64,000 bases of DNA from Tsuneonella dongtanensis. GTDB lineage: Bacteria; Pseudomonadota; Alphaproteobacteria; Sphingomonadales; Sphingomonadaceae. The notes under the pieces are model-generated. The model was not told where the DNA came from, ran no database searches, and saw only the letters and a list, made by a program, of their open reading frames with translations. The stretch is taken from contig NZ_CP016591.1 of NCBI RefSeq assembly GCF_001698205.1, positions 1,612,001 to 1,676,000 on the forward strand. Direction: 5' to 3'. A program made the position numbers and the translations under genes. This document shows, one piece after another, positions 1-64,000 of this stretch (position 1 is its first letter; each line of letters begins with the position of its first letter).

Positions 1-120
1 CTCGGATTCTTCTCCATTCGACCGGGCGGCGCCAGTATGGCGCAGGCGCACGCCCGGTTCGTTGCCCGGCATATGTTCGACGGAACACCCGACTACGTTG
101 TCCAAACCCTGGACCGCTGA
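1..120 (+). CDS. C-terminal end of an unidentified protein (5' partial)
   Basis: The first reading frame is open from base 1 to a TGA at 118-120 and encodes about 39 residues ending in DYVVQTLDR. The fragment reads like the amphipathic end of a globular protein, with no low complexity. The next gene is convergent and ends 30 bp further on. The rest of the gene lies outside the window, so I cannot name the family. Confidence 0.5.
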   Translation, partial: LGFFSIRPGGASMAQAHARFVARHMFDGTPDYVVQTLDR

Positions 121-149
121 CGCCGACGCGGGCGAGAGCGCGACGGGGA

Positions 150-1028
150 TCAGCTCGGCACTGCCGCCAGTCTGCGCCGCAACCAGATCGCGCCAGCGAC
201 CAACCCGCCCGTCGGCAACGCGATGGCGAGCAGCACGATCAGCACCGCTACGATGTTGCCGAGGATGCTGCCGAGCGAGCCGAGTGCCCCTTCGATCGGC
301 GCCGTGAAGTCTCCGGCAACCGCGGTGGCCGGCGCATAGTCGATGTCCATCCGGCTGAAGGCGACCCGCCCCTTGGTCTCGGCGAGCCATGAGCGCGTCT
401 GGTCGATCTCCTCGTTGACCTCGGCGACGCTGCGCTCGGCCGCCACGAGGTCGTTCACGCTGCCCTTGCGGGTGCGCAGGACCTCGAGCAGCCGGTCGCG
501 CAGTTCCTCCCGTGCGCGGATGCGGGCCTCGGTATCGACGATCTGCTTGGATACTTCCTCGCTGCCGATGGTCGCCTTGGCTTGCTCGGCTCCGGCGCCC
601 TCGGCTTCGTCCTCGATCAGCGCGCTCACAGCGCGCGCGTGGCTTGCGGCGACGGCGAGCTGGAGCGTGCCGCGCACGGTGTCTTCCTCCACGTCGCCCG
701 AAAGATCCATCCCGACAATCCGGCACGAGGACGGGCCCTGCTGCTCGCAGAGGTTCGCATGGCTGCGCATGAGCTTGCCGATCTGATCGGAAGGGAGCCG
801 GTACGAAAGCCCGTACGCGTAGGCGAGCTTGGGCATGTTCGCGGGAAGCTCGGCACGACCGGCGATCTGGTCGTCGGCGGCCGCAGCGGGCTGGGCCATC
901 TCCTCCGCGACTGCCGAATCGGCGGCAGCCTCCATCGCGGCACCCACGCCATCCTGACGCTCGGCGTTTTCGCTGCAACCGGCGAGGACGAGCGCGAGCG
1001 CGCACGAGCCGAACAGAACCTTCTTCAT
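150..1028 (-). CDS. DUF4349 domain lipoprotein
   Basis: This is a 292-residue envelope protein of the DUF4349 family. The start is placed at the second Met of an MHMKK string because MKK opens a normal lipoprotein signal with an LAGC lipobox (Cys18). An acidic Ala-rich linker follows, then the DUF4349 body, whose charged heptad-like stretch around residues 150-220 looks like a coiled coil. A strong hydrophobic helix near residues 255-285 is followed by an Arg-rich end. Family members are thought to sit in the membrane with the coiled coil exposed. The molecular role is unknown. It lies downstream of the terminator that closes the PfpI-like gene, so it is probably transcribed alone. Confidence 0.8.
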   Translation of the reverse strand: MKKVLFGSCALALVLAGCSENAERQDGVGAAMEAAADSAVAEEMAQPAAAADDQIAGRAELPANMPKLAYAYGLSYRLPSDQIGKLMRSHANLCEQQGPSSCRIVGMDLSGDVEEDTVRGTLQLAVAASHARAVSALIEDEAEGAGAEQAKATIGSEEVSKQIVDTEARIRAREELRDRLLEVLRTRKGSVNDLVAAERSVAEVNEEIDQTRSWLAETKGRVAFSRMDIDYAPATAVAGDFTAPIEGALGSLGSILGNIVAVLIVLLAIALPTGGLVAGAIWLRRRLAAVPS

Positions 1029-1098
1029 ATGCAAATCCTCTCTTGCCTTATTTCAGCCTTAATCATGCCCTGGTTTTGCCATAATTCAAGAGGGATGC

Positions 1099-1131
1099 AA
1101 AAAGGCCCCGCCGGTCGCCCGGCGAGGCCTT
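1099..1131 (-). terminator. Rho-independent terminator after the PfpI-like gene
   Basis: A 13-position stem with one mismatch pairs 102-114 of the kilobase (1102-1114) with 1119-1131 around a TCGC loop. Read on the minus strand it is followed by TTTTTG. It lies 28 bp past the stop of the PfpI-like gene. Confidence 0.85.
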
Positions 1132-1158
1132 GAATTTCAATGCTTTGTTTCGAACAGA

Positions 1159-1704
1159 TCAGGCGTCTTCGGGCACCTTTTCCTGCTGAAGTGCGGCGAT
1201 GAGGGCCTCGCTGAACGCCGGAATGTCATCGGGATTGCGGCTGGTAATGAGGTTGCCGTCGATGGCCACTTCCTGATCGACAACGTTTCCGCCCGCGTTC
1301 TCGAGATCGGTGCGCAGGGAGGGCCAGCTCGTCACGGTCTTGCCGTCGACGATGTCGGCCTCGATCAGCAGCCACGGTGCGTGGCAGATCGCCGCGATCG
1401 GCTTGCCCGCGTCGTTGAAGTCCTCGATCAGATCGATGACCGTGTCGTTCATCCGCAGGATATCCGGGTTCATCTGCCCGCCCGGAAGCAGCAGCGCGTC
1501 GTAATCGCCTTCGCTGACTTCCTCGACCGTCATGTCGACCTTGACCGCGCGGCCCCAGTCCTTCTGGTCCCAACCCTTGATCTCGCCATCCTCGAGGCTG
1601 GCGACGACCGTCTCGAAGCCGGCGGCTTCCAGGTTGGCCTTGGGCTTTTCCAGTTCCGACTGCTCGAAACCGTCGGTGGCGATGATGAGTACGCGCTTGG
1701 GCAT
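1159..1704 (-). CDS. DJ-1/PfpI family protein (type 1 glutamine amidotransferase-like)
   Basis: A 181-residue single-domain protein of the DJ-1/PfpI superfamily, close to the PfpI/YhbO branch. The nucleophile elbow AAICHAP puts the Cys at 107 followed by His108, and a conserved acidic residue lies in the N-terminal DGFEQSE segment (14-17). LLLPGG at 71-76 is the usual preceding loop. Members have been described as proteases, chaperones or deglycases acting on glyoxal-damaged macromolecules, and sequence alone does not choose between these. The gene is monocistronic, with a clear terminator downstream and divergent parC upstream. Confidence 0.85.
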   Translation of the reverse strand: MPKRVLIIATDGFEQSELEKPKANLEAAGFETVVASLEDGEIKGWDQKDWGRAVKVDMTVEEVSEGDYDALLLPGGQMNPDILRMNDTVIDLIEDFNDAGKPIAAICHAPWLLIEADIVDGKTVTSWPSLRTDLENAGGNVVDQEVAIDGNLITSRNPDDIPAFSEALIAALQQEKVPEDA

Positions 1705-1756
1705 GGGGAGTCTCCTTTGCCCACCATACGCGTGGGGATAGCGGAGCGTTCCGGCG

Positions 1757-1786
1757 TTGAGCGTCCGCCCGTGCCGCTGCTAGGGC
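1757..1786 (+). promoter_or_regulatory. Possible parC promoter
   Basis: TTGAGC (1757-1762) and TAGGGC (1781-1786) are separated by 18 bp and lie just before the parC ATG at 1794, which would give a nearly leaderless transcript. The hexamers are weak against consensus. Confidence 0.3.
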
Positions 1787-1793
1787 GACCCGC

Positions 1794-4088
<2,295 letters not shown>

Positions 4089-4132
4089 AAACGGGCCGGC
4101 TGCGCGTTTTCGCTGCCGACCCGTTCCACGAC

Positions 4133-4163
4133 CCGAAGGGCTCGAGGGGTTTTGAGCCTTCGG
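4133..4163. terminator. Hairpin between convergent genes
   Basis: CCGAAGG plus CTC (4133-4143, one bulged G) pairs with GAG plus CCTTCGG (4154-4163) around a T-rich loop, directly between the parC stop and the stop of the next gene. There is no proper T-tract, so it may act weakly in both directions. Confidence 0.5.
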
Positions 4164-4676
4164 TTATTCGGAGGTCTCGCCGCTATCGGTCGCGGCGGCA
4201 ATCTGGTCTGCGGTGAACAGAGCCATCAGAGCGCCTTGCGGATTGACCGCGAAGTGCTCGCGCTTCAGCGCGACCGGGCCGGTCGGGCTTTCGAGCACGA
4301 CGGCATCGCCCTCCACCGACTTGATCGTGCCGGCCGGCGCGCCCTTGGCGGTGACGACAGCGGCACCGGCGAGCAGCGCATTGTCGCGGGCGGCCTTCGC
4401 GGCGGCGACCTGCTCGTCCATCATGGCATCGATCTGCGCTTTCGTGACGGTGATCGTCGGCCCGTTGTCGCCCTTGCCGAAGGCGTCTTCGGGCAGGGGA
4501 GCCTTGTGCGCACCCGTGTCGAGAGTGACGATGCCCCCTTCGACCTTGACGATCGTGCCAACCTCATTGCCTTGCGGCCCATAGACCTTGGCCCCGGCGG
4601 CGACCTGCGCGAACGCGGCTGCGGGAAGAAGGATGGCGGCAATGGCTGCGCTGGCGGCCAGACGGGTAAATTTCAT
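4164..4676 (-). CDS. Secreted protein with two PRC-barrel-like repeats
   Basis: A 170-residue exported protein. The start is taken at 4676 because it gives a clean signal peptide (MKFTRLAAS... AAAFAQ) with GGAG a few bases upstream. The mature part shows an internal duplication. Each half begins with a GAxV segment, followed by GTI and a short VEG turn, then a hydrophobic strand, a charged loop and an xTxxQI helix. This resembles a tandem PRC-barrel or similar small beta-barrel fold. No enzymatic residues stand out. Function unknown; it is convergent with parC and probably monocistronic. Confidence 0.7.
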   Translation of the reverse strand: MKFTRLAASAAIAAILLPAAAFAQVAAGAKVYGPQGNEVGTIVKVEGGIVTLDTGAHKAPLPEDAFGKGDNGPTITVTKAQIDAMMDEQVAAAKAARDNALLAGAAVVTAKGAPAGTIKSVEGDAVVLESPTGPVALKREHFAVNPQGALMALFTADQIAAATDSGETSE

Positions 4677-4920
4677 TGTGGTCTCCGATCGGTTCACATG
4701 GCGCCGCGATCGCAGGCACGCCCGCTTCACGGCCAGACTTGGTTGTTCGCGCGGGTGATACGAAGCGCTGCTTCGCGAGGTGTCCCGACCGGCGGGACGG
4801 ACGGCCCCATGGGCCGAAACGCGCTGGCGGCCGCTCGGCGGCCTGCTCCCTTATCCGCGGGGCGAATGAAAAGGCAACCTCGGGACCATGGCACAGGAAG
4901 CCTGAAGCCTGGCTGAAAGG

Positions 4921-6099
4921 TCAGGCCCTGCTTGCGATCGCCTCTTCGAGCATCTCTTCCACGCGCGTTCTCACGGGAAATCCCTCGCTCACCCAGCGCT
5001 TTTCGATGCCTTGAAGGATTCGCGCGACCTCCGGCCCGGCCTTCACGCCGCGGGCGACGATCTCGCCGCCCTTGAGCGGGAAGACGGGCACATCCCAGTT
5101 TTCCAATGGTGAAGGGTCAGCGCCGGTCAGCAGCAGCCGGTCGATGGCGCACGATAGCCCGATCCCATAGGCGAGCCCGCGCGGGTCGTCGCCATCGCGC
5201 ATGTCGCGCGCGGCCACGCAGGCGAGCCGGTCGCGCTGGCTTCGCGACAGCCGCAGCCGCGCCGCGACCGTTTCCGCCACCGGCGGCACCGCGGGCAGGA
5301 GCGCGGCCAGCCGGCGCATCGCGTCGGGCGCTATTCGATGGCTCTTCTCAGCCGCGACGAGCTGCGCAAGCTTGTCGACCTCGTTCCGGCCAGTCTCCGG
5401 CAGGATCACCTGCAGGACGCCGAGTTCGCGCATCCGCATGACCGTGGCGGAAGGATCGGGCAGGCACAGCAGGTTCTGCAATTCCCATCCGACGCGCTCG
5501 CGGCTGAGACCCTTGAGCATGGGGGCGAATTCGGCGCAGGCCTCCTCGGCCTCTGCGTCCAGCTCTGCCCCGAAGCGCGCCTGGAAGCGGAAGTAGCGCA
5601 GGATACGCAAGTGGTCTTCGCGGATGCGCTGGCGTGCGTCGCCGATGAAGCGCACGCGGCGCGCGGCAAGGTCATCGACCCCGCCGAAATAGTCGTGGAT
5701 CTCAAGGGTCAGCGGGTCGGCATAGAGCGCGTTGATCGTGAAATCGCGCCGCGCCGCATCGTCCTTCCAGTCGTTGGCGAAGGCGATCGTCGCGCGGCGG
5801 CCGTCGGTTGAGACATCGTGCCGCAGCGTCGTGATCTCGACGTTCCCGCCATCAATGATCGCGGTCACCGTGCCATGATCGATGCCGGTCGGAATCGTGC
5901 GGATGCCCGCGGCATCGAGCCGGTCGATCACTTCGACCGGCTCCAGCGGGGTCGCGGCATCGATGTCGGCGACCTCGTGACCGAGCAGCGTGTCGCGCAC
6001 CGCGCCGCCGACCCATCGTGCGTTGCCCGGACCGAGAGCGGCAATAAGCCGGGCGAGTTCCGGGCGCTGGGTCCATTCGGCCTGCGGCAGTTCAGCCAT
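4921..6099 (-). CDS. cca: CCA tRNA nucleotidyltransferase / poly(A) polymerase family
   Basis: A 392-residue class II nucleotidyltransferase expected to add or repair the 3' CCA of tRNA. The head domain has GGAVRD (31-36), the metal-binding DID (45-47) and the downstream RRDFTINAL motif. The neck carries the RRVRF and RILRYFRF segments typical of the family. The tail has no HD phosphohydrolase motif, as in other alphaproteobacterial forms. Its ATG lies inside the last codons of the preceding NUDIX gene (8-bp overlap), so the two are translationally coupled. A poly(A) polymerase role cannot be excluded. Confidence 0.9.
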   Translation of the reverse strand: MAELPQAEWTQRPELARLIAALGPGNARWVGGAVRDTLLGHEVADIDAATPLEPVEVIDRLDAAGIRTIPTGIDHGTVTAIIDGGNVEITTLRHDVSTDGRRATIAFANDWKDDAARRDFTINALYADPLTLEIHDYFGGVDDLAARRVRFIGDARQRIREDHLRILRYFRFQARFGAELDAEAEEACAEFAPMLKGLSRERVGWELQNLLCLPDPSATVMRMRELGVLQVILPETGRNEVDKLAQLVAAEKSHRIAPDAMRRLAALLPAVPPVAETVAARLRLSRSQRDRLACVAARDMRDGDDPRGLAYGIGLSCAIDRLLLTGADPSPLENWDVPVFPLKGGEIVARGVKAGPEVARILQGIEKRWVSEGFPVRTRVEEMLEEAIASRA

Positions 6100-6691
6100 C
6101 GAACAGCTCCGCCAGCTCCAGTCGGCGCGACAGGTTGCCGATAATGGCCGCGGTCACGCCCCAGATGCGATGCCCCTGCCACACGATCTCGAAATAGGTG
6201 CGCTGGGCTCCCTCCCACTCGACCGTCCGCGGCATCCGGTTGGCCGGGTCGAGGACATAGGCGAGCGGCGGCTCGAACCAGTCGGCGACTTCCGCGGGGT
6301 TCGGCCGGATCGGCAGGTCGGGCGGCACGACCGCAAGGACGGGGGTGACGTCGTAACCGGTGCGGGTACGGAACGGATCGGATGGACCGATCACCCGCAC
6401 GTCGCGCGGGTCGATGCCAAGCTCCTCGTGCGCCTCGCGCAGGGCCGCCTCGACCGCATCCTCGCCCGGATCGATCTTGCCACCCGGAAAAGCCGCCTGT
6501 CCGGCGTGGCTGCGCATCGTCTCGGGCCGGTGGGTGAGCAGCACGCCCGGGTCGCTGCGTTCGGTCACCGCGATCAGTACAGCGGCAGGGCGCAGAAGAT
6601 CGGGCGGCGCCATCGCGTCGGTCAGAAGTTCGACCTCGCGCGCATGACCGGCATGGAGGACCCGCGAAAGGCGATCGAAAAGCGCGCTCAC
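6092..6691 (-). CDS. NUDIX hydrolase, CoA pyrophosphatase type
   Basis: A 199-residue NUDIX protein. The GTG at 6691 is chosen because it overlaps the upstream stop as GTGA, a junction style common in this window, and removes an implausible 35-residue extension. The CoA-pyrophosphatase signature (LLTHRP, a spacer, then HAGQAAFPGG near residues 51-71) runs straight into the NUDIX box G71 to roughly residue 93 with REAHEELG. These enzymes split CoA or oxidised CoA to 3',5'-ADP and phosphopantetheine. It is the middle gene of the DUF1285-NUDIX-cca string. Confidence 0.85.
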   Translation of the reverse strand: MSALFDRLSRVLHAGHAREVELLTDAMAPPDLLRPAAVLIAVTERSDPGVLLTHRPETMRSHAGQAAFPGGKIDPGEDAVEAALREAHEELGIDPRDVRVIGPSDPFRTRTGYDVTPVLAVVPPDLPIRPNPAEVADWFEPPLAYVLDPANRMPRTVEWEGAQRTYFEIVWQGHRIWGVTAAIIGNLSRRLELAELFDG

Positions 6692-7227
6692 CTCGGCACC
6701 AGGGAAAAGGTCGCGCCCTCGCTCGAGACCCGCCAGTCGCGATCCGCGAGGAGCGCCAGTTGCTCGTAGGTCGACCGGTTGAGACGCGCTTCGCACCCGC
6801 GTCGCACCGCGAGGTAGAGCGCGGGGGTCTCCGCATCCCCACGCGCAAGCAGCGGATGATCGGGGCCGGCGATCACGATTTCGTCGGTGTTGAGGCGGAA
6901 GGCGAGCGCTCCATCGCGCTGGGTTACATCGGTGGCGACGAACGCCGCATCCTCGACTTCGACCGAGAGCTTCTGCACCGGCGTCACCAGCCAGTGCCGG
7001 CCGGCCTCGTCGCGCATCAGGAGCGATGCGAAAGCGCGCACCATTGCAGGGCGCGAGATCGGCGATCCCTCGTGGGTCCAGGTTCCGTCCGCAAGGATCG
7101 CCATGTGACTGTCACCGACGTGCGCGGGGGACCATTGCTCTACCGGCGGCAGCTTGCGCTCCGCCACCGCCGCCGCGAGTTCGGCGAGCGACATTCCGGC
7201 GATTTCGGGAGGCGGCTCGTAGGGCAT
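6688..7227 (-). CDS. DUF1285 domain protein
   Basis: A 179-residue soluble protein of the DUF1285 family, recognised from HMAILADGTWTHEGSPI near the N-terminus, the SLLMRDEAGRHWLVTP strand region and a PVQKL segment. Structures of relatives show two small beta-rich domains; no biochemical role is established. It lies 24 bp after the GNAT gene and overlaps the NUDIX start by four bases, so it belongs to the same minus-strand transcription unit. Confidence 0.8.
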   Translation of the reverse strand: MPYEPPPEIAGMSLAELAAAVAERKLPPVEQWSPAHVGDSHMAILADGTWTHEGSPISRPAMVRAFASLLMRDEAGRHWLVTPVQKLSVEVEDAAFVATDVTQRDGALAFRLNTDEIVIAGPDHPLLARGDAETPALYLAVRRGCEARLNRSTYEQLALLADRDWRVSSEGATFSLVPR

Positions 7228-7251
7228 CGGCGCGGCGATGCCAGAACCGCG

Positions 7252-7776
7252 TCAGTTCGCCAAGCGGCTCGCGGCTCCTGCCCACGGACCCAGCATGCCC
7301 GCCGGGGGAAGGATGGCCGGGTTGTTACAGCGCACGAGCAGGCGCTCGGGCTCCCACGGGCCGGGGCAGTGCCAGCCGCGGGGAGCTTCGACGAAACCGA
7401 ACCGGCCATAGTATGGCGGATCGCCGATGAGGACCTGGGGCAGGGCGGCGGCCGGATCGATGGCGCCGAGCGCGGCAGCCATCAGCGCCTTGCCATAGCC
7501 CTCTCCCTGGTGCGCCGGCAGGACCGCGACGGGGCCGACCATGAGCAGGGGATGCGCGCGTCCGTCCGGCGCTGCCAGCGCGACCGGCCAGACCTGGATC
7601 GAGCCCACCAGCCAGTCCTCGTCGTCGAGCGCGGCGAAGCTCAGCATCGGCAACCAGTCGGTGCCCTCGCGGATGCGGTACGACGTGCGGCCCCGCCGTT
7701 CGGGTTCGAACGCCGCGTCGAGCAGGTCCTCGACATGCTGCGGGTCGACCGCGGACAGGGGCACGATAGTGGGCAT
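7252..7776 (-). CDS. GNAT family N-acetyltransferase
   Basis: A 174-residue acyl-CoA-dependent acetyltransferase-like protein. The acetyl-CoA loop is the VLPAHQGEGYGKAL segment, preceded by a VGPVAV beta-4 strand, and YYGRFGFVEAP is the usual C-terminal strand and helix. This arrangement matches the YhbS-like predicted acetyltransferases. The substrate is unknown. It follows the sugar dehydrogenase by 54 bp and may share its transcript. Confidence 0.8.
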   Translation of the reverse strand: MPTIVPLSAVDPQHVEDLLDAAFEPERRGRTSYRIREGTDWLPMLSFAALDDEDWLVGSIQVWPVALAAPDGRAHPLLMVGPVAVLPAHQGEGYGKALMAAALGAIDPAAALPQVLIGDPPYYGRFGFVEAPRGWHCPGPWEPERLLVRCNNPAILPPAGMLGPWAGAASRLAN

Positions 7777-7830
7777 GGGCGCGCGCCGATACGGGCGAGC
7801 CGCAGCGGAGTCGAGGACGTTCGCGCTAAA

Positions 7831-9012
7831 CTATTTGTTGGGCCGCAGTTCGAGCAGCCTTCCGCCCGCCTTGTCCTCGAGCAGCCAGAGCGCTCCATCG
7901 GGCCCCTCGACAATCTCGCGGATGCGCTTGTCCATCGCGTAGCGCGCCAGCTCGGTGGCCCGGGTGCCATCGATGCCGACCCGCACCACGCTGGCGGGCT
8001 TCATCCCGGCGATCAGGGCTTGGCCCTTCCACTCGGGCCACAGCTTGCCCGAGTAGAACACGAAATCGCCGGGAGCGATCACCGGGTTCCAGCTGATCGC
8101 CGGGGCGGCGAATTCGGGCCGGGTGGAGTGCGCGGGGATCGCGCGCCCGTCATAATGCTTGCCCTCCGAGACGACCGGCCAACCGTAGTTGGCGCCCTTC
8201 GTGACAAGGTTGAGCTCGTCGCCCCCGGCCGGTCCGTGCTCGAGGTCCCACAGGCGACCCTGGGCGTCGAACTGCAGGCCGAGGATGTTGCGGTGACCGA
8301 ACGACCAGATGTCCTGCGCCTTGCCTGCCTGCCCGGAGAACGTGTTCCCGGCTGCCGGGGTACCATCGAGGTTGAGGCGGACCACCGAACCGAGGTTGTT
8401 CGCGGTATCCTGCGCCGGGTCCATTTTCTGCCGGTCGCCGCTGGCGAGGAAGATCGACTTGCCGTCGGGCGCGATCGCGATTCGATGCGAATAGTGCCCG
8501 CGGCCGGACACCTTGGGCTGGCGCCAGATCACCGTCATGCCATCGATGCGGCAGGCATCCGCCTCCTCGCAAACCAGCGTCCCGCGGCCCAGGACGGCGC
8601 CGCGCGTATCGTCGGGTCCCGCTTCGGCCCAGGTGAGGTAGATCGTACGCCGCGAAAGCGTGGCCGCCTTCTCCGACGGTAGGAAGGCGATGTCGCCAAG
8701 CCCGCCCTGGCCGCCGGAATCGACCGTCGGGAGGCCCGTCACCGTGCCACCCCGACCGGCGCGGGTATCGAAGAACTTCATCGTCCCGCTCTTTTCGGTG
8801 ATGAACAGGACCGGCGTGCCCGGGGCGAACGCGGCCGCCCACGGCTCGTTGTATGCGCCGTGCGGTTTGATCGCGAAGGGAGTCGCCATCGTCGAGACAG
8901 GGGCCTGCGTCGATCGCGCCCCGGGGGTATCCCCGGTGGTCTGCGCGCCGCAGCTTGCCGCGGCGAGGGCGCTGAGGGATACAAGGGCGAGTACGGTCGG
9001 GCGCATGGTCAT
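7831..9012 (-). CDS. PQQ-dependent sugar dehydrogenase (glucose/sorbosone type), exported
   Basis: A 393-residue protein of the soluble glucose dehydrogenase/YliI beta-propeller family. Recognisable blades include GGQGGLGDIAFLP, HYSHRIAIAPDG, FLASGDR, SFGHRNILGL and LEHGPAGGDELN with ANYGWP, the PQQ- and calcium-site regions of the family. The N-terminus is a signal sequence ending near AAASC, so it may be a lipoprotein. It would oxidise an aldose sugar in the periplasm. The start at 9012 has GAGG about 12 bp upstream. This start overlaps the divergent rnhB start codon. Confidence 0.87.
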   Translation of the reverse strand: MTMRPTVLALVSLSALAAASCGAQTTGDTPGARSTQAPVSTMATPFAIKPHGAYNEPWAAAFAPGTPVLFITEKSGTMKFFDTRAGRGGTVTGLPTVDSGGQGGLGDIAFLPSEKAATLSRRTIYLTWAEAGPDDTRGAVLGRGTLVCEEADACRIDGMTVIWRQPKVSGRGHYSHRIAIAPDGKSIFLASGDRQKMDPAQDTANNLGSVVRLNLDGTPAAGNTFSGQAGKAQDIWSFGHRNILGLQFDAQGRLWDLEHGPAGGDELNLVTKGANYGWPVVSEGKHYDGRAIPAHSTRPEFAAPAISWNPVIAPGDFVFYSGKLWPEWKGQALIAGMKPASVVRVGIDGTRATELARYAMDKRIREIVEGPDGALWLLEDKAGGRLLELRPNK

Positions 9013-9640
9013 GTTGGCAGGAACACCTCATTCGCGATTTGGCTCCACGCCGCTCGTCGTCGGTGTCGACGAGGCGGGAAGGGGGCCGTTGGCCGGTCCA
9101 GTCGTCGCAGCGGCGGTAGCGCTTTGCAAGCCTCGACCGGGCGGTATCGGCGACTCCAAGAAACTGTCCCCCGCGGATCGGGCGAAGGTCGACGTGTCAG
9201 TCCGGCGGCGCTGCGCGTGGGGCGTGGGTATCGTGGATGTCGACGAAATCGACCGGCTGAACATCTTCGGCGCGACCATGCTGGCGATGACGCTGGCGGT
9301 ATCCCGGCTGGTCGAGGCGCTCGGGCGCGATCCCGAGGTGGTGCTGGTGGACGGCAACCTGACACCGCATGGGAGGTGCGTCGAGTGGCGCTGGGCGGCG
9401 AAGCCCATCGTCGGCGGCGATGCACGTGAGCCGGCGATTGGCGCCGCTAGCATCATCGCCAAGGAATGGCGCGACCGGTTGATGCGCGACGCGGCTGCCG
9501 CGCACCCCCACTACGGCTGGGAACGCAACAAGGGCTACGGTACGCCCGACCATCTCGCCGCCTTGCGGGAGCACGGTCCATGCCCGCTCCACCGCCGCAG
9601 CTTCGCCCCCGTCGCGCAGGCGGACCTGTTCGCGGCCTAG
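9011..9640 (+). CDS. rnhB: Ribonuclease HII
   Basis: A 209-residue RNase HII that removes ribonucleotides and RNA primers from DNA. From the ATG at 9011, VVGVDEAGRGPLAGP carries the catalytic Asp20 and Glu21, and VLVDGN with AAKPIVGGD supplies the later acidic residues. HPHYGWERNKGYGT is the family's C-terminal motif. An ATG at 9005 is equally possible; both overlap the start of the divergent dehydrogenase. The stop shares a CTAG with the stop of the convergent sulfotransferase gene. Confidence 0.9.
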   Translation: MLAGTPHSRFGSTPLVVGVDEAGRGPLAGPVVAAAVALCKPRPGGIGDSKKLSPADRAKVDVSVRRRCAWGVGIVDVDEIDRLNIFGATMLAMTLAVSRLVEALGRDPEVVLVDGNLTPHGRCVEWRWAAKPIVGGDAREPAIGAASIIAKEWRDRLMRDAAAAHPHYGWERNKGYGTPDHLAALREHGPCPLHRRSFAPVAQADLFAA

Positions 9641-10332
9641 CCGAATGCCTTGATCTTCAGCTGGTCGATGTACTTGCGGCCGAACCGCTCCGCATCTTCG
9701 GGCGAGGGAGGCAGGCCGCCGCGATCGTTCCTGGCCGCCAAGATCTCGTCCCGGCTGTTGACGCGCGGAAACTGCTCCGCCGGCACCGGAACGCCCAGGA
9801 ACGCGCACAGTGGCTCCCAGCCGTCCTTGGGGTGGAACACCAGCAGGCGGTCGGCCGGCAGGCCGTCGATGACTGCCTGGTTCCGCTGGCGGTACCAGTC
9901 GGTCATGAAGGCGCGATCGGTCAGCGATCCGCCGTCGAAGTGCCGGAAGATGTTGCCGTGCATCATGTCGCCGGTCGGCGTTCCGCGCAGGCCCCCCTGC
10001 AGCGCCTCGGAAAAGATTGTCTCGCTCACCGATTCGAACCAGCTGTCGGGGTCGCGGTGCGTGAGGACGACTTTCGCGTCCGGGTAATAGTCCGCCAGCT
10101 CGCGCCAATAGGTACATGCGGGATAGTCGGTCGTTGAGCGGAAGCCGCGGAACACTTCGTCCCAGTCGGGCTTCCCCGCCGCGACGTCGATCCACAACGG
10201 CACCTGCCGGCGTGCATCGGCGAACACTTCCGACATGTGGTGGCATGGACCGAAGCCCAGATGCTCCAGCGCGAATTTCAGCGAAAAGGTCGCATTGCGC
10301 CCCAGGCCCGCACCGATCACTTCGAGAGCCAT
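9637..10332 (-). CDS. Sulfotransferase family protein
   Basis: A 231-residue PAPS-dependent sulfotransferase-like protein (PF17784-type). The start is at 10332, with a strong GGAGG just upstream. The N-terminal GAGLGRNATFSLKFAL segment is the 5'-phosphosulphate loop, and VVLTHRDPDSWFES is the 3'-phosphate-binding region. PLCAFLGVPVP is the common C-terminal motif. The acceptor is unknown. It is divergent from ccrM, with which it shares a 262-bp intergenic region, and its stop overlaps the rnhB stop. Confidence 0.82.
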   Translation of the reverse strand: MALEVIGAGLGRNATFSLKFALEHLGFGPCHHMSEVFADARRQVPLWIDVAAGKPDWDEVFRGFRSTTDYPACTYWRELADYYPDAKVVLTHRDPDSWFESVSETIFSEALQGGLRGTPTGDMMHGNIFRHFDGGSLTDRAFMTDWYRQRNQAVIDGLPADRLLVFHPKDGWEPLCAFLGVPVPAEQFPRVNSRDEILAARNDRGGLPPSPEDAERFGRKYIDQLKIKAFG

Positions 10333-10407
10333 TCCGCTCCTCCCTCCATGCGTCCCGCTGCGGAGGATGGCATCTGCCCGAGAGGAAACAAGCGAAATCG
10401 CCAATCC

Positions 10408-10580
10408 GAGTCTTCCGCGCCACACCCCACGATATCGAGTCCGGCGATTCCACATGGACTCAACATCTTGTGCCGGACACCTTCTGTTCTTTCTCGGTTG
10501 ATTCCGCGTTAACCATATCGCGCCAAACTCCCCGCTTGACGCCGAGTCCGCGAGGACTCACCCTGTGGATAAGTTGAATC
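10408..10580. promoter_or_regulatory. GANTC-rich ccrM upstream region with a DnaA box
   Basis: Eight GANTC sites fall in 173 bp, at 10408, 10437, 10446, 10457, 10500, 10544, 10555 and 10576. A perfect consensus DnaA box (TTATCCACA on the minus strand, 10564-10572) lies among the last ones. TTAACCAT at 10509-10516 matches a CtrA half-site. GANTC is the target of the methyltransferase encoded immediately downstream, which suggests methylation-dependent control as for Caulobacter ccrM. I could not fix a -35/-10 pair. Confidence 0.7.
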
Positions 10581-10591
10581 AGGGGGAATGA

Positions 10592-11722
<1,131 letters not shown>

Positions 11723-11731
11723 CCTGAGCAA

Positions 11732-13057
11732 TCAGACTATCGGCGGCTTGCCAGCTGGCCGGTCGCCCGCTCGCTGCGCACGAAACATTTCGATCAGCTT
11801 GCCCACTTCTTCTGGCGAGGGCTGATCCGGTGATTTCGAGGGCGGGAGGGTCCATTGGACCCCCGCCAACCGTTTCCGCAATTCGTCCATGTCCTCGGGC
11901 AGCCATTGCCACGGCAAGTAGCCGTATCGTTCATACGTATCGACCATCGCGAGCGCGAATTTCTCGGTCTCTGCGTCATAGCGCGTGAGCTCGTCCTCGC
12001 GGTATTGTCGGAAGGCTTCCCGCGCACGCGGATCGCCCGTGGTCACCCGGCAGTCCACGAAACGAGCCATCATCGGCTGGGCCGAGTAGAGCGCCTCCGG
12101 CCCACTGTAATACTCCGACCCGGCATCGAGCTGGATTGCGAACGGCAATCCATACCGGTTCGCTCGCATCTCCACCGCCTCGATGAAGCGCAGAACGACG
12201 AGAAATTCGACAAGCATCCGCAATTGGACTGCGCGCGCCCTGCCTGCCCGATGGTTCGGATGCGTCTGGGATCGGGGATAGGCTATCAGCGGCCCGAGAC
12301 CCATCGCTCGCATGGGAGAATGGATGCTGCTCGAGCGCCATTCGCCGGGTCTTCCCAGCTTGCGCGTGGGAGGGTCGGGGCGCCTTTCGTCGATGCGCTC
12401 GTACTGGCGCTGTATCGCTGACCGGTTCGCGCTGTTGTGCGAGAGGCGCAGGCTCGCGGCGAATATCGAGCCATCGTCGGTGGCGGACAGATCGGCGCGA
12501 ATGGCTGACGCCTCCGCGGCAAAGGCGAACCAGTCGAACGAACAGCGACGCGATTGCTCGTCGGCCGCGGTCAGGGCGGGCGTGGCGAATTGCGCCAGCT
12601 GCGAAAGCACGACTTCGAGCGTGGGCTGCGTTCCCTCGACGCGGGCGATCTGTTCAAGCTCGCGGCCGTAGCGATCGCTGGCAGCATTATCGAATTGCGG
12701 GCCATAAGCGGGCTTTTGCGCGAAATGGGCAAGCGCGAACGGTGAGACGAATTCCGGTTCTTCAATCATTCCGCGGGGTGCGGGGAATTTGCGCCTCGCG
12801 GCTTTGGACTGAATCCCGCCGTCACGACTGCCAGGATCGACCGAACCGCGAGGTTCGATAATCACCTTCACCAGTTGACCTGCGCCATACGCCATTGCGA
12901 AGAAGCCGGCGATGATGGGAACTCCGAGCAAGCGCCACGGGGAGCTCGCGCGGAGGGACAAGTCGAAGATAGGAATGGCAACGATCGGCAGGATGAAAGC
13001 GAGGATGCCACACAGCAGGTACGCGATTGCGCGAAAGGTCCGTTGCGACCGAAACAT
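11732..13057 (-). CDS. Hypothetical membrane-anchored protein
   Basis: I do not recognise this 441-residue protein. Two transmembrane helices lie near residues 9-33 and 41-65. The remaining 370 residues look cytoplasmic, rich in charged residues and Pro, with a predicted helical part in the middle (MLVEFLVVLRFIEAVEMRANR). The C-terminal half is rich in Trp, Tyr and Arg (ERYGYLPWQWLPEDMDEL). It is convergent with ccrM and divergent from folP, so it is probably transcribed alone. Composition looks somewhat less biased than neighbouring housekeeping genes. Confidence 0.65.
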   Translation of the reverse strand: MFRSQRTFRAIAYLLCGILAFILPIVAIPIFDLSLRASSPWRLLGVPIIAGFFAMAYGAGQLVKVIIEPRGSVDPGSRDGGIQSKAARRKFPAPRGMIEEPEFVSPFALAHFAQKPAYGPQFDNAASDRYGRELEQIARVEGTQPTLEVVLSQLAQFATPALTAADEQSRRCSFDWFAFAAEASAIRADLSATDDGSIFAASLRLSHNSANRSAIQRQYERIDERRPDPPTRKLGRPGEWRSSSIHSPMRAMGLGPLIAYPRSQTHPNHRAGRARAVQLRMLVEFLVVLRFIEAVEMRANRYGLPFAIQLDAGSEYYSGPEALYSAQPMMARFVDCRVTTGDPRAREAFRQYREDELTRYDAETEKFALAMVDTYERYGYLPWQWLPEDMDELRKRLAGVQWTLPPSKSPDQPSPEEVGKLIEMFRAQRAGDRPAGKPPIV

Positions 13058-13136
13058 CCGTCTCGCTTAGCAGGAAATGGTGAACGCGTTCCTTCGCCGC
13101 TTGGCCTGAGATGATCGGCTGGGCTAGACGGCTCGG

Positions 13137-14249
13137 ATGACCGACCGCCTTTACCTCATGCCCATCGGCCTCGCGGCGAGTCCGCAAAGCGAGGAGGGCG
13201 ATTGCATCCGGCTCGCGGGCGGACTGGTCTATGCACACCGGTTCGCGGCTATCGTGCGGAGCGACAGCGGGGTCGTGGCGCGACACCGCTTTACGTCTGG
13301 GGGGGCCGCCGAAACCTTCGCCCGATTGCCCGAAGCGTTGGGCGCGGAGGCCGAGGCGCAGTGGGCTGCGCTGCGGACCGCGCACCCGCCGCTGCAGCTG
13401 GGTGAGCGGACGATCCGGCTCGACCAGCCGCAGATCGCGGGCATACTCAACGTCACGCCCGACAGTTTCTCCGACGGGGGCAAGTTCCTCGACCGGCCAG
13501 AAGACGGCGCAGCCCATGCAGCCGGGATGGTGGAGGCGGGCGCGGCGCTGGTCGACATTGGCGGCGAAAGCACCCGGCCCGGTGCACCGGCGGTCTGGGA
13601 AGGGGACGAGATCGCCCGCGTCGTACCGGCGGTCGAATACTGCGCGCAGATGGGCGCGGCGATCAGCGTCGACACCCGCCGTGCGGCGGTCATGCGGGCT
13701 GCGCTCGATGCCGGGGCGCACATGCTCAACGACGTGACCGCGATGCGCCACGATCCGACGATGGCGGAGCTCGCGGCGCAGCGCGGCTGCCCGATCGTGC
13801 TGATGCATTCGCCCGGTGCGGACGACGACGTCCATGCGGACGCCGACTACGCGAACGTGGTTTTCGACGTGTTCGACGCGCTGGCCGAACGCCGCGATGC
13901 CGCGATCGATGCGGGTATTGCGCGCGAACGGATCGTGCTCGACCCGGGTATCGGGTTCGGCAAGTCGCTTGCCGACAACCTTGCGCTCATCAACGCGCTC
14001 CCGCTGTTCCACGCGCTCGGCCAGCCGCTGATGTTCGGCGGGAGCCGCAAGCGGATGGTCGGCGCTCTTTCCGGCGAGGCGGAGCCCCACGAGCGGCTGG
14101 GCGGCAGCTTGGCGCTGGCGGTCAGGGCCATGGACGCCGGCGTACAGCTCGTCCGCGTGCACGACGTTGCCGAGACCGTGCAGGCGCGCAACGTATGGCG
14201 CGGCCTGCGCGATGCGGCGCTCACCGATTTCACGATGCTGGCGGACTAG
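13137..14249 (+). CDS. folP: Dihydropteroate synthase with N-terminal extension
   Basis: A 370-residue DHPS that joins p-aminobenzoate to 6-hydroxymethyl-dihydropterin diphosphate in folate synthesis. The TIM-barrel core starts near residue 99 with NVTPDSFSDGG (105-115). It continues through DIGGESTRPGA, the ISVDTRRA strand, the ML-NDV loop, LDPGIGFGKS and a late GGSRKRM motif. The first 98 residues are an extra domain not found in the roughly 280-residue enterobacterial enzyme. It is divergent from the membrane protein gene. Folate synthesis is also represented in this window by folB at 47 kb. Confidence 0.92.
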   Translation: MTDRLYLMPIGLAASPQSEEGDCIRLAGGLVYAHRFAAIVRSDSGVVARHRFTSGGAAETFARLPEALGAEAEAQWAALRTAHPPLQLGERTIRLDQPQIAGILNVTPDSFSDGGKFLDRPEDGAAHAAGMVEAGAALVDIGGESTRPGAPAVWEGDEIARVVPAVEYCAQMGAAISVDTRRAAVMRAALDAGAHMLNDVTAMRHDPTMAELAAQRGCPIVLMHSPGADDDVHADADYANVVFDVFDALAERRDAAIDAGIARERIVLDPGIGFGKSLADNLALINALPLFHALGQPLMFGGSRKRMVGALSGEAEPHERLGGSLALAVRAMDAGVQLVRVHDVAETVQARNVWRGLRDAALTDFTMLAD

Positions 14250-14260
14250 CGCCGCGCCAG

Positions 14261-14776
14261 TCAGGCCGCTTCGTGATTCTCGATGTAGGTCTCGGGATCC
14301 TTCACCTCGCGCTCGTATTCGTCCTCATGCGCTGACTCGAACGCAAGGTACTGGATCGCGAGTTCGACCCGCGTCTTGAGTGGTACCGTCCGGCGGAAAT
14401 CGGTCAGTCCCTGCCGCTCCTCCTCGCTCATGTGCGACGAGTTGTTGCAGTTGCACTGGTCCACCCAGTGCCACCATTTTTCCGAACCCGGCTTGTGGCG
14501 CATGGCCTCCTCGGCCGCGATGGCGATCTTGTTGTGATCGTCGATCGCGTCCTCGGTCGTCTCCTCGGCGCTGTCGGAATCGAGCGCGCCTTTGCCCTTC
14601 TTGAGCAGGGTGGGGTAGAAGAACTTCTCCTCTGCCTCTGCATGCGCCTCAAGGAAGTTCTTGAGCTTGGCGAAAATCTTGCCGAGCGCCTCGGGGTCGT
14701 CCTTCGCTTCGTCGAGCGCGGCGAACATGCGCCGCTGGCGGTCGTGGTCGGCTAGGATGCAGTCGACGATGTCCAT
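14261..14776 (-). CDS. Hemerythrin HHE domain-containing protein
   Basis: A 171-residue helical protein. The start at 14776 (MDIVDCILADHDRQ) was chosen because this N-terminus begins the fold. The reading frame upstream is only the shadow of the next gene. Candidate di-iron ligands are His11, His44 with Glu48-50 (HAEAEE), His81 and the late HEDEYERE, spaced as in hemerythrin-like cation-binding domains. Such proteins bind oxygen or sense iron or nitrosative stress. Two Cys flank Asn (CNCNN) near residue 108. Separated by about 60 bp from the SDR gene upstream. Confidence 0.78.
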   Translation of the reverse strand: MDIVDCILADHDRQRRMFAALDEAKDDPEALGKIFAKLKNFLEAHAEAEEKFFYPTLLKKGKGALDSDSAEETTEDAIDDHNKIAIAAEEAMRHKPGSEKWWHWVDQCNCNNSSHMSEEERQGLTDFRRTVPLKTRVELAIQYLAFESAHEDEYEREVKDPETYIENHEAA

Positions 14777-14838
14777 TGCGGAAAATTCCCTGTTGCGGAT
14801 GCTTGTGGACCGAACGGGGAAGGGGCGCGGGAGTTCCG

Positions 14839-15606
14839 CTAGAGCGAAAAGCCCCCGTCGGTATTGAGCACCACGCCGGTGACGTTGGCGGCCATGTCGC
14901 TGAGGAGATAGCCGATGTCGCCCGCTATCTCGTCTGCGGTGGCGAAGCGGCCGCGCGGCGTGCCCGCACCCATCGCCGCTATCGCGCCTTCGCGGCCATG
15001 GTCCTCGACCGCCTTGCGGAACGCCTCGCCCGAATCCCAGATGGCGGTATCGACCCCGCCCGGAGCCACGGCGTTTACCCGGATGCCGCGCGCCGCGTTT
15101 TCCGCCGCGGCGATACGGGTCATGTGCGCGACGCCGGCCTTGGATACGCCGTATGCCCCGATGCCCGGCACCGGCTTGATCGCGGTGATCGAACTGGTGA
15201 CGACAGCCGACCCGCCGCCGTTCGCCTGCATCAGTCGCAAGGCCGCTGCCAGGGTCAGGAATGCCCCGTCGAGGTTGACCGCCATGACCCTGCGCCAGTG
15301 TTGGAACGTCTGCTCCGCGATCGGAGCGCCGCCGAGCGCGATCCCGGCGTTCACGACCGCATGGTCGAGCGTGCCTGCCGCCCGCTCGAAACCGCCCCAG
15401 AACTGGGGGTCGGAAACGTCGTGGACATGCCGGTGGACTTCGCACGAAAGGTCGAGCGCGGCCATGCCCTCGGCATTCACGTCGACGAGATGGAGCGTCG
15501 CGATCCCGTGTGCATCGAGCCAGCGGGCAACGGCTGCGCCGATGCCGGAGCCGGCGCCGGTGACGAGTGCGGAACGGCCGGAGAAATCGAGGGCGGGTTC
15601 GGTCAT
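14839..15606 (-). CDS. SDR family NAD(P)-dependent oxidoreductase
   Basis: A 255-residue classical short-chain dehydrogenase. TGAGSGIG is the cofactor loop, NAGIA the core strand end, and the active site is SSITA followed by YGVSK. The late PGG-VDTAIW segment and the VLNTDGG C-terminus are also typical. An acidic Asp at the end of beta-2 (LVDVNAE) suggests preference for NAD. The substrate cannot be deduced; related enzymes act on hydroxysteroids, sugars or acyl chains. It lies between the hemerythrin-like gene and the response regulator, all on the minus strand, and could be co-transcribed with either. Confidence 0.85.
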   Translation of the reverse strand: MTEPALDFSGRSALVTGAGSGIGAAVARWLDAHGIATLHLVDVNAEGMAALDLSCEVHRHVHDVSDPQFWGGFERAAGTLDHAVVNAGIALGGAPIAEQTFQHWRRVMAVNLDGAFLTLAAALRLMQANGGGSAVVTSSITAIKPVPGIGAYGVSKAGVAHMTRIAAAENAARGIRVNAVAPGGVDTAIWDSGEAFRKAVEDHGREGAIAAMGAGTPRGRFATADEIAGDIGYLLSDMAANVTGVVLNTDGGFSL

Positions 15607-15654
15607 GCCCGCCGCTTAGCGCGTCAGGCGGCGTTGTCGATGCCCCCGCGGCCT

Positions 15655-17073
15655 TTAGGCCGCGTTGTCGATCCCCAAGTCGCCAAGCTTGCGGTACAGC
15701 GTCGACCGGCCGATGCCGAGCCGCCGCGCGACTTCGGTCATGCGTCCGCGGTAGTGCCCGATGGCGAGGCGGATGACGTCTGCCTCGATGTCCTCGAGAC
15801 TGCGGAGGTTGCCGTCCTCGGTGTAAAGCATCACGCCGACGCCGTCCTGCCGGGGGTCGCGCGTCTCCACCGTCTCGCCGAGCATTTCGCAGAGTTGCGG
15901 GAAGCTGTCGGAGGTCAGGGCATCGCCGTCGCAGAAGACCGCCGCGCGGAACAAGACCGCCTGGAGCTGCCGGACGTTGCCGGGCCAGTCGAACGCCGCC
16001 AGAAGCGCAAGCGCGCCGTCGGTGATCGTGAGGCTGCGAAGGCCCGGCTGCTCCCCGATCCGGGTGAGGAAATGGCGGGCCAGCGCCTGGATATCGCCGG
16101 TGCGTTCGCGCAGCGGCGGCAGGGTGATCGTGGTCGGGGCAAGGACTTCGTGCAGCGCGGGGTGGAAGAAGCCGGCATCGCCGAGCGACTGCACCGGCAG
16201 GTTGCTGGCCGACAGCACCCGCACATCGATCTTGAAGCCGTGGCGCGCGCCGATCGGGCGCACGACCCCTGTCGAGAGCACTTCGGCGAGGCGCTCCTGC
16301 ACGTCCATCGACAGGCGGTCGACCTCGTCGAGCACGAGGGTGCCGCCGTCGCATTGCTGGATCGCGCCGACCTGCCGTTCGAAGGCGCCCGGGAAGGCGT
16401 TCTGCTCGTGCCCGAACAGGACCGACTCGATCGAGTTGGCGGGCACCGAGCGGGCGTTGATCAGGCGAAACGGGCCCTTCGCGCGGGGGCTGGCGGCGTG
16501 CACCGCGCGTATCAGCATTTCCTTGCCGGTCCCGCTCTCACCCTCGATGAGCACGTTGCCGTGGCCGCGCGCCGACTTCGCCGCCTTGGCGAGCGCTGCG
16601 CGGAAATTGGGCGCGGTGCCGATCATCGCATCGAAATCGAGAACCGTTCCCAGCTTTTCGGTCAGCGGCTGAAGCTCGTCGCGCGGAGCCTCGCGCTTGG
16701 CGGCGGTGCGCAGCGCATGCATCAGGCGGTCGGGTGCGACCGGCTTGATCATGTAATCGTTGGCGCCCGCGCGCATCGCCTCGACCGCGAGGAGCGGCGA
16801 GGCGCTGGCGGTGAGCATCAGGATCGGAAGGGCGGGGCGGCGCGCCTTCAATTCCGCAATCAGGCGGCAGGCGTCGTCGCCCGGTACCCACTGGTCGAGG
16901 ATGATCGCGGAAAGCTGCATCCCCTGGCGCGTGCCGAGCGTGGCGATCGCGGTTTCCGAATCGCCCACCACGATAGTGCGCCAGCCCTCGCGCGCGGCGA
17001 GCGCGGTGATGAGCCGGCTTTGCGCCGGTTCGTCGTCGATCAGCATCAGCAGGCGGTTTTCGCCGTCGGTCAT
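15655..17073 (-). CDS. NtrC-family response regulator with altered sigma-54 loop
   Basis: A 472-residue three-domain regulator. The receiver domain has acidic residues near 13-14, phospho-acceptor Asp60 and Lys110. The AAA+ domain has Walker A GESGTGKE (178-185) and Walker B LVLDE (246-250). The C-terminal Fis-type HTH ends in EVARRLGIGRSTLYRKL. The GAFTGA loop that contacts sigma-54 reads NAFPGA (225-230), with the key Thr replaced by Pro. ATPase motifs look intact, so it may work on another holoenzyme form or act as a sigma-54-independent regulator. No sensor kinase gene is next to it. Confidence 0.85.
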   Translation of the reverse strand: MTDGENRLLMLIDDEPAQSRLITALAAREGWRTIVVGDSETAIATLGTRQGMQLSAIILDQWVPGDDACRLIAELKARRPALPILMLTASASPLLAVEAMRAGANDYMIKPVAPDRLMHALRTAAKREAPRDELQPLTEKLGTVLDFDAMIGTAPNFRAALAKAAKSARGHGNVLIEGESGTGKEMLIRAVHAASPRAKGPFRLINARSVPANSIESVLFGHEQNAFPGAFERQVGAIQQCDGGTLVLDEVDRLSMDVQERLAEVLSTGVVRPIGARHGFKIDVRVLSASNLPVQSLGDAGFFHPALHEVLAPTTITLPPLRERTGDIQALARHFLTRIGEQPGLRSLTITDGALALLAAFDWPGNVRQLQAVLFRAAVFCDGDALTSDSFPQLCEMLGETVETRDPRQDGVGVMLYTEDGNLRSLEDIEADVIRLAIGHYRGRMTEVARRLGIGRSTLYRKLGDLGIDNAA

Positions 17074-17173
17074 TGTCCCATGTGTCCCGTCCCGAAACAG
17101 ACCGACCCAATAGGGGACAGGGGTAAAGGTCCGCTTAAGAGGGAAAAGCTCCGCGCAAGAGGCCTCAGCGGGC

Positions 17174-17202
17174 TTGAGCGGGCGGGCGGGGCGCGATAGG
17201 AC
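17174..17202 (+). promoter_or_regulatory. Probable promoter of the coxIV-pnt operon
   Basis: TTGAGC (17174-17179) and TAGGAC (17197-17202) are exactly 17 bp apart and end 38 bp before the first start codon. This layout recurs upstream of ctaC and rplU. Confidence 0.4.
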
Positions 17203-17240
17203 CGCCGCGCAATCCGAAAATTCTGGGGTGAGTGAATACT

Positions 17241-17366
17241 ATGGCAACCGGCAATGACATGAAGGCGCACAAGGGCACCTACGGCGGTTTCATCACGCTG
17301 CTGAAGTGGTCGGTTCCGCTGATCGCGATCCTTACCATCCTCATCATCATCGCCATCGCCGAGTGA
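17241..17366 (+). CDS. aa3-type cytochrome c oxidase subunit IV
   Basis: A 41-residue protein matching the bacterial aa3-type subunit IV family. It has a short polar N-terminus (MATGNDMKAHKGTYGGF) and one transmembrane helix of mostly Leu and Ile, and ends in AE. In Paracoccus-type oxidases the small subunit packs against subunits I and III. It is encoded about 19 kb away from the main cox cluster. Its stop overlaps the GTG of pntAA (GTGA), so oxidase and transhydrogenase genes are translationally linked here. Confidence 0.8.
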   Translation: MATGNDMKAHKGTYGGFITLLKWSVPLIAILTILIIIAIAE

Positions 17367-18502
17367 CGGTCATCCCGCTGCGGATCGCCGTCCTCAAGGA
17401 AACCGCTCCGGGCGAGACCCGGGTGGCGCTGACGCCCGAAACGGCGAAGAAATTCATCGGCCTCGGCGCCGCCGTGGCGGTCGAAAGCGGGGCCGGCGTA
17501 TCTGCCAGCATTCCCGACGCGGCCTACGCCGAAGCAGGTGCGGAAGTTCGTTCTTCCGCCGAAGTGGTCAAGGGTGCCGACATCGTGATGGGCGTGCAGG
17601 CCCCCGACGTGGCGGCGCTTTCGGGCGCCAATCCGGGAGCCTGGGTCGCGGCGACCTTCGATCCCTTCGGCCAGCGCGACCGGGTGGACGCCTACGCCAG
17701 TGCGGGGCTCGAGGCGCTCTCGATGGAGTTCATGCCGCGCATTACCCGTGCGCAATCGATGGACGTGCTGTCGAGCCAATCGAACCTCGCGGGCTACAAG
17801 GCGGTGATCGCCGCTGCTGACGCCTATGGCCGCGCCTTCCCGATGATGATGACCGCCGCGGGCACGATCCAGGCGGCCAGGGTCTTCGTGATGGGCGTCG
17901 GCGTCGCGGGCCTGCAGGCGATCGCGACCGCGCGCCGGCTGGGTGCGCAAGTCTCGGCAACCGACGTGCGTTCGGCGACGAAAGAGCAGATTTCATCGCT
18001 GGGAGCGAAGCCGATATTCGTCGAATCCGTCGCCGGGATCGAGGGCGAGGGGGCCGGCGGTTACGCCAGCGAGATGAGCGACGAATACAAGGCCGCGCAG
18101 GCAGAACTCGTCAGCAGCCACATCGCCAAGCAGGACATCGTGATCACGACAGCGCTGATTCCCGGCCGCGCCGCGCCGCGGCTGGTGTCGGACGCGCAGA
18201 TCGCGACGATGAAGCCCGGCAGCGTGATCTACGACCTCGCGGTGGCGCAGGGCGGGAACGTCGAGGGTTCGGTGGCCGACCAGGTAACCGAGAAGCACGG
18301 CGTGAAGATCATCGGCTATTCGAACACACCCGCGACCTTGCCCGCCGACGCATCGGCGCTGTTCGCGCGCAACCTGTTCAACTTCCTCTCCGCATTCTGG
18401 GACAAGGAAGCGGGAAGGCCCGTGCTCGACGAGGAAATCGGCGACGCCATCCGGCTGACGCGGGGCGGCCAAGTGGTGAGCGAACGGCTCAAGGGGGGCT
18501 GA
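17363..18502 (+). CDS. pntAA: NAD(P) transhydrogenase alpha subunit part 1
   Basis: A 379-residue NAD-binding domain (dI) of proton-translocating transhydrogenase, which makes NADPH from NADH using the proton gradient. The GTG start at 17363 lies inside the previous stop; the longer frame upstream is only overlap with the subunit IV gene. The N-terminus ALKETAPGE/TRVALTPE-type segment, SSQSNLAGYKAV and the Rossmann motif VFVMGVGVAGLQAI followed by ATDVRSA are diagnostic of the AlaDH/PntA fold. In alphaproteobacteria the alpha subunit is split into AA and AB. Confidence 0.92.
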   Translation: MTVIPLRIAVLKETAPGETRVALTPETAKKFIGLGAAVAVESGAGVSASIPDAAYAEAGAEVRSSAEVVKGADIVMGVQAPDVAALSGANPGAWVAATFDPFGQRDRVDAYASAGLEALSMEFMPRITRAQSMDVLSSQSNLAGYKAVIAAADAYGRAFPMMMTAAGTIQAARVFVMGVGVAGLQAIATARRLGAQVSATDVRSATKEQISSLGAKPIFVESVAGIEGEGAGGYASEMSDEYKAAQAELVSSHIAKQDIVITTALIPGRAAPRLVSDAQIATMKPGSVIYDLAVAQGGNVEGSVADQVTEKHGVKIIGYSNTPATLPADASALFARNLFNFLSAFWDKEAGRPVLDEEIGDAIRLTRGGQVVSERLKGG

Positions 18503-18505
18503 GCA

Positions 18506-18814
18506 GTGGATTTCATTTCGATCCTGTCGATCTTCGTGCTGGCGTGCTTCGTCGGCTATTACGTCGTCTGGTCGGTGACACCGGCGCTGCATACGCCGCT
18601 GATGGCGGTGACCAATGCGATAAGCTCGGTGATCATCGTCGGCGCGCTCATAGCGAGCGCGGCGGCGGGTAGTCCGAGCGCGAAGTGGCTCGGGCTGCTG
18701 GCGGTGGCGCTGGCGAGCGTGAACATCTTCGGCGGCTTCGCGGTGACCGCGAGGATGCTCGCGATGTACAAGAAGAAGGACAAGCCTGCGCCGCAGGTGG
18801 AGAAGAAGGCGTGA
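18506..18814 (+). CDS. pntAB: NAD(P) transhydrogenase alpha subunit part 2
   Basis: A 102-residue membrane protein with about three to four helices: FVLACFVGYYVVW, AISSVIIVGALIA and LLAVALASVNIFGGFAVTARML. It ends in a Lys-rich tail. VTPALHTPLMAVTNAISSVIIVGA is the conserved signature of PntAB (written here only as its first and last parts, TPALH and SVIIVG). With PntB it forms the proton channel. Start is GTG with AAGGGGGG upstream. It overlaps pntB by GTGA. Confidence 0.92.
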   Translation: MDFISILSIFVLACFVGYYVVWSVTPALHTPLMAVTNAISSVIIVGALIASAAAGSPSAKWLGLLAVALASVNIFGGFAVTARMLAMYKKKDKPAPQVEKKA

Positions 18815-20277
18815 GCCTCGCCCCGATGCAGACCACCGACCTGTCGGTCGCGGCCGACGCGGCGCACGCGGTGAGCCCGTGGGTGGCGCTGGCCTATCTC
18901 GCGAGCGGCGTCCTTTTCATCCTCGCGCTGCGCGGGCTGTCGAGCCCGGCGACCAGCCGTGCGGGCAACCGCTACGGCATGGTCGGCATGCTGATCGCGG
19001 TGGTGACGACGCTGGTGACGCACGACGTTGCCTCTCTGCCTGAAATCGTTGGCGCGATCGTGGTCGGTGGCGGGATCGGCTGGGTCATCGCCCAGCGGAT
19101 CGCGATGACCGCGATGCCGCAACTTGTCGCCGCGTTTCACTCGCTGGTCGGCCTCGCGGCGGTGCTCGTCGCGGTGGCGGCGTTCCTCAATCCGGGCGCG
19201 TTCGGCATTCTCGGGATGGACGGCAACATCCTCGCAGTCAGCCGGGTCGAGATGGCGCTGGGCGCGGCGATCGGTGCAATCACCTTCTCGGGCTCGGTGA
19301 TCGCCTTCGCCAAGCTCAACGGCAACATGAGCGGGGCACCGATCCTGTTGCCGGGGCGACACGTGATCAATCTCGGCACCCTGGTGGCAATCCTCGGCGC
19401 AACCGCCCTCTATGCCGTGTCGAACGATGCGGGGGCGGGCGAAGGCTGGCTGTTCTGGGCGCTGCTCGCCGCGGCCTTCGTCATCGGCTTCCTGCTGATC
19501 ATCCCGATCGGCGGGGCGGACATGCCGGTCGTTGTCTCGATGCTCAACAGCTACTCGGGCTGGGCCGCGGCAGCGATGGGCTTCACGCTGCACAACACCG
19601 CGATGATCATCACCGGCGCGCTGGTCGGCAGTTCGGGCGCGATCCTCAGCTACATCATGTGCCGCGCGATGAACCGCAGCTTCATCTCCGTGATCGCGGG
19701 TGGCTTCGGCGCGGACGCGGCGATCGCGGGCGAGGCGAAGGAGCAGCGCCCCTACAAGACCGGCAGCGCGGCCGACGCGGCCTTCATGCTCGAGCAGGCG
19801 GAAAAGGTCATCGTCATCCCCGGCTACGGCATGGCGGTCGCCCAGGCGCAGCACGCACTGCGCGAGATGACCGACATGCTCGAGGAAAAGGGTGTCGAGG
19901 TGAAGTTTGCGATTCACCCGGTCGCGGGGCGCATGCCCGGGCACATGAACGTGCTGCTGGCGGAAGCGCAGGTCCCCTACGACAAGGTCTTCGAGCTCGA
20001 GGACATCAACTCCGAATTCGCACAAGCCGACGTCGCCTTCATCATCGGCGCCAACGATGTGGTGAACCCGGCGGCCAAGACCGACAAGTCGTCGCCGATC
20101 TACGGCATGCCGGTGTTCGACGTCGACAAGGCCAAGCAGGTGTTCTTCATCAAGCGCAGCATGGGCGGCGTGGGCTACGCCGGCGTCGACAACGACGTGT
20201 TCTACATGGACCAGACGATGATGCTGCTCGCCGACGCGAAGAAGATGGTCGAGGACATCGTCAAGTCGTTCGACTAG
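18811..20277 (+). CDS. pntB: NAD(P) transhydrogenase beta subunit
   Basis: A 488-residue beta subunit with a membrane part of about eight to nine helices, then the NADP-binding dIII domain. The dIII signature VIVIPGYGMAVAQAQ is followed by HPVAGRMPGHMNVLLAEA and GANDVVNPAA, and a late KRSMGGVGYAGVDN loop. The GTG at 18811 overlaps the pntAB stop; an ATG at 18826 is an alternative. Its TAG shares CTAG with the stop of the convergent gene. The three pnt products form one inner-membrane complex. Confidence 0.92.
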   Translation: MSLAPMQTTDLSVAADAAHAVSPWVALAYLASGVLFILALRGLSSPATSRAGNRYGMVGMLIAVVTTLVTHDVASLPEIVGAIVVGGGIGWVIAQRIAMTAMPQLVAAFHSLVGLAAVLVAVAAFLNPGAFGILGMDGNILAVSRVEMALGAAIGAITFSGSVIAFAKLNGNMSGAPILLPGRHVINLGTLVAILGATALYAVSNDAGAGEGWLFWALLAAAFVIGFLLIIPIGGADMPVVVSMLNSYSGWAAAAMGFTLHNTAMIITGALVGSSGAILSYIMCRAMNRSFISVIAGGFGADAAIAGEAKEQRPYKTGSAADAAFMLEQAEKVIVIPGYGMAVAQAQHALREMTDMLEEKGVEVKFAIHPVAGRMPGHMNVLLAEAQVPYDKVFELEDINSEFAQADVAFIIGANDVVNPAAKTDKSSPIYGMPVFDVDKAKQVFFIKRSMGGVGYAGVDNDVFYMDQTMMLLADAKKMVEDIVKSFD

Positions 20278-21209
20278 GCGGGTTTCGGCTCAGCGCCGAT
20301 CGTATCGGCGTGCCGCAGCGCGATCCGCCATTCGCCTTCTTCGCGGCGAACGATAGTCGTTACTCGTAGCGAGCGGCGGGCGATTTCCCCGCTATCCGCT
20401 CGCTTGGCTTCAACGCGCTCGAACCACACCAGCCAAGCGAAATCCTCCGCGACGTAGCGCACGACCTCTTCGAATGATACGCTGCCGCCGGCATAGAAAC
20501 GCGCAACGCGCGCCGACTCCTGGACGATACGGTCCAGCCCCACAATCGGCGGCCCGAGGGGATTGGCAAGCGTCACGTCGGGCATTCGCGACTGGAGCGC
20601 CATCACCGCCGAGTTGTCGCCCTGCACCATACCCTGGAGGCCCTGCTGGTACGCCGCGACGAAAGTATCGAAGTCCGCGGTATCTGGCCGCTCTTGCTCG
20701 CTGTCCGGTTTCCCGACCGGATCGATGCCGGCGAAAACCGGAGCAGGCGATGCCGGACCGCCTTCGACTTCGGCGATGAACCCCCGGGTCAGCATGGAGT
20801 TGCTCTTGTCGGCCTCCCAGATTTCACGGACCAGCGGGATTGCCATCACCGACCGAGCATAGCCGCGACGCAGCGTCCACAATTCCTCGCCCAGGATACC
20901 GTGCTGGTAGAGCGCGAACTGTGCCTCGAGCCGCTGGAGGAACGCCCGCATGAACCGGTGGATCAGGTACTTCTCGTAGTCAGTGACCGGCGCCGTACCG
21001 GTCAGGTTGCGATACATGATCTCGCTCAGAGGACCGCCGTCCGATAACTGGTCGTTGATCGCGACGAACGAGTTTTGCGCGTCCCAGGCGGCCTTGGCGC
21101 GCATCACTTTCGTGTTCTGGCGCGTCTGGATGCCCAGGAACAGCAACGACGCGACGACCGCCAGCGCGGCCGTGATCTGCGCGATGTAGTTCAGGTCCTC
21201 GAGAGTCAT
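20274..21209 (-). CDS. Membrane-anchored protein fused to an NTF2-like (SnoaL/DUF4440) domain
   Basis: A 311-residue protein with two parts. Residues 1-150 hold one N-terminal transmembrane helix (IAQITAALAVVASLLFLGI) and a helical region with LIHRFMRAFLQRLEAQF, as in a group of uncharacterised bacterial membrane proteins. From about residue 180, a helix with VAAYQQGLQGMVQGD, the strand VTLANPLG and the closing strand EGEWRIALRHAD look like an NTF2-like fold of the SnoaL/DUF4440 type. Such domains bind small molecules or catalyse simple reactions. The combination is unfamiliar to me. It is convergent with pntB. Confidence 0.6.
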   Translation of the reverse strand: MTLEDLNYIAQITAALAVVASLLFLGIQTRQNTKVMRAKAAWDAQNSFVAINDQLSDGGPLSEIMYRNLTGTAPVTDYEKYLIHRFMRAFLQRLEAQFALYQHGILGEELWTLRRGYARSVMAIPLVREIWEADKSNSMLTRGFIAEVEGGPASPAPVFAGIDPVGKPDSEQERPDTADFDTFVAAYQQGLQGMVQGDNSAVMALQSRMPDVTLANPLGPPIVGLDRIVQESARVARFYAGGSVSFEEVVRYVAEDFAWLVWFERVEAKRADSGEIARRSLRVTTIVRREEGEWRIALRHADTIGAEPKPA

Positions 21210-21236
21210 GCGGCCAGCTCCGAACCCGCGAGGTTA

Positions 21237-22010
21237 TCAATAGAGGCGCGAGTGGTCGCCGCCCTGTACGGGCAGGGCGATCCCGCTGACGAAGCTCGCC
21301 TTGTCGGACAGCAGGAACTCGATCGCGTCGGCAATGACATGGCTTTCGCCGATCTTGCCGGTCGCGGTGTACCGTTCGAGCAGCTTTTCGAATAGCGCCG
21401 GCTCGGCCTCGTAGTACGGGTCGACCATTTCCGAATGGCAGTATCCCGGGCAGATGGCATTCACCCGGATGCCTTCCCGGGCGTAATCGATCGCGCCGGT
21501 CTTGGTGAGGCCGATCACACCCCACTTGCTTGATACGTAGGCGCAGTTGCCGATGTCGCCGCCGTTGAGTCCATAGGCCGACGAAATGTTGATGATCGAC
21601 CCGCCGCCGCTGGCCAGCATGGCCGGGATTTCCGCGCGCATCGACCTGAATACGCCCGTCAGATTGATGTCGATCGCGCTGTTCCAGTCGTCGTCGGTGA
21701 ACTCGGCAACGGGGATGAACACACCGCCGGTCACGCCCGCGTTGTTGACCGCCCCGTCGAGCCGGCCCCAGCGATCGACCGTGCGAGCGACCATCGCGTC
21801 GACGTCGGCCTGCACGGTGACATCGCCCCGGATGAACAGACCTTCTCCGCCAGCTGCTTCGATCTGGGCGATCATCGCATCGCCCTGTTCCTGCCGCCGG
21901 CCGGTGATCGCGACTTTCGCGCCCTTCGCTGCCAGCTGGATCGCTGCCGTGGCGCCCAGGCCCGAAGTGGCACCGGTTATGAGGACGACCTTGCCGTTGA
22001 AGTCCGACAT
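21237..22010 (-). CDS. SDR family oxidoreductase
   Basis: A 257-residue short-chain dehydrogenase. The start at 22010 has GGTGA upstream; a longer start at 22025 lacks a ribosome site. VLITGATSGLG is the cofactor loop, NNAGVTGG closes beta-4, and the catalytic residues lie in SSAYG and YVSSKWG. ICPGYCHSEMV follows the family's PG loop. An Arg pair at the end of beta-2 (TGRRQEQ) favours NADPH. The substrate is unknown. It lies 27 bp upstream of the fusion gene on the same strand and may be co-transcribed. Confidence 0.84.
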   Translation of the reverse strand: MSDFNGKVVLITGATSGLGATAAIQLAAKGAKVAITGRRQEQGDAMIAQIEAAGGEGLFIRGDVTVQADVDAMVARTVDRWGRLDGAVNNAGVTGGVFIPVAEFTDDDWNSAIDINLTGVFRSMRAEIPAMLASGGGSIINISSAYGLNGGDIGNCAYVSSKWGVIGLTKTGAIDYAREGIRVNAICPGYCHSEMVDPYYEAEPALFEKLLERYTATGKIGESHVIADAIEFLLSDKASFVSGIALPVQGGDHSRLY

Positions 22011-22119
22011 CGCGTTCACCATCATTTGGCGCGGCAGACGATGTCGGCCGGGCGGGGATGCGAACCCTGCGACGTCACCAGCTTCCCCATTGCCGGGGAA
22101 TTGGCAAGCGAATTACTGT

Positions 22120-22485
22120 CTAGGTGCCCTTGACCGACGGCGTCCCGCCGTTGAGCGCGAAGTCACCAAAGGCAAACTTGCAGGTGTCGAACCCGGTCCA
22201 GATGATCGGCGTCTCGTCTCCCTCGAAGGTCATGCGCACGTCGTACTTGCAAACCTTGGGGTCCTTTTCGAAGTGGACGGTGTAGTCGTCTCCGGGCTTG
22301 ATCGTCCCGGGGCCCTGGTCTTCTTCCCGCTTGTCCTTTTTCCAGTCGCCCGATCCGGCGACCGATACCTCGACCATCTTGATCGTCTTGCCGGTCTTGT
22401 TGACGAGCACGAAATCCCAGTTCTCGGCCAGAGCGGGGGCGGCGAGCGTCAGCAGCATCCCCCCCGCAAGCAGTTTCATGCGCAT
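22120..22485 (-). CDS. Small secreted protein of unknown function
   Basis: A 121-residue exported protein. The signal peptide runs to about residue 20 (LAAPALAEN) and GGAG precedes the ATG. The mature part is about 100 residues, beta-rich, with NKTGKTIKMVEVSVAG, a basic/acidic loop and two Cys (KVCKYDV and DTCKF) that could form a disulphide in the periplasm. No enzymatic motif. The gene is divergent from the beta-helix operon. Confidence 0.65.
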   Translation of the reverse strand: MRMKLLAGGMLLTLAAPALAENWDFVLVNKTGKTIKMVEVSVAGSGDWKKDKREEDQGPGTIKPGDDYTVHFEKDPKVCKYDVRMTFEGDETPIIWTGFDTCKFAFGDFALNGGTPSVKGT

Positions 22486-22592
22486 GGCATTTGCTCCGGT
22501 GCTGTAACCTGCTGAGGATGCTCCCCGATTGCGAGTCGTGCAAGGGCTCTGGCGGATTGACTTACATGGCGGTCAGTTGCAGCCTGCGACCC

Positions 22593-23789
22593 ATGAGGAT
22601 GACCTGTCTTGCCGCCCTGGCTCTGAGCGCCGCGGCTTCGCCCCTGTATGCCGCCACGCATGAGGTCGCCGCCGGCGACGGTGCGCAGACCCGTCTGCAG
22701 GAGGCCCTGATCCTGGCCGAACCGGGCGACGAGATCGTACTCGGCGCGGGCCGCTTCGCACTCGATGACGGTCTCAGTCTCGATGTCGACCGGGTGACCG
22801 TGCGCGGATCGGGCATGGATACCACCGTGCTCGACTTTACCGCTCAGAAGGGCGCGGGCGAAGGACTGCTGGTCACCAGCGACGGCGTGACCCTGCGCGA
22901 CTTCGCGATCGAGAACCCCAAGGGCGACGGGATCAAGTCGAAGGGCGCGGACGACATCGTCTACCACCGGGTACGCGTGACCTGGACCGGCGGGCCGCTG
23001 TCGACCAACGGCGCCTATGGCATTTACCCGGTAGAGTGCACGAACGTCCTCATCGACGGGGTACAGGTTTCGGGCGCCTCCGATGCGGGAATCTACGTGG
23101 GCCAGAGCCGCCGGATCACCGTGCGCAATTCGCTTGCCGAGGCGAACGTCGCAGGAATCGAGATCGAGAACAGCCGCGACGCGCTGGTCGAAGCGAACCT
23201 CGTTACCCGCAACACCGGCGGCATCCTCGTGTTCGACCTGCCCAGCCTGCCGGTGATGGGCGGAGGCAACGTACTCGTCCGCGACAACCTCGTCGTCGAC
23301 AACGACACGCCCAATTTCGCTCCGCCCGGCAACATCGTCGCCGGGGTGCGCCGGGGGACCGGCGTGATGGTCATGGCGAACGATGCCGTGACCGTGGAGC
23401 ACAACACGATCACCGGGAATCCGACGTCCGGGATCATGGTCGTCGCCTATCCGCTCGCCTTCGAGGATGCGCGGTACAATCCCTATCCCCGCAAGGTGGC
23501 GATCGGCCCCAACCGGGCGAGCGGCAATGGCACCCAGCCGCAGATCGGCGGCGGCGAGCAGCTCGTCGCGATGTTCGGCGGCGCTCTGCCGGCGGTCATG
23601 TGGGACGGCCTGGGCGAAGGGGCGATCACGGTCGATCCGGCGTTGGCGGGCTGGACCCTCGCGCTGACCAAGCAGGGTCAGGGCCCCGACGATGCCCGTC
23701 CGGCACCTGCACGGTTTGCCGCTTATGCGGACGCGGTCGACCGGGCCACGGCGGGCGCGCCCGCGGAGCTCGACGCGCGCCTCAAATGA
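22593..23789 (+). CDS. Exported parallel beta-helix repeat protein (TIGR03805-like)
   Basis: A 398-residue secreted protein. The start at 22593 gives a clean signal peptide ending at LYAATH. The body is a run of right-handed parallel beta-helix coils, seen as repeated NxI/V, GI and xxxNxA steps (DGIKSKGADDI, SDAGIYVGQS, VAGIEIENS, TGGILVFDL, TSGIMVVAY). The neighbour and layout match the TIGR03805/TIGR03806 pair, a conserved two-gene set of unknown function. It overlaps the next gene by ATGA and heads a three-gene operon. Carbohydrate binding or lyase activity is possible, but no catalytic residues are evident. Confidence 0.82.
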   Translation: MRMTCLAALALSAAASPLYAATHEVAAGDGAQTRLQEALILAEPGDEIVLGAGRFALDDGLSLDVDRVTVRGSGMDTTVLDFTAQKGAGEGLLVTSDGVTLRDFAIENPKGDGIKSKGADDIVYHRVRVTWTGGPLSTNGAYGIYPVECTNVLIDGVQVSGASDAGIYVGQSRRITVRNSLAEANVAGIEIENSRDALVEANLVTRNTGGILVFDLPSLPVMGGGNVLVRDNLVVDNDTPNFAPPGNIVAGVRRGTGVMVMANDAVTVEHNTITGNPTSGIMVVAYPLAFEDARYNPYPRKVAIGPNRASGNGTQPQIGGGEQLVAMFGGALPAVMWDGLGEGAITVDPALAGWTLALTKQGQGPDDARPAPARFAAYADAVDRATAGAPAELDARLK

Positions 23790-24787
23790 TCCGTTCGGCC
23801 ATTCTCGGACTGGCGCTGGCGGCAGCCGCGGCGGCGATGGCGACCGCGCGCGACACGCCTGCGCCGAGCGACGCGGTGATCCAGGGCGACTCCATGCCCC
23901 GGACATTGTCGGCATTCGGCTTCTTCGCCGACGCGGCCGAGCAGCTGCCGTCCGAGCGGGTGATGCCCTACCGCCTCAATACCCCGCTCTATTCCGACGG
24001 GGCCGACAAGCTGCGCTTCGCCTATGTGCCGTTCGGACAGCAAGCCAAGGCGCGCGGCGAGGGGTTGCTCGACCTGCCGGTCGGCTCGGCGCTCATCAAG
24101 ACGTTTGCCTTCACCGAGAACGGGGAACGCCGGCTCATCGAGACCCGCGTCCTCCTGCACCGCGCAGACGGGTGGATCGCGCTGCCGTATCTGTGGAATG
24201 CCGAGCAGACCGAAGCCACCCTGGCCATCGCCGGTGCGCGCGTGCCGGTCGTGACCCCTGCCGGAGAATCGATCGAATACCGGGTGCCGAACAAGAACCA
24301 GTGCAAGGAATGTCACGGGCTCGAAGGCAAGGTCGTGCCCATCGGTCCCAAGGCGCGCAACCTGTCGCGCGGATGGCTCGATGATTTCGCGAGCGCGGGC
24401 CTGATCGACAAGGCGCCCGAAGTCGCGGCGCTCGTGCCGCTGTGGGAAGAGCGCGCCAAGGCACCCGTCGATGCGGTCGCCCGCGGCTATCTCGACGTCA
24501 ATTGCGCGCATTGCCACCGGCCGGGGGCAACGGCATCGAACTCGGGTCTCGACCTGCGCTGGGAGCAAACCGATCCCAAGGCTCTCGGCATCATGAAACG
24601 GCCCGTCGCTGCAGGCCGCGGGGCTGGCGACCTGTTGTTCGGCGTGGTGCCTGGGCATCCCGAGCAGTCGATCCTGACCTACCGGATGGGCAGCCTCGAG
24701 GGCGGGGTGGCCATGCCCGAACTCGGCAAGTCCACGATCGACAAGGAGGGCCTCGGCGCCGTCGAACGCTGGATCAGGGGGCTATGA
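23786..24787 (+). CDS. Exported dihaem cytochrome-like protein (TIGR03806/HNE_0200 family)
   Basis: A 333-residue protein with a signal peptide (MIRSAILGLALAAAAAAMA). Two c-type haem motifs are present, CKECH around residue 174 and CAHCH around 240. The rest includes LNTPLYSDGADKLRF and the VPNKNQCKECHG region characteristic of the family. The Cys-based sites imply maturation by the Ccm machinery and a periplasmic redox role. It is coupled by four-base overlaps to the beta-helix gene upstream and the hydrolase downstream. What it oxidises or reduces is unknown. Confidence 0.8.
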   Translation: MIRSAILGLALAAAAAAMATARDTPAPSDAVIQGDSMPRTLSAFGFFADAAEQLPSERVMPYRLNTPLYSDGADKLRFAYVPFGQQAKARGEGLLDLPVGSALIKTFAFTENGERRLIETRVLLHRADGWIALPYLWNAEQTEATLAIAGARVPVVTPAGESIEYRVPNKNQCKECHGLEGKVVPIGPKARNLSRGWLDDFASAGLIDKAPEVAALVPLWEERAKAPVDAVARGYLDVNCAHCHRPGATASNSGLDLRWEQTDPKALGIMKRPVAAGRGAGDLLFGVVPGHPEQSILTYRMGSLEGGVAMPELGKSTIDKEGLGAVERWIRGL

Positions 24788-25767
24788 GGCGCTTCGTCAA
24801 GATTATCGCGATCATCGTCGCGGCATTGCTGCTCGCGTTCTTCGTATTCCGGACTCCCGATACCGACCCAGGGGAAATGCGGGCGAAGTACGGCGCGGCG
24901 CCCTCGCGATTCGTCGAGCTCGCCAGCGGCCCCAGGGTGCACCTGCGCGACGAGGGCCCGCGTGATGCGCCTGCGATCGTGCTGCTCCACGGCTCGAACG
25001 CGGACCTCCACACGTGGCAGCAATGGGTCGATGGCCTCAAGGGCGACTACCGGGTCATCCGGTACGACCAGCGCGGCCACGGGCTGACGGGCGGCGCGCC
25101 CGATGGCGACTACCGGACCGACCGCTTCGTCGCCGATGTCGACGCGGTGGCCGACAAGCTGGGACTCGACCGGTTCGTGCTCGCCGGCAACTCGATGGGC
25201 GGGGCGATTGCCGCGCGATACGCGATGAAGCATCCCGAAAGGCTTGCGGGACTGGTACTGGTGGACGCGGGCGGTGCCGCGATCCGCCGCGAAGGCGGGG
25301 GCAACCTGGCCTTCACTCTAGCGCGCATGCCGGTCGTGGCGCCCGTCGCGTTCCAGATCATGCCGCGTTCGATCGTCGAGCGAAGCCTCAGGCAAAGCGT
25401 AGCGAACCAGTCGATCGTGACGCCCGAAGCGGTCGACCGGTACTGGGAGCTCGCCCGCTATCCCGGCAATCGCGACGCGACGATGGCGCGCTTCTCGCTC
25501 GGCTGGCAGCAGTTCACCCCGCAACAGGTGGCGGGGATCCGCGCGCCGACGCTGGTGATGTGGGGCGAGGAGGACTCGCTGATCCCCTATGAAGCGGCAG
25601 GATGGTACATGGACCACCTGCCCGATGCGCAGCTCGTCCACTATCCCGGAATCGGGCACATTCCGATGGAGGAGGCGCCCGAGCAGAGCCTCGCCGACCT
25701 GCGCGCGTGGTTGGGCACGCTTACCCCCACCGCAGAACCCGCCGTCGCTGGACGCACCGCCGATTGA
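24784..25767 (+). CDS. Alpha/beta hydrolase with N-terminal membrane anchor
   Basis: A 327-residue alpha/beta hydrolase. An N-terminal hydrophobic helix (FVKIIAIIVAALLLAFFVF) suggests inner-membrane anchoring with the domain outside. VLLHGSNAD gives the oxyanion loop, GNSMGG the nucleophile elbow, WGEEDSLIP the acid loop and GIGHIPM the catalytic His. Esterase, lactonase or C-C hydrolase activity is possible. It starts inside the stop codon of the dihaem gene, so the three proteins are probably made together. Confidence 0.83.
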   Translation: MRRFVKIIAIIVAALLLAFFVFRTPDTDPGEMRAKYGAAPSRFVELASGPRVHLRDEGPRDAPAIVLLHGSNADLHTWQQWVDGLKGDYRVIRYDQRGHGLTGGAPDGDYRTDRFVADVDAVADKLGLDRFVLAGNSMGGAIAARYAMKHPERLAGLVLVDAGGAAIRREGGGNLAFTLARMPVVAPVAFQIMPRSIVERSLRQSVANQSIVTPEAVDRYWELARYPGNRDATMARFSLGWQQFTPQQVAGIRAPTLVMWGEEDSLIPYEAAGWYMDHLPDAQLVHYPGIGHIPMEEAPEQSLADLRAWLGTLTPTAEPAVAGRTAD

Positions 25768-25817
25768 CGCGCTAGCCTCTGGCCAAGGCGCGTACGATGG
25801 ATCGAGGGAGTGTTGCT

Positions 25818-26513
25818 TTGCGCAAGTTGGGGCTGATCGGGGGCATGAGCTGGGCCTCCACCCGCGACTATTACGAACTCATCAATCGCGGCGTACAGCG
25901 CAAGGTCTCGCCAGGGTCCAGCGCGCCACTTCTCATCGAAAGCCTCGACTTTGCCACCCTTCGCGCAATCCAGGAGGATGCCGGTTGGGACCACGCGGCC
26001 GAGGTCCTTTCGGACAGCGCCCGCAGGCTCGCCGATGCGGGCGCGGGCGCGCTTCTCATCTGTGCGAACTCGATGCACAAGGTCTACGATCGCGTGGCCG
26101 AAGCTGCAGGCGTACCGGTGCTCCACATCGCCGACTGCGTGGGACGGGAGATGAAGGCTGCCGGTATAAAGAGTGCGGCGATCGTCGGCACCCGCAACGT
26201 CATGACCGAAAGCTTCTACCGCCGCCGACTGGTCAGTCACGGCGTGGACCTCTTGCCGCCAGACATGGAGCAGGTCGAGAAGATCGACCGGATCATCTAC
26301 GACGAGCTGATGGTCGGCAAGGCGAGCCGCGAGGCGGAGCGGACGATGAAGACCTGGATCACGTTCAAGGAACGCGAAGGGGCCGAAGCGATCGTGCTCG
26401 CCTGCACCGAACTGTCGATGGTGGTGGACGTCGACGCCAATGTCTTGCCGGTGTTCGATTCAACCCGAGCCCATTGCCGGGCGGCCGTAGATTGGCTGAC
26501 CGGCGACGAATAG
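25818..26513 (+). CDS. Aspartate/glutamate racemase family protein (YgeA-like)
   Basis: A 231-residue cofactor-independent amino-acid racemase-like protein. The TTG at 25818 is preferred to the ATG at 25797 because GAGGGA lies eight bases before it and the protein then begins MRKLGLIGGMSW, the usual family N-terminus. The two catalytic Cys lie in ICANSMHK (Cys82) and VLACTELSM. The NSMH form resembles broad-specificity racemases such as YgeA rather than MurI. The substrate is uncertain. It is about 50 bp after the hydrolase gene. Confidence 0.8.
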   Translation: MRKLGLIGGMSWASTRDYYELINRGVQRKVSPGSSAPLLIESLDFATLRAIQEDAGWDHAAEVLSDSARRLADAGAGALLICANSMHKVYDRVAEAAGVPVLHIADCVGREMKAAGIKSAAIVGTRNVMTESFYRRRLVSHGVDLLPPDMEQVEKIDRIIYDELMVGKASREAERTMKTWITFKEREGAEAIVLACTELSMVVDVDANVLPVFDSTRAHCRAAVDWLTGDE

Positions 26514-26623
26514 TTGCACTCTTGCGACAGGGCGCATGGTTACGAAGGCCCTAATGATCTTTGTCTATTCCAATTGATGCGGCACGCGGCATTCTCGCCT
26601 TTCCTGATAGGGAGGGACCATAG

Positions 26624-27754
26624 ATGAAAAACCGGGTTGTCGGCCGCCTCGCGGCCGCGAGCGTTGTTGCATTGGCGATGGGGATCGCCGCCACTCCGGC
26701 GCATGCTGAAAAAATCGCGAACCAGTACATCTGCGTGTTCAAGAACGACCGCGTCGCGAAGGACGAGGTTAATGGTCGCGCCAACGCCGCGGCCAAGGCG
26801 CACGGCGGTGCGGTCAAGTTCGTGTACCGCAAAACCATTCGTGGCTTCGCCGCCAACATGAGCGAACAGGCCGTGACGGCGATGCGCCGTGCGAATCCGT
26901 CGATCGCTTACTGCGAGCAGGATCAGGTCGCGCGCATCCCGCCGATCGACGCGGCGGCGCGTCCCGGCGGCGGCGGTGGCGGTTCGACCGGGCAGTCGGT
27001 TCCCTGGGGTATCCAGGCGGTCGGCGGCGCGGGCAACGGAGTGGGCAAGACGGCCTGGATCATCGATAGCGGGATCGATGCCGACCATCCCGACCTGAAC
27101 GTCGACCAGACACGCAGCCGCGACTTCACCGGTTCGCGCAGCGGCTGGAACGACGAGAATGGCCACGGCACGCACGTGGCGGGCACCGTCGGGGCAATCA
27201 ATAATTCGACCGGCGTGGTCGGCGTGGCGGCCGGGGCAACCGTGGTCGCGGTACGCGTGCTCGATCGACGTGGCTCGGGTTCCTATTCCGGCGTGATTGC
27301 CGGCGTCGATTATGTAGGAACCGCCGCAAGCGCCGGCGACGTCGCCAACATGAGCCTTGGCGGGCCCGTGTCGCAGGCTCTCGACGATGCAGTCCTTGCG
27401 GCCGGCTCGAAACTGAAGTTCGCGCTCGCGGCGGGTAACGAGACCGACGATGCCAAGAACCACTCTCCGGCGCGTGCCGGCGGCGTCTCGAAGACCGACA
27501 ACGTGTTCGCGGTATCGGCGATGACCCAGTCGAAGGCGCTTGCCAGCTTCTCGAACTACGGTCTCGGCGTGGAATGGGCCGAGCCCGGCGTCAGCATCCC
27601 GTCGACCTGGAAGGATGGGGGCTACAACACGATCTCCGGCACTTCGATGGCATCTCCGCACCTCGCGGGGATCCTCCTGCTCGGCACGCCGCGCAGCGGC
27701 GGCGTGATTTCAGGCGACAAGGACGGCAGCCCGGATCCTATCGGCGTTCGCTGA
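26624..27754 (+). CDS. Secreted subtilisin-like serine protease (S8) with I9 propeptide
   Basis: A 376-residue protease. A signal peptide ends at AHAEK, an inhibitor I9-type propeptide covers roughly residues 33-105, and a Gly-rich linker (114-120) leads into the catalytic domain. The triad is Asp148 (IIDSGID), His181 (NGHGTH) and Ser341 (GTSMASPH), with oxyanion Asn272 (AAGNE). The C-terminus is short, only about 35 residues beyond the Ser. GGGAGGG precedes the ATG and a strong terminator follows, so it is monocistronic. Confidence 0.9.
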   Translation: MKNRVVGRLAAASVVALAMGIAATPAHAEKIANQYICVFKNDRVAKDEVNGRANAAAKAHGGAVKFVYRKTIRGFAANMSEQAVTAMRRANPSIAYCEQDQVARIPPIDAAARPGGGGGGSTGQSVPWGIQAVGGAGNGVGKTAWIIDSGIDADHPDLNVDQTRSRDFTGSRSGWNDENGHGTHVAGTVGAINNSTGVVGVAAGATVVAVRVLDRRGSGSYSGVIAGVDYVGTAASAGDVANMSLGGPVSQALDDAVLAAGSKLKFALAAGNETDDAKNHSPARAGGVSKTDNVFAVSAMTQSKALASFSNYGLGVEWAEPGVSIPSTWKDGGYNTISGTSMASPHLAGILLLGTPRSGGVISGDKDGSPDPIGVR

Positions 27755-27797
27755 TCCGAACGATCTCCGGCGGGTCGCACCTGGCCGGATCCCTTGC

Positions 27798-27833
27798 GGG
27801 CCGCGCGTCTTTTCGATGCGCGGCCCGTTTTAT
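27798..27833 (+). terminator. Rho-independent terminator after the S8 protease
   Basis: GGGCCGCGC (27798-27806) pairs perfectly with GCGCGGCCC (27818-27826) and is followed by GTTTTAT, 44 bp past the protease stop. Confidence 0.8.
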
Positions 27834-27906
27834 CGGGCGCTTTCCGAGTGTTCCGGACCTGTTCCCGTTGCCCGCGTGAGGCGCCCCGCCTAACCGCTGG
27901 CCACCG

Positions 27907-29067
27907 ATGACACTCGCACCCTACGCCGCCGATCCTGCCGCCAGCCGAGGGCGTGAGTTCGCGGAGAATAGAGAAGGTACCCGCGGCCCGCGCAGCGAAT
28001 TCCAGCGCGACCGTGACCGGATCGTGCATTCGATCGCTTTTCGCCGCCTCAAGGCCAAGACGCAGGTGTTTATCGCGCCGGACGGCGATCACTACCGCAC
28101 CCGGCTGACCCACAGTATCGAGGTCGCGCAGATCGGCCGCGTCATCGCCCGCGCGCTCGGCCTCGACGAGGACCTGACCGAGGCTTTGTGTCTCGCCCAC
28201 GACATCGGGCACCCGCCCTTCGGCCACGCCGGCGAGGAAGCGCTGCAGGAAGCGATGGCGACGCGCGGCGGCTTCGATCACAACGCCCACACGCTGCGCG
28301 TCCTGATGCGGCTCGAGAGTCCCTATTGCGACCACCCCGGCCTCAACCTGTCGTGGGACCTGCTCGAAGGCCTCGCCAAGCACAACGGGCCGGTCGCGAC
28401 GCCCAACTGGGCGCTCGCCGAACTCGACGAAACATTTCCGCTTGATCTCGGCGCATGGCCCAGCCTCGAGGCGCAGGTCGCCGCGATCGCCGACGACATC
28501 GCCTACGACAACCACGACATCGACGATGGCTTGCGCGCCGGGTTCCTGCTGCTCGACGACCTGCTCGAACTCGCGCCGATCGCCGACCAGTACCGCGCGA
28601 TCGAGGCGCGCTATCCGAACGCGAGCGTCGACCAGCGTCTGCGCGAACTCGTGCGCAGCCGGATCGGGCTGATGGTCAACGACGTGATCGAAACGACCCG
28701 TGCGAACGCGAAAGGCATGCGCAGCGTGGCGGACGTGCGTGCACACGAGGCGCCGCTTGCCGGTTTCTCGACGGGAATGGCGGAAGAGGAACGGGCGCTG
28801 AAGGCGTTCATGTACGAGCGCCTTTACTATCACCCCGAACAGCTCATGGCCGCCACTCGCGCCCGCGATGTCGTTTCCCGCCTGTTCGCCGCCTATGACC
28901 AGAACCCGGACTCCTTGCCGCAGGAATGGCGCGCGGCCTTGCCGAAGGACGAGCCGGAGCGCAGCCGGCACCTCGCGGACTTCATTGCCGGGATGACCGA
29001 CCGCTTCGCCATTCGCCAGTGTACCGCCATCTTCGGCCGCGAGCCCGAGGGGCTGCGGAATGTCTGA
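27907..29067 (+). CDS. dgt: dGTP triphosphohydrolase
   Basis: A 386-residue HD-superfamily enzyme that hydrolyses dNTPs to the nucleoside and tripolyphosphate. SRGREFAE with RSEFQRDRDRIVHS starts the fold. The HD metal site is built from RLTHSIEVAQ, AHDIGHPPFGHAGE and DDIAYDNHDIDDG. The length and lack of a long central insertion match the Thermus-like type 2 dGTPase found in alphaproteobacteria. It overlaps the next gene by eight bases. Confidence 0.9.
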   Translation: MTLAPYAADPAASRGREFAENREGTRGPRSEFQRDRDRIVHSIAFRRLKAKTQVFIAPDGDHYRTRLTHSIEVAQIGRVIARALGLDEDLTEALCLAHDIGHPPFGHAGEEALQEAMATRGGFDHNAHTLRVLMRLESPYCDHPGLNLSWDLLEGLAKHNGPVATPNWALAELDETFPLDLGAWPSLEAQVAAIADDIAYDNHDIDDGLRAGFLLLDDLLELAPIADQYRAIEARYPNASVDQRLRELVRSRIGLMVNDVIETTRANAKGMRSVADVRAHEAPLAGFSTGMAEEERALKAFMYERLYYHPEQLMAATRARDVVSRLFAAYDQNPDSLPQEWRAALPKDEPERSRHLADFIAGMTDRFAIRQCTAIFGREPEGLRNV

Positions 29068-29758
29068 TCCCCTGCGCATTGCGCTTGTCGGCTCCACCGG
29101 CCTGATCGGCGGAGAGATCATGAAGCTCGCCGTCGGGCGCGAGGATGTGCGGCTGGTCGCCATCGCCCGGCGTGAGGCGCCGCTGCCTGCCGGCGCGCGC
29201 ATGGAGATGTTCGTCGCCGATCCGACCAAGTGGGGAGAGGTCTTCGAGGCGATCCGCCCGACCGCGGTCATCTGCGCCCTGGGAACGACTTGGAAGAAGT
29301 CGGGACGCGACGAGGCGGCTTTCCGCGCGGTCGATCACGATCTCGTCATCGCCACTGCCCGTGCGGCCAAGGCGCAAGGGGTGGAGCGGTTCGTGACGGT
29401 CAGTTCGGCAGGCGCCGATGCCTTGTCCAAAAATCGCTACCTTCGCACCAAGGGAGAGGTCGAGCGGGAGTTGGCGGCAATCCGCTTCAAGCGGCTCGAC
29501 GTGCTGCGGCCCGGCCTCCTGAAGGGACGACGCACCGGTGACCTGCGGGCCGCCGAGCGGATCGCCATTATGCTCAGCCCGCTTGCCGACATGGCGATGC
29601 AGGGGAAGTATCGCGCTTACCGCTCGATCAAGGCGGAACTGGTGGCCAAGGCGGCCATGGCGCTGGCGATGCGCAAGGCGGCAGGTCGGTTCGTCCACGA
29701 CAATGACGCCATACTGCGCGCGGCAGCGAGCCTGTCGCTGGTGCATCTCGACGAGTGA
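29060..29758 (+). CDS. NAD(P)H-binding Rossmann protein (NmrA/atypical SDR type)
   Basis: A 232-residue protein. LVGSTGLIGGEI is a dinucleotide loop of the atypical SDR/NmrA kind, followed by ALGTTWKKSG and VTVSSAGAD. The helix LRTKGEVERELAAI and LRPGLLKGRR are shared with the HTATIP2/TIP30-like oxidoreductases. No complete YxxxK is evident. Substrate unknown. It overlaps dgt, so the two are co-translated. Confidence 0.78.
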   Translation: MSDPLRIALVGSTGLIGGEIMKLAVGREDVRLVAIARREAPLPAGARMEMFVADPTKWGEVFEAIRPTAVICALGTTWKKSGRDEAAFRAVDHDLVIATARAAKAQGVERFVTVSSAGADALSKNRYLRTKGEVERELAAIRFKRLDVLRPGLLKGRRTGDLRAAERIAIMLSPLADMAMQGKYRAYRSIKAELVAKAAMALAMRKAAGRFVHDNDAILRAAASLSLVHLDE

Positions 29759-29794
29759 TCACATTTTGATGTCGCAATCACATTAGGATGTGAT
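29758..29794. repeat. Inverted repeats directly upstream of ribB (candidate operator)
   Basis: ATCACAT (29777-29783), a TAGG spacer and ATGTGAT (29788-29794) form a perfect inverted repeat. A second ATCACAT lies 19 bp upstream (29758-29764), followed at the same spacing by a partial second arm, ATGT. The pair ends 12 bp before the ribB start and overlaps the end of the previous gene. Confidence 0.6.
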
Positions 29795-29806
29795 ATTGCG
29801 AGTCGC

Positions 29807-31093
29807 ATGAACCAGACCATCGACCGCGTACGCGAGCTTGTCGCCGAAAACCGCATGAGCCGCGCCGCGCTGGCCAGAGCCGCAGGCCTGCATGCAAATT
29901 CGCTGCGCGATTGCCTCGAAGACAGCTGGAATCCCACCGCGGACACACTCGGCAAGCTCGACGTGTTCCTCTCCGCCAACGACGAGCGTCCGGTGATCGT
30001 ATCCGCCGAAGAGATCATCGACGAGGCTCGCAACGGCCGTATGTTCATCCTGGTCGACGACGAGGATCGCGAGAACGAGGGTGACCTGATCATCCCGGCG
30101 CAGATGGCGACGCCCAACGCGATCAATTTCATGGCGCGGCACGGTCGCGGGCTGATCTGCCTTGCGATGACCCGCCAGCGGGTCGACCAGCTCGGTCTCG
30201 ACCTCATGAGCCGCAACAATCGCACGCGGCACGAGACGGCATTCACGACTTCAATCGAGGCGCGTGAGGGTGTTTCGACGGGCATTTCCGCCGCCGACCG
30301 CGCGCGCACCGTTTCGGTGGCGATCGACGGCACCAAGACTCGCGACGACATCGTCACCCCCGGCCACGTCTTCCCGCTGGTAGCCCGCGATGGCGGAGTG
30401 CTGGTGCGTGCGGGCCATACCGAGGCTGCGGTGGACATCAGCCGCCTTGCCGGGCTCAACCCCTCGGGCGTGATCTGCGAGATCATGAACGAGGACGGCA
30501 CAATGGCGCGCCTCGGCGACCTCGTCCGGTTCGCCCGGCTGCACGATCTCAAGATCGGGACGATTCGCGACCTCATCGCCTATCGCCGGCAGCACGACCA
30601 TCTGCTGGAACGGCGCGCCGAGCGTCGGTTCGCGAGCCGTTGGGGCGGGGAGTGGCAGGCTGTCGCATTCTTCAACAAGGCTACCGGCGAGGAGACGCTG
30701 GCGCTGGTCAAGGGTGCAGTGCGGGCGGACCAGCCCACGCTCGTGCGGATGCACAGCCTCTCCCTGTTCCCCGATGTCTTCGGCGAGGAGAACCTGCGGG
30801 GCGGCATGGTCGAACGCGCCATGCAGATCATCGGCGAGGAAGGCGCGGGTGTGATCGTGCTGATCAACCGGCCCACGGCCGAATACGTCAGCGCCTCGAT
30901 CCGCATGGGCCAGCTTGGCCAGCAGAGCCCCTCGGTGCTGCCGTCGAGCGAGCAGCGCGACTATGGCGGCGGGGCGCAGATCCTGGCCGAGCTGGGCGTG
31001 CACGACATGGTGCTGCTGACCAACACCGAGCATTCGCTGGTTGCGCTCGAAGGGTACGGCCTGAGCATCGTGGGCCAGCGGTCGCTGACCTAG
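29807..31093 (+). CDS. ribB: 3,4-dihydroxy-2-butanone 4-phosphate synthase with N-terminal HTH and degenerate GTP cyclohydrolase II domain
   Basis: A 428-residue three-part protein of riboflavin synthesis. Residues 18-55 read as a helix-turn-helix (MSRAALARAAGLHANSLR). Residues 64-262 are the RibB domain, with metal-binding DDEDRENEGD (84-93), TPGHVFPL and RAGHTEAAVDI. From about 272 the sequence follows GTP cyclohydrolase II. However, HSLSLFPDVF (316-325) and ENLRGG (328-333) replace the zinc-binding Cys motifs, so that domain should be inactive. DHBP synthesis from ribulose 5-phosphate should be intact. Its stop shares CTAG with ruvX. Confidence 0.9.
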   Translation: MNQTIDRVRELVAENRMSRAALARAAGLHANSLRDCLEDSWNPTADTLGKLDVFLSANDERPVIVSAEEIIDEARNGRMFILVDDEDRENEGDLIIPAQMATPNAINFMARHGRGLICLAMTRQRVDQLGLDLMSRNNRTRHETAFTTSIEAREGVSTGISAADRARTVSVAIDGTKTRDDIVTPGHVFPLVARDGGVLVRAGHTEAAVDISRLAGLNPSGVICEIMNEDGTMARLGDLVRFARLHDLKIGTIRDLIAYRRQHDHLLERRAERRFASRWGGEWQAVAFFNKATGEETLALVKGAVRADQPTLVRMHSLSLFPDVFGEENLRGGMVERAMQIIGEEGAGVIVLINRPTAEYVSASIRMGQLGQQSPSVLPSSEQRDYGGGAQILAELGVHDMVLLTNTEHSLVALEGYGLSIVGQRSLT

Positions 31094-31575
31094 AAGCCGC
31101 TACCCGAAAGCGCGTCGATCGCCGCCTGGAGGATCACCGCCGCTGCGTGCGCGTCGATCCGCTCCTTGCGCTTGCCGCGGCTCATGTCCTGTTCGATGAG
31201 CGCGCGTTCGGCGCTCGCGGTCGACCAGCGTTCGTCCCATAGCAGGATCGGCAGGCCGAGCGCTGCGGACAGGTTGCGGGCATAGGCGCGACTTGCCTGC
31301 GCCCGCGGGCCCTCGCTGCCGTCCATGTTGCGCGGCAGGCCGATCACGATGCCGCGAACCGTTCTCTCCCGCGCCAGCGCGGAAAGAAGTTCGCGGTCGC
31401 GCCCGAACTTGCCCCGCTCGAGCGTCTTGTGTGCGCTGGCGAAGCGCCAGCCCGCGTCGCACAGCGCGGTGCCGATGGTCTTGGTGCCGAGGTCGAGCGC
31501 GAGCAGGGCTCCGCCGTCGGGCAGGGCCGCGGCATAGTCGCGCGCGCTGTCGGTGATCAGCGGGGCGGGGTCCAT
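31090..31575 (-). CDS. ruvX: Holliday junction resolvase-like protein YqgF/RuvX
   Basis: A 161-residue RNase H-fold protein. ALLALDLGTKTIG places the first catalytic Asp at 28; IVIGLPRNMDGSEG and LLWDERWSTASAER are the other two family motifs, and DAHAAAVILQ supplies the last acidic residue. YqgF proteins have been implicated in pre-16S rRNA 5'-end processing and in Holliday junction cleavage. It overlaps the DUF3089 gene by 19 bp at its start and ends on the ribB stop. Confidence 0.88.
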   Translation of the reverse strand: MDPAPLITDSARDYAAALPDGGALLALDLGTKTIGTALCDAGWRFASAHKTLERGKFGRDRELLSALARERTVRGIVIGLPRNMDGSEGPRAQASRAYARNLSAALGLPILLWDERWSTASAERALIEQDMSRGKRKERIDAHAAAVILQAAIDALSGSGF

Positions 31576-32711
31576 GCCGAAACCCGGCGCCGCACGTCCT
31601 CCCGCAGGTTCGCCCAGAACAACGGGATGTCGTAGACATGGTAGTTGTTGCCTGGGAGTACGGCATCACCCATTTCGGGCGGGGCACCGATCAGCAGCAG
31701 CCCGCGATCGTCGCAACGGGCGGGCGCGTAGCCCCGGATGAGCGAGCCATGTGACAGGTCGCCGTTCGGCACCAGGGCGCCCAGGTTTGCGCCCGCGTCG
31801 GCAGAGCCGCCGATCCCGCCGGTGAGCGGATTGGAGCAGAGGAACGCGCTATCGCCGCGCAGCTGGCCATCGAAACCCTTCGATTCGCTGTAGGATTCCA
31901 GCAGCGGTCCCGGATCGGCGGGCTCGGCAAAGGTCGACCAGCTCATCACGCAGCCGGCCTGTTCGGCGGTCGCACAGGCGGGGAGACCGAGCGCGGGCAG
32001 GTCGTGCTCCAGCGAGATCGGCCAGCCGACCGCGTAGACCGCCGCCACCCGTGTCGCGAGCGGCTTGCCCGCGACTTCCTCGCGCAGGAGGCGCAGGAGA
32101 TGCAGCGAGCCCTGGCTATGGCCCGCCAGCACGATCGGGTCGTCGGGATCGACACTGGCGAGGAACACGCGGAACGCATCGCGCACGTCGCGGTAGGCCG
32201 CATCGATCGCCTTGGTCGCTTCGGGACTTTCGGCGAGGAACGCGCCGAATGTCGCCTGCCGGTACTTGGGCGCCCAGATCTCGCTCGACTGGTTGAACGG
32301 GCTCGCCATTCCGCGGGCATAGATGCGCGCAATGCGATTGGCCTCCGCATCGTCGAGCGGGGCGTTCCAGCGGTTCCTGTCGAGGAAGCTGGTTGGATGC
32401 ACGAAGAACACCGCGAATTCGCGCGGTTTCTCTTCCTCAGGATCGGCCGGGGTCGGAAGGAGCGAGCGGTCGTTTTCGTCCTCGAAGGCGGGCTGCCAGC
32501 GCGCGGGGTCGTTCACGCCCATCCCGGGGCGCGACAGCCACATCGCCGGATCCTGATACGCATTGGCGGCCAGCGGCGACTGCTCCACGAACTCTGCCGA
32601 AGGAACGAATGCGAGCCGGGTCAGCTGCTGCGACCAGATAGCCAGCGCAAAGGCGCCGGCGATCACGACGACGATGCAGAACGCGACGAAATAGAGAAAC
32701 TTGCGGGCCAT
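31557..32711 (-). CDS. DUF3089 protein (lipase-like alpha/beta hydrolase, membrane-anchored)
   Basis: A 384-residue protein with one N-terminal transmembrane helix (residues 5-26), then a DUF3089 domain. AVFFVHPTSFLD and YARGMASPFNQSS are family hallmarks, and VLAGHSQGSLH is the nucleophile elbow. NNYHVYDIPLFWANLREDV forms the C-terminal segment with the likely catalytic His. The domain should face the periplasm. Substrate unknown. Its ATG overlaps the stop of the AI-2E transporter gene by one base, and it overlaps ruvX. Confidence 0.85.
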   Translation of the reverse strand: MARKFLYFVAFCIVVVIAGAFALAIWSQQLTRLAFVPSAEFVEQSPLAANAYQDPAMWLSRPGMGVNDPARWQPAFEDENDRSLLPTPADPEEEKPREFAVFFVHPTSFLDRNRWNAPLDDAEANRIARIYARGMASPFNQSSEIWAPKYRQATFGAFLAESPEATKAIDAAYRDVRDAFRVFLASVDPDDPIVLAGHSQGSLHLLRLLREEVAGKPLATRVAAVYAVGWPISLEHDLPALGLPACATAEQAGCVMSWSTFAEPADPGPLLESYSESKGFDGQLRGDSAFLCSNPLTGGIGGSADAGANLGALVPNGDLSHGSLIRGYAPARCDDRGLLLIGAPPEMGDAVLPGNNYHVYDIPLFWANLREDVRRRVSAWTPPR

Positions 32712-33835
32712 CAGGCGATCGCCGCTTCCGCTCCATCAGCAGACGAGGCTTCACCCTCGTCGTCTTCCTCGAGCCTGTGCGAGCGACGCTCCAGCGCGAC
32801 CTTGATCATCGCGAGCATGGGATCGGCGAAGGTCAGCCCGAGAACGCCGAACAGCACGCCCATGATCAGCTGGAAGCCGAGAACCAGCGCCGGCGCGAGA
32901 TCGACCGTCTTCTTGGCGATCATCGGCACGAGCACGTAGCCGTCGAAATTCTGCACCGCGAGATAGATCCCGATCGTCCACAGGCCCATCTCGGTCCCGC
33001 CCGAGAAGCCGACCAGGACCATCAGGACGCCCGAGATGATCGCCCCGATATTGGGAATGAAGGCGAGGATGCCGGTGATGAGGCCCAGCAGCGCCGCCAT
33101 CGGCACCCCGACGAGCGTGAGCGCGACGTAGGTGAAGATGCCTTCCGCGAACATGCCCAGAAGCCGGCCCGCGAGCAGTCGCCGCATGGTGTAGGCCATA
33201 TGGCTGAGCGTGTCGGCGAGATCGTCGCGCTTGGTTTCCGGCACCATCCACGAAAGACCGCGCTCGTACGGACGCGGATCGATCGCAAGGTAGATGCCGA
33301 TGATGACGATCAGCAGAAGTGTCGTCAGCGCGCCGAAAACGCCCCCGATGGCACGGGTGACGGTCCCGACTCCGCTGACGAGGCTGCCAGCGATGCCCTG
33401 GATATCGTCCTGGCTGATCGCGACGCCTTTAGACCGGAGCCATGCAACCGCCTTGGCCGCCTGCTCGGTAATGAGCGCCGGGAACTGGGCCGCCTGCTCC
33501 GCGATCTGCGACCCGGCGAACATGACCAGCCACACGGTGAACAATGTTCCCAGCAGCAGCACGATGGCGACGCACCAGCCGCGCCCGATAGGAAGAAACC
33601 GACCGAGCAGGCGCGCGCCGCCGTCGAGCATGGCCGCGAAAACCAGCGCCCCGAAAATCACCAGCAGCGACTGCGCCAGGTAGACCGCGAGCACGGCCAG
33701 CCCGATCACCCCGGCCCAGATCGCCGCGCGATTGGCCTCGAGGCGAAGAGCCGGGTTGGCGATTCGCGTGGGACTGGCGCCGACGTCGCCCTCCGCGTGC
33801 GGGTGGCTGTGCTCGTGCGGCGCGGTGTCGCTCAT
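32711..33835 (-). CDS. AI-2E family transporter (PerM-like)
   Basis: A 374-residue polytopic membrane protein. The start at 33835 is chosen because it overlaps the lepB stop as ATGA; the longer frame adds 15 residues inside lepB. A His-rich N-terminus (HEHSHPHAEGD) precedes about seven to eight helices. FIPNIGAIISGVLMVLVGF and GYVLVPMIAKKTVDLAPALV are the conserved family parts. Relatives export autoinducer-2 or act as Na+(Li+)/H+ antiporters; which applies here is unknown. It is in the pyrE-to-ruvX run. Confidence 0.85.
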   Translation of the reverse strand: MSDTAPHEHSHPHAEGDVGASPTRIANPALRLEANRAAIWAGVIGLAVLAVYLAQSLLVIFGALVFAAMLDGGARLLGRFLPIGRGWCVAIVLLLGTLFTVWLVMFAGSQIAEQAAQFPALITEQAAKAVAWLRSKGVAISQDDIQGIAGSLVSGVGTVTRAIGGVFGALTTLLLIVIIGIYLAIDPRPYERGLSWMVPETKRDDLADTLSHMAYTMRRLLAGRLLGMFAEGIFTYVALTLVGVPMAALLGLITGILAFIPNIGAIISGVLMVLVGFSGGTEMGLWTIGIYLAVQNFDGYVLVPMIAKKTVDLAPALVLGFQLIMGVLFGVLGLTFADPMLAMIKVALERRSHRLEEDDEGEASSADGAEAAIA

Positions 33836-34713
33836 TCGCCCGTCGTCCCCTTTGCGATGGCCGGACGCAAAGTGGACCATGCACGGCCTTCACGCAAGGA
33901 ACTCCACCATGTCAGGGGGTTGAGCGTCGTCGTGCCGTCGAGCGAGAAGGTTATGAACTCGGCGCGGCCGCCGACATTCTCGAGCGGGACCGGCCCGCCG
34001 AGGCCGCTCTCCCAGGTTTCCGCGCGGCTGTCGGCCGAATGGTCGCGGTTGTCGCCCATCAGGAATACGTGACCCTTGGGCACCGAAATTTCGGGCATGT
34101 CGTCGAGCGGCTGCTGGCGGTGGTCGACGATCCGGTAGGTCGCACCGTTGGGGAGCGTCTCGCGCCGGGCGGGGACTTCGTAGTAATCCTTGCCGTCGGG
34201 CGAGCGGACGCGGAAGCCCTCGAAGTAATCGAGGCACGGGGTGCCGTTGCAGACCTGCGAATCGACCGGGATTCGGATATCGGGCTCGACCTTCTGCGGC
34301 ACCGGCTTGCCGTTGAGAACGATCTGGCCGTTGACCACCGCGATCCGGTCGCCGGGCAGGGCGACCACGCGCTTGATGTAGTCCTCGTCGCGCGTCGGCG
34401 GCACGGCGATGACGATGTCGCCATACTCGGGGGTCGATCCCAGGATGCGCCAGTCGCCGCGCGGCAGGACGTGGAACGAGGCCGAGACCCAGCTCCAGCC
34501 ATAGGGATACTTCGAGACCACCAGCCTGTCGCCGACCATCAGGTTGGGCACCATCGAGGTCGATGGGATGTAGAAAGGCTTGGCGACCAGGCTGTGGAAC
34601 GCCAGCACGGCGAGCAGCATAAGGCCCAGGCCGCGCAGTTCGGCCAGCCAGTCTATCTTTTCGCGCTTCTTGTCGGAGGTGCTCAAGGGGTTGATTTCGC
34701 TTAAGGAGGTCAT
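33832..34713 (-). CDS. lepB: Signal peptidase I
   Basis: A 293-residue type I signal peptidase. One transmembrane helix (about residues 28-46) leads into box [10 protein letters not shown] with catalytic Ser53. [12 protein letters not shown] contains the general base Lys114, and the later [11 protein letters not shown] is box E. The start at 34713 overlaps the acpS stop as ATGA. An insertion with two Cys ([12 protein letters not shown]) could form a disulphide in the periplasmic domain. It cleaves signal peptides of exported proteins at the outer face of the inner membrane. Confidence 0.92.
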
Positions 34714-35111
34714 CGGGGTAGGGCCTCGATCACGACGAAGGCCTGCGCCCATGGATGGTCGTCGGTTAGGGTGAGATGAATACGCGCCTCATGGCCGTCC
34801 GGCACCAATTCGGCAAGCCGCTTGGCGGCCCCGCCAGTCAGCGCGAGGGTGGGCGCGCCCGAGGGGGCGTTCACGACGCCGATGTCCTTGTGGAACACGC
34901 CCCGCCTGAACCCCGTGCCGACCGCCTTGGCATAGGCTTCCTTGGCCGCCCAGCGCTTCGCGAAGGTGCCCACGCGGGTAAAGGGGCGCTTGGCCGCCTT
35001 GGCCCGCTCGACATCGGTGAAGCAGCGCGCCTCGAACTTCTCGCCCCACCGCTCGAGCGAGTTGGCGATGCGGTCCATGTTGGTGAGGTCGCTGCCAAGG
35101 CCGATGATCAC
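34710..35111 (-). CDS. acpS: Holo-[acyl-carrier-protein] synthase
   Basis: A 133-residue phosphopantetheinyl transferase that activates ACP from Co[13 protein letters not shown] gives the metal-binding Asp8, and [14 protein letters not shown] gives the conserved Glu of the second motif. The family is usually about 120-135 residues. It lies between pdxJ (10 bp upstream) and lepB (four-base overlap), the conserved alphaproteobacterial order pyrE-pdxJ-acpS-lepB. Confidence 0.92.
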
Positions 35112-35121
35112 CGCATGCCCC

Positions 35122-35850
35122 TCATCGCGCCAGGTCCATCAGCTCCCGCATCCGCACCACCGCCGCCTCGAGCCCGACGAACACCGCTTCGCCGACGAGG
35201 TAGTGGCCGATGTTGAGCTCGGCGAGCTGGGGGATGGCGGCTACGGCCAAGACGTTGTCGTAAGTCAGGCCGTGGCCGGCGTGGGGCTCGATCCCGTTCT
35301 TGGCGGCGAGGGCGGCCATGTCGGCAAGCCGCCGCAGTTCGCCCTCAACCTGCTCACCCGTCGCGTGGGCGTATTCGCCCGTGTGCAGTTCCACCACCGG
35401 CGCACCGAGAAGTAGCGCGGCCTCGATCTGGCGCTCTTCGGGGGCGATGAAGAGGCTGACGCGGATGCCCGCGTCTGCCAGGCGGCTGACGATCGGGGCG
35501 AGCCGATTGTGCTGCCCCGCGGCGTCGAGCCCGCCTTCGGTCGTGCGCTCCTCGCGCCGTTCGGGCACGATGCACGCGGCGTGCGGTCTGTGGCGCAGCG
35601 CGATCTCGAGCATCTCGTCGGTCGCGGCCATTTCCAGGTTGAGCGGCAAGTCGGTCGCCGCCTGGATACGGGCGAGGTCGTCGTCGCGGATGTGGCGGCG
35701 GTCTTCACGCAGATGCGCGGTGATCCCGTCGCCGCCGCAGCGTGCGACGATCTCCGCCGCGCGCACCGGGTCGGGGTGGTCGCCGCCGCGCGCGTTGCGG
35801 ATCGTCGCCACGTGGTCGATGTTGACGCCGAGACGGAGACGCTGGGTCAA
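35122..35850 (-). CDS. pdxJ: Pyridoxine 5'-phosphate synthase
   Basis: A 242-residue TIM-barrel enzyme making pyridoxine 5'-phosphate from deoxyxylulose 5-phosphate and 3-amino-2-oxopropyl phosphate. [17 protein letters not shown] begins the barrel; [13 protein letters not shown] and VELHTGEYA carry active-site residues, and AGHGLTYDN is the phosphate loop. I use a TTG start at 35850, giving [15 protein letters not shown], because the longer ATG frame would overlap pyrE by about 70 bp. Family N-termini begin at this point. Confidence 0.88.
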
Positions 35851-35851
35851 T

Positions 35852-36430
35852 TTATTTGCGGCTCCCCGGCTTGGACACCGGAATCGCGGCGAGTTCAGGG
35901 GGAACTTCGTCTTCGGCATAGCTGGGAAAGTTGATGTCGATCAGCGGGTAGAACGGCACGCCCAGATCGACCGTCCCGTTCGAGCGGTCGACCAGTGCCG
36001 CCTCGGCAATGACCTCGCCGCCTTCCCGGCCGACCGCGGCGATGGCTTCGCGGCTGGAAAGCCCCGTGGTGACGACGTCCTCGACCATCAGGACTTTCGC
36101 GCCCGGCTCCAGCCGGAAACCGCGACGCAGTTCGAACGTGCCTTCGGGGCGCTCGAGGAACACGGCGTCCTTGCCGAGTGCGCGGCCCATCTCGTGCCCG
36201 ATGATGAGGCCGCCCATCGCGGGACTGACGACAACGTCGATCTGGCTTCTGAGATCGCGCGGCAGCTTCTGCGCGAGCGCGATGGCGAGCCGCCCGGCGC
36301 GGTCGGGGTTCATCAGCACCCGGGCGCACTGCAGGTAGTGCGCGCTGTGCCGTCCGCTTGACAGCTTGAAGTGCCCTTCCAGCAGGGCATCGCAGCTACG
36401 GAATTCGTGCAGGACTTCTTCGTCGGTCAT
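35852..36430 (-). CDS. pyrE: Orotate phosphoribosyltransferase
   Basis: A 192-residue type I phosphoribosyltransferase converting orotate and PRPP to [12 protein letters not shown] begins the substrate site, [14 protein letters not shown] is the hood contact, and the PRPP loop is [14 protein letters not shown]. The ATG at 36430 ([10 protein letters not shown]) is the normal family start; a longer frame adds 24 Pro-rich residues. It is the first gene of the minus-strand run and is divergent from the cox operon. Confidence 0.9.
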
Positions 36431-36493
36431 CGGCGGATCGTGCGGGCTCGGTTGAGGGTGGGGAAAGGCGGGCAAAAATCTCCCTAGAAGCGC

Positions 36494-36522
36494 TTGAGGC
36501 ATGGGGCAAGCGCGCGTATAGG
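36494..36522 (+). promoter_or_regulatory. Probable promoter of the cox operon
   Basis: TTGAGG (36494-36499) and TATAGG (36517-36522) are separated by 17 bp. They lie about 97 bp before the ctaC ATG in the region between divergent pyrE and ctaC. Confidence 0.5.
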
Positions 36523-36618
36523 CCCGCCCAAACCCCCGTCAGCGGGGTTCATCCGGCCTGCCATGAGGGCGGAAAACCGGGCACCAAGAACAGGCATAAG
36601 ACGGAAAGCTTCGCACCG

Positions 36619-37710
36619 ATGATCCTCGGCAAATCGACCGCCCGAATCCTTGCCCCGCTGTGGGCCGCGCTGCTCGTGGCGCTCGCCCCGCAGGCCGCTC
36701 TGGCGCAGGACGCCGCACCGGCGGTCGAACGCGCCGCTGCGACCGAGGCCGCTCCGGCAGCCGCGGAAACCGGTGCCGCCGCGATCGGCGCGGTGGACGA
36801 CAAGGCCGATGCCTCGACCACCGACGTCGCCGAAGGGGCCTCGGCCTACAAGCCGCTCGGTCCCGAGTGGATCAAGGGCCAGCCGACCCCCGGCGGCCTC
36901 GACGTGCAGAAGCAGTATTCGCCCATCGGCGAGCAGGCGGTGCCGTTCCACAACGCGCTCGTCTGGATCATGGCGATCATCAGTGCCTTCGTGCTGGGCC
37001 TGATGCTCTACACGATGATCCGCTTCCGCCGCTCGGCCAACCCGGTTCCTTCGCGCACCACCCACAACACGCTGATCGAGGTCGTTTGGACGCTGCTTCC
37101 GGTCCTTATCCTCGTCGGTATCGCGATCCCGTCGATCAGCCTGCTGTCGGCACAGTACCAGTCGGCGCCGAAGGATGCGGTGACGGTCAAGGTCACGGGC
37201 TACCAGTGGTACTGGGGCTACACCTATCCCGACAACGGCGGGTTCGAGGTCATCTCGAACATGCTGCCTGAAGACGAAGCGGAGCGGCGCGGCGAACCCG
37301 GCCAGCTCGCGGTCGACAACCGCATGGTCGTGCCGGCCGGCGAATGGATCCGCATCCAGACCACGGCCGCCGACGTCATCCATGCCTTCGCCGTGCCGAG
37401 CCTGTGGTTCAAGCTCGACGCCGTTCCCGGCCGCCTCAACGAGAAGCGGCTGATGATCAAGGAGCCGGGCATCTATTACGGCCAGTGCTCGGAACTGTGC
37501 GGCGCCAAGCACGGCTACATGCCGATCGCGGTCGAGGCGCTGCCGCGTCCGCAGTTCGAGGCATGGGTCCGCGCGCAGGGCGGCACCGTCGGCAAGCCCG
37601 AGGAAGCCGCCGCGCCCGCCGTCGCGCCGCTCCAGCAGCCCGAGACCGCCGCGCAGCAGCCTGCCGAAGGCGCCGAAGCTCCGGCGACCGAAGCCGCTCC
37701 CGCCGCCTGA
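36619..37710 (+). CDS. ctaC: Cytochrome c oxidase subunit II
   Basis: A 363-residue CuA subunit of aa3 oxidase. A signal peptide ends near AALAQD, then come an Ala-rich spacer, two transmembrane helices ([18 protein letters not shown] and [17 protein letters not shown]) and the cupredoxin domain. [16 protein letters not shown] and the CuA motif [14 protein letters not shown] with two Cys, His and Met are intact. An Ala/Pro/Glu-rich tail of about 45 residues follows. It takes electrons from cytochrome c. Confidence 0.93.
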
Positions 37711-37741
37711 TCACCCTATTCGAAGCGTAGAGACCAAAACG

Positions 37742-39463
37742 ATGGCCACCACCGCCGATACCAGCCACTTCCAGGCCCACGACGATCACGCGCATCACGA
37801 TGCCGATCACAAGCCGGGATTTTTCGCCCGCTGGTTCATGTCGACCAACCACAAGGACATCGGCACGCTGTACCTGATCTTCGCGATCATCGCGGGCATC
37901 GTCGGCGGCGCGATTTCCGGCGTGATGCGCATGGAACTCGCCCAGCCGGGCATCCAGGTGCTCGGCGGCTGGGTCAGCATGATGGGCGGGGCGGAAAGCT
38001 TCGAGGCGAACCTCCACGCGTGGAACGTCCTGATCACCGCGCACGGCCTGATCATGGTCTTCTTCATGGTCATGCCGGCGATGATCGGCGGCTTCGGCAA
38101 CTGGTTCGTACCGCTGATGATCGGCGCGCCCGACATGGCCTTCCCGCGCATGAACAACATCTCGTTCTGGCTGACCGTGGCGGGCTTCGCCTCGCTGTGC
38201 ATCAGCCTGTTCGTGCCCGGCGATGCGACCGGCAACGGCGCGGGCACCGGCTGGACGGTCTATGCGCCGCTCTCGACCAGCGGCTCGCCGGGCCCGGCGA
38301 CCGACTTCGCGATCTTTGCGCTGCACCTTGCCGGTGCCGCCTCGATCATGGGCGCGATCAACTTCATCACCACGATCTTCAACATGCGCGCGCCGGGAAT
38401 GACCCTGCACAAGATGCCGCTGTTCGTGTGGTCGATCCTGGTCACCGCGTTCCTGCTGCTGCTGGCGCTGCCGGTGCTCGCCGCGGCGATCACCATGCTG
38501 ATCACCGACCGCAACTTCGGCACGACGTTCTTCGCGGCCGACGGCGGCGGCGACCCGGTGCTCTACCAGCACCTCTTCTGGTTCTTCGGTCACCCCGAGG
38601 TGTACATCATGATCCTGCCGGGCTTCGGCATGATCAGCCAGATCGTCGCGACGTTCAGCCGCAAGCCGGTGTTCGGCTACCTCGGCATGGCCTATGCGAT
38701 GGTCGCCATCGGCGTCGTCGGCTTCATCGTCTGGGCGCACCACATGTACACCGTGGGCCTCGACGTGAACACGAAGATGTACTTCACCGCGGCTACGATG
38801 GTCATCGCGGTGCCGACCGGCGTGAAGATCTTCAGCTGGATCGCCACGATGTGGGGCGGATCGATCGAGTACAAGTCGCCCATGGTCTGGGCCCTTGGCA
38901 TGATCTTCCTGTTCACCGTGGGCGGCGTGACCGGCGTCTACCTCGCCAACGGCGGCATCGATGACGTGGTGCACGATACCTACTTCGTGGTCGCGCACTT
39001 CCACTACGTGTTGTCGATGGGCGCGGTGTTCAGCCTTTTCGCGGGCTTCTACTACTGGTTCCCGAAGATGAGCGGCCGGATGCACTCCGAGCTTCTGGCC
39101 CACCTGCACTTCTGGGGCTTCTTCATCGGCGTGAACGTGATCTTCTTCCCGCAGCACTTCCTTGGGCTGCAGGGGATGCCGCGCCGTTACCCGGACTATG
39201 CCGAAGCCTATGCGTACTGGAACGACATCAGCTCGCTCGGCTACACGATCATGGCCGGCTCGATGATCTTCTTCTTCGTGAACGTGTTCTACGCGCTGTT
39301 CGCGGGCAAGAAGGCCGAAGCCAACTACTGGGGCGAGGGCGCGACGACGCTCGAGTGGAGCCTGTCGAGCCCGCCGCCGTTCCACCAGTTCGAAACGCTG
39401 CCGGTGATCGAGGACGACCACGATTACCACAACCACATGCCGAAGGGCACGGCGACCGCCTGA
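37742..39463 (+). CDS. ctaD: Cytochrome c oxidase subunit I
   Basis: A 573-residue haem-copper oxidase core with 12 predicted helices and a His-rich N-terminus. His101 (TAHGL) is a haem a ligand; GHPEVY has CuB ligand His284 and the cross-linked Tyr288. HHMYTVGLD gives the two further CuB His, and [13 protein letters not shown] the haem ligands of helix X. The Tyr in GHPEVY makes it an A-type oxidase with a K-channel. It follows ctaC by 31 bp, and a terminator-like hairpin follows it. Confidence 0.95.
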
Positions 39464-39489
39464 GCGGTAGCTGCTTGACGAAAAGCGCG

Positions 39490-39521
39490 CGGCCGGTCCC
39501 TAAAGGGCCGGCCGTTTGCTT
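39490..39521 (+). terminator. Rho-independent terminator after ctaD
   Basis: CGGCCGG plus CCC pairs with GGG plus CCGGCCG around TAAA (39490-39514, one bulged T) and is followed by TTTGCTTT. It separates ctaCD from the genes downstream, so ctaB to SURF1 may depend on read-through or on another promoter. Confidence 0.7.
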
Positions 39522-39533
39522 TGGAGGATCGCG

Positions 39534-40493
39534 ATGCCCGAGATGCGCCTGATCGACACCGGCGAAGTGAAATTGCGCTGCGCGATCGAAGGTACGGGGC
39601 CGTTGGTGATCATGGTCCACGGCTTTCCGGAAAGCTGGTACTCGTGGCGGCACCAGATCGGGCCCGTCGCCAAAGCCGGTTTTACCGCCTGCGCGATCGA
39701 CGTGCGCGGCTACGGCGGGTCGGACAAGCCTCCTGAAATCGCCGATTACTCGCTTCAGAAGATCGCCGGCGATCTCGTCGGCCTTGCCGATGTCCTCCAG
39801 CCCGATGCGCCCGCGATCCTCGTCGGGCACGACTGGGGCGCGCCAATCGTCTGGAACACGACGCTGACCCACCCCGAACGCTTTCACGCGGTCGCGGGCC
39901 TCTCCGTGCCCTTCGCCGGGGTGCCGAGCCGTCCGTTTACCGAGGTGTTCCACGAGCACTTCACGTCGAAGGGCAAGTACTTCTACCAGGAATACTTCCA
40001 GGCACCCGGCGTCGCAGAAGCCGAAGCGGAGGCCGATCCGCAGAACTTCGTCCACCGCATGATGTATTCGATCTGCGGCGACGTGCCGCCTGGCACCTAC
40101 TGGGACAAGCCCTACGGCGCGAAGTTCCTAGAAGGCCTGCCCGACCCCCAGCCGGTGCCATGGCTGACCGACAAGGACATCGCTTTCTACGGCAACGAGT
40201 TCCGCCAGAGCGGCTTTCGCGGGCCTCTCAACCGCTACCGCAACCACGAGCGCGACTTCGAGTGGCTGCAGGGCTGGAAGGGCAAGCGCATCGAATGCCC
40301 GGCGCTGTTCATCGGCGGCAGTCGCGACCCCGCGACCTTCCTGTTCGGCGCGGTGACCGATCCGGTAGCGATGATGCGCATGTTCGCGCCCAAGGTGGAG
40401 GGGCATGTGCTGCCGGGCGTCGGCCACTGGACCCAGCAGGAGCGGCCGGGAAAGGTGAACGCACTGCTGCTCGATTGGCTGGGTCGGGTCTAA
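39534..40493 (+). CDS. Epoxide hydrolase-like alpha/beta hydrolase
   Basis: A 319-residue soluble hydrolase. The start at 39534 has GGAGG seven bases upstream. HGFPESWYSWRHQ is the oxyanion loop and GHDWGAP carries an Asp nucleophile, as in epoxide hydrolases and haloalkane dehalogenases rather than Ser esterases. A cap domain follows, then GGSRDPA as the acid-loop region and GVGHWTQQE with the catalytic His. Sequence cannot separate epoxide from fluoroacetate or haloalkane substrates. It sits between ctaD and ctaB, without an obvious role in oxidase assembly. Confidence 0.87.
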   Translation: MPEMRLIDTGEVKLRCAIEGTGPLVIMVHGFPESWYSWRHQIGPVAKAGFTACAIDVRGYGGSDKPPEIADYSLQKIAGDLVGLADVLQPDAPAILVGHDWGAPIVWNTTLTHPERFHAVAGLSVPFAGVPSRPFTEVFHEHFTSKGKYFYQEYFQAPGVAEAEAEADPQNFVHRMMYSICGDVPPGTYWDKPYGAKFLEGLPDPQPVPWLTDKDIAFYGNEFRQSGFRGPLNRYRNHERDFEWLQGWKGKRIECPALFIGGSRDPATFLFGAVTDPVAMMRMFAPKVEGHVLPGVGHWTQQERPGKVNALLLDWLGRV

Positions 40494-40598
40494 ACAGTGA
40501 ACTGACGCACTCGTACTCGAGATTTTTCGTCCCCAAACTTGGCGAACCGACCAACGTGGTATGCGGGCAAGAAGATTAGACCTAGCGAGATCACAACT

Positions 40599-40630
40599 CG
40601 CTCAGCCTGAGCTTGTCGAAGGCCACGCGC
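40599..40630. repeat. REP-like repeat, copy A
   Basis: A 32-bp element with the core CTGAGCTTGTCGAAGG, containing the small palindromes GCTCAG-C-CTGAGC and CTT-GTCG-AAG. It matches copy B at 40953-40984 in reverse orientation at 30 of 32 positions by eye. Sequences of this kind are scattered in many sphingomonad genomes. Confidence 0.75.
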
Positions 40631-40648
40631 GAACGGCAGCCTCGCGCG

Positions 40649-41257
40649 ATGGCATTCCACGCTTACCTCCAGCGCTGCAGTGACGGCAGCTATTACGCTG
40701 GCCACACCGACGACATCGACCGGCGGATGGCGGAGTACATGACCGGGGCGCTGGGCGGATACACGGCCAAGCGGCTGCCGGTGCAGCTTGTCTGGTCGGA
40801 CAATTTCATGCCGCGCGACGAGGCGTTTGCTATCGAGCGCACGCTCAAGGGGTGGAGCAAAGCCAAGAAGGAATCGCCGATCGCAGCGGGTGGGCCCGGA
40901 TTTCTGTGCTGGCTCGGGGACGCGAGCGCTGAGGGCCTTGGATCGGGCGTGGGCGCGGGGCCTTCGACAAGCTCAGGCCGAGCGGGGTGGAGAGTGTTGG
41001 GCGAGGGCTTAATAAGGCGGCTTTTCATTTTCCTACAGGCACCGCGATGTGCCAACGTGGCACTGTGTCCTGCTCCCCTTCCTCTCGCTGCGCTCGCGCT
41101 TGCGAAAAACGAGCCGAGGTCAGTCCGCCAACCGGCCGGTTTTTGGTGTAACTTTCGTGTGGCCTTTCGCCCGAGACACCGTGACAGGTGTGACAAGCCC
41201 TCGACGCGCTTCCCCTTTTCGCCTCTCGTCCCTATAGGCGCGCCAGCCCCCCGATGA
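40649..41257 (+). CDS. GIY-YIG nuclease family protein (C-terminus doubtful)
   Basis: The first 85 residues are a compact GIY-YIG domain like those of the UvrC-type and YhbQ-type small nucleases. [16 protein letters not shown] gives the paired Tyr motif, DIDRRM the catalytic Arg, and [16 protein letters not shown] the metal-binding Glu. Such stand-alone proteins are normally 85-110 residues. Here the frame stays open through repeat copy B and low-complexity sequence to a stop that overlaps ctaB. The last 110 residues are probably not real protein or result from a lost stop. The gene lies inside inverted repeats. Confidence 0.6.
40905..41253. other. Stretch with no recognisable gene between the GIY-YIG domain and ctaB
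   Basis: Apart from repeat copy B at 40953-40984, I see no protein-like sequence here. The open frame through it is rich in Pro, Arg, Ser and Ala, and other frames look the same. The last part must hold the leader of ctaB. No clear promoter hexamers are visible. Confidence 0.5.
40953..40984. repeat. REP-like repeat, copy B (inverted)
   Basis: Reverse-oriented copy of the 32-bp element at 40599-40630, with CCTTCGACAAGCTCAGG as its readable core on the plus strand. Together the two copies bracket the GIY-YIG coding domain in a 386-bp unit. Confidence 0.75.
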
Positions 41258-42171
41258 GCGACTCACCCGCCCTCTACCTGCCGACCGACTGGCGCGACTT
41301 CCTGTCGCTGACCAAGCCGCGCGTCATGAGCCTGGTGATCTTCACCGGACTGTGCGGGTTGCTCGCCGCCCCCGGATACATCCACCCGCTGATCGCCTTT
41401 ACCGCGGTGCTGTGCATCGCGATGGGCGCAGGGGGCGCGGCGGCGCTCAACCAGTGGTGGGAAGCCGACATCGACGCCGGGATGAAGCGCACTTCCGGGC
41501 GTCCTATTCCCGGCGGGCGGCTGCGCAAGGACGACGCGCGTGACTTCGGCATCTTGCTGTCGGGCGCTTCGGTCATGGTCATGGGCGTGGCCGTCAACTG
41601 GCTTGCCGCGATCATCCTTGCGATCTCGATCGTCTATTACGCGGTCGTCTATACGATCTGGCTCAAGCCGCGCACGCCGCAGAATATCGTGATCGGCGGC
41701 GGCGCGGGGGCCTTCCCGCCGATGATCGGTTGGGTCGCGGTGACCGGCGACGTCACGCTGATGCCCGTCCTGCTGTTCGCGATCATCTTCTTCTGGACGC
41801 CGCCGCACTTCTGGGCGCTCGCGCTGTTCGTGCAGACCGACTATGCCAAGGTCGGCATCCCGATGATGCCGGTGGTGAAGGGGGAGGCGAGCACGCGCCG
41901 CCAGATCCTCGCCTACGCGATCCTGCTGCTGCCGATCGCCGCCGCGCCGTGGTTCATCGGCGGGACCGGGGCAGTCTATGGCGGGGCCGCGGTGCTGCTG
42001 AGCCTCGTATTCCTCGCGCTCGCCGCGCCGGTTGCGCTGCGCCGGGCTGAGGCGGGTGACAGCATGAAGCCCGAAAAGCGCCTGTTTGCTTTCAGCGTGC
42101 TCTACCTCTTCGCGCTGTTTGCCGCCCTGGTAGCGGACCGGGCCGTTTACGGACAGGGAATTTTCGCATGA
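41254..42171 (+). CDS. ctaB: Protohaem IX farnesyltransferase (haem O synthase)
   Basis: A 305-residue UbiA-type prenyltransferase with about eight to nine helices. It attaches a farnesyl group to haem B, the first step to haem A for the aa3 oxidase. [14 protein letters not shown] begins the fold. The first Asp-rich motif is [15 protein letters not shown]; the second helical motif runs PHFWALALF then [12 protein letters not shown]. It overlaps the next small gene by ATGA. Confidence 0.93.
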
Positions 42172-42290
42172 CGCCGGAAGAAGAAGCCGAGTTCAAGCGT
42201 CGCCGAAAGGGCCGCAACACCGCGCTCGCGCTGGTGCTGCTGTTCTTCGTGGCGCTCTTCTACGCGATCACCTTCGTCCAGTTCGGATAA
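42168..42290 (+). CDS. Small single-helix membrane protein of the cox operon (CoxF-like)
   Basis: A 40-residue protein with a charged N-terminus ([17 protein letters not shown]) and one transmembrane helix ending FVQFG. Its stop lies 4 bp before the ctaG ATG and its start overlaps ctaB. Small proteins of this kind occupy the same place in other alphaproteobacterial cox clusters and are presumed oxidase assembly or accessory factors. No direct function can be read. Confidence 0.7.
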
Positions 42291-42294
42291 GTCG

Positions 42295-42867
42295 ATGGCC
42301 ACCGCACCAAGCCTGCAGAGAAACAACGCCAAGGTTGCGCTCTATGCCGCTCTGCTCGCGGCGGCGATGCTCGGGCTCGGCTATGCCTCGGTGCCGCTCT
42401 ACCGGATATTCTGCCAGGTGACGGGATTCGGCGGCACGACCCAGCGCGCCAGCCTGAGTGACGCGATCGCCGCCGAATTCGCGGGCAAGCAAGTGGCCGG
42501 GGCGACCGTATCGGTCCGCTTCGACGCGAACGTCGATTCCGATCTGCCGTGGACCTTCCGGCCCGAGCAGGTGACCCAGACGGTCAAGCTGGGCGAGCGG
42601 CAGATGGCGTTCTACTACGCCCGGAACAACTCGGACGAGCCCGTGACCGGCACCGCCAGCTTCAACGTGTCGCCGGTCCAGACGGGACAGTACTTCAACA
42701 AGGTCCAGTGCTTCTGCTTCGTCGAGCAGACCCTCCAGCCGGGCCAGGAAGTGCAGATGCCGGTGCTGTTCTTCGTCGACCCGATGATGAAGGACGATCC
42801 GAACGCGGCCGGGGTCGAACAGATAACCTTGAGCTACACTTTCCACCGCTCCGAACCGGAGAGCTAG
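42295..42867 (+). CDS. ctaG: Cytochrome c oxidase assembly protein CtaG (Cox11)
   Basis: A 190-residue membrane-anchored copper chaperone that delivers copper to the CuB site of subunit I. One N-terminal helix (ALYAALLAAAMLGLGYASVPLY) is followed by an immunoglobulin-like periplasmic domain. The copper motif is CFCF in KVQCFCFVEQ, with PVLFFVDPMM after it. It is four bases after the small membrane gene, in the expected order ctaB-ctaG-ctaE. Confidence 0.93.
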   Translation: MATAPSLQRNNAKVALYAALLAAAMLGLGYASVPLYRIFCQVTGFGGTTQRASLSDAIAAEFAGKQVAGATVSVRFDANVDSDLPWTFRPEQVTQTVKLGERQMAFYYARNNSDEPVTGTASFNVSPVQTGQYFNKVQCFCFVEQTLQPGQEVQMPVLFFVDPMMKDDPNAAGVEQITLSYTFHRSEPES

Positions 42868-42954
42868 AAGCCCTCTGGACCCCGCGCGTCCGGGGCACTA
42901 AGGGCAGGGCGAAATTCGCTCGACGCGTTTCAGTTTTCAGGGACGAGAATCCTC

Positions 42955-43779
42955 ATGGCCGGCGCCAAGAACCACCAGTATCACATCCTTCCGCCCGACA
43001 TCTGGCCGCTCCTCGGCTCGCTTTCGGCGCTCACCTTCACCAGCGGTTTGGTGCTGTTCATGCATCGCGAGAGCATGAGCGGCTGGCCGATCGTCATGGG
43101 CCTCGGCATCGCCGGTCTCATCGCGACCTTTTTCAGCTGGTTCTCGAAGATCGTGAAGGAAGCGCAGGCGGGCGACCATACCCCGGTCGTGCAGCTGCAC
43201 CTGCGCTATGGCATGATCCTGTTCATCGCGTCGGAAGTCATGTTCTTCGTGGGGTGGTTCTGGGCGTTCTTCAGCTTCGCCCTTTTCCCGAACGAACTGG
43301 TCGAAGTGATCGGCGGACAGTTCCCGCCCAAGGGGCTCGAAGTCCTCGACGCGTTCGACCTGCCGCTGCTCAACACGCTGATCCTGCTCTGCTCGGGCAC
43401 GACGGTGACCTGGGCGCACCACTCGCTCATCAACGGGGACCGCGAAGGCCTGAAGAAAGGCCTGTGGCTGACGATCCTGCTCGGCGCGCTGTTCACCTGC
43501 ATCCAGGCTTACGAGTACTCGGTGGCACCGTTCCCGTTCGGGACCAACACCTATGGCTCGGCCTTCTACATGGCGACGGGTTTCCACGGCTTCCACGTGC
43601 TCGTCGGCACGATCTTCCTGATCGTCTGCCTCATCCGCACCTACAAGGGCCACTTCACGCCGCAGCAGCACTTCGGATTCGAAGCGGCGGCGTGGTACTG
43701 GCACTTCGTCGACGTCGTGTGGCTGTTCCTCTTCGTCGCCGTTTACGTCTGGGGCGGGTGGGGCGCGCCGATCCACTGA
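42955..43779 (+). CDS. ctaE: Cytochrome c oxidase subunit III
   Basis: A 274-residue seven-helix subunit. HQYHILPPDIWPLLGS starts the protein; LRYGMILFIASEVMFFVGWFWAFF (quoted here as ending VGWFWAFF) and GFHGFHVLVGT are conserved, as is the closing WYWHFVDVVWLFLF. It stabilises the oxidase core and lies at the oxygen-entry side. Its stop overlaps the DUF983 start as TGATG. Confidence 0.94.
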   Translation: MAGAKNHQYHILPPDIWPLLGSLSALTFTSGLVLFMHRESMSGWPIVMGLGIAGLIATFFSWFSKIVKEAQAGDHTPVVQLHLRYGMILFIASEVMFFVGWFWAFFSFALFPNELVEVIGGQFPPKGLEVLDAFDLPLLNTLILLCSGTTVTWAHHSLINGDREGLKKGLWLTILLGALFTCIQAYEYSVAPFPFGTNTYGSAFYMATGFHGFHVLVGTIFLIVCLIRTYKGHFTPQQHFGFEAAAWYWHFVDVVWLFLFVAVYVWGGWGAPIH

Positions 43780-44162
43780 TGGACCCTGACAGGCCCGACA
43801 CATCGAAGGGGCAGCCCGGGATCGCCCTGGCTGCCCTTTTCGGTCTCTGCCCGCAGTGCGGCGCGAAGACGCTTTATGCCGGGGTCGCCCGCTTTGCGCC
43901 GAAGTGCCGGGTCTGCGGACTCGATTTCGCCAAGTTCGATGTCGGCGACGGGCCGGCGGCGTTCCTCATCCTGATCATCGGCGCGTTGATTGCGGTCCTG
44001 GCGATCTGGGTCCAGCTCGCTTTCGAGCCGGCCTACTGGGTCCACGTCGTGCTGTGGGTGCCGCTCGCGACGCTCATGACGATCGGTGGCTTGCGGGTCG
44101 CCAAGGCGGCACTGCTCGCCAGCGAATATCGCAACAAGGCAGGCGAGGGTCGGCTGAAATGA
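43779..44162 (+). CDS. DUF983 zinc-ribbon membrane protein
   Basis: A 127-residue protein with an N-terminal zinc-ribbon, CPQCG and CRVCG about 25 residues apart, then two transmembrane helices (AAFLILIIGALIAVLAIWV and VVLWVPLATLMTIGGL). DUF983 genes regularly lie between ctaE and SURF1 in alphaproteobacteria, suggesting an accessory role in oxidase biogenesis. The biochemical function is not known. It is overlapped by one base with ctaE and four with SURF1. Confidence 0.88.
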   Translation: MDPDRPDTSKGQPGIALAALFGLCPQCGAKTLYAGVARFAPKCRVCGLDFAKFDVGDGPAAFLILIIGALIAVLAIWVQLAFEPAYWVHVVLWVPLATLMTIGGLRVAKAALLASEYRNKAGEGRLK

Positions 44163-44743
44163 AGCGCCGGGTGCCGTTCTTCGCGACGCTCGTCGTGCTG
44201 CTCGCGGTCGCGATTATGGTCGCGCTCGGCTTCTGGCAACTCGGGCGCTTGGTCGAGAAGGAAGAGGAACTTCTGAGGTACGAGCGCGCGAGCGCGATGT
44301 CGTCGGAAGTCGCCTGGCCCACGCGCAAGGTCGAGCAGGAGGCGGCGCTGTATCGGCGCGCCCGGATCGATTGCGCATCGGTAAAGGGCGTCGATGTCGT
44401 TGCGGGAAATTCGACCACGGGCGAGACGGGCTGGGCGCACATCGCGCAATGCGTTCTGGCGGATGGGGCAGCCGCTGCCGTAGCCCTGGGCTGGTCGCGC
44501 AACCCGCAAGCCGCGACCTGGGCTGGCGGAGCGGTGGGCGGTTTCGTCGGTCCGTATCGGGACGGCGTCAAGCTCGTCGCGTCGCCGCCCCTAGCGGGTC
44601 TGGAGCAACTCGCGGCACCCGACCCGCGCGACGTGCCGAACAACCACCTCTCCTACGCCGTCCAGTGGTTCCTGTTCGCGCTGACCGCGCTCGTGATCTA
44701 CGCGCTCGCGCTGCGAAAGCGGTGGCGCGCTACGCCCGCGTAA
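44159..44743 (+). CDS. SURF1 family protein
   Basis: A 194-residue protein with helices at both ends (VPFFATLVVLLAVAIMVALGFWQLGR and NHLSYAVQWFLFALTALVIYAL, quoted by ends FWQLGR and YAVQWF). A periplasmic domain lies between them. FWQLGR and NNHLSYAVQWF are SURF1 hallmarks. It is shorter than the 230-250-residue relatives because the central domain is reduced. SURF1 assists haem a insertion into subunit I. Last cox gene of the cluster. Confidence 0.9.
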   Translation: MKRRVPFFATLVVLLAVAIMVALGFWQLGRLVEKEEELLRYERASAMSSEVAWPTRKVEQEAALYRRARIDCASVKGVDVVAGNSTTGETGWAHIAQCVLADGAAAAVALGWSRNPQAATWAGGAVGGFVGPYRDGVKLVASPPLAGLEQLAAPDPRDVPNNHLSYAVQWFLFALTALVIYALALRKRWRATPA

Positions 44744-44793
44744 AGCCGCGCTTGCTTGCCGCGTCCGCCACGCGCCGCTAACCGCCCGATACG

Positions 44794-46209
44794 ATGGAAT
44801 ACGTCTCTACCCGCGGCCAGGCCCCAGTCCTCGACTTCGAGGGCGTGACGCTGGCCGGGTTGGCCAGCGACGGTGGTCTTTATGTCCCGCGCGCCTGGCC
44901 CTCGTTCACCGCGGACGAGATCGCCGCGATGCGCGGCCTGCCTTATGCGGAACTCGCTGCCCGGGTGATGGCCCCGTTCGTCGGCGAGAGCCTTTCACCC
45001 GACCGGTTGCTGGAGTTGACCCGCGAGGCCTACGGTCGCTTCGCGCACCAGGCCGTCACTCCGCTCTTCCAGCTCGACCAGCAGAACTGGTTGCTTGAGC
45101 TGTTCCACGGGCCGACGCTGGCGTTCAAGGACGTGGCGCTCCAGCTCCTCGGGTTGCTTTTCGAAGAGTTTCTCGGGCGTCGGAAAGACACCGGGGCGGA
45201 CGGCGCCCTGACGATCGTCGGGGCGACGAGCGGCGACACCGGCAGCGCGGCGATCGACGCGATCGCCGGGCGCGAGGGGGTCGAGATATTCATGCTCCAC
45301 CCGCTGGGCCGCGTCAGTGACGTCCAGCGTCGCCAGATGACGACGGTGCTTGCGCCGAACGTGCACAACATCGCCATCGACGGCAGCTTCGACGACGCGC
45401 AGGCGACGGTAAAGCGCATGTTCGGCGACCCCGAAATGACCGGACGTTTCCGCCTGAGTGCGGTCAATTCGATCAACTGGGCCCGGTTGATGGCGCAGGT
45501 GGTCTACTACTTCGCCGCCGCGCTCCAGCTCGGCGGGCCCGATCGCAAGGTCGCCTTCAGCGTTCCGACGGGCAACTTCGGCGATGTGTTTGCCGGCTAC
45601 GTCGCGGCGCGAATGGGATTGCCCATCGAGCGACTGATCGTGGCGACCAATGTCAACGATATTCTCCACCGCGCCTTGTCGGCAGGTGATTACTCGGCCG
45701 GGACCGTCACGCCCACCGCGGCGCCGAGCATGGATATCCAGGTCTCCTCGAACTTCGAGCGGTTGCTGTTTGATCTCGGCGGACGCGACGGCATGGCCAT
45801 GGCCGAACAGATGCGCGGTTTCGAAACCTCGAAGTCGATGCGGCTGACCAACGCGCAGCAGCAAGGCGCGGCGTCGCTGTTCACGAGCGCCCGCGTCGAA
45901 CCATCCGAAATGACCGCCACCATGCGCTGGGCGCACGAGGAGTGCGGCGAGACGATCGATCCCCATACCGCGATCGGACTGCACGCTGCCATGGCGTCGG
46001 ACCTGTCGGCGGACGTACCGGTGGTGACGCTGGCCACGGCGCACCCTGCCAAATTCCGCGATTCGGTCGAGCGGGCGACCGGTCAGCGTCCGCCGCTTCC
46101 CGCGCGTGTCGGGGACCTCTTCACTCGCGAGGAGCGCTACGCAGAGCTTCCTGGGACCTACGAAGCGGTGCGCGACTACATCGCCGAACACGCTACCCCT
46201 TCGGCCTGA
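44794..46209 (+). CDS. thrC: Threonine synthase
   Basis: A 471-residue PLP enzyme converting O-phosphohomoserine to threonine. The PLP lysine is Lys112 in LAFKDVALQ. VGATSGDTGSAAIDA is the phosphate-binding loop, and SVPTGNFGDVFAGY binds the cofactor ring. The N-terminal extension with MEYVSTRGQAP marks the class I enzyme. It is 50 bp after SURF1 and overlaps the methyltransferase gene by TGATG, a gene order common in sphingomonads. Confidence 0.93.
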   Translation: MEYVSTRGQAPVLDFEGVTLAGLASDGGLYVPRAWPSFTADEIAAMRGLPYAELAARVMAPFVGESLSPDRLLELTREAYGRFAHQAVTPLFQLDQQNWLLELFHGPTLAFKDVALQLLGLLFEEFLGRRKDTGADGALTIVGATSGDTGSAAIDAIAGREGVEIFMLHPLGRVSDVQRRQMTTVLAPNVHNIAIDGSFDDAQATVKRMFGDPEMTGRFRLSAVNSINWARLMAQVVYYFAAALQLGGPDRKVAFSVPTGNFGDVFAGYVAARMGLPIERLIVATNVNDILHRALSAGDYSAGTVTPTAAPSMDIQVSSNFERLLFDLGGRDGMAMAEQMRGFETSKSMRLTNAQQQGAASLFTSARVEPSEMTATMRWAHEECGETIDPHTAIGLHAAMASDLSADVPVVTLATAHPAKFRDSVERATGQRPPLPARVGDLFTREERYAELPGTYEAVRDYIAEHATPSA

Positions 46210-47099
46210 TGGCGGAGCTCGTCGAAGCGCCGGTGATCCTCGCCGGGGATGGGTGGGCCGACTATGGCCTGGTAGACAGCGGTCACGGCCGGAAGCTCGA
46301 GCGGTACGGGCCGCATCGCTTCATCCGGCCCGAGCCGCAAGCGATGTGGTCTCCCCGCCATGCTGAGTGGCAGGCCGACGGCGAGTTCGTTCCCGGCAGC
46401 GACGAGGACGGGGGCGGGCGCTGGCAGTTCGATCGCCCTGTCCCGCGGGACGGCTGGCCGCTGGCATGGAACGATGTGCGGTTCACAGCGCAATGCACGC
46501 CCTTCCGGCATCTCGGCTTCTTTCCCGACATGGCGCCGGTGTGGGACTGGATGCGCGCGCAGCTTGGCGGCAAGGCCGACGCGCAGACGCTCAACCTGTT
46601 CGGCTATACCGGGGTTGGGACTTTGGCGCTTAGCGATTGTGGTCCGGTCGCCCACGTCGATGCGAGCAAGAAATCGGTCGCGCAGGCGCGCGAGAATGCG
46701 CAGGCTTCGGGGATGGCCGAGCGACCGATCCGCTGGCTTGTCGACGATGCCGCCAAGTTCGCCGCGCGCGAAGTGCGGCGCGGCAGACGGTACGATGGGA
46801 TCATCCTCGATCCGCCCAAGTTTGGTCGGGGTCCCGACGGCGAGGTCTGGCGCCTGGAAGAAGGGCTGCCGGGGCTTGTCGGCGATTGCCGCCGACTCCT
46901 CGACGGCGACAGCCGCTTTCTTTTCCTCACCGTCTACGCCGTTCGCATGAGCAGCCTCGCGCTCGCAGGACTCCTCGCCGAGCTCTTCGCCGATCTCCCC
47001 GGGATGATCGAGCACGGCGACCTCGCGGTCCGCGAGGAAGGCGAGGGCGGCAGGCTGCTTCCGACGGCCATCTTCGCACGCTGGTCGAATCCGGGCTAA
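46209..47099 (+). CDS. Class I SAM-dependent rRNA methyltransferase (RlmI/RlmK-like C-terminal domain)
   Basis: A 296-residue methyltransferase. NLFGYTGVGTLAL is the AdoMet motif I, VAHVDASKKSV motif II with the acidic ribose contact, and IILDPPKFGRG the catalytic DPPKF motif of the RlmI/RlmK 23S rRNA cytosine/guanine methylase group. The N-terminal PUA-like part is short. The exact target base is unknown. The start overlaps the thrC stop by one base. Confidence 0.83.
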   Translation: MAELVEAPVILAGDGWADYGLVDSGHGRKLERYGPHRFIRPEPQAMWSPRHAEWQADGEFVPGSDEDGGGRWQFDRPVPRDGWPLAWNDVRFTAQCTPFRHLGFFPDMAPVWDWMRAQLGGKADAQTLNLFGYTGVGTLALSDCGPVAHVDASKKSVAQARENAQASGMAERPIRWLVDDAAKFAAREVRRGRRYDGIILDPPKFGRGPDGEVWRLEEGLPGLVGDCRRLLDGDSRFLFLTVYAVRMSSLALAGLLAELFADLPGMIEHGDLAVREEGEGGRLLPTAIFARWSNPG

Positions 47100-47110
47100 G
47101 TGCGGGGCGC

Positions 47111-47482
47111 ATGGACGATTCGCTGATCCTTGAAGTCGCCGACCTCGAAGTCGATGTCCTGACCGGCATCTACTCCGAGGAGACCGGCAAGCCGCAGCCG
47201 CTGCGCATATCGATCGCAGCGAAACTCAAGGCGGCGCCTCGCTACGAGCCCGACACGCACCTGTCGGCCAGCAAGAACTACATGGACCTCAAGTTCGCCG
47301 CGGGCGAAGCGCTGCCGCCGGGCGTGCATTTCAAGCTCATCGAGGCGGTGGCCGAGCACATTTGCGACACGCTGTTCGTGCAGGACGATCGGGTCGAAGC
47401 AGTCACCGTCAAGATCGTGAAACTCGCCATTGCCGAGGCGAACGAGAAGATCGGCATCACCCTGACCCGGCACAGGCGCTGA
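47111..47482 (+). CDS. folB: Dihydroneopterin aldolase
   Basis: A 123-residue FolB-type protein converting dihydroneopterin to 6-hydroxymethyl-dihydropterin, upstream of folP in folate synthesis. LEVDVLTGIYSEETGKPQPLRI carries the substrate Glu (quoted by the start VLTGIYSEE), and VTVKIVKLAIAEANEKIG the catalytic Lys region. The Lys-Pro of typical enzymes reads Lys-Leu here. It is 11 bp after the methyltransferase gene. Confidence 0.83.
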   Translation: MDDSLILEVADLEVDVLTGIYSEETGKPQPLRISIAAKLKAAPRYEPDTHLSASKNYMDLKFAAGEALPPGVHFKLIEAVAEHICDTLFVQDDRVEAVTVKIVKLAIAEANEKIGITLTRHRR

Positions 47483-47485
47483 CCG

Positions 47486-47815
47486 GTGATCGTTCGAATT
47501 GAAGGCTTGCCCAGTTCACCGGTCGAGGCCGCGGCGCGTTTTCATTCCCGCGATCTGCCTGAGGTGCTCTCCGCGATCGAGACTGGCGATGTCGTCATCG
47601 TCTTCGAACCTGCCGGGCATGACCATCGCGCCTGGCGACTCGCCGCTGTCCAGGGCTTGGCGCGGGAACATGCCCCGCGGCGTGTGAACGCGATTGCGTC
47701 GGACAAAGAAGCCGCGATCGCTGCAGCCACCGATTATCTTGGCCGCGCGCCGGGCGTAACCGGTCAGTATTTCGTGCTCGACGCGGGCGGCGCCGGAAAT
47801 CCCATTACCGTTTGA
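47486..47815 (+). CDS. Small Rossmann-fold protein (reduced SDR)
   Basis: A 109-residue protein with a GTG start three bases after the folB stop. Its C-terminus, APGVTGQYFVLDAGG, is the closing segment of short-chain dehydrogenases, and DVVIVFEPAGH with an ALAREHAPRRVNAI-like strand fits the core, but the cofactor loop and YxxxK are missing. It is therefore a shortened Rossmann protein, not an enzyme I can name. Its place after folB suggests a link to pterin metabolism; this is inference only. Confidence 0.65.
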   Translation: MIVRIEGLPSSPVEAAARFHSRDLPEVLSAIETGDVVIVFEPAGHDHRAWRLAAVQGLAREHAPRRVNAIASDKEAAIAAATDYLGRAPGVTGQYFVLDAGGAGNPITV

Positions 47816-47883
47816 CGCAGATCAAATCGCTCTGTGCGCGATCGGCTTAAGCCCGCTTCGTACCCAACGAAGGAGCTTTCCAG

Positions 47884-48306
47884 ATGTCCAGGCACCTGAC
47901 CCGCGAGATCGTCGCCGAGGCCGCCACCGTTCGCACCGAACTGCTTCACCCGGTCACGGTCGACCGCACCTTCGAACTACCGCGCGGGCTCTATCTCTCG
48001 ACCGTGGGGCTCTATCTCGGCTTCCTTGCCGTGATGGCCTTCGGGATGGGGAGCCCGGAATTGATCATCCCGATGGTCATCTTCGCGTTCTTCATTGTCG
48101 CCGGTTTCGCAATCCCGGCGATCTGGACCCGGATGCGGCCGAACAATCCGGCGGGGCCGCTCGACTGGAATCGCTTCCGGAGCAAGGGCGTGATGACCGC
48201 GACCGGACGCCTGAGCGCGGGAGAAGCGACGGCCCAAATGCTCGTCCTGCCCGTCCTGATCTTTGCCTGGGGCATCGTCTGCGTCACCATCGCGGCGCTC
48301 GTCTAG
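47884..48306 (+). CDS. Hypothetical inner-membrane protein
   Basis: A 140-residue protein with three predicted helices: LYLSTVGLYLGFLAVMAFGM, LIIPMVIFAFFIVAGFAIPAIW (quoted by ends) and MLVLPVLIFAWGIVCVTIAAL. AAGGAG-like GAAGGAG lies just before the ATG. Between helices two and three is a cytoplasmic loop with NRFRSKGVMTATGRLSAGEA. Not recognised as a known family. Transcribed with or after the folB group. Confidence 0.65.
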   Translation: MSRHLTREIVAEAATVRTELLHPVTVDRTFELPRGLYLSTVGLYLGFLAVMAFGMGSPELIIPMVIFAFFIVAGFAIPAIWTRMRPNNPAGPLDWNRFRSKGVMTATGRLSAGEATAQMLVLPVLIFAWGIVCVTIAALV

Positions 48307-48379
48307 CCGGCGTTTCCTGCTTCGAGAGGGGGAGCGCGCGGGATCGGTTCGTCCGGTTCCGCGCGTTTCCCCTTGCGCG

Positions 48380-48877
48380 TCAGATACGTCCGCGCAGGCG
48401 GGCGAGCACTGTGTCTTCCTGCACCACGAGAGCTTCGACGGTCGCGCGCGCCGAGCCGATCGCTTCGCGCGGACCGGCTTCCACGGTTGCGTCGACCCAC
48501 AGCGAATCGAGTTCGGCGAGAGCGACGGCGACGCGGCTGCGAATCGAATCGAGATCGGCGAGCGCGACCTGCGCTGCGGCCCAGCTGTCCGACGCGGTGC
48601 CTCCGGAGTTGCCTGCCAGGCGCTCGGCGGCGGGGGTCGATGCCTGGAACTCTCGGTGGCCGGCTTCCGCTTGGGCGACCAGATCGGCAAGCCTTGCTGC
48701 CAGGTCGGCCGATGGCTGGACCGGGGCCGGGACTTCAGAGACGGCATCGTCGGGCTGAAAGGTGCCCTCGACCCTCTCCGCCGGCCTCTGGGCGAGCGAG
48801 GGGTAATTGCCAGGGGTGGCGCAGGCGGCCAGCAAGGCGGCGGGGATCAGGGCGATTGCGGGCTTGGCGACGGTCAC
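48380..48877 (-). CDS. Hypothetical lipoprotein
   Basis: A 165-residue protein with a lipoprotein signal (LIPAALLAAC, Cys19), a Pro-rich linker and a helical C-terminal part rich in Ala, Leu and Glu (LADLVAQAEAGHREF and VALADLDSIRSRVAVALAEL), probably a coiled coil. Likely periplasmic and anchored to the outer membrane. No family recognised. Confidence 0.6.
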   Translation of the reverse strand: MTVAKPAIALIPAALLAACATPGNYPSLAQRPAERVEGTFQPDDAVSEVPAPVQPSADLAARLADLVAQAEAGHREFQASTPAAERLAGNSGGTASDSWAAAQVALADLDSIRSRVAVALAELDSLWVDATVEAGPREAIGSARATVEALVVQEDTVLARLRGRI

Positions 48878-48954
48878 GCGCCGGTCCTTACCACGGGTTG
48901 TGGGCGAGGGAAGGACTTACGCGTCACGGGTGGCCCGCTTGAGCCACTGGGGCG

Positions 48955-48983
48955 TTGACTTCGCGGGAGGCTTCCCCTAACGG
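48955..48983 (+). promoter_or_regulatory. Probable rplU-rpmA promoter
   Basis: TTGACT (48955-48960) and TAACGG (48978-48983) are 17 bp apart. They lie about 90 bp upstream of rplU, leaving a leader with GC-rich short hairpins. Confidence 0.45.
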
Positions 48984-49073
48984 CACCCATCTTTCCGGGA
49001 CCCCATGTCGGGGGCTTCCGGTTTCGTCGCCTTCCGAAGGCGGCCACACACGTAAAGCGGAAGTGAAAATCCC

Positions 49074-49574
49074 ATGTTCGCAGTAGTGCGCACGGGCGGC
49101 AAGCAGTACCGGGTTGCCGCCGGAGACAAGATCGCGGTCGAGAAGCTGGCGGGTGACGCCGGTGACACGATCACCCTGGGCGACGTCCTGCTCGCCGGCG
49201 AAGGTGAAAAGCTCGCCGACGCGGCGAAGACCGTCGTCTCGGCAGAAATCATCGCCCAGGCCAAGAGCGAGAAGGTCGTCGTCTTCAAGAAGCGCCGCCG
49301 GCACAACTATCGCCGCAAGGCGGGTCACCGCCAGCAGATGACCCTGCTGCGCATCGTTTCGGTCGGCGATTCGAAGGCCGAGAAGAAGGCTGCGCCGAAG
49401 GCTGACGCCGCTCCGAAGGACGAGGCTCCCAAGGCCCCCAAGGCGGATGCAGCTCCGAAGAAGGAAGCCGCGCCCAAGAAGGCTGCTGCTCCGAAGAAGG
49501 AAGCTGCCCCCAAGGCCGCTGCCGAAAAGAAGGCCCCGGCCAAGAAGCCGGCTGCCAAGAAGACCGACAAGTAA
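49074..49574 (+). CDS. rplU: 50S ribosomal protein L21 with Lys/Ala-rich tail
   Basis: A 166-residue L21 that binds 23S rRNA in the large subunit. The core is residues 1-100, with [13 protein letters not shown] at the start and [16 protein letters not shown] as the basic RNA-binding loop. The C-terminal 65 residues are a repetitive tail of Lys, Ala, Pro and Glu with [13 protein letters not shown]-type units, absent from the 103-residue E. coli protein. It is followed by rpmA after 17 bp. Confidence 0.94.
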
Positions 49575-49591
49575 GAGAGTAGGACGAAACA

Positions 49592-49861
49592 ATGGCACAT
49601 AAGAAAGCAGGCGGTTCGTCCCGCAACGGCCGCGACTCCGCGGGCCGTCGCCTCGGCGTCAAGAAGTTCGGCAGCCAGGAAGTGATTCCGGGCAACATTA
49701 TCGTGCGCCAGCGCGGGACGAAGTTCTATCCCGGCAACGGCGTCGGCATGGGCAAGGACCACACGCTGTTCGCGCTCGTCGAAGGTCGCGTGCGATTCCA
49801 TGCCGGCAAACTCGGCCGCAAGTACGTATCGGTCGACATGCCGGCAGTCGCCGCGGAATAA
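49592..49861 (+). CDS. rpmA: 50S ribosomal protein L27
   Basis: An 89-residue L27, whose N-terminus reaches the peptidyl-transferase centre. [17 protein letters not shown] begins directly after the initiator Met, with no cleavable extension. [13 protein letters not shown] and [11 protein letters not shown] are family motifs. Co-transcribed with rplU and ended by a hairpin pair downstream. Confidence 0.95.
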
Positions 49862-49926
49862 TCGGACGACCCGATAAAGGGGCCGTCCACGGGATGGCCC
49901 CCCGCCGGAGGTAGAAATCCGGCACG

Positions 49927-49959
49927 AAGAGGGAGATGGGGTCAGCCCGTCTCCCTCTT
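49927..49959 (+). terminator. Terminator after rpmA
   Basis: AAGAGGGAGA (49927-49936) pairs perfectly with TCTCCCTCTT (49950-49959), with further G-C pairs in the loop base. The T-rich 3' arm runs into TGTCGT. It is 65 bp past the rpmA stop. Confidence 0.65.
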
Positions 49960-50060
49960 GTCGTATCTCCCTCACCCATCGTCGCTCCCGCCGGAGCGGC
50001 GCAACGAGAGTGTCACGTGCTCCGGCTAGCGCCCGGACGCGGATGAGGAGGAGAAGGCTG

Positions 50061-50594
50061 GTGTTCCACGTTACCGAAAGGCTGCTGCTGCGGCCCGCGT
50101 GGCCCGAGGATTGGGAAGCTGTGCTCGAGGGCGTGGCCGACGAAGGCGTGGCGATGAATCTCGCTCGCGCGCCGTGGCCCTATGGCCCTGCGGAAGCGAG
50201 GGAATTCGTCGCCCTGCCGCAGGATCCGTGCAAGCCGCACTTCCTCGTTGTCGAATCGGCGAGCGGACAAGTGATCGGATCCGCCGGTCTCGGCGATCGT
50301 AACGGCGAGATCGAAGTCGGCTATTGGCTGGCTCGCCCCTACTGGGGCCGCGGCTATGCGACCGAGGCAGCGGCCGGCGTGCTCCGCGTGGCACGGATGC
50401 TCGGTCATCGTCGTGCCCTCGCTGGCCATTTCGCCGACAACCCCGCGTCGGGGCGGGTCTTGCGCAAGCTCGGCTTCATCCCGACTGGTCGCAACGCAAT
50501 GCGTTACAGCCGGGCGCGAGGGCGGGCCGTCCGGTCGGTCGAATATACGCTCGATCTTGCCGAACCGTCGGCACCTGTCATGCGCGCCGCTTGA
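50061..50594 (+). CDS. GNAT family N-acetyltransferase (RimJ/RimL type)
   Basis: A 177-residue acetyltransferase of the RimJ/L branch (acetyltransf_3). The GTG at 50061 has GGAGGAG upstream and gives MFHVTERLLLRPAW, the standard family start; an ATG at 50043 adds six Arg-rich residues. YWLARPYWGRGYATEAA is the acetyl-CoA loop and NPASGRVLRKLGF the later motif. The target could be a ribosomal protein or a small amine; being next to rpmA does not decide it. Confidence 0.83.
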   Translation: MFHVTERLLLRPAWPEDWEAVLEGVADEGVAMNLARAPWPYGPAEAREFVALPQDPCKPHFLVVESASGQVIGSAGLGDRNGEIEVGYWLARPYWGRGYATEAAAGVLRVARMLGHRRALAGHFADNPASGRVLRKLGFIPTGRNAMRYSRARGRAVRSVEYTLDLAEPSAPVMRAA

Positions 50595-50612
50595 ACCGTC
50601 TCGTCAAAGAAA

Positions 50613-50648
50613 GAAGCGCCGCTCCGGAAAAGACCGGTGCGGCGCTTC
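50613..50648. terminator. Shared terminator between convergent genes
   Basis: GAAGCGCCGC-T-CCGG (50613-50627) and CCGG-T-GCGGCGCTTC (50634-50648) form a 14-pair stem with one T-T mismatch. On the minus strand it runs into TTCTTTCTTTG, so it best ends the metal-dependent hydrolase transcript. Confidence 0.75.
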
Positions 50649-50668
50649 GTACATCTTGAGTTGTTGGA

Positions 50669-51556
50669 TCAGGCCGGGAGCAGGGCGTCGCTGAAGTCGC
50701 CTTCGTACTTGCTGATCAGGTGGCGATCGTCCTCGTTCCACGGGTGAAAACCGGGAAGGAAGAAGGCGAGCCACGGAAGCGCGATGCGGCGGAGAAAACC
50801 GGGCCGGAAGAGGAGGTAGGCCCAGATCCGGGCAGTCACCTTCCAACCGGTAAGGCCGTCCTGCGCGAGGAGGTCCTTCATGTCCTTCACGCGGTTGCCG
50901 ATGAACCGCTTGGTCACGAGCACCATCATCAGGCTCTTGAGCTTCCAGCGGCGCCAGCGGCTCCAGTCGCGGGTCGCGTGCAGCCAAGTGTCGTAAGCGA
51001 CACCCTTGTGCTCGATCTCCTCGACCGAGTGCCAGCGCCAGATGTCGCCGAGATCGCCCTCGGCGCCCTTCAGGTGCGCAGGGTTGGCGAGAAGTTCCTG
51101 GCCGAACATCGCGGTGAAGTGCTCGAGCGCCATCGTCGCGGCGAGGTTGAGGTAAGCCGGACGATCCTTGAGCAACGCGAGCAGTTCTTCGACGCGCTTG
51201 TCGATGAAGGCGATGTCGTAACCGCTGCTCTCCGCCAGCTTGTTGAGCACGATGTGCTCGCGGGTGTGGTTGATTTCCTGCTTGATGAAGGCGCGAATTT
51301 CGCCGGCAAGCTTGGGGTCGGCACCGTCGCGGAAAGCGCGGACGGATTCTATGAAAAAGGCTTCTCCGCGCGGAAAGGTCGCCGAAAGGGCGTTGAACCA
51401 GGCGGTCGCAATCGGATCGCCGTTCAGCCACCAGCGCTTGGCGGTCTGGCCGCGCAGGAACCGACGGTCGCGCACAACGATGTCCAGATCGTCGGGCGTC
51501 GCGGTTCCGAGTGCCGGAGCAGATGCTTCGATATCGAACTTGGCAGGAGCATTCAT
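50669..51556 (-). CDS. Metal-dependent hydrolase family protein (PF10118)
   Basis: A 295-residue protein of the predicted metal-dependent hydrolase family. The start at 51556 has AAGGA eight to ten bases upstream. FIKQEINHTREHIVLN, MALEHFTAMFG and WRWHSVEEIEHKGVAYD supply repeated His and Glu on long helices, a ferritin-like di-metal arrangement. The function is not established; similar genes often have a TetR neighbour, as here. Two palindromic operators lie just before the start. Confidence 0.82.
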   Translation of the reverse strand: MNAPAKFDIEASAPALGTATPDDLDIVVRDRRFLRGQTAKRWWLNGDPIATAWFNALSATFPRGEAFFIESVRAFRDGADPKLAGEIRAFIKQEINHTREHIVLNKLAESSGYDIAFIDKRVEELLALLKDRPAYLNLAATMALEHFTAMFGQELLANPAHLKGAEGDLGDIWRWHSVEEIEHKGVAYDTWLHATRDWSRWRRWKLKSLMMVLVTKRFIGNRVKDMKDLLAQDGLTGWKVTARIWAYLLFRPGFLRRIALPWLAFFLPGFHPWNEDDRHLISKYEGDFSDALLPA

Positions 51557-51574
51557 CGAATCGGATCCTTTAAC

Positions 51575-51613
51575 TGACACTGATGTAAGTAGCTGCTGCT
51601 GACATCAGTGTCA
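51575..51613. promoter_or_regulatory. Pair of palindromic operators between the TetR gene and its divergent neighbour
   Basis: TGACACTGATGT (51575-51586) and ACATCAGTGTCA (51602-51613) are perfect reverse complements. Each also sits in its own 14-bp palindrome: TGACA-CTGA-TGTAA (one mismatch) and TGACA-TCAG-TGTCA (perfect). The spacing and location suit binding by the adjacent TetR regulator. Confidence 0.78.
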
Positions 51614-51679
51614 ATAAGGTTTGGGTTGGCGAATGGTTCCTTGTCGTTGCGTGCCGCACGGACTAGTCGCATTCCCGTC

Positions 51680-52282
51680 ATGGCCACTCGCAAGCGCCTC
51701 AGCCCCGAAGAATCGCGCACCAGCGCGCTCGAAGCCGCGCGCCATCTCCTGATCGAAACGGGCCCTCAGTCGGTGACGCTGAAGGCGGTTTCCTCTCGGA
51801 TCGGCCGCACCCATGCCAACCTCCTGCACCATTTCGGTTCGGCATCAGGGCTGCAGAAGGCCTTGGCGCAGCACCTGGCCGAAACGGTCTGCGACACGAT
51901 CAAGGATGCTGTGCAAGCAAGCAGGGCAGGCTTGGGTTCGCCGCGCGAAGTCGTGGATCTCACTTTCGATGCCTTCGACAAGGAAGGGGCCGGAGCGCTC
52001 GCCAGTTGGATGCTGCTGACGGGCAACGAGGATGCGCTCGACCCGATCGTCGAGGCGATTCACGAGCTGGTGGATGAGATCGCGCCGCAGGAGGCCCAGT
52101 CGCATTCGGGCGTCCTCGCTCTTCACGAAACGACGCTGACTTTGGTGCTTATGGCACTTGGCAATGCGCTGATGGGCCCGGCACTGGCGCGTTCGCTCGG
52201 GCTGCCCGAAGCGACTGCGCGCGAACGTGCCGAGCGACTTCTCGTTGTAGCGCTTGCCCGCGACCCCGAGCCGCAACCCTAA
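51680..52282 (+). CDS. TetR/AcrR family transcriptional regulator
   Basis: A 200-residue regulator. The start at 51680 (MATRKRLSPEESRTSAL) begins the DNA-binding domain; helix-turn-helix lies near residues 30-58, VTLKAVSSRIGRTHANLLHHFGS. The C-terminal ligand domain has TLVLMALGNALMGPAL in its last helices. It is divergent from the metal-dependent hydrolase gene and probably represses it and itself through the paired palindromes between them. The inducer is unknown; a fatty acyl or aromatic ligand would be typical. Confidence 0.85.
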   Translation: MATRKRLSPEESRTSALEAARHLLIETGPQSVTLKAVSSRIGRTHANLLHHFGSASGLQKALAQHLAETVCDTIKDAVQASRAGLGSPREVVDLTFDAFDKEGAGALASWMLLTGNEDALDPIVEAIHELVDEIAPQEAQSHSGVLALHETTLTLVLMALGNALMGPALARSLGLPEATARERAERLLVVALARDPEPQP

Positions 52283-52286
52283 ATTG

Positions 52287-53711
52287 TCAGAACAGGCCCG
52301 GCGTATCCCGCTGTGCGGCCGACGGTGCCGCAGGATAGATCAGCTCCCTCGACGGCTGCACGGATAGCGTGCCCTGTCCCGATACCCCGGCGATCGGCGT
52401 GCAGGCGCGCCCTGCAAGAAAATCGAGCGCGGTCTTGATCGCGACCTCGTTCGGATCGCCGAGCTGCTTGCTGATGTCGTCGGTCGCACGGCACGTGCGC
52501 GGGAACACGCTCGCCAGACCGGTGTAGTAGTCGCCCTGCCGGTTCGAATTCTCGGTCCGGAAGGCAACCACACGCATCCGGTCGTCGCATTCCGCCTTGT
52601 CGATCGCGATCTGACCCACCGGCTTGCCGAAGGTATTGCTGCCGATCAGCGCGGTATTCGTGCCGAGGTACGGGATGAAGGAGTTCGCGACGAGTTCGCT
52701 CGCCGATGCTGTGCCGCCATAGCCGATGAACGCAATCTTCGTCGCGGCAATGGCCTGGGGCTGCGCCATGACGAGGTCGGTCGAGTTGTTGCTCGCCTTG
52801 CTGTCGCGGAATGTGGTGTAGCTGAAGACCTGGCCGACACGGTCGGCAGCCATCAACTCTCCGAAAAGCTCGGCGATCCGGACCAAACCACCGCCATTAT
52901 AGCGCACGTCGACGATGACCTCGGTCACGCCCTGCGACTTGAACGTTGCGAACGCGCTGCGCAGGTCGGCATCGGCGGTATCGATGAAGGTGCGCAGGTT
53001 GATGTAGCCGACCCGCTTTCCGCCATCGTTCAGGATCTGCGCGCCGTAGCGGTTCGAGACCGGATCGAGCGCGAAATTGGTTTTCGTTACCGTCACGGTC
53101 GTGCGCGTGCTGCCGTTGACGATCTCAAGAACGCGAGTGACGCCGGCGTCCGACGGACCCAGCGCATTCGAAACCGCCGACGACCCGCCGCTCGCCATGA
53201 GCGAAGCGACCGATTGCAGGTTCGACGCGCTTGTCCCGATCGCAACGATCTCCGTGCCGCGGTCGATGCCGGCAGCAAGCGCCGGCGCGCCTTCGAACGA
53301 TTCCACCACGAACACGCGGTTCTGGGACGTGTCGTACGCCAGGCGAATGCCGAACCCCGCGCTCGACCCGGAATTGATGAACGCGTTCTCTTCGGCGATC
53401 GAGGTGATGTAAGTGAAGAAACGGTCGCGCGACTGCACGCGCGCCGGCGCGACGAGTGCGTCGATGTACGACTGGACGGTCGAGTGGCTGGCCTTGCTGA
53501 CGGTGTTATCGACGAGGCTCGGAAAGAGATACCATTCGTCGATCACCGCTTTGGCGAAATCCTGGCGCGATGACAGCGTGCACGCGCTGGTGGACGGAGT
53601 GGGGGTCGGCGCATTGCCGAAGGTTCCGCCACCACCGCCCGATCCGCCGCCGCCACATGCTGTCAGCGACAGGGCAATTACAAGCGAGAGCGAAGTGCGA
53701 CCCATGCTCAT
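52287..53711 (-). CDS. S41 family peptidase, lipoprotein
   Basis: A 474-residue C-terminal-processing-type protease. A lipoprotein signal ends SLTACGGGG, followed by a Gly/Pro linker. A PDZ-like region lies near residues 120-190 (GIDRGTEIVAIGT), then the S41 core with VDVRYNGGG, the nucleophile region YGGTASASELVANS and the Lys loop TFGKPVGQ. It likely acts in the outer-membrane or periplasmic space on unfolded proteins. Alternative Met two residues downstream. Convergent with the TetR gene. Confidence 0.86.
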   Translation of the reverse strand: MSMGRTSLSLVIALSLTACGGGGSGGGGGTFGNAPTPTPSTSACTLSSRQDFAKAVIDEWYLFPSLVDNTVSKASHSTVQSYIDALVAPARVQSRDRFFTYITSIAEENAFINSGSSAGFGIRLAYDTSQNRVFVVESFEGAPALAAGIDRGTEIVAIGTSASNLQSVASLMASGGSSAVSNALGPSDAGVTRVLEIVNGSTRTTVTVTKTNFALDPVSNRYGAQILNDGGKRVGYINLRTFIDTADADLRSAFATFKSQGVTEVIVDVRYNGGGLVRIAELFGELMAADRVGQVFSYTTFRDSKASNNSTDLVMAQPQAIAATKIAFIGYGGTASASELVANSFIPYLGTNTALIGSNTFGKPVGQIAIDKAECDDRMRVVAFRTENSNRQGDYYTGLASVFPRTCRATDDISKQLGDPNEVAIKTALDFLAGRACTPIAGVSGQGTLSVQPSRELIYPAAPSAAQRDTPGLF

Positions 53712-53969
53712 CGTCTAACCCCTCCAAGAAATGTCGTGGAAATCCCCTCGCGAACCCGCGCAGGGGCCAAAAGCGCGAAATGCAAAATGCCGCCTGAATA
53801 GCGGCTGAGCAAACAAATCTTGTCGAAAGGCACTGTTTCGAGGGCGATTCAGGCTGAAATGCCCTTCGCGCCTGTCGAAAACTCTTCTCCGGGGGCCTTG
53901 CGCCCTCGCCGTAAGGCGGAGGAGCGCCTAGGATTGCCGCCATAGCCAAGCAGGAAAGGACCATTGATC

Positions 53970-54221
53970 ATGGCTGGCAAGAACAACGCGCTGCAGAAGC
54001 CGGTAAACCTGACCGGGGACCTCGAAGCGGTCGTCGGCAAGGGCCCGATGACGCGCGCCCAGGTTACCTCGAAGGTGTGGGACTACATCAAGAAGCACGG
54101 CCTTCAGGATTCGAAGGACAAGCGCATGATCAATCCCGACGCCACTCTCGGCAAGGTCACGGGCTCTGAGCAGATTTCGATGTTCAAGATGACCGGTGCT
54201 GTTTCGAAGCACATGAGCTGA
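53970..54221 (+). CDS. SWIB/MDM2 domain protein
   Basis: An 83-residue protein made almost entirely of a SWIB domain: MTRAQVTSKVWDYIKKHGLQD, KDKRMINPDATL and a late MFKMTGAVSKHM (longer stretch quoted in parts). SWIB/MDM2 domains are known from chromatin remodellers, plant organelle proteins and some bacteria. The bacterial role is unclear; DNA or RNA association is suggested. The ATG at 53970 has AAGGA upstream. A 258-bp gap before it holds no gene I can see. Confidence 0.85.
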   Translation: MAGKNNALQKPVNLTGDLEAVVGKGPMTRAQVTSKVWDYIKKHGLQDSKDKRMINPDATLGKVTGSEQISMFKMTGAVSKHMS

Positions 54222-54254
54222 TCCGCCAGGATCACGCGTGATTGCGGGGATACG

Positions 54255-54279
54255 CTCCGCGAAGCACTACTTCGCGGAG
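54255..54279. terminator. Perfect hairpin between convergent genes
   Basis: CTCCGCGAAG (54255-54264) and CTTCGCGGAG (54270-54279) form a 10-bp perfect stem with a five-base loop, overlapping the last codons of the DoxX-like gene. There is no T-tract, so the terminator call is tentative. Confidence 0.5.
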
Positions 54280-63906: not shown

Positions 63907-64000
63907 GACGGTTACGTCCTTCCTTGCAATCGATCGTCTGGTGGCAGAGCGGGGCGCGATAGCCAAGCCCCGCCGGGTGAATTCACGGGTGCATTGTTCG

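Follow-up and report, generated by a model that had tools for sequence, protein, structure and literature searches.

A central part of the alphaproteobacterial cell cycle is the timing of CcrM, the methyltransferase that modifies GANTC; the usual explanations invoke CtrA, GcrA and DnaA. Caulobacter promoters that depend on GcrA and CcrM usually carry few GANTC sites. NrdR is the dATP/ATP-sensing repressor of ribonucleotide reductase (RNR). CtrA is described as acting on ccrM, GANTC sites upstream of cell-cycle genes have been counted, and control of ccrM by DnaA has been predicted for some Alphaproteobacteria, mainly where CtrA sites are missing (PMC2877005). In Caulobacter, GcrA binds methylated promoters (PMC3667746), and YGAKTCG has been published as the extended motif of GcrA/CcrM promoters (PMC7987155). 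NrdR binds pairs of boxes with 14–17-bp spacers (PMC12051234). Within each box, two highly conserved G/C pairs at a distance of 9 bp are contacted, and NrdR touches exposed bases through its residues D15 and R17 (PMC9110341). In Caulobacter, deletion of ccrM modestly lowers nrdA, among essential genes, and the nrdA promoter contains GANTC (PMC3973325); deletion of nrdR gives ∼10% more spreading on soft agar, explained through RNR (PMC12186491). Among the papers listed in searches of an open-access library, none proposes, by title and start of abstract, a link between NrdR and ccrM, and ccrM is not named in the main text of a study of NrdR regulons (PMC5343134).

The DNA upstream of ccrM in Tsuneonella dongtanensis is probably a composite control region, in which a putative NrdR operator is joined by a core promoter bearing GANTC sites and by a DnaA box. 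Like the NrdR-controlled RNR promoters (nrdAB, nrdHIEF, nrdDG, nrdRJ), it has a pair of predicted boxes, separated by about three helical turns and each with two G/C pairs; a further likeness is the GATTC that overlaps box A in the 22 nrdA-type promoters of our alignment. Unlike them, it precedes a gene for a DNA methyltransferase, a considerable distance separates its boxes from the presumed promoter downstream, and GANTC is found at the inner edge of both boxes. With the GcrA/CcrM-dependent promoters of Caulobacter, e.g., ctrA P1, it shares GANTC in or beside what may be the core promoter, both GcrA and CcrM being encoded (PMC3667746). However, it has eight GANTC sites, five of them conserved, as well as a DnaA box and the putative NrdR operator, and YGAKTCG is unmatched. 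Finally, it resembles the CtrA-activated ccrM promoters of Caulobacter and Brucella in that roughly half of the relatives have a CtrA-like site upstream; by contrast to these promoters, the site is not universal here (TTAACCAT in 42/78) and lies upstream of the −35 element, and a DnaA box is present in 76/78.

The window, that is, the whole stretch of 64,000 bases that was analyzed, spans positions 1,612,001–1,676,000 of a genome comprised of one contig of 3.01 Mb. By its profile matches, the predicted product of 10595–11722 is a CcrM-type methyltransferase: it matches NF050803 with E 1.5e-182 and 606 bits, not reaching the curated cut-off of 830, contains the Pfam domain PF01555 (N6_N4_Mtase) and a RAMA domain, and is the single full-length match genome-wide. 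Among the matches listed, the closest named relative is Tsuneonella litorea, with 93% protein identity. The genome also encodes gcrA (PF07750, E 1.4e-23) and nrdR (TIGR00244, E 2.2e-51, at C1:2142654). Features of the region are collected in Table 1.

Table 1. Features upstream of and including ccrM, in window coordinates; fractions are numbers of relatives.
Feature	Position	Strand	Evidence and conservation
Sulfotransferase-family gene, divergent to ccrM	9640–10332	−	PF17784, E 5.7e-60; gene start 10332
GANTC 1	10408–10412		conserved, 78/78
Predicted NrdR box 1, CCCCACGATATCGAGT	10425–10440		matrix from RNR promoters; C10428 and G10437 invariant
GANTC 2, inner edge of predicted NrdR box 1	10437–10441		conserved, 70/78
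GANTC 3, between predicted NrdR boxes	10446–10450		mostly not conserved, 14/78
GANTC 4, inner edge of predicted NrdR box 2	10457–10461		conserved, 73/78
Predicted NrdR box 2, ACTCAACATCTTGTGC, 17-bp spacer from box 1	10458–10473		matrix from RNR promoters; C10461 and G10470 invariant
GTTC, almost invariant, following box 2	10486–10489	+	0.99–1.0 per column (78 aligned relatives)
CtrA-like site TTGA-N7-TTAAC	10498–10513	+	TTAACCAT at 10509–10516, the TTAAC half being its start
GANTC 5, within CtrA-like site	10500–10504		not conserved, 1/78
−35-like TTGACG	10536–10541	+	TTGAC 78/78, TTGACG 66/78
GANTC 6, presumed −35/−10 spacer; left arm of palindrome GAGTCCGCGAGGACTC (10544–10559)	10544–10548		conserved, 65/78
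GANTC 7, presumed −35/−10 spacer	10555–10559		conserved, 78/78
Perfect DnaA box TTATCCACA (top strand TGTGGATAA), about presumed −10/+1	10564–10572	−	sequence match
GANTC 8	10576–10580		not conserved, 0/78 at aligned column
ccrM, GANTC adenine methyltransferase, 375 aa	10595–11722	+	profile matches; start codon assumed

The sequence-only reading of this DNA had claimed eight GANTC sites within 173 bp upstream of ccrM (10408–10580), and all eight are present. The 64,000 bases contain 104 GANTC, while the mean of dinucleotide shuffles is 328, hence GANTC is avoided in the rest of the window. At the window's own density, about 0.28 sites are expected in 173 bp (by arithmetic), and outside the cluster the maximum per 173-bp stretch starting at a site is three. 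A second GANTC-dense region of the genome is the DNA upstream of dnaA (C1:514), with six sites at 125, 158, 187, 195, 321, and 326 in L329:125–330 (genome C1:1–514); parB is at C1:498985, ∼0.5 Mb from dnaA.

For comparison, 80 loci out of 372 confirmed relatives were collected, and the 78 with enough upstream DNA were aligned to the window. Two loci with short upstream DNA (L022 and L060) were left out of the alignment and of the matrix-scan, column and spacer counts. Counts out of 78 refer to the relatives, and counts out of 79 and 81 were used for matrices and columns, two of the 81 regions having truncated upstream DNA. Five GANTC positions (10408, 10437, 10457, 10544, and 10555) occupy the same column in 65–78 of the 78 relatives, the last two as a pair spaced by 11 bp in 65/78; the remaining three are not shared by most. 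This also bears on the earlier statement that GANTC sites surround the DnaA box, which does not hold for the relatives, as the lone downstream site (10576) is aligned in none of them. In 600 random pairs of sequences, the mean identity was 0.82 in the predicted NrdR boxes and 0.83 in 10536–10572 (promoter and DnaA box), and 0.54 in 10474–10535. Since the elements are conserved while the stretches between them have diverged, the architecture of the region is, judging from the alignment, selected, but three of the eight GANTC sites are not part of it.

The perfect DnaA box reported earlier at 10564–10572 is indeed there. It is the sole one within one mismatch in the window, and perfect copies number five genome-wide; in the relatives, it is kept in 76/78 by alignment and in 78/80 loci by direct scan. 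The CtrA-like sequence noted earlier at 10509 is the second half of TTGA-N7-TTAAC, which we call CtrA-like on the assumption that the CtrA consensus is TTAA-N7-TTAAC. This part of the earlier description stands for the window, but only the 42 relatives mentioned above keep TTAACCAT, and the full CtrA-like site is found with at most one mismatch in 41/78 and perfectly in 0/78. The GTTC at 10486–10489 was considered as a part of GTTC-N7-GTTC, which we take to be a LexA-like pattern, and rejected, as by eye the second half is not conserved.

Downstream of these sites, the arrangement may be that of GANTC within or beside a sigma-70-type promoter (TTGAC in 78/78, the 11-bp GANTC pair in 65/78) with no recognized −10: after TTGACG no standard −10 is seen, the hexamer at 17-bp spacing being CACCCT. 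When both strands of the eight GANTC sites were inspected by eye for YGAKTCG, the final G was found in none. TTGACG, the GANTC pair and the DnaA box would be consistent with a core promoter whose spacer carries methylation sites, similar to GcrA-dependent promoters. As the DnaA box would overlie the −10/start region, competition between DnaA and polymerase is presumably to be expected.

The upstream half of the region contains an element missed in the sequence-only reading: 10425–10473 matches a putative tandem NrdR operator. In particular, box 2 resembles ACACWATATATWGTGT, which we take to be the textbook NrdR box; in relatives it comes as close as ACTCAATATATTGTGG, with the partner box 1 located 33 bp upstream. 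To score such pairs, we used a matrix of 44 boxes from 22 nrdA-type promoters, excluding the ccrM sequence. The promoters came from PF02867 loci of 24 genomes, where 22 of 25 loci were used; L089 was left out because its match points to a class II enzyme, L108 because it has no box in register, and L113 because its box A is altered. Training and test promoters belong to different genes of overlapping organisms. By its match to NF006577 (1,050 bits), the RNR of the window genome itself is the alpha subunit of a reductase, and most RNR promoters of the sampled loci hold a conserved box pair. A genome scan for one perfect textbook box found none within three mismatches, the genome's own nrdA boxes included.

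The mean score of the best pair 5′ of ccrM (offsets 31–35) was 17.7 (n = 79). In a control of 1,580 shuffles the mean was −0.1 (sd 4.3, largest 18.2), and one shuffle reached the real median; in 1,580 random 300-bp pieces from ccrM loci the mean was −3.8 (largest 15.3), and none did. Scores of at least 15 were obtained for 58/81 ccrM upstream regions vs. two places elsewhere in 773,544 bases, and scores of at least 12, for 74/81 vs. six places. Motifs, spacing and conservation are direct observations, as is the specificity of the pair to ccrM among the loci scanned. The best offset was 33, that is, a 17-bp spacer, in 66/79 regions, with 31 in nine, 35 in three and 32 in one, and 33 was still the best in 63/79 when offsets of 20–45 were allowed. 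By alignment, the boxes are 33 bp apart in 73/79, and the matrix prefers another offset in 13/79; in L072 the pair is absent by matrix (score −2.0). The 17-bp spacer of the window is within the 14–17-bp range of NrdR binding.

Four columns of the boxes, C10428, G10437, C10461, and G10470, are kept in 79/79 by alignment and in 77–79 of 79 in matrix-picked boxes, and the 9-bp distance within both boxes is found in 75/79. We would equate these positions with the NrdR specificity contacts. The region has 40 invariant columns, the four among them, so that the invariance of these columns alone is not NrdR-specific. On the other hand, the G/C positions stay also in relatives that have lost GANTC 10437 or 10457, which argues for, but does not prove, a constraint on them beyond methylation.

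At the fixed offset of 33, GANTC is located at the inner edge of box 1 in 70/79 regions and of box 2 in 74/79. Of 36 further family genomes (pair score at least 20, offset 33), 32 have it on box 1, 31 on box 2 and 28 on both. The nrdA promoters of the window genome and T. litorea show a 2-bp shift, with the key C outside GATTC. Compared with the NrdR consensus, the ccrM boxes and most nrdA boxes have ACTC or ATTC for ACAC and GAGTC for GTGT. Because these departures from the consensus are what creates GANTC, we read them as selection for methylation sites at predicted NrdR operators.

To see how far these features extend, we considered three sets: all 56 genomes of the GTDB family not returned as loci (29 further family loci, L119–L147, being outside the separate tests), the 24 of 59 other-family genomes of the order with a match, and 100 of 127 other-family genomes of the class with any match, strongest first. 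In the family, a textbook-consensus pair scoring at least 20 (of 32) was found in 43 genomes vs. none in the reversed sequence and 0.8% in Markov sequences; 13/56 were below the threshold. A first unmasked scan placed NrdR pairs far beyond the family, e.g., ACGCAGGATATGGTGT, and exceeded the shuffles' 99th percentile in 16/80 with the RNR matrix and in 30/80 with the textbook consensus, while unmasked single boxes of at least 13 (of 16) in the class numbered 9/100 (reversed 0, Markov 0.25%). Many of these distant pairs are conserved codons of rnhB located upstream, an effect exposed by motif discovery on 124 regions; rnhB was present in 151/180 upstream regions and was then masked, leaving 10/100 class regions too short. 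After masking, the textbook pair at 20 or more was found in 1/24 genomes of the order and 13/90 of the class (reversed 3, Markov 4.6%), and pairs of at least 22 in 4/90 (reversed 0, Markov 0.4%). Strong class cases are few, e.g., G247 with ACACAATATCTTGTGT, and the NrdR signal outside the GTDB family is weak. Among class genomes, 13 had no nrdR match; three of these with a clear ccrM match (G232, G237, and G319) score 19–20 in AT-rich DNA and are uninformative.

GANTC density behaves differently from the pair. Upstream of ccrM, with rnhB masked, it is 25.4, 23.1, and 20.3 per kb in the family, order and class sets, respectively, and 5.4, 5.0, and 4.8 per kb in the corresponding Markov sequences. 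Since none of the three sets lacks this high density, abundance of GANTC upstream of ccrM is, on these counts, general, and the predicted NrdR pair is mainly a feature of the GTDB family.

Several class boxes overlie the 3′ tail of rnhB (codons CAC AAG ATA TTG), and where rnhB precedes ccrM, its last codons are often CACAAGATATTGAG-like (e.g., L259, L290, and L304), the peptide being HK[IM]L or RK[IM]L. The codons ATA and TTG seem unusual in G+C-rich genomes. Possibly, the rnhB 3′ end is overlapped by an operator in these class-level loci. With rnhB masked, up to 300 bp of upstream DNA contained an exact DnaA box in 14/56 family, 0/24 order and 6/100 class genomes. In five family members (G062, G056, G145, G059, and G074), a DnaA box is found not by the start codon but ∼150–167 bp ahead of the ccrM match, close to the NrdR-box positions or between them. 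In two 0.9-Mb genomes of one family (G307 and G218; loci L312 and L313), nrdR is divergent to ccrM, with the matches about 186 bp apart; in these two loci, a convincing NrdR box pair was not found (scores 17 and 18).

Could the conserved block upstream simply provide more GANTC/GcrA sites, with ccrM controlled by nothing beyond methylation state, GcrA/CtrA and DnaA? The five conserved GANTC positions and the conserved DnaA box speak for such control, as do the class-wide GANTC density, the presence of gcrA and the DnaA-to-ccrM prediction already published (PMC2877005). However, box bases outside GANTC are conserved as well, the mean majority fraction being 0.92 in box 2 and 0.75 in box 1 vs. 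0.47 between the boxes; the four G/C columns persist in 79/79 even where GANTC is lost; and neither the match to the nrdA promoter boxes nor the prevailing 17-bp spacer is predicted by GANTC alone. We consider this explanation unlikely. The sequence-only reading had placed ccrM under methylation state together with DnaA and had named a lack of conserved GANTC positions in close relatives as refuting. With five of these positions kept in most relatives, it withstood that check, and as the DnaA box is kept too, such control is plausible. The upstream half, however, seems better explained as a tandem NrdR operator with GANTC on its inner edges. Its observation was right and its interpretation half right, the composite promoter being the most likely reading.

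Somewhat less likely again is that the paired boxes bind not NrdR but another regulator common to the nrdA and ccrM promoters, e.g., an S-phase regulator. The nrdA promoters used for training are only presumed NrdR targets, and the boxes of this family depart from the textbook consensus, both of which would suit such a regulator. Nevertheless, the signature described for NrdR is just such a pair of boxes, spaced by about three helical turns and with G/C pairs at 9-bp distance (PMC9110341, PMC12051234), scoring by the textbook consensus independently finds pairs in the 43 of 56 family genomes, and nrdR is in the genome. That the block serves another transcript, such as the divergent gene, rnhB or a small RNA, and is next to ccrM by chance, is highly improbable. 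The divergent sulfotransferase gene does start at 10332, but the block stays in the 78 aligned loci while the upstream neighbor varies: over the 80 loci, rnhB is close upstream in 27, the divergent sulfotransferase gene in ten, so that it is not a constant partner of the element, and neither in 43. The NrdA of the window genome as a tblastn query had no match in the 80 ccrM loci.

Under the composite reading, for which binding, repression, the start site, GcrA action and methylation sensitivity are what we infer, dATP/ATP-loaded NrdR would occupy both boxes when dATP is plentiful and reduce transcription of ccrM, just as it represses ribonucleotide reductase. Otherwise, ccrM would be driven from the GANTC-bearing sigma-70-type promoter (TTGACG at 10536) overlapped by DnaA. 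The GANTC pair in the promoter spacer, with sites about one helical turn apart, would be the site of methylation-dependent GcrA action, and DnaA at its box over the presumed −10/start region would compete with polymerase. The predicted NrdR boxes are ∼63–111 bp upstream of the −35-like element, and a repressor that occludes polymerase usually sits closer than that. Inspection by eye for a promoter farther upstream, which box 1 would overlap, gave nothing convincing.

The GANTC sites at the inner edges of the boxes would place adenine methylation beside the base pairs that NrdR is thought to read, and for this reason CcrM may feed back on NrdR binding. More tentatively, and with considerable doubt, one may imagine a closed loop in which NrdR reads dATP and represses both nrdA and ccrM, CcrM methylates GANTC in the NrdR boxes of both promoters and changes the affinity of NrdR, and fork passage, through hemimethylation, together with dNTP depletion jointly release both genes. 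This would be a methylation-gated nucleotide-sensor circuit.

Both the drop of nrdA in Caulobacter without ccrM (PMC3973325) and the spreading of the nrdR deletion (PMC12186491), as described in these sources, fit a link between NrdR and CcrM. If NrdR input to ccrM is direct, DNA methylation would be set by the supply of DNA precursors, and GANTC in the NrdR boxes would mean that adenine methylation is placed on the operator of a nucleotide sensor. The conserved predicted sites thus hint at a wiring of DNA marking to DNA-precursor supply.
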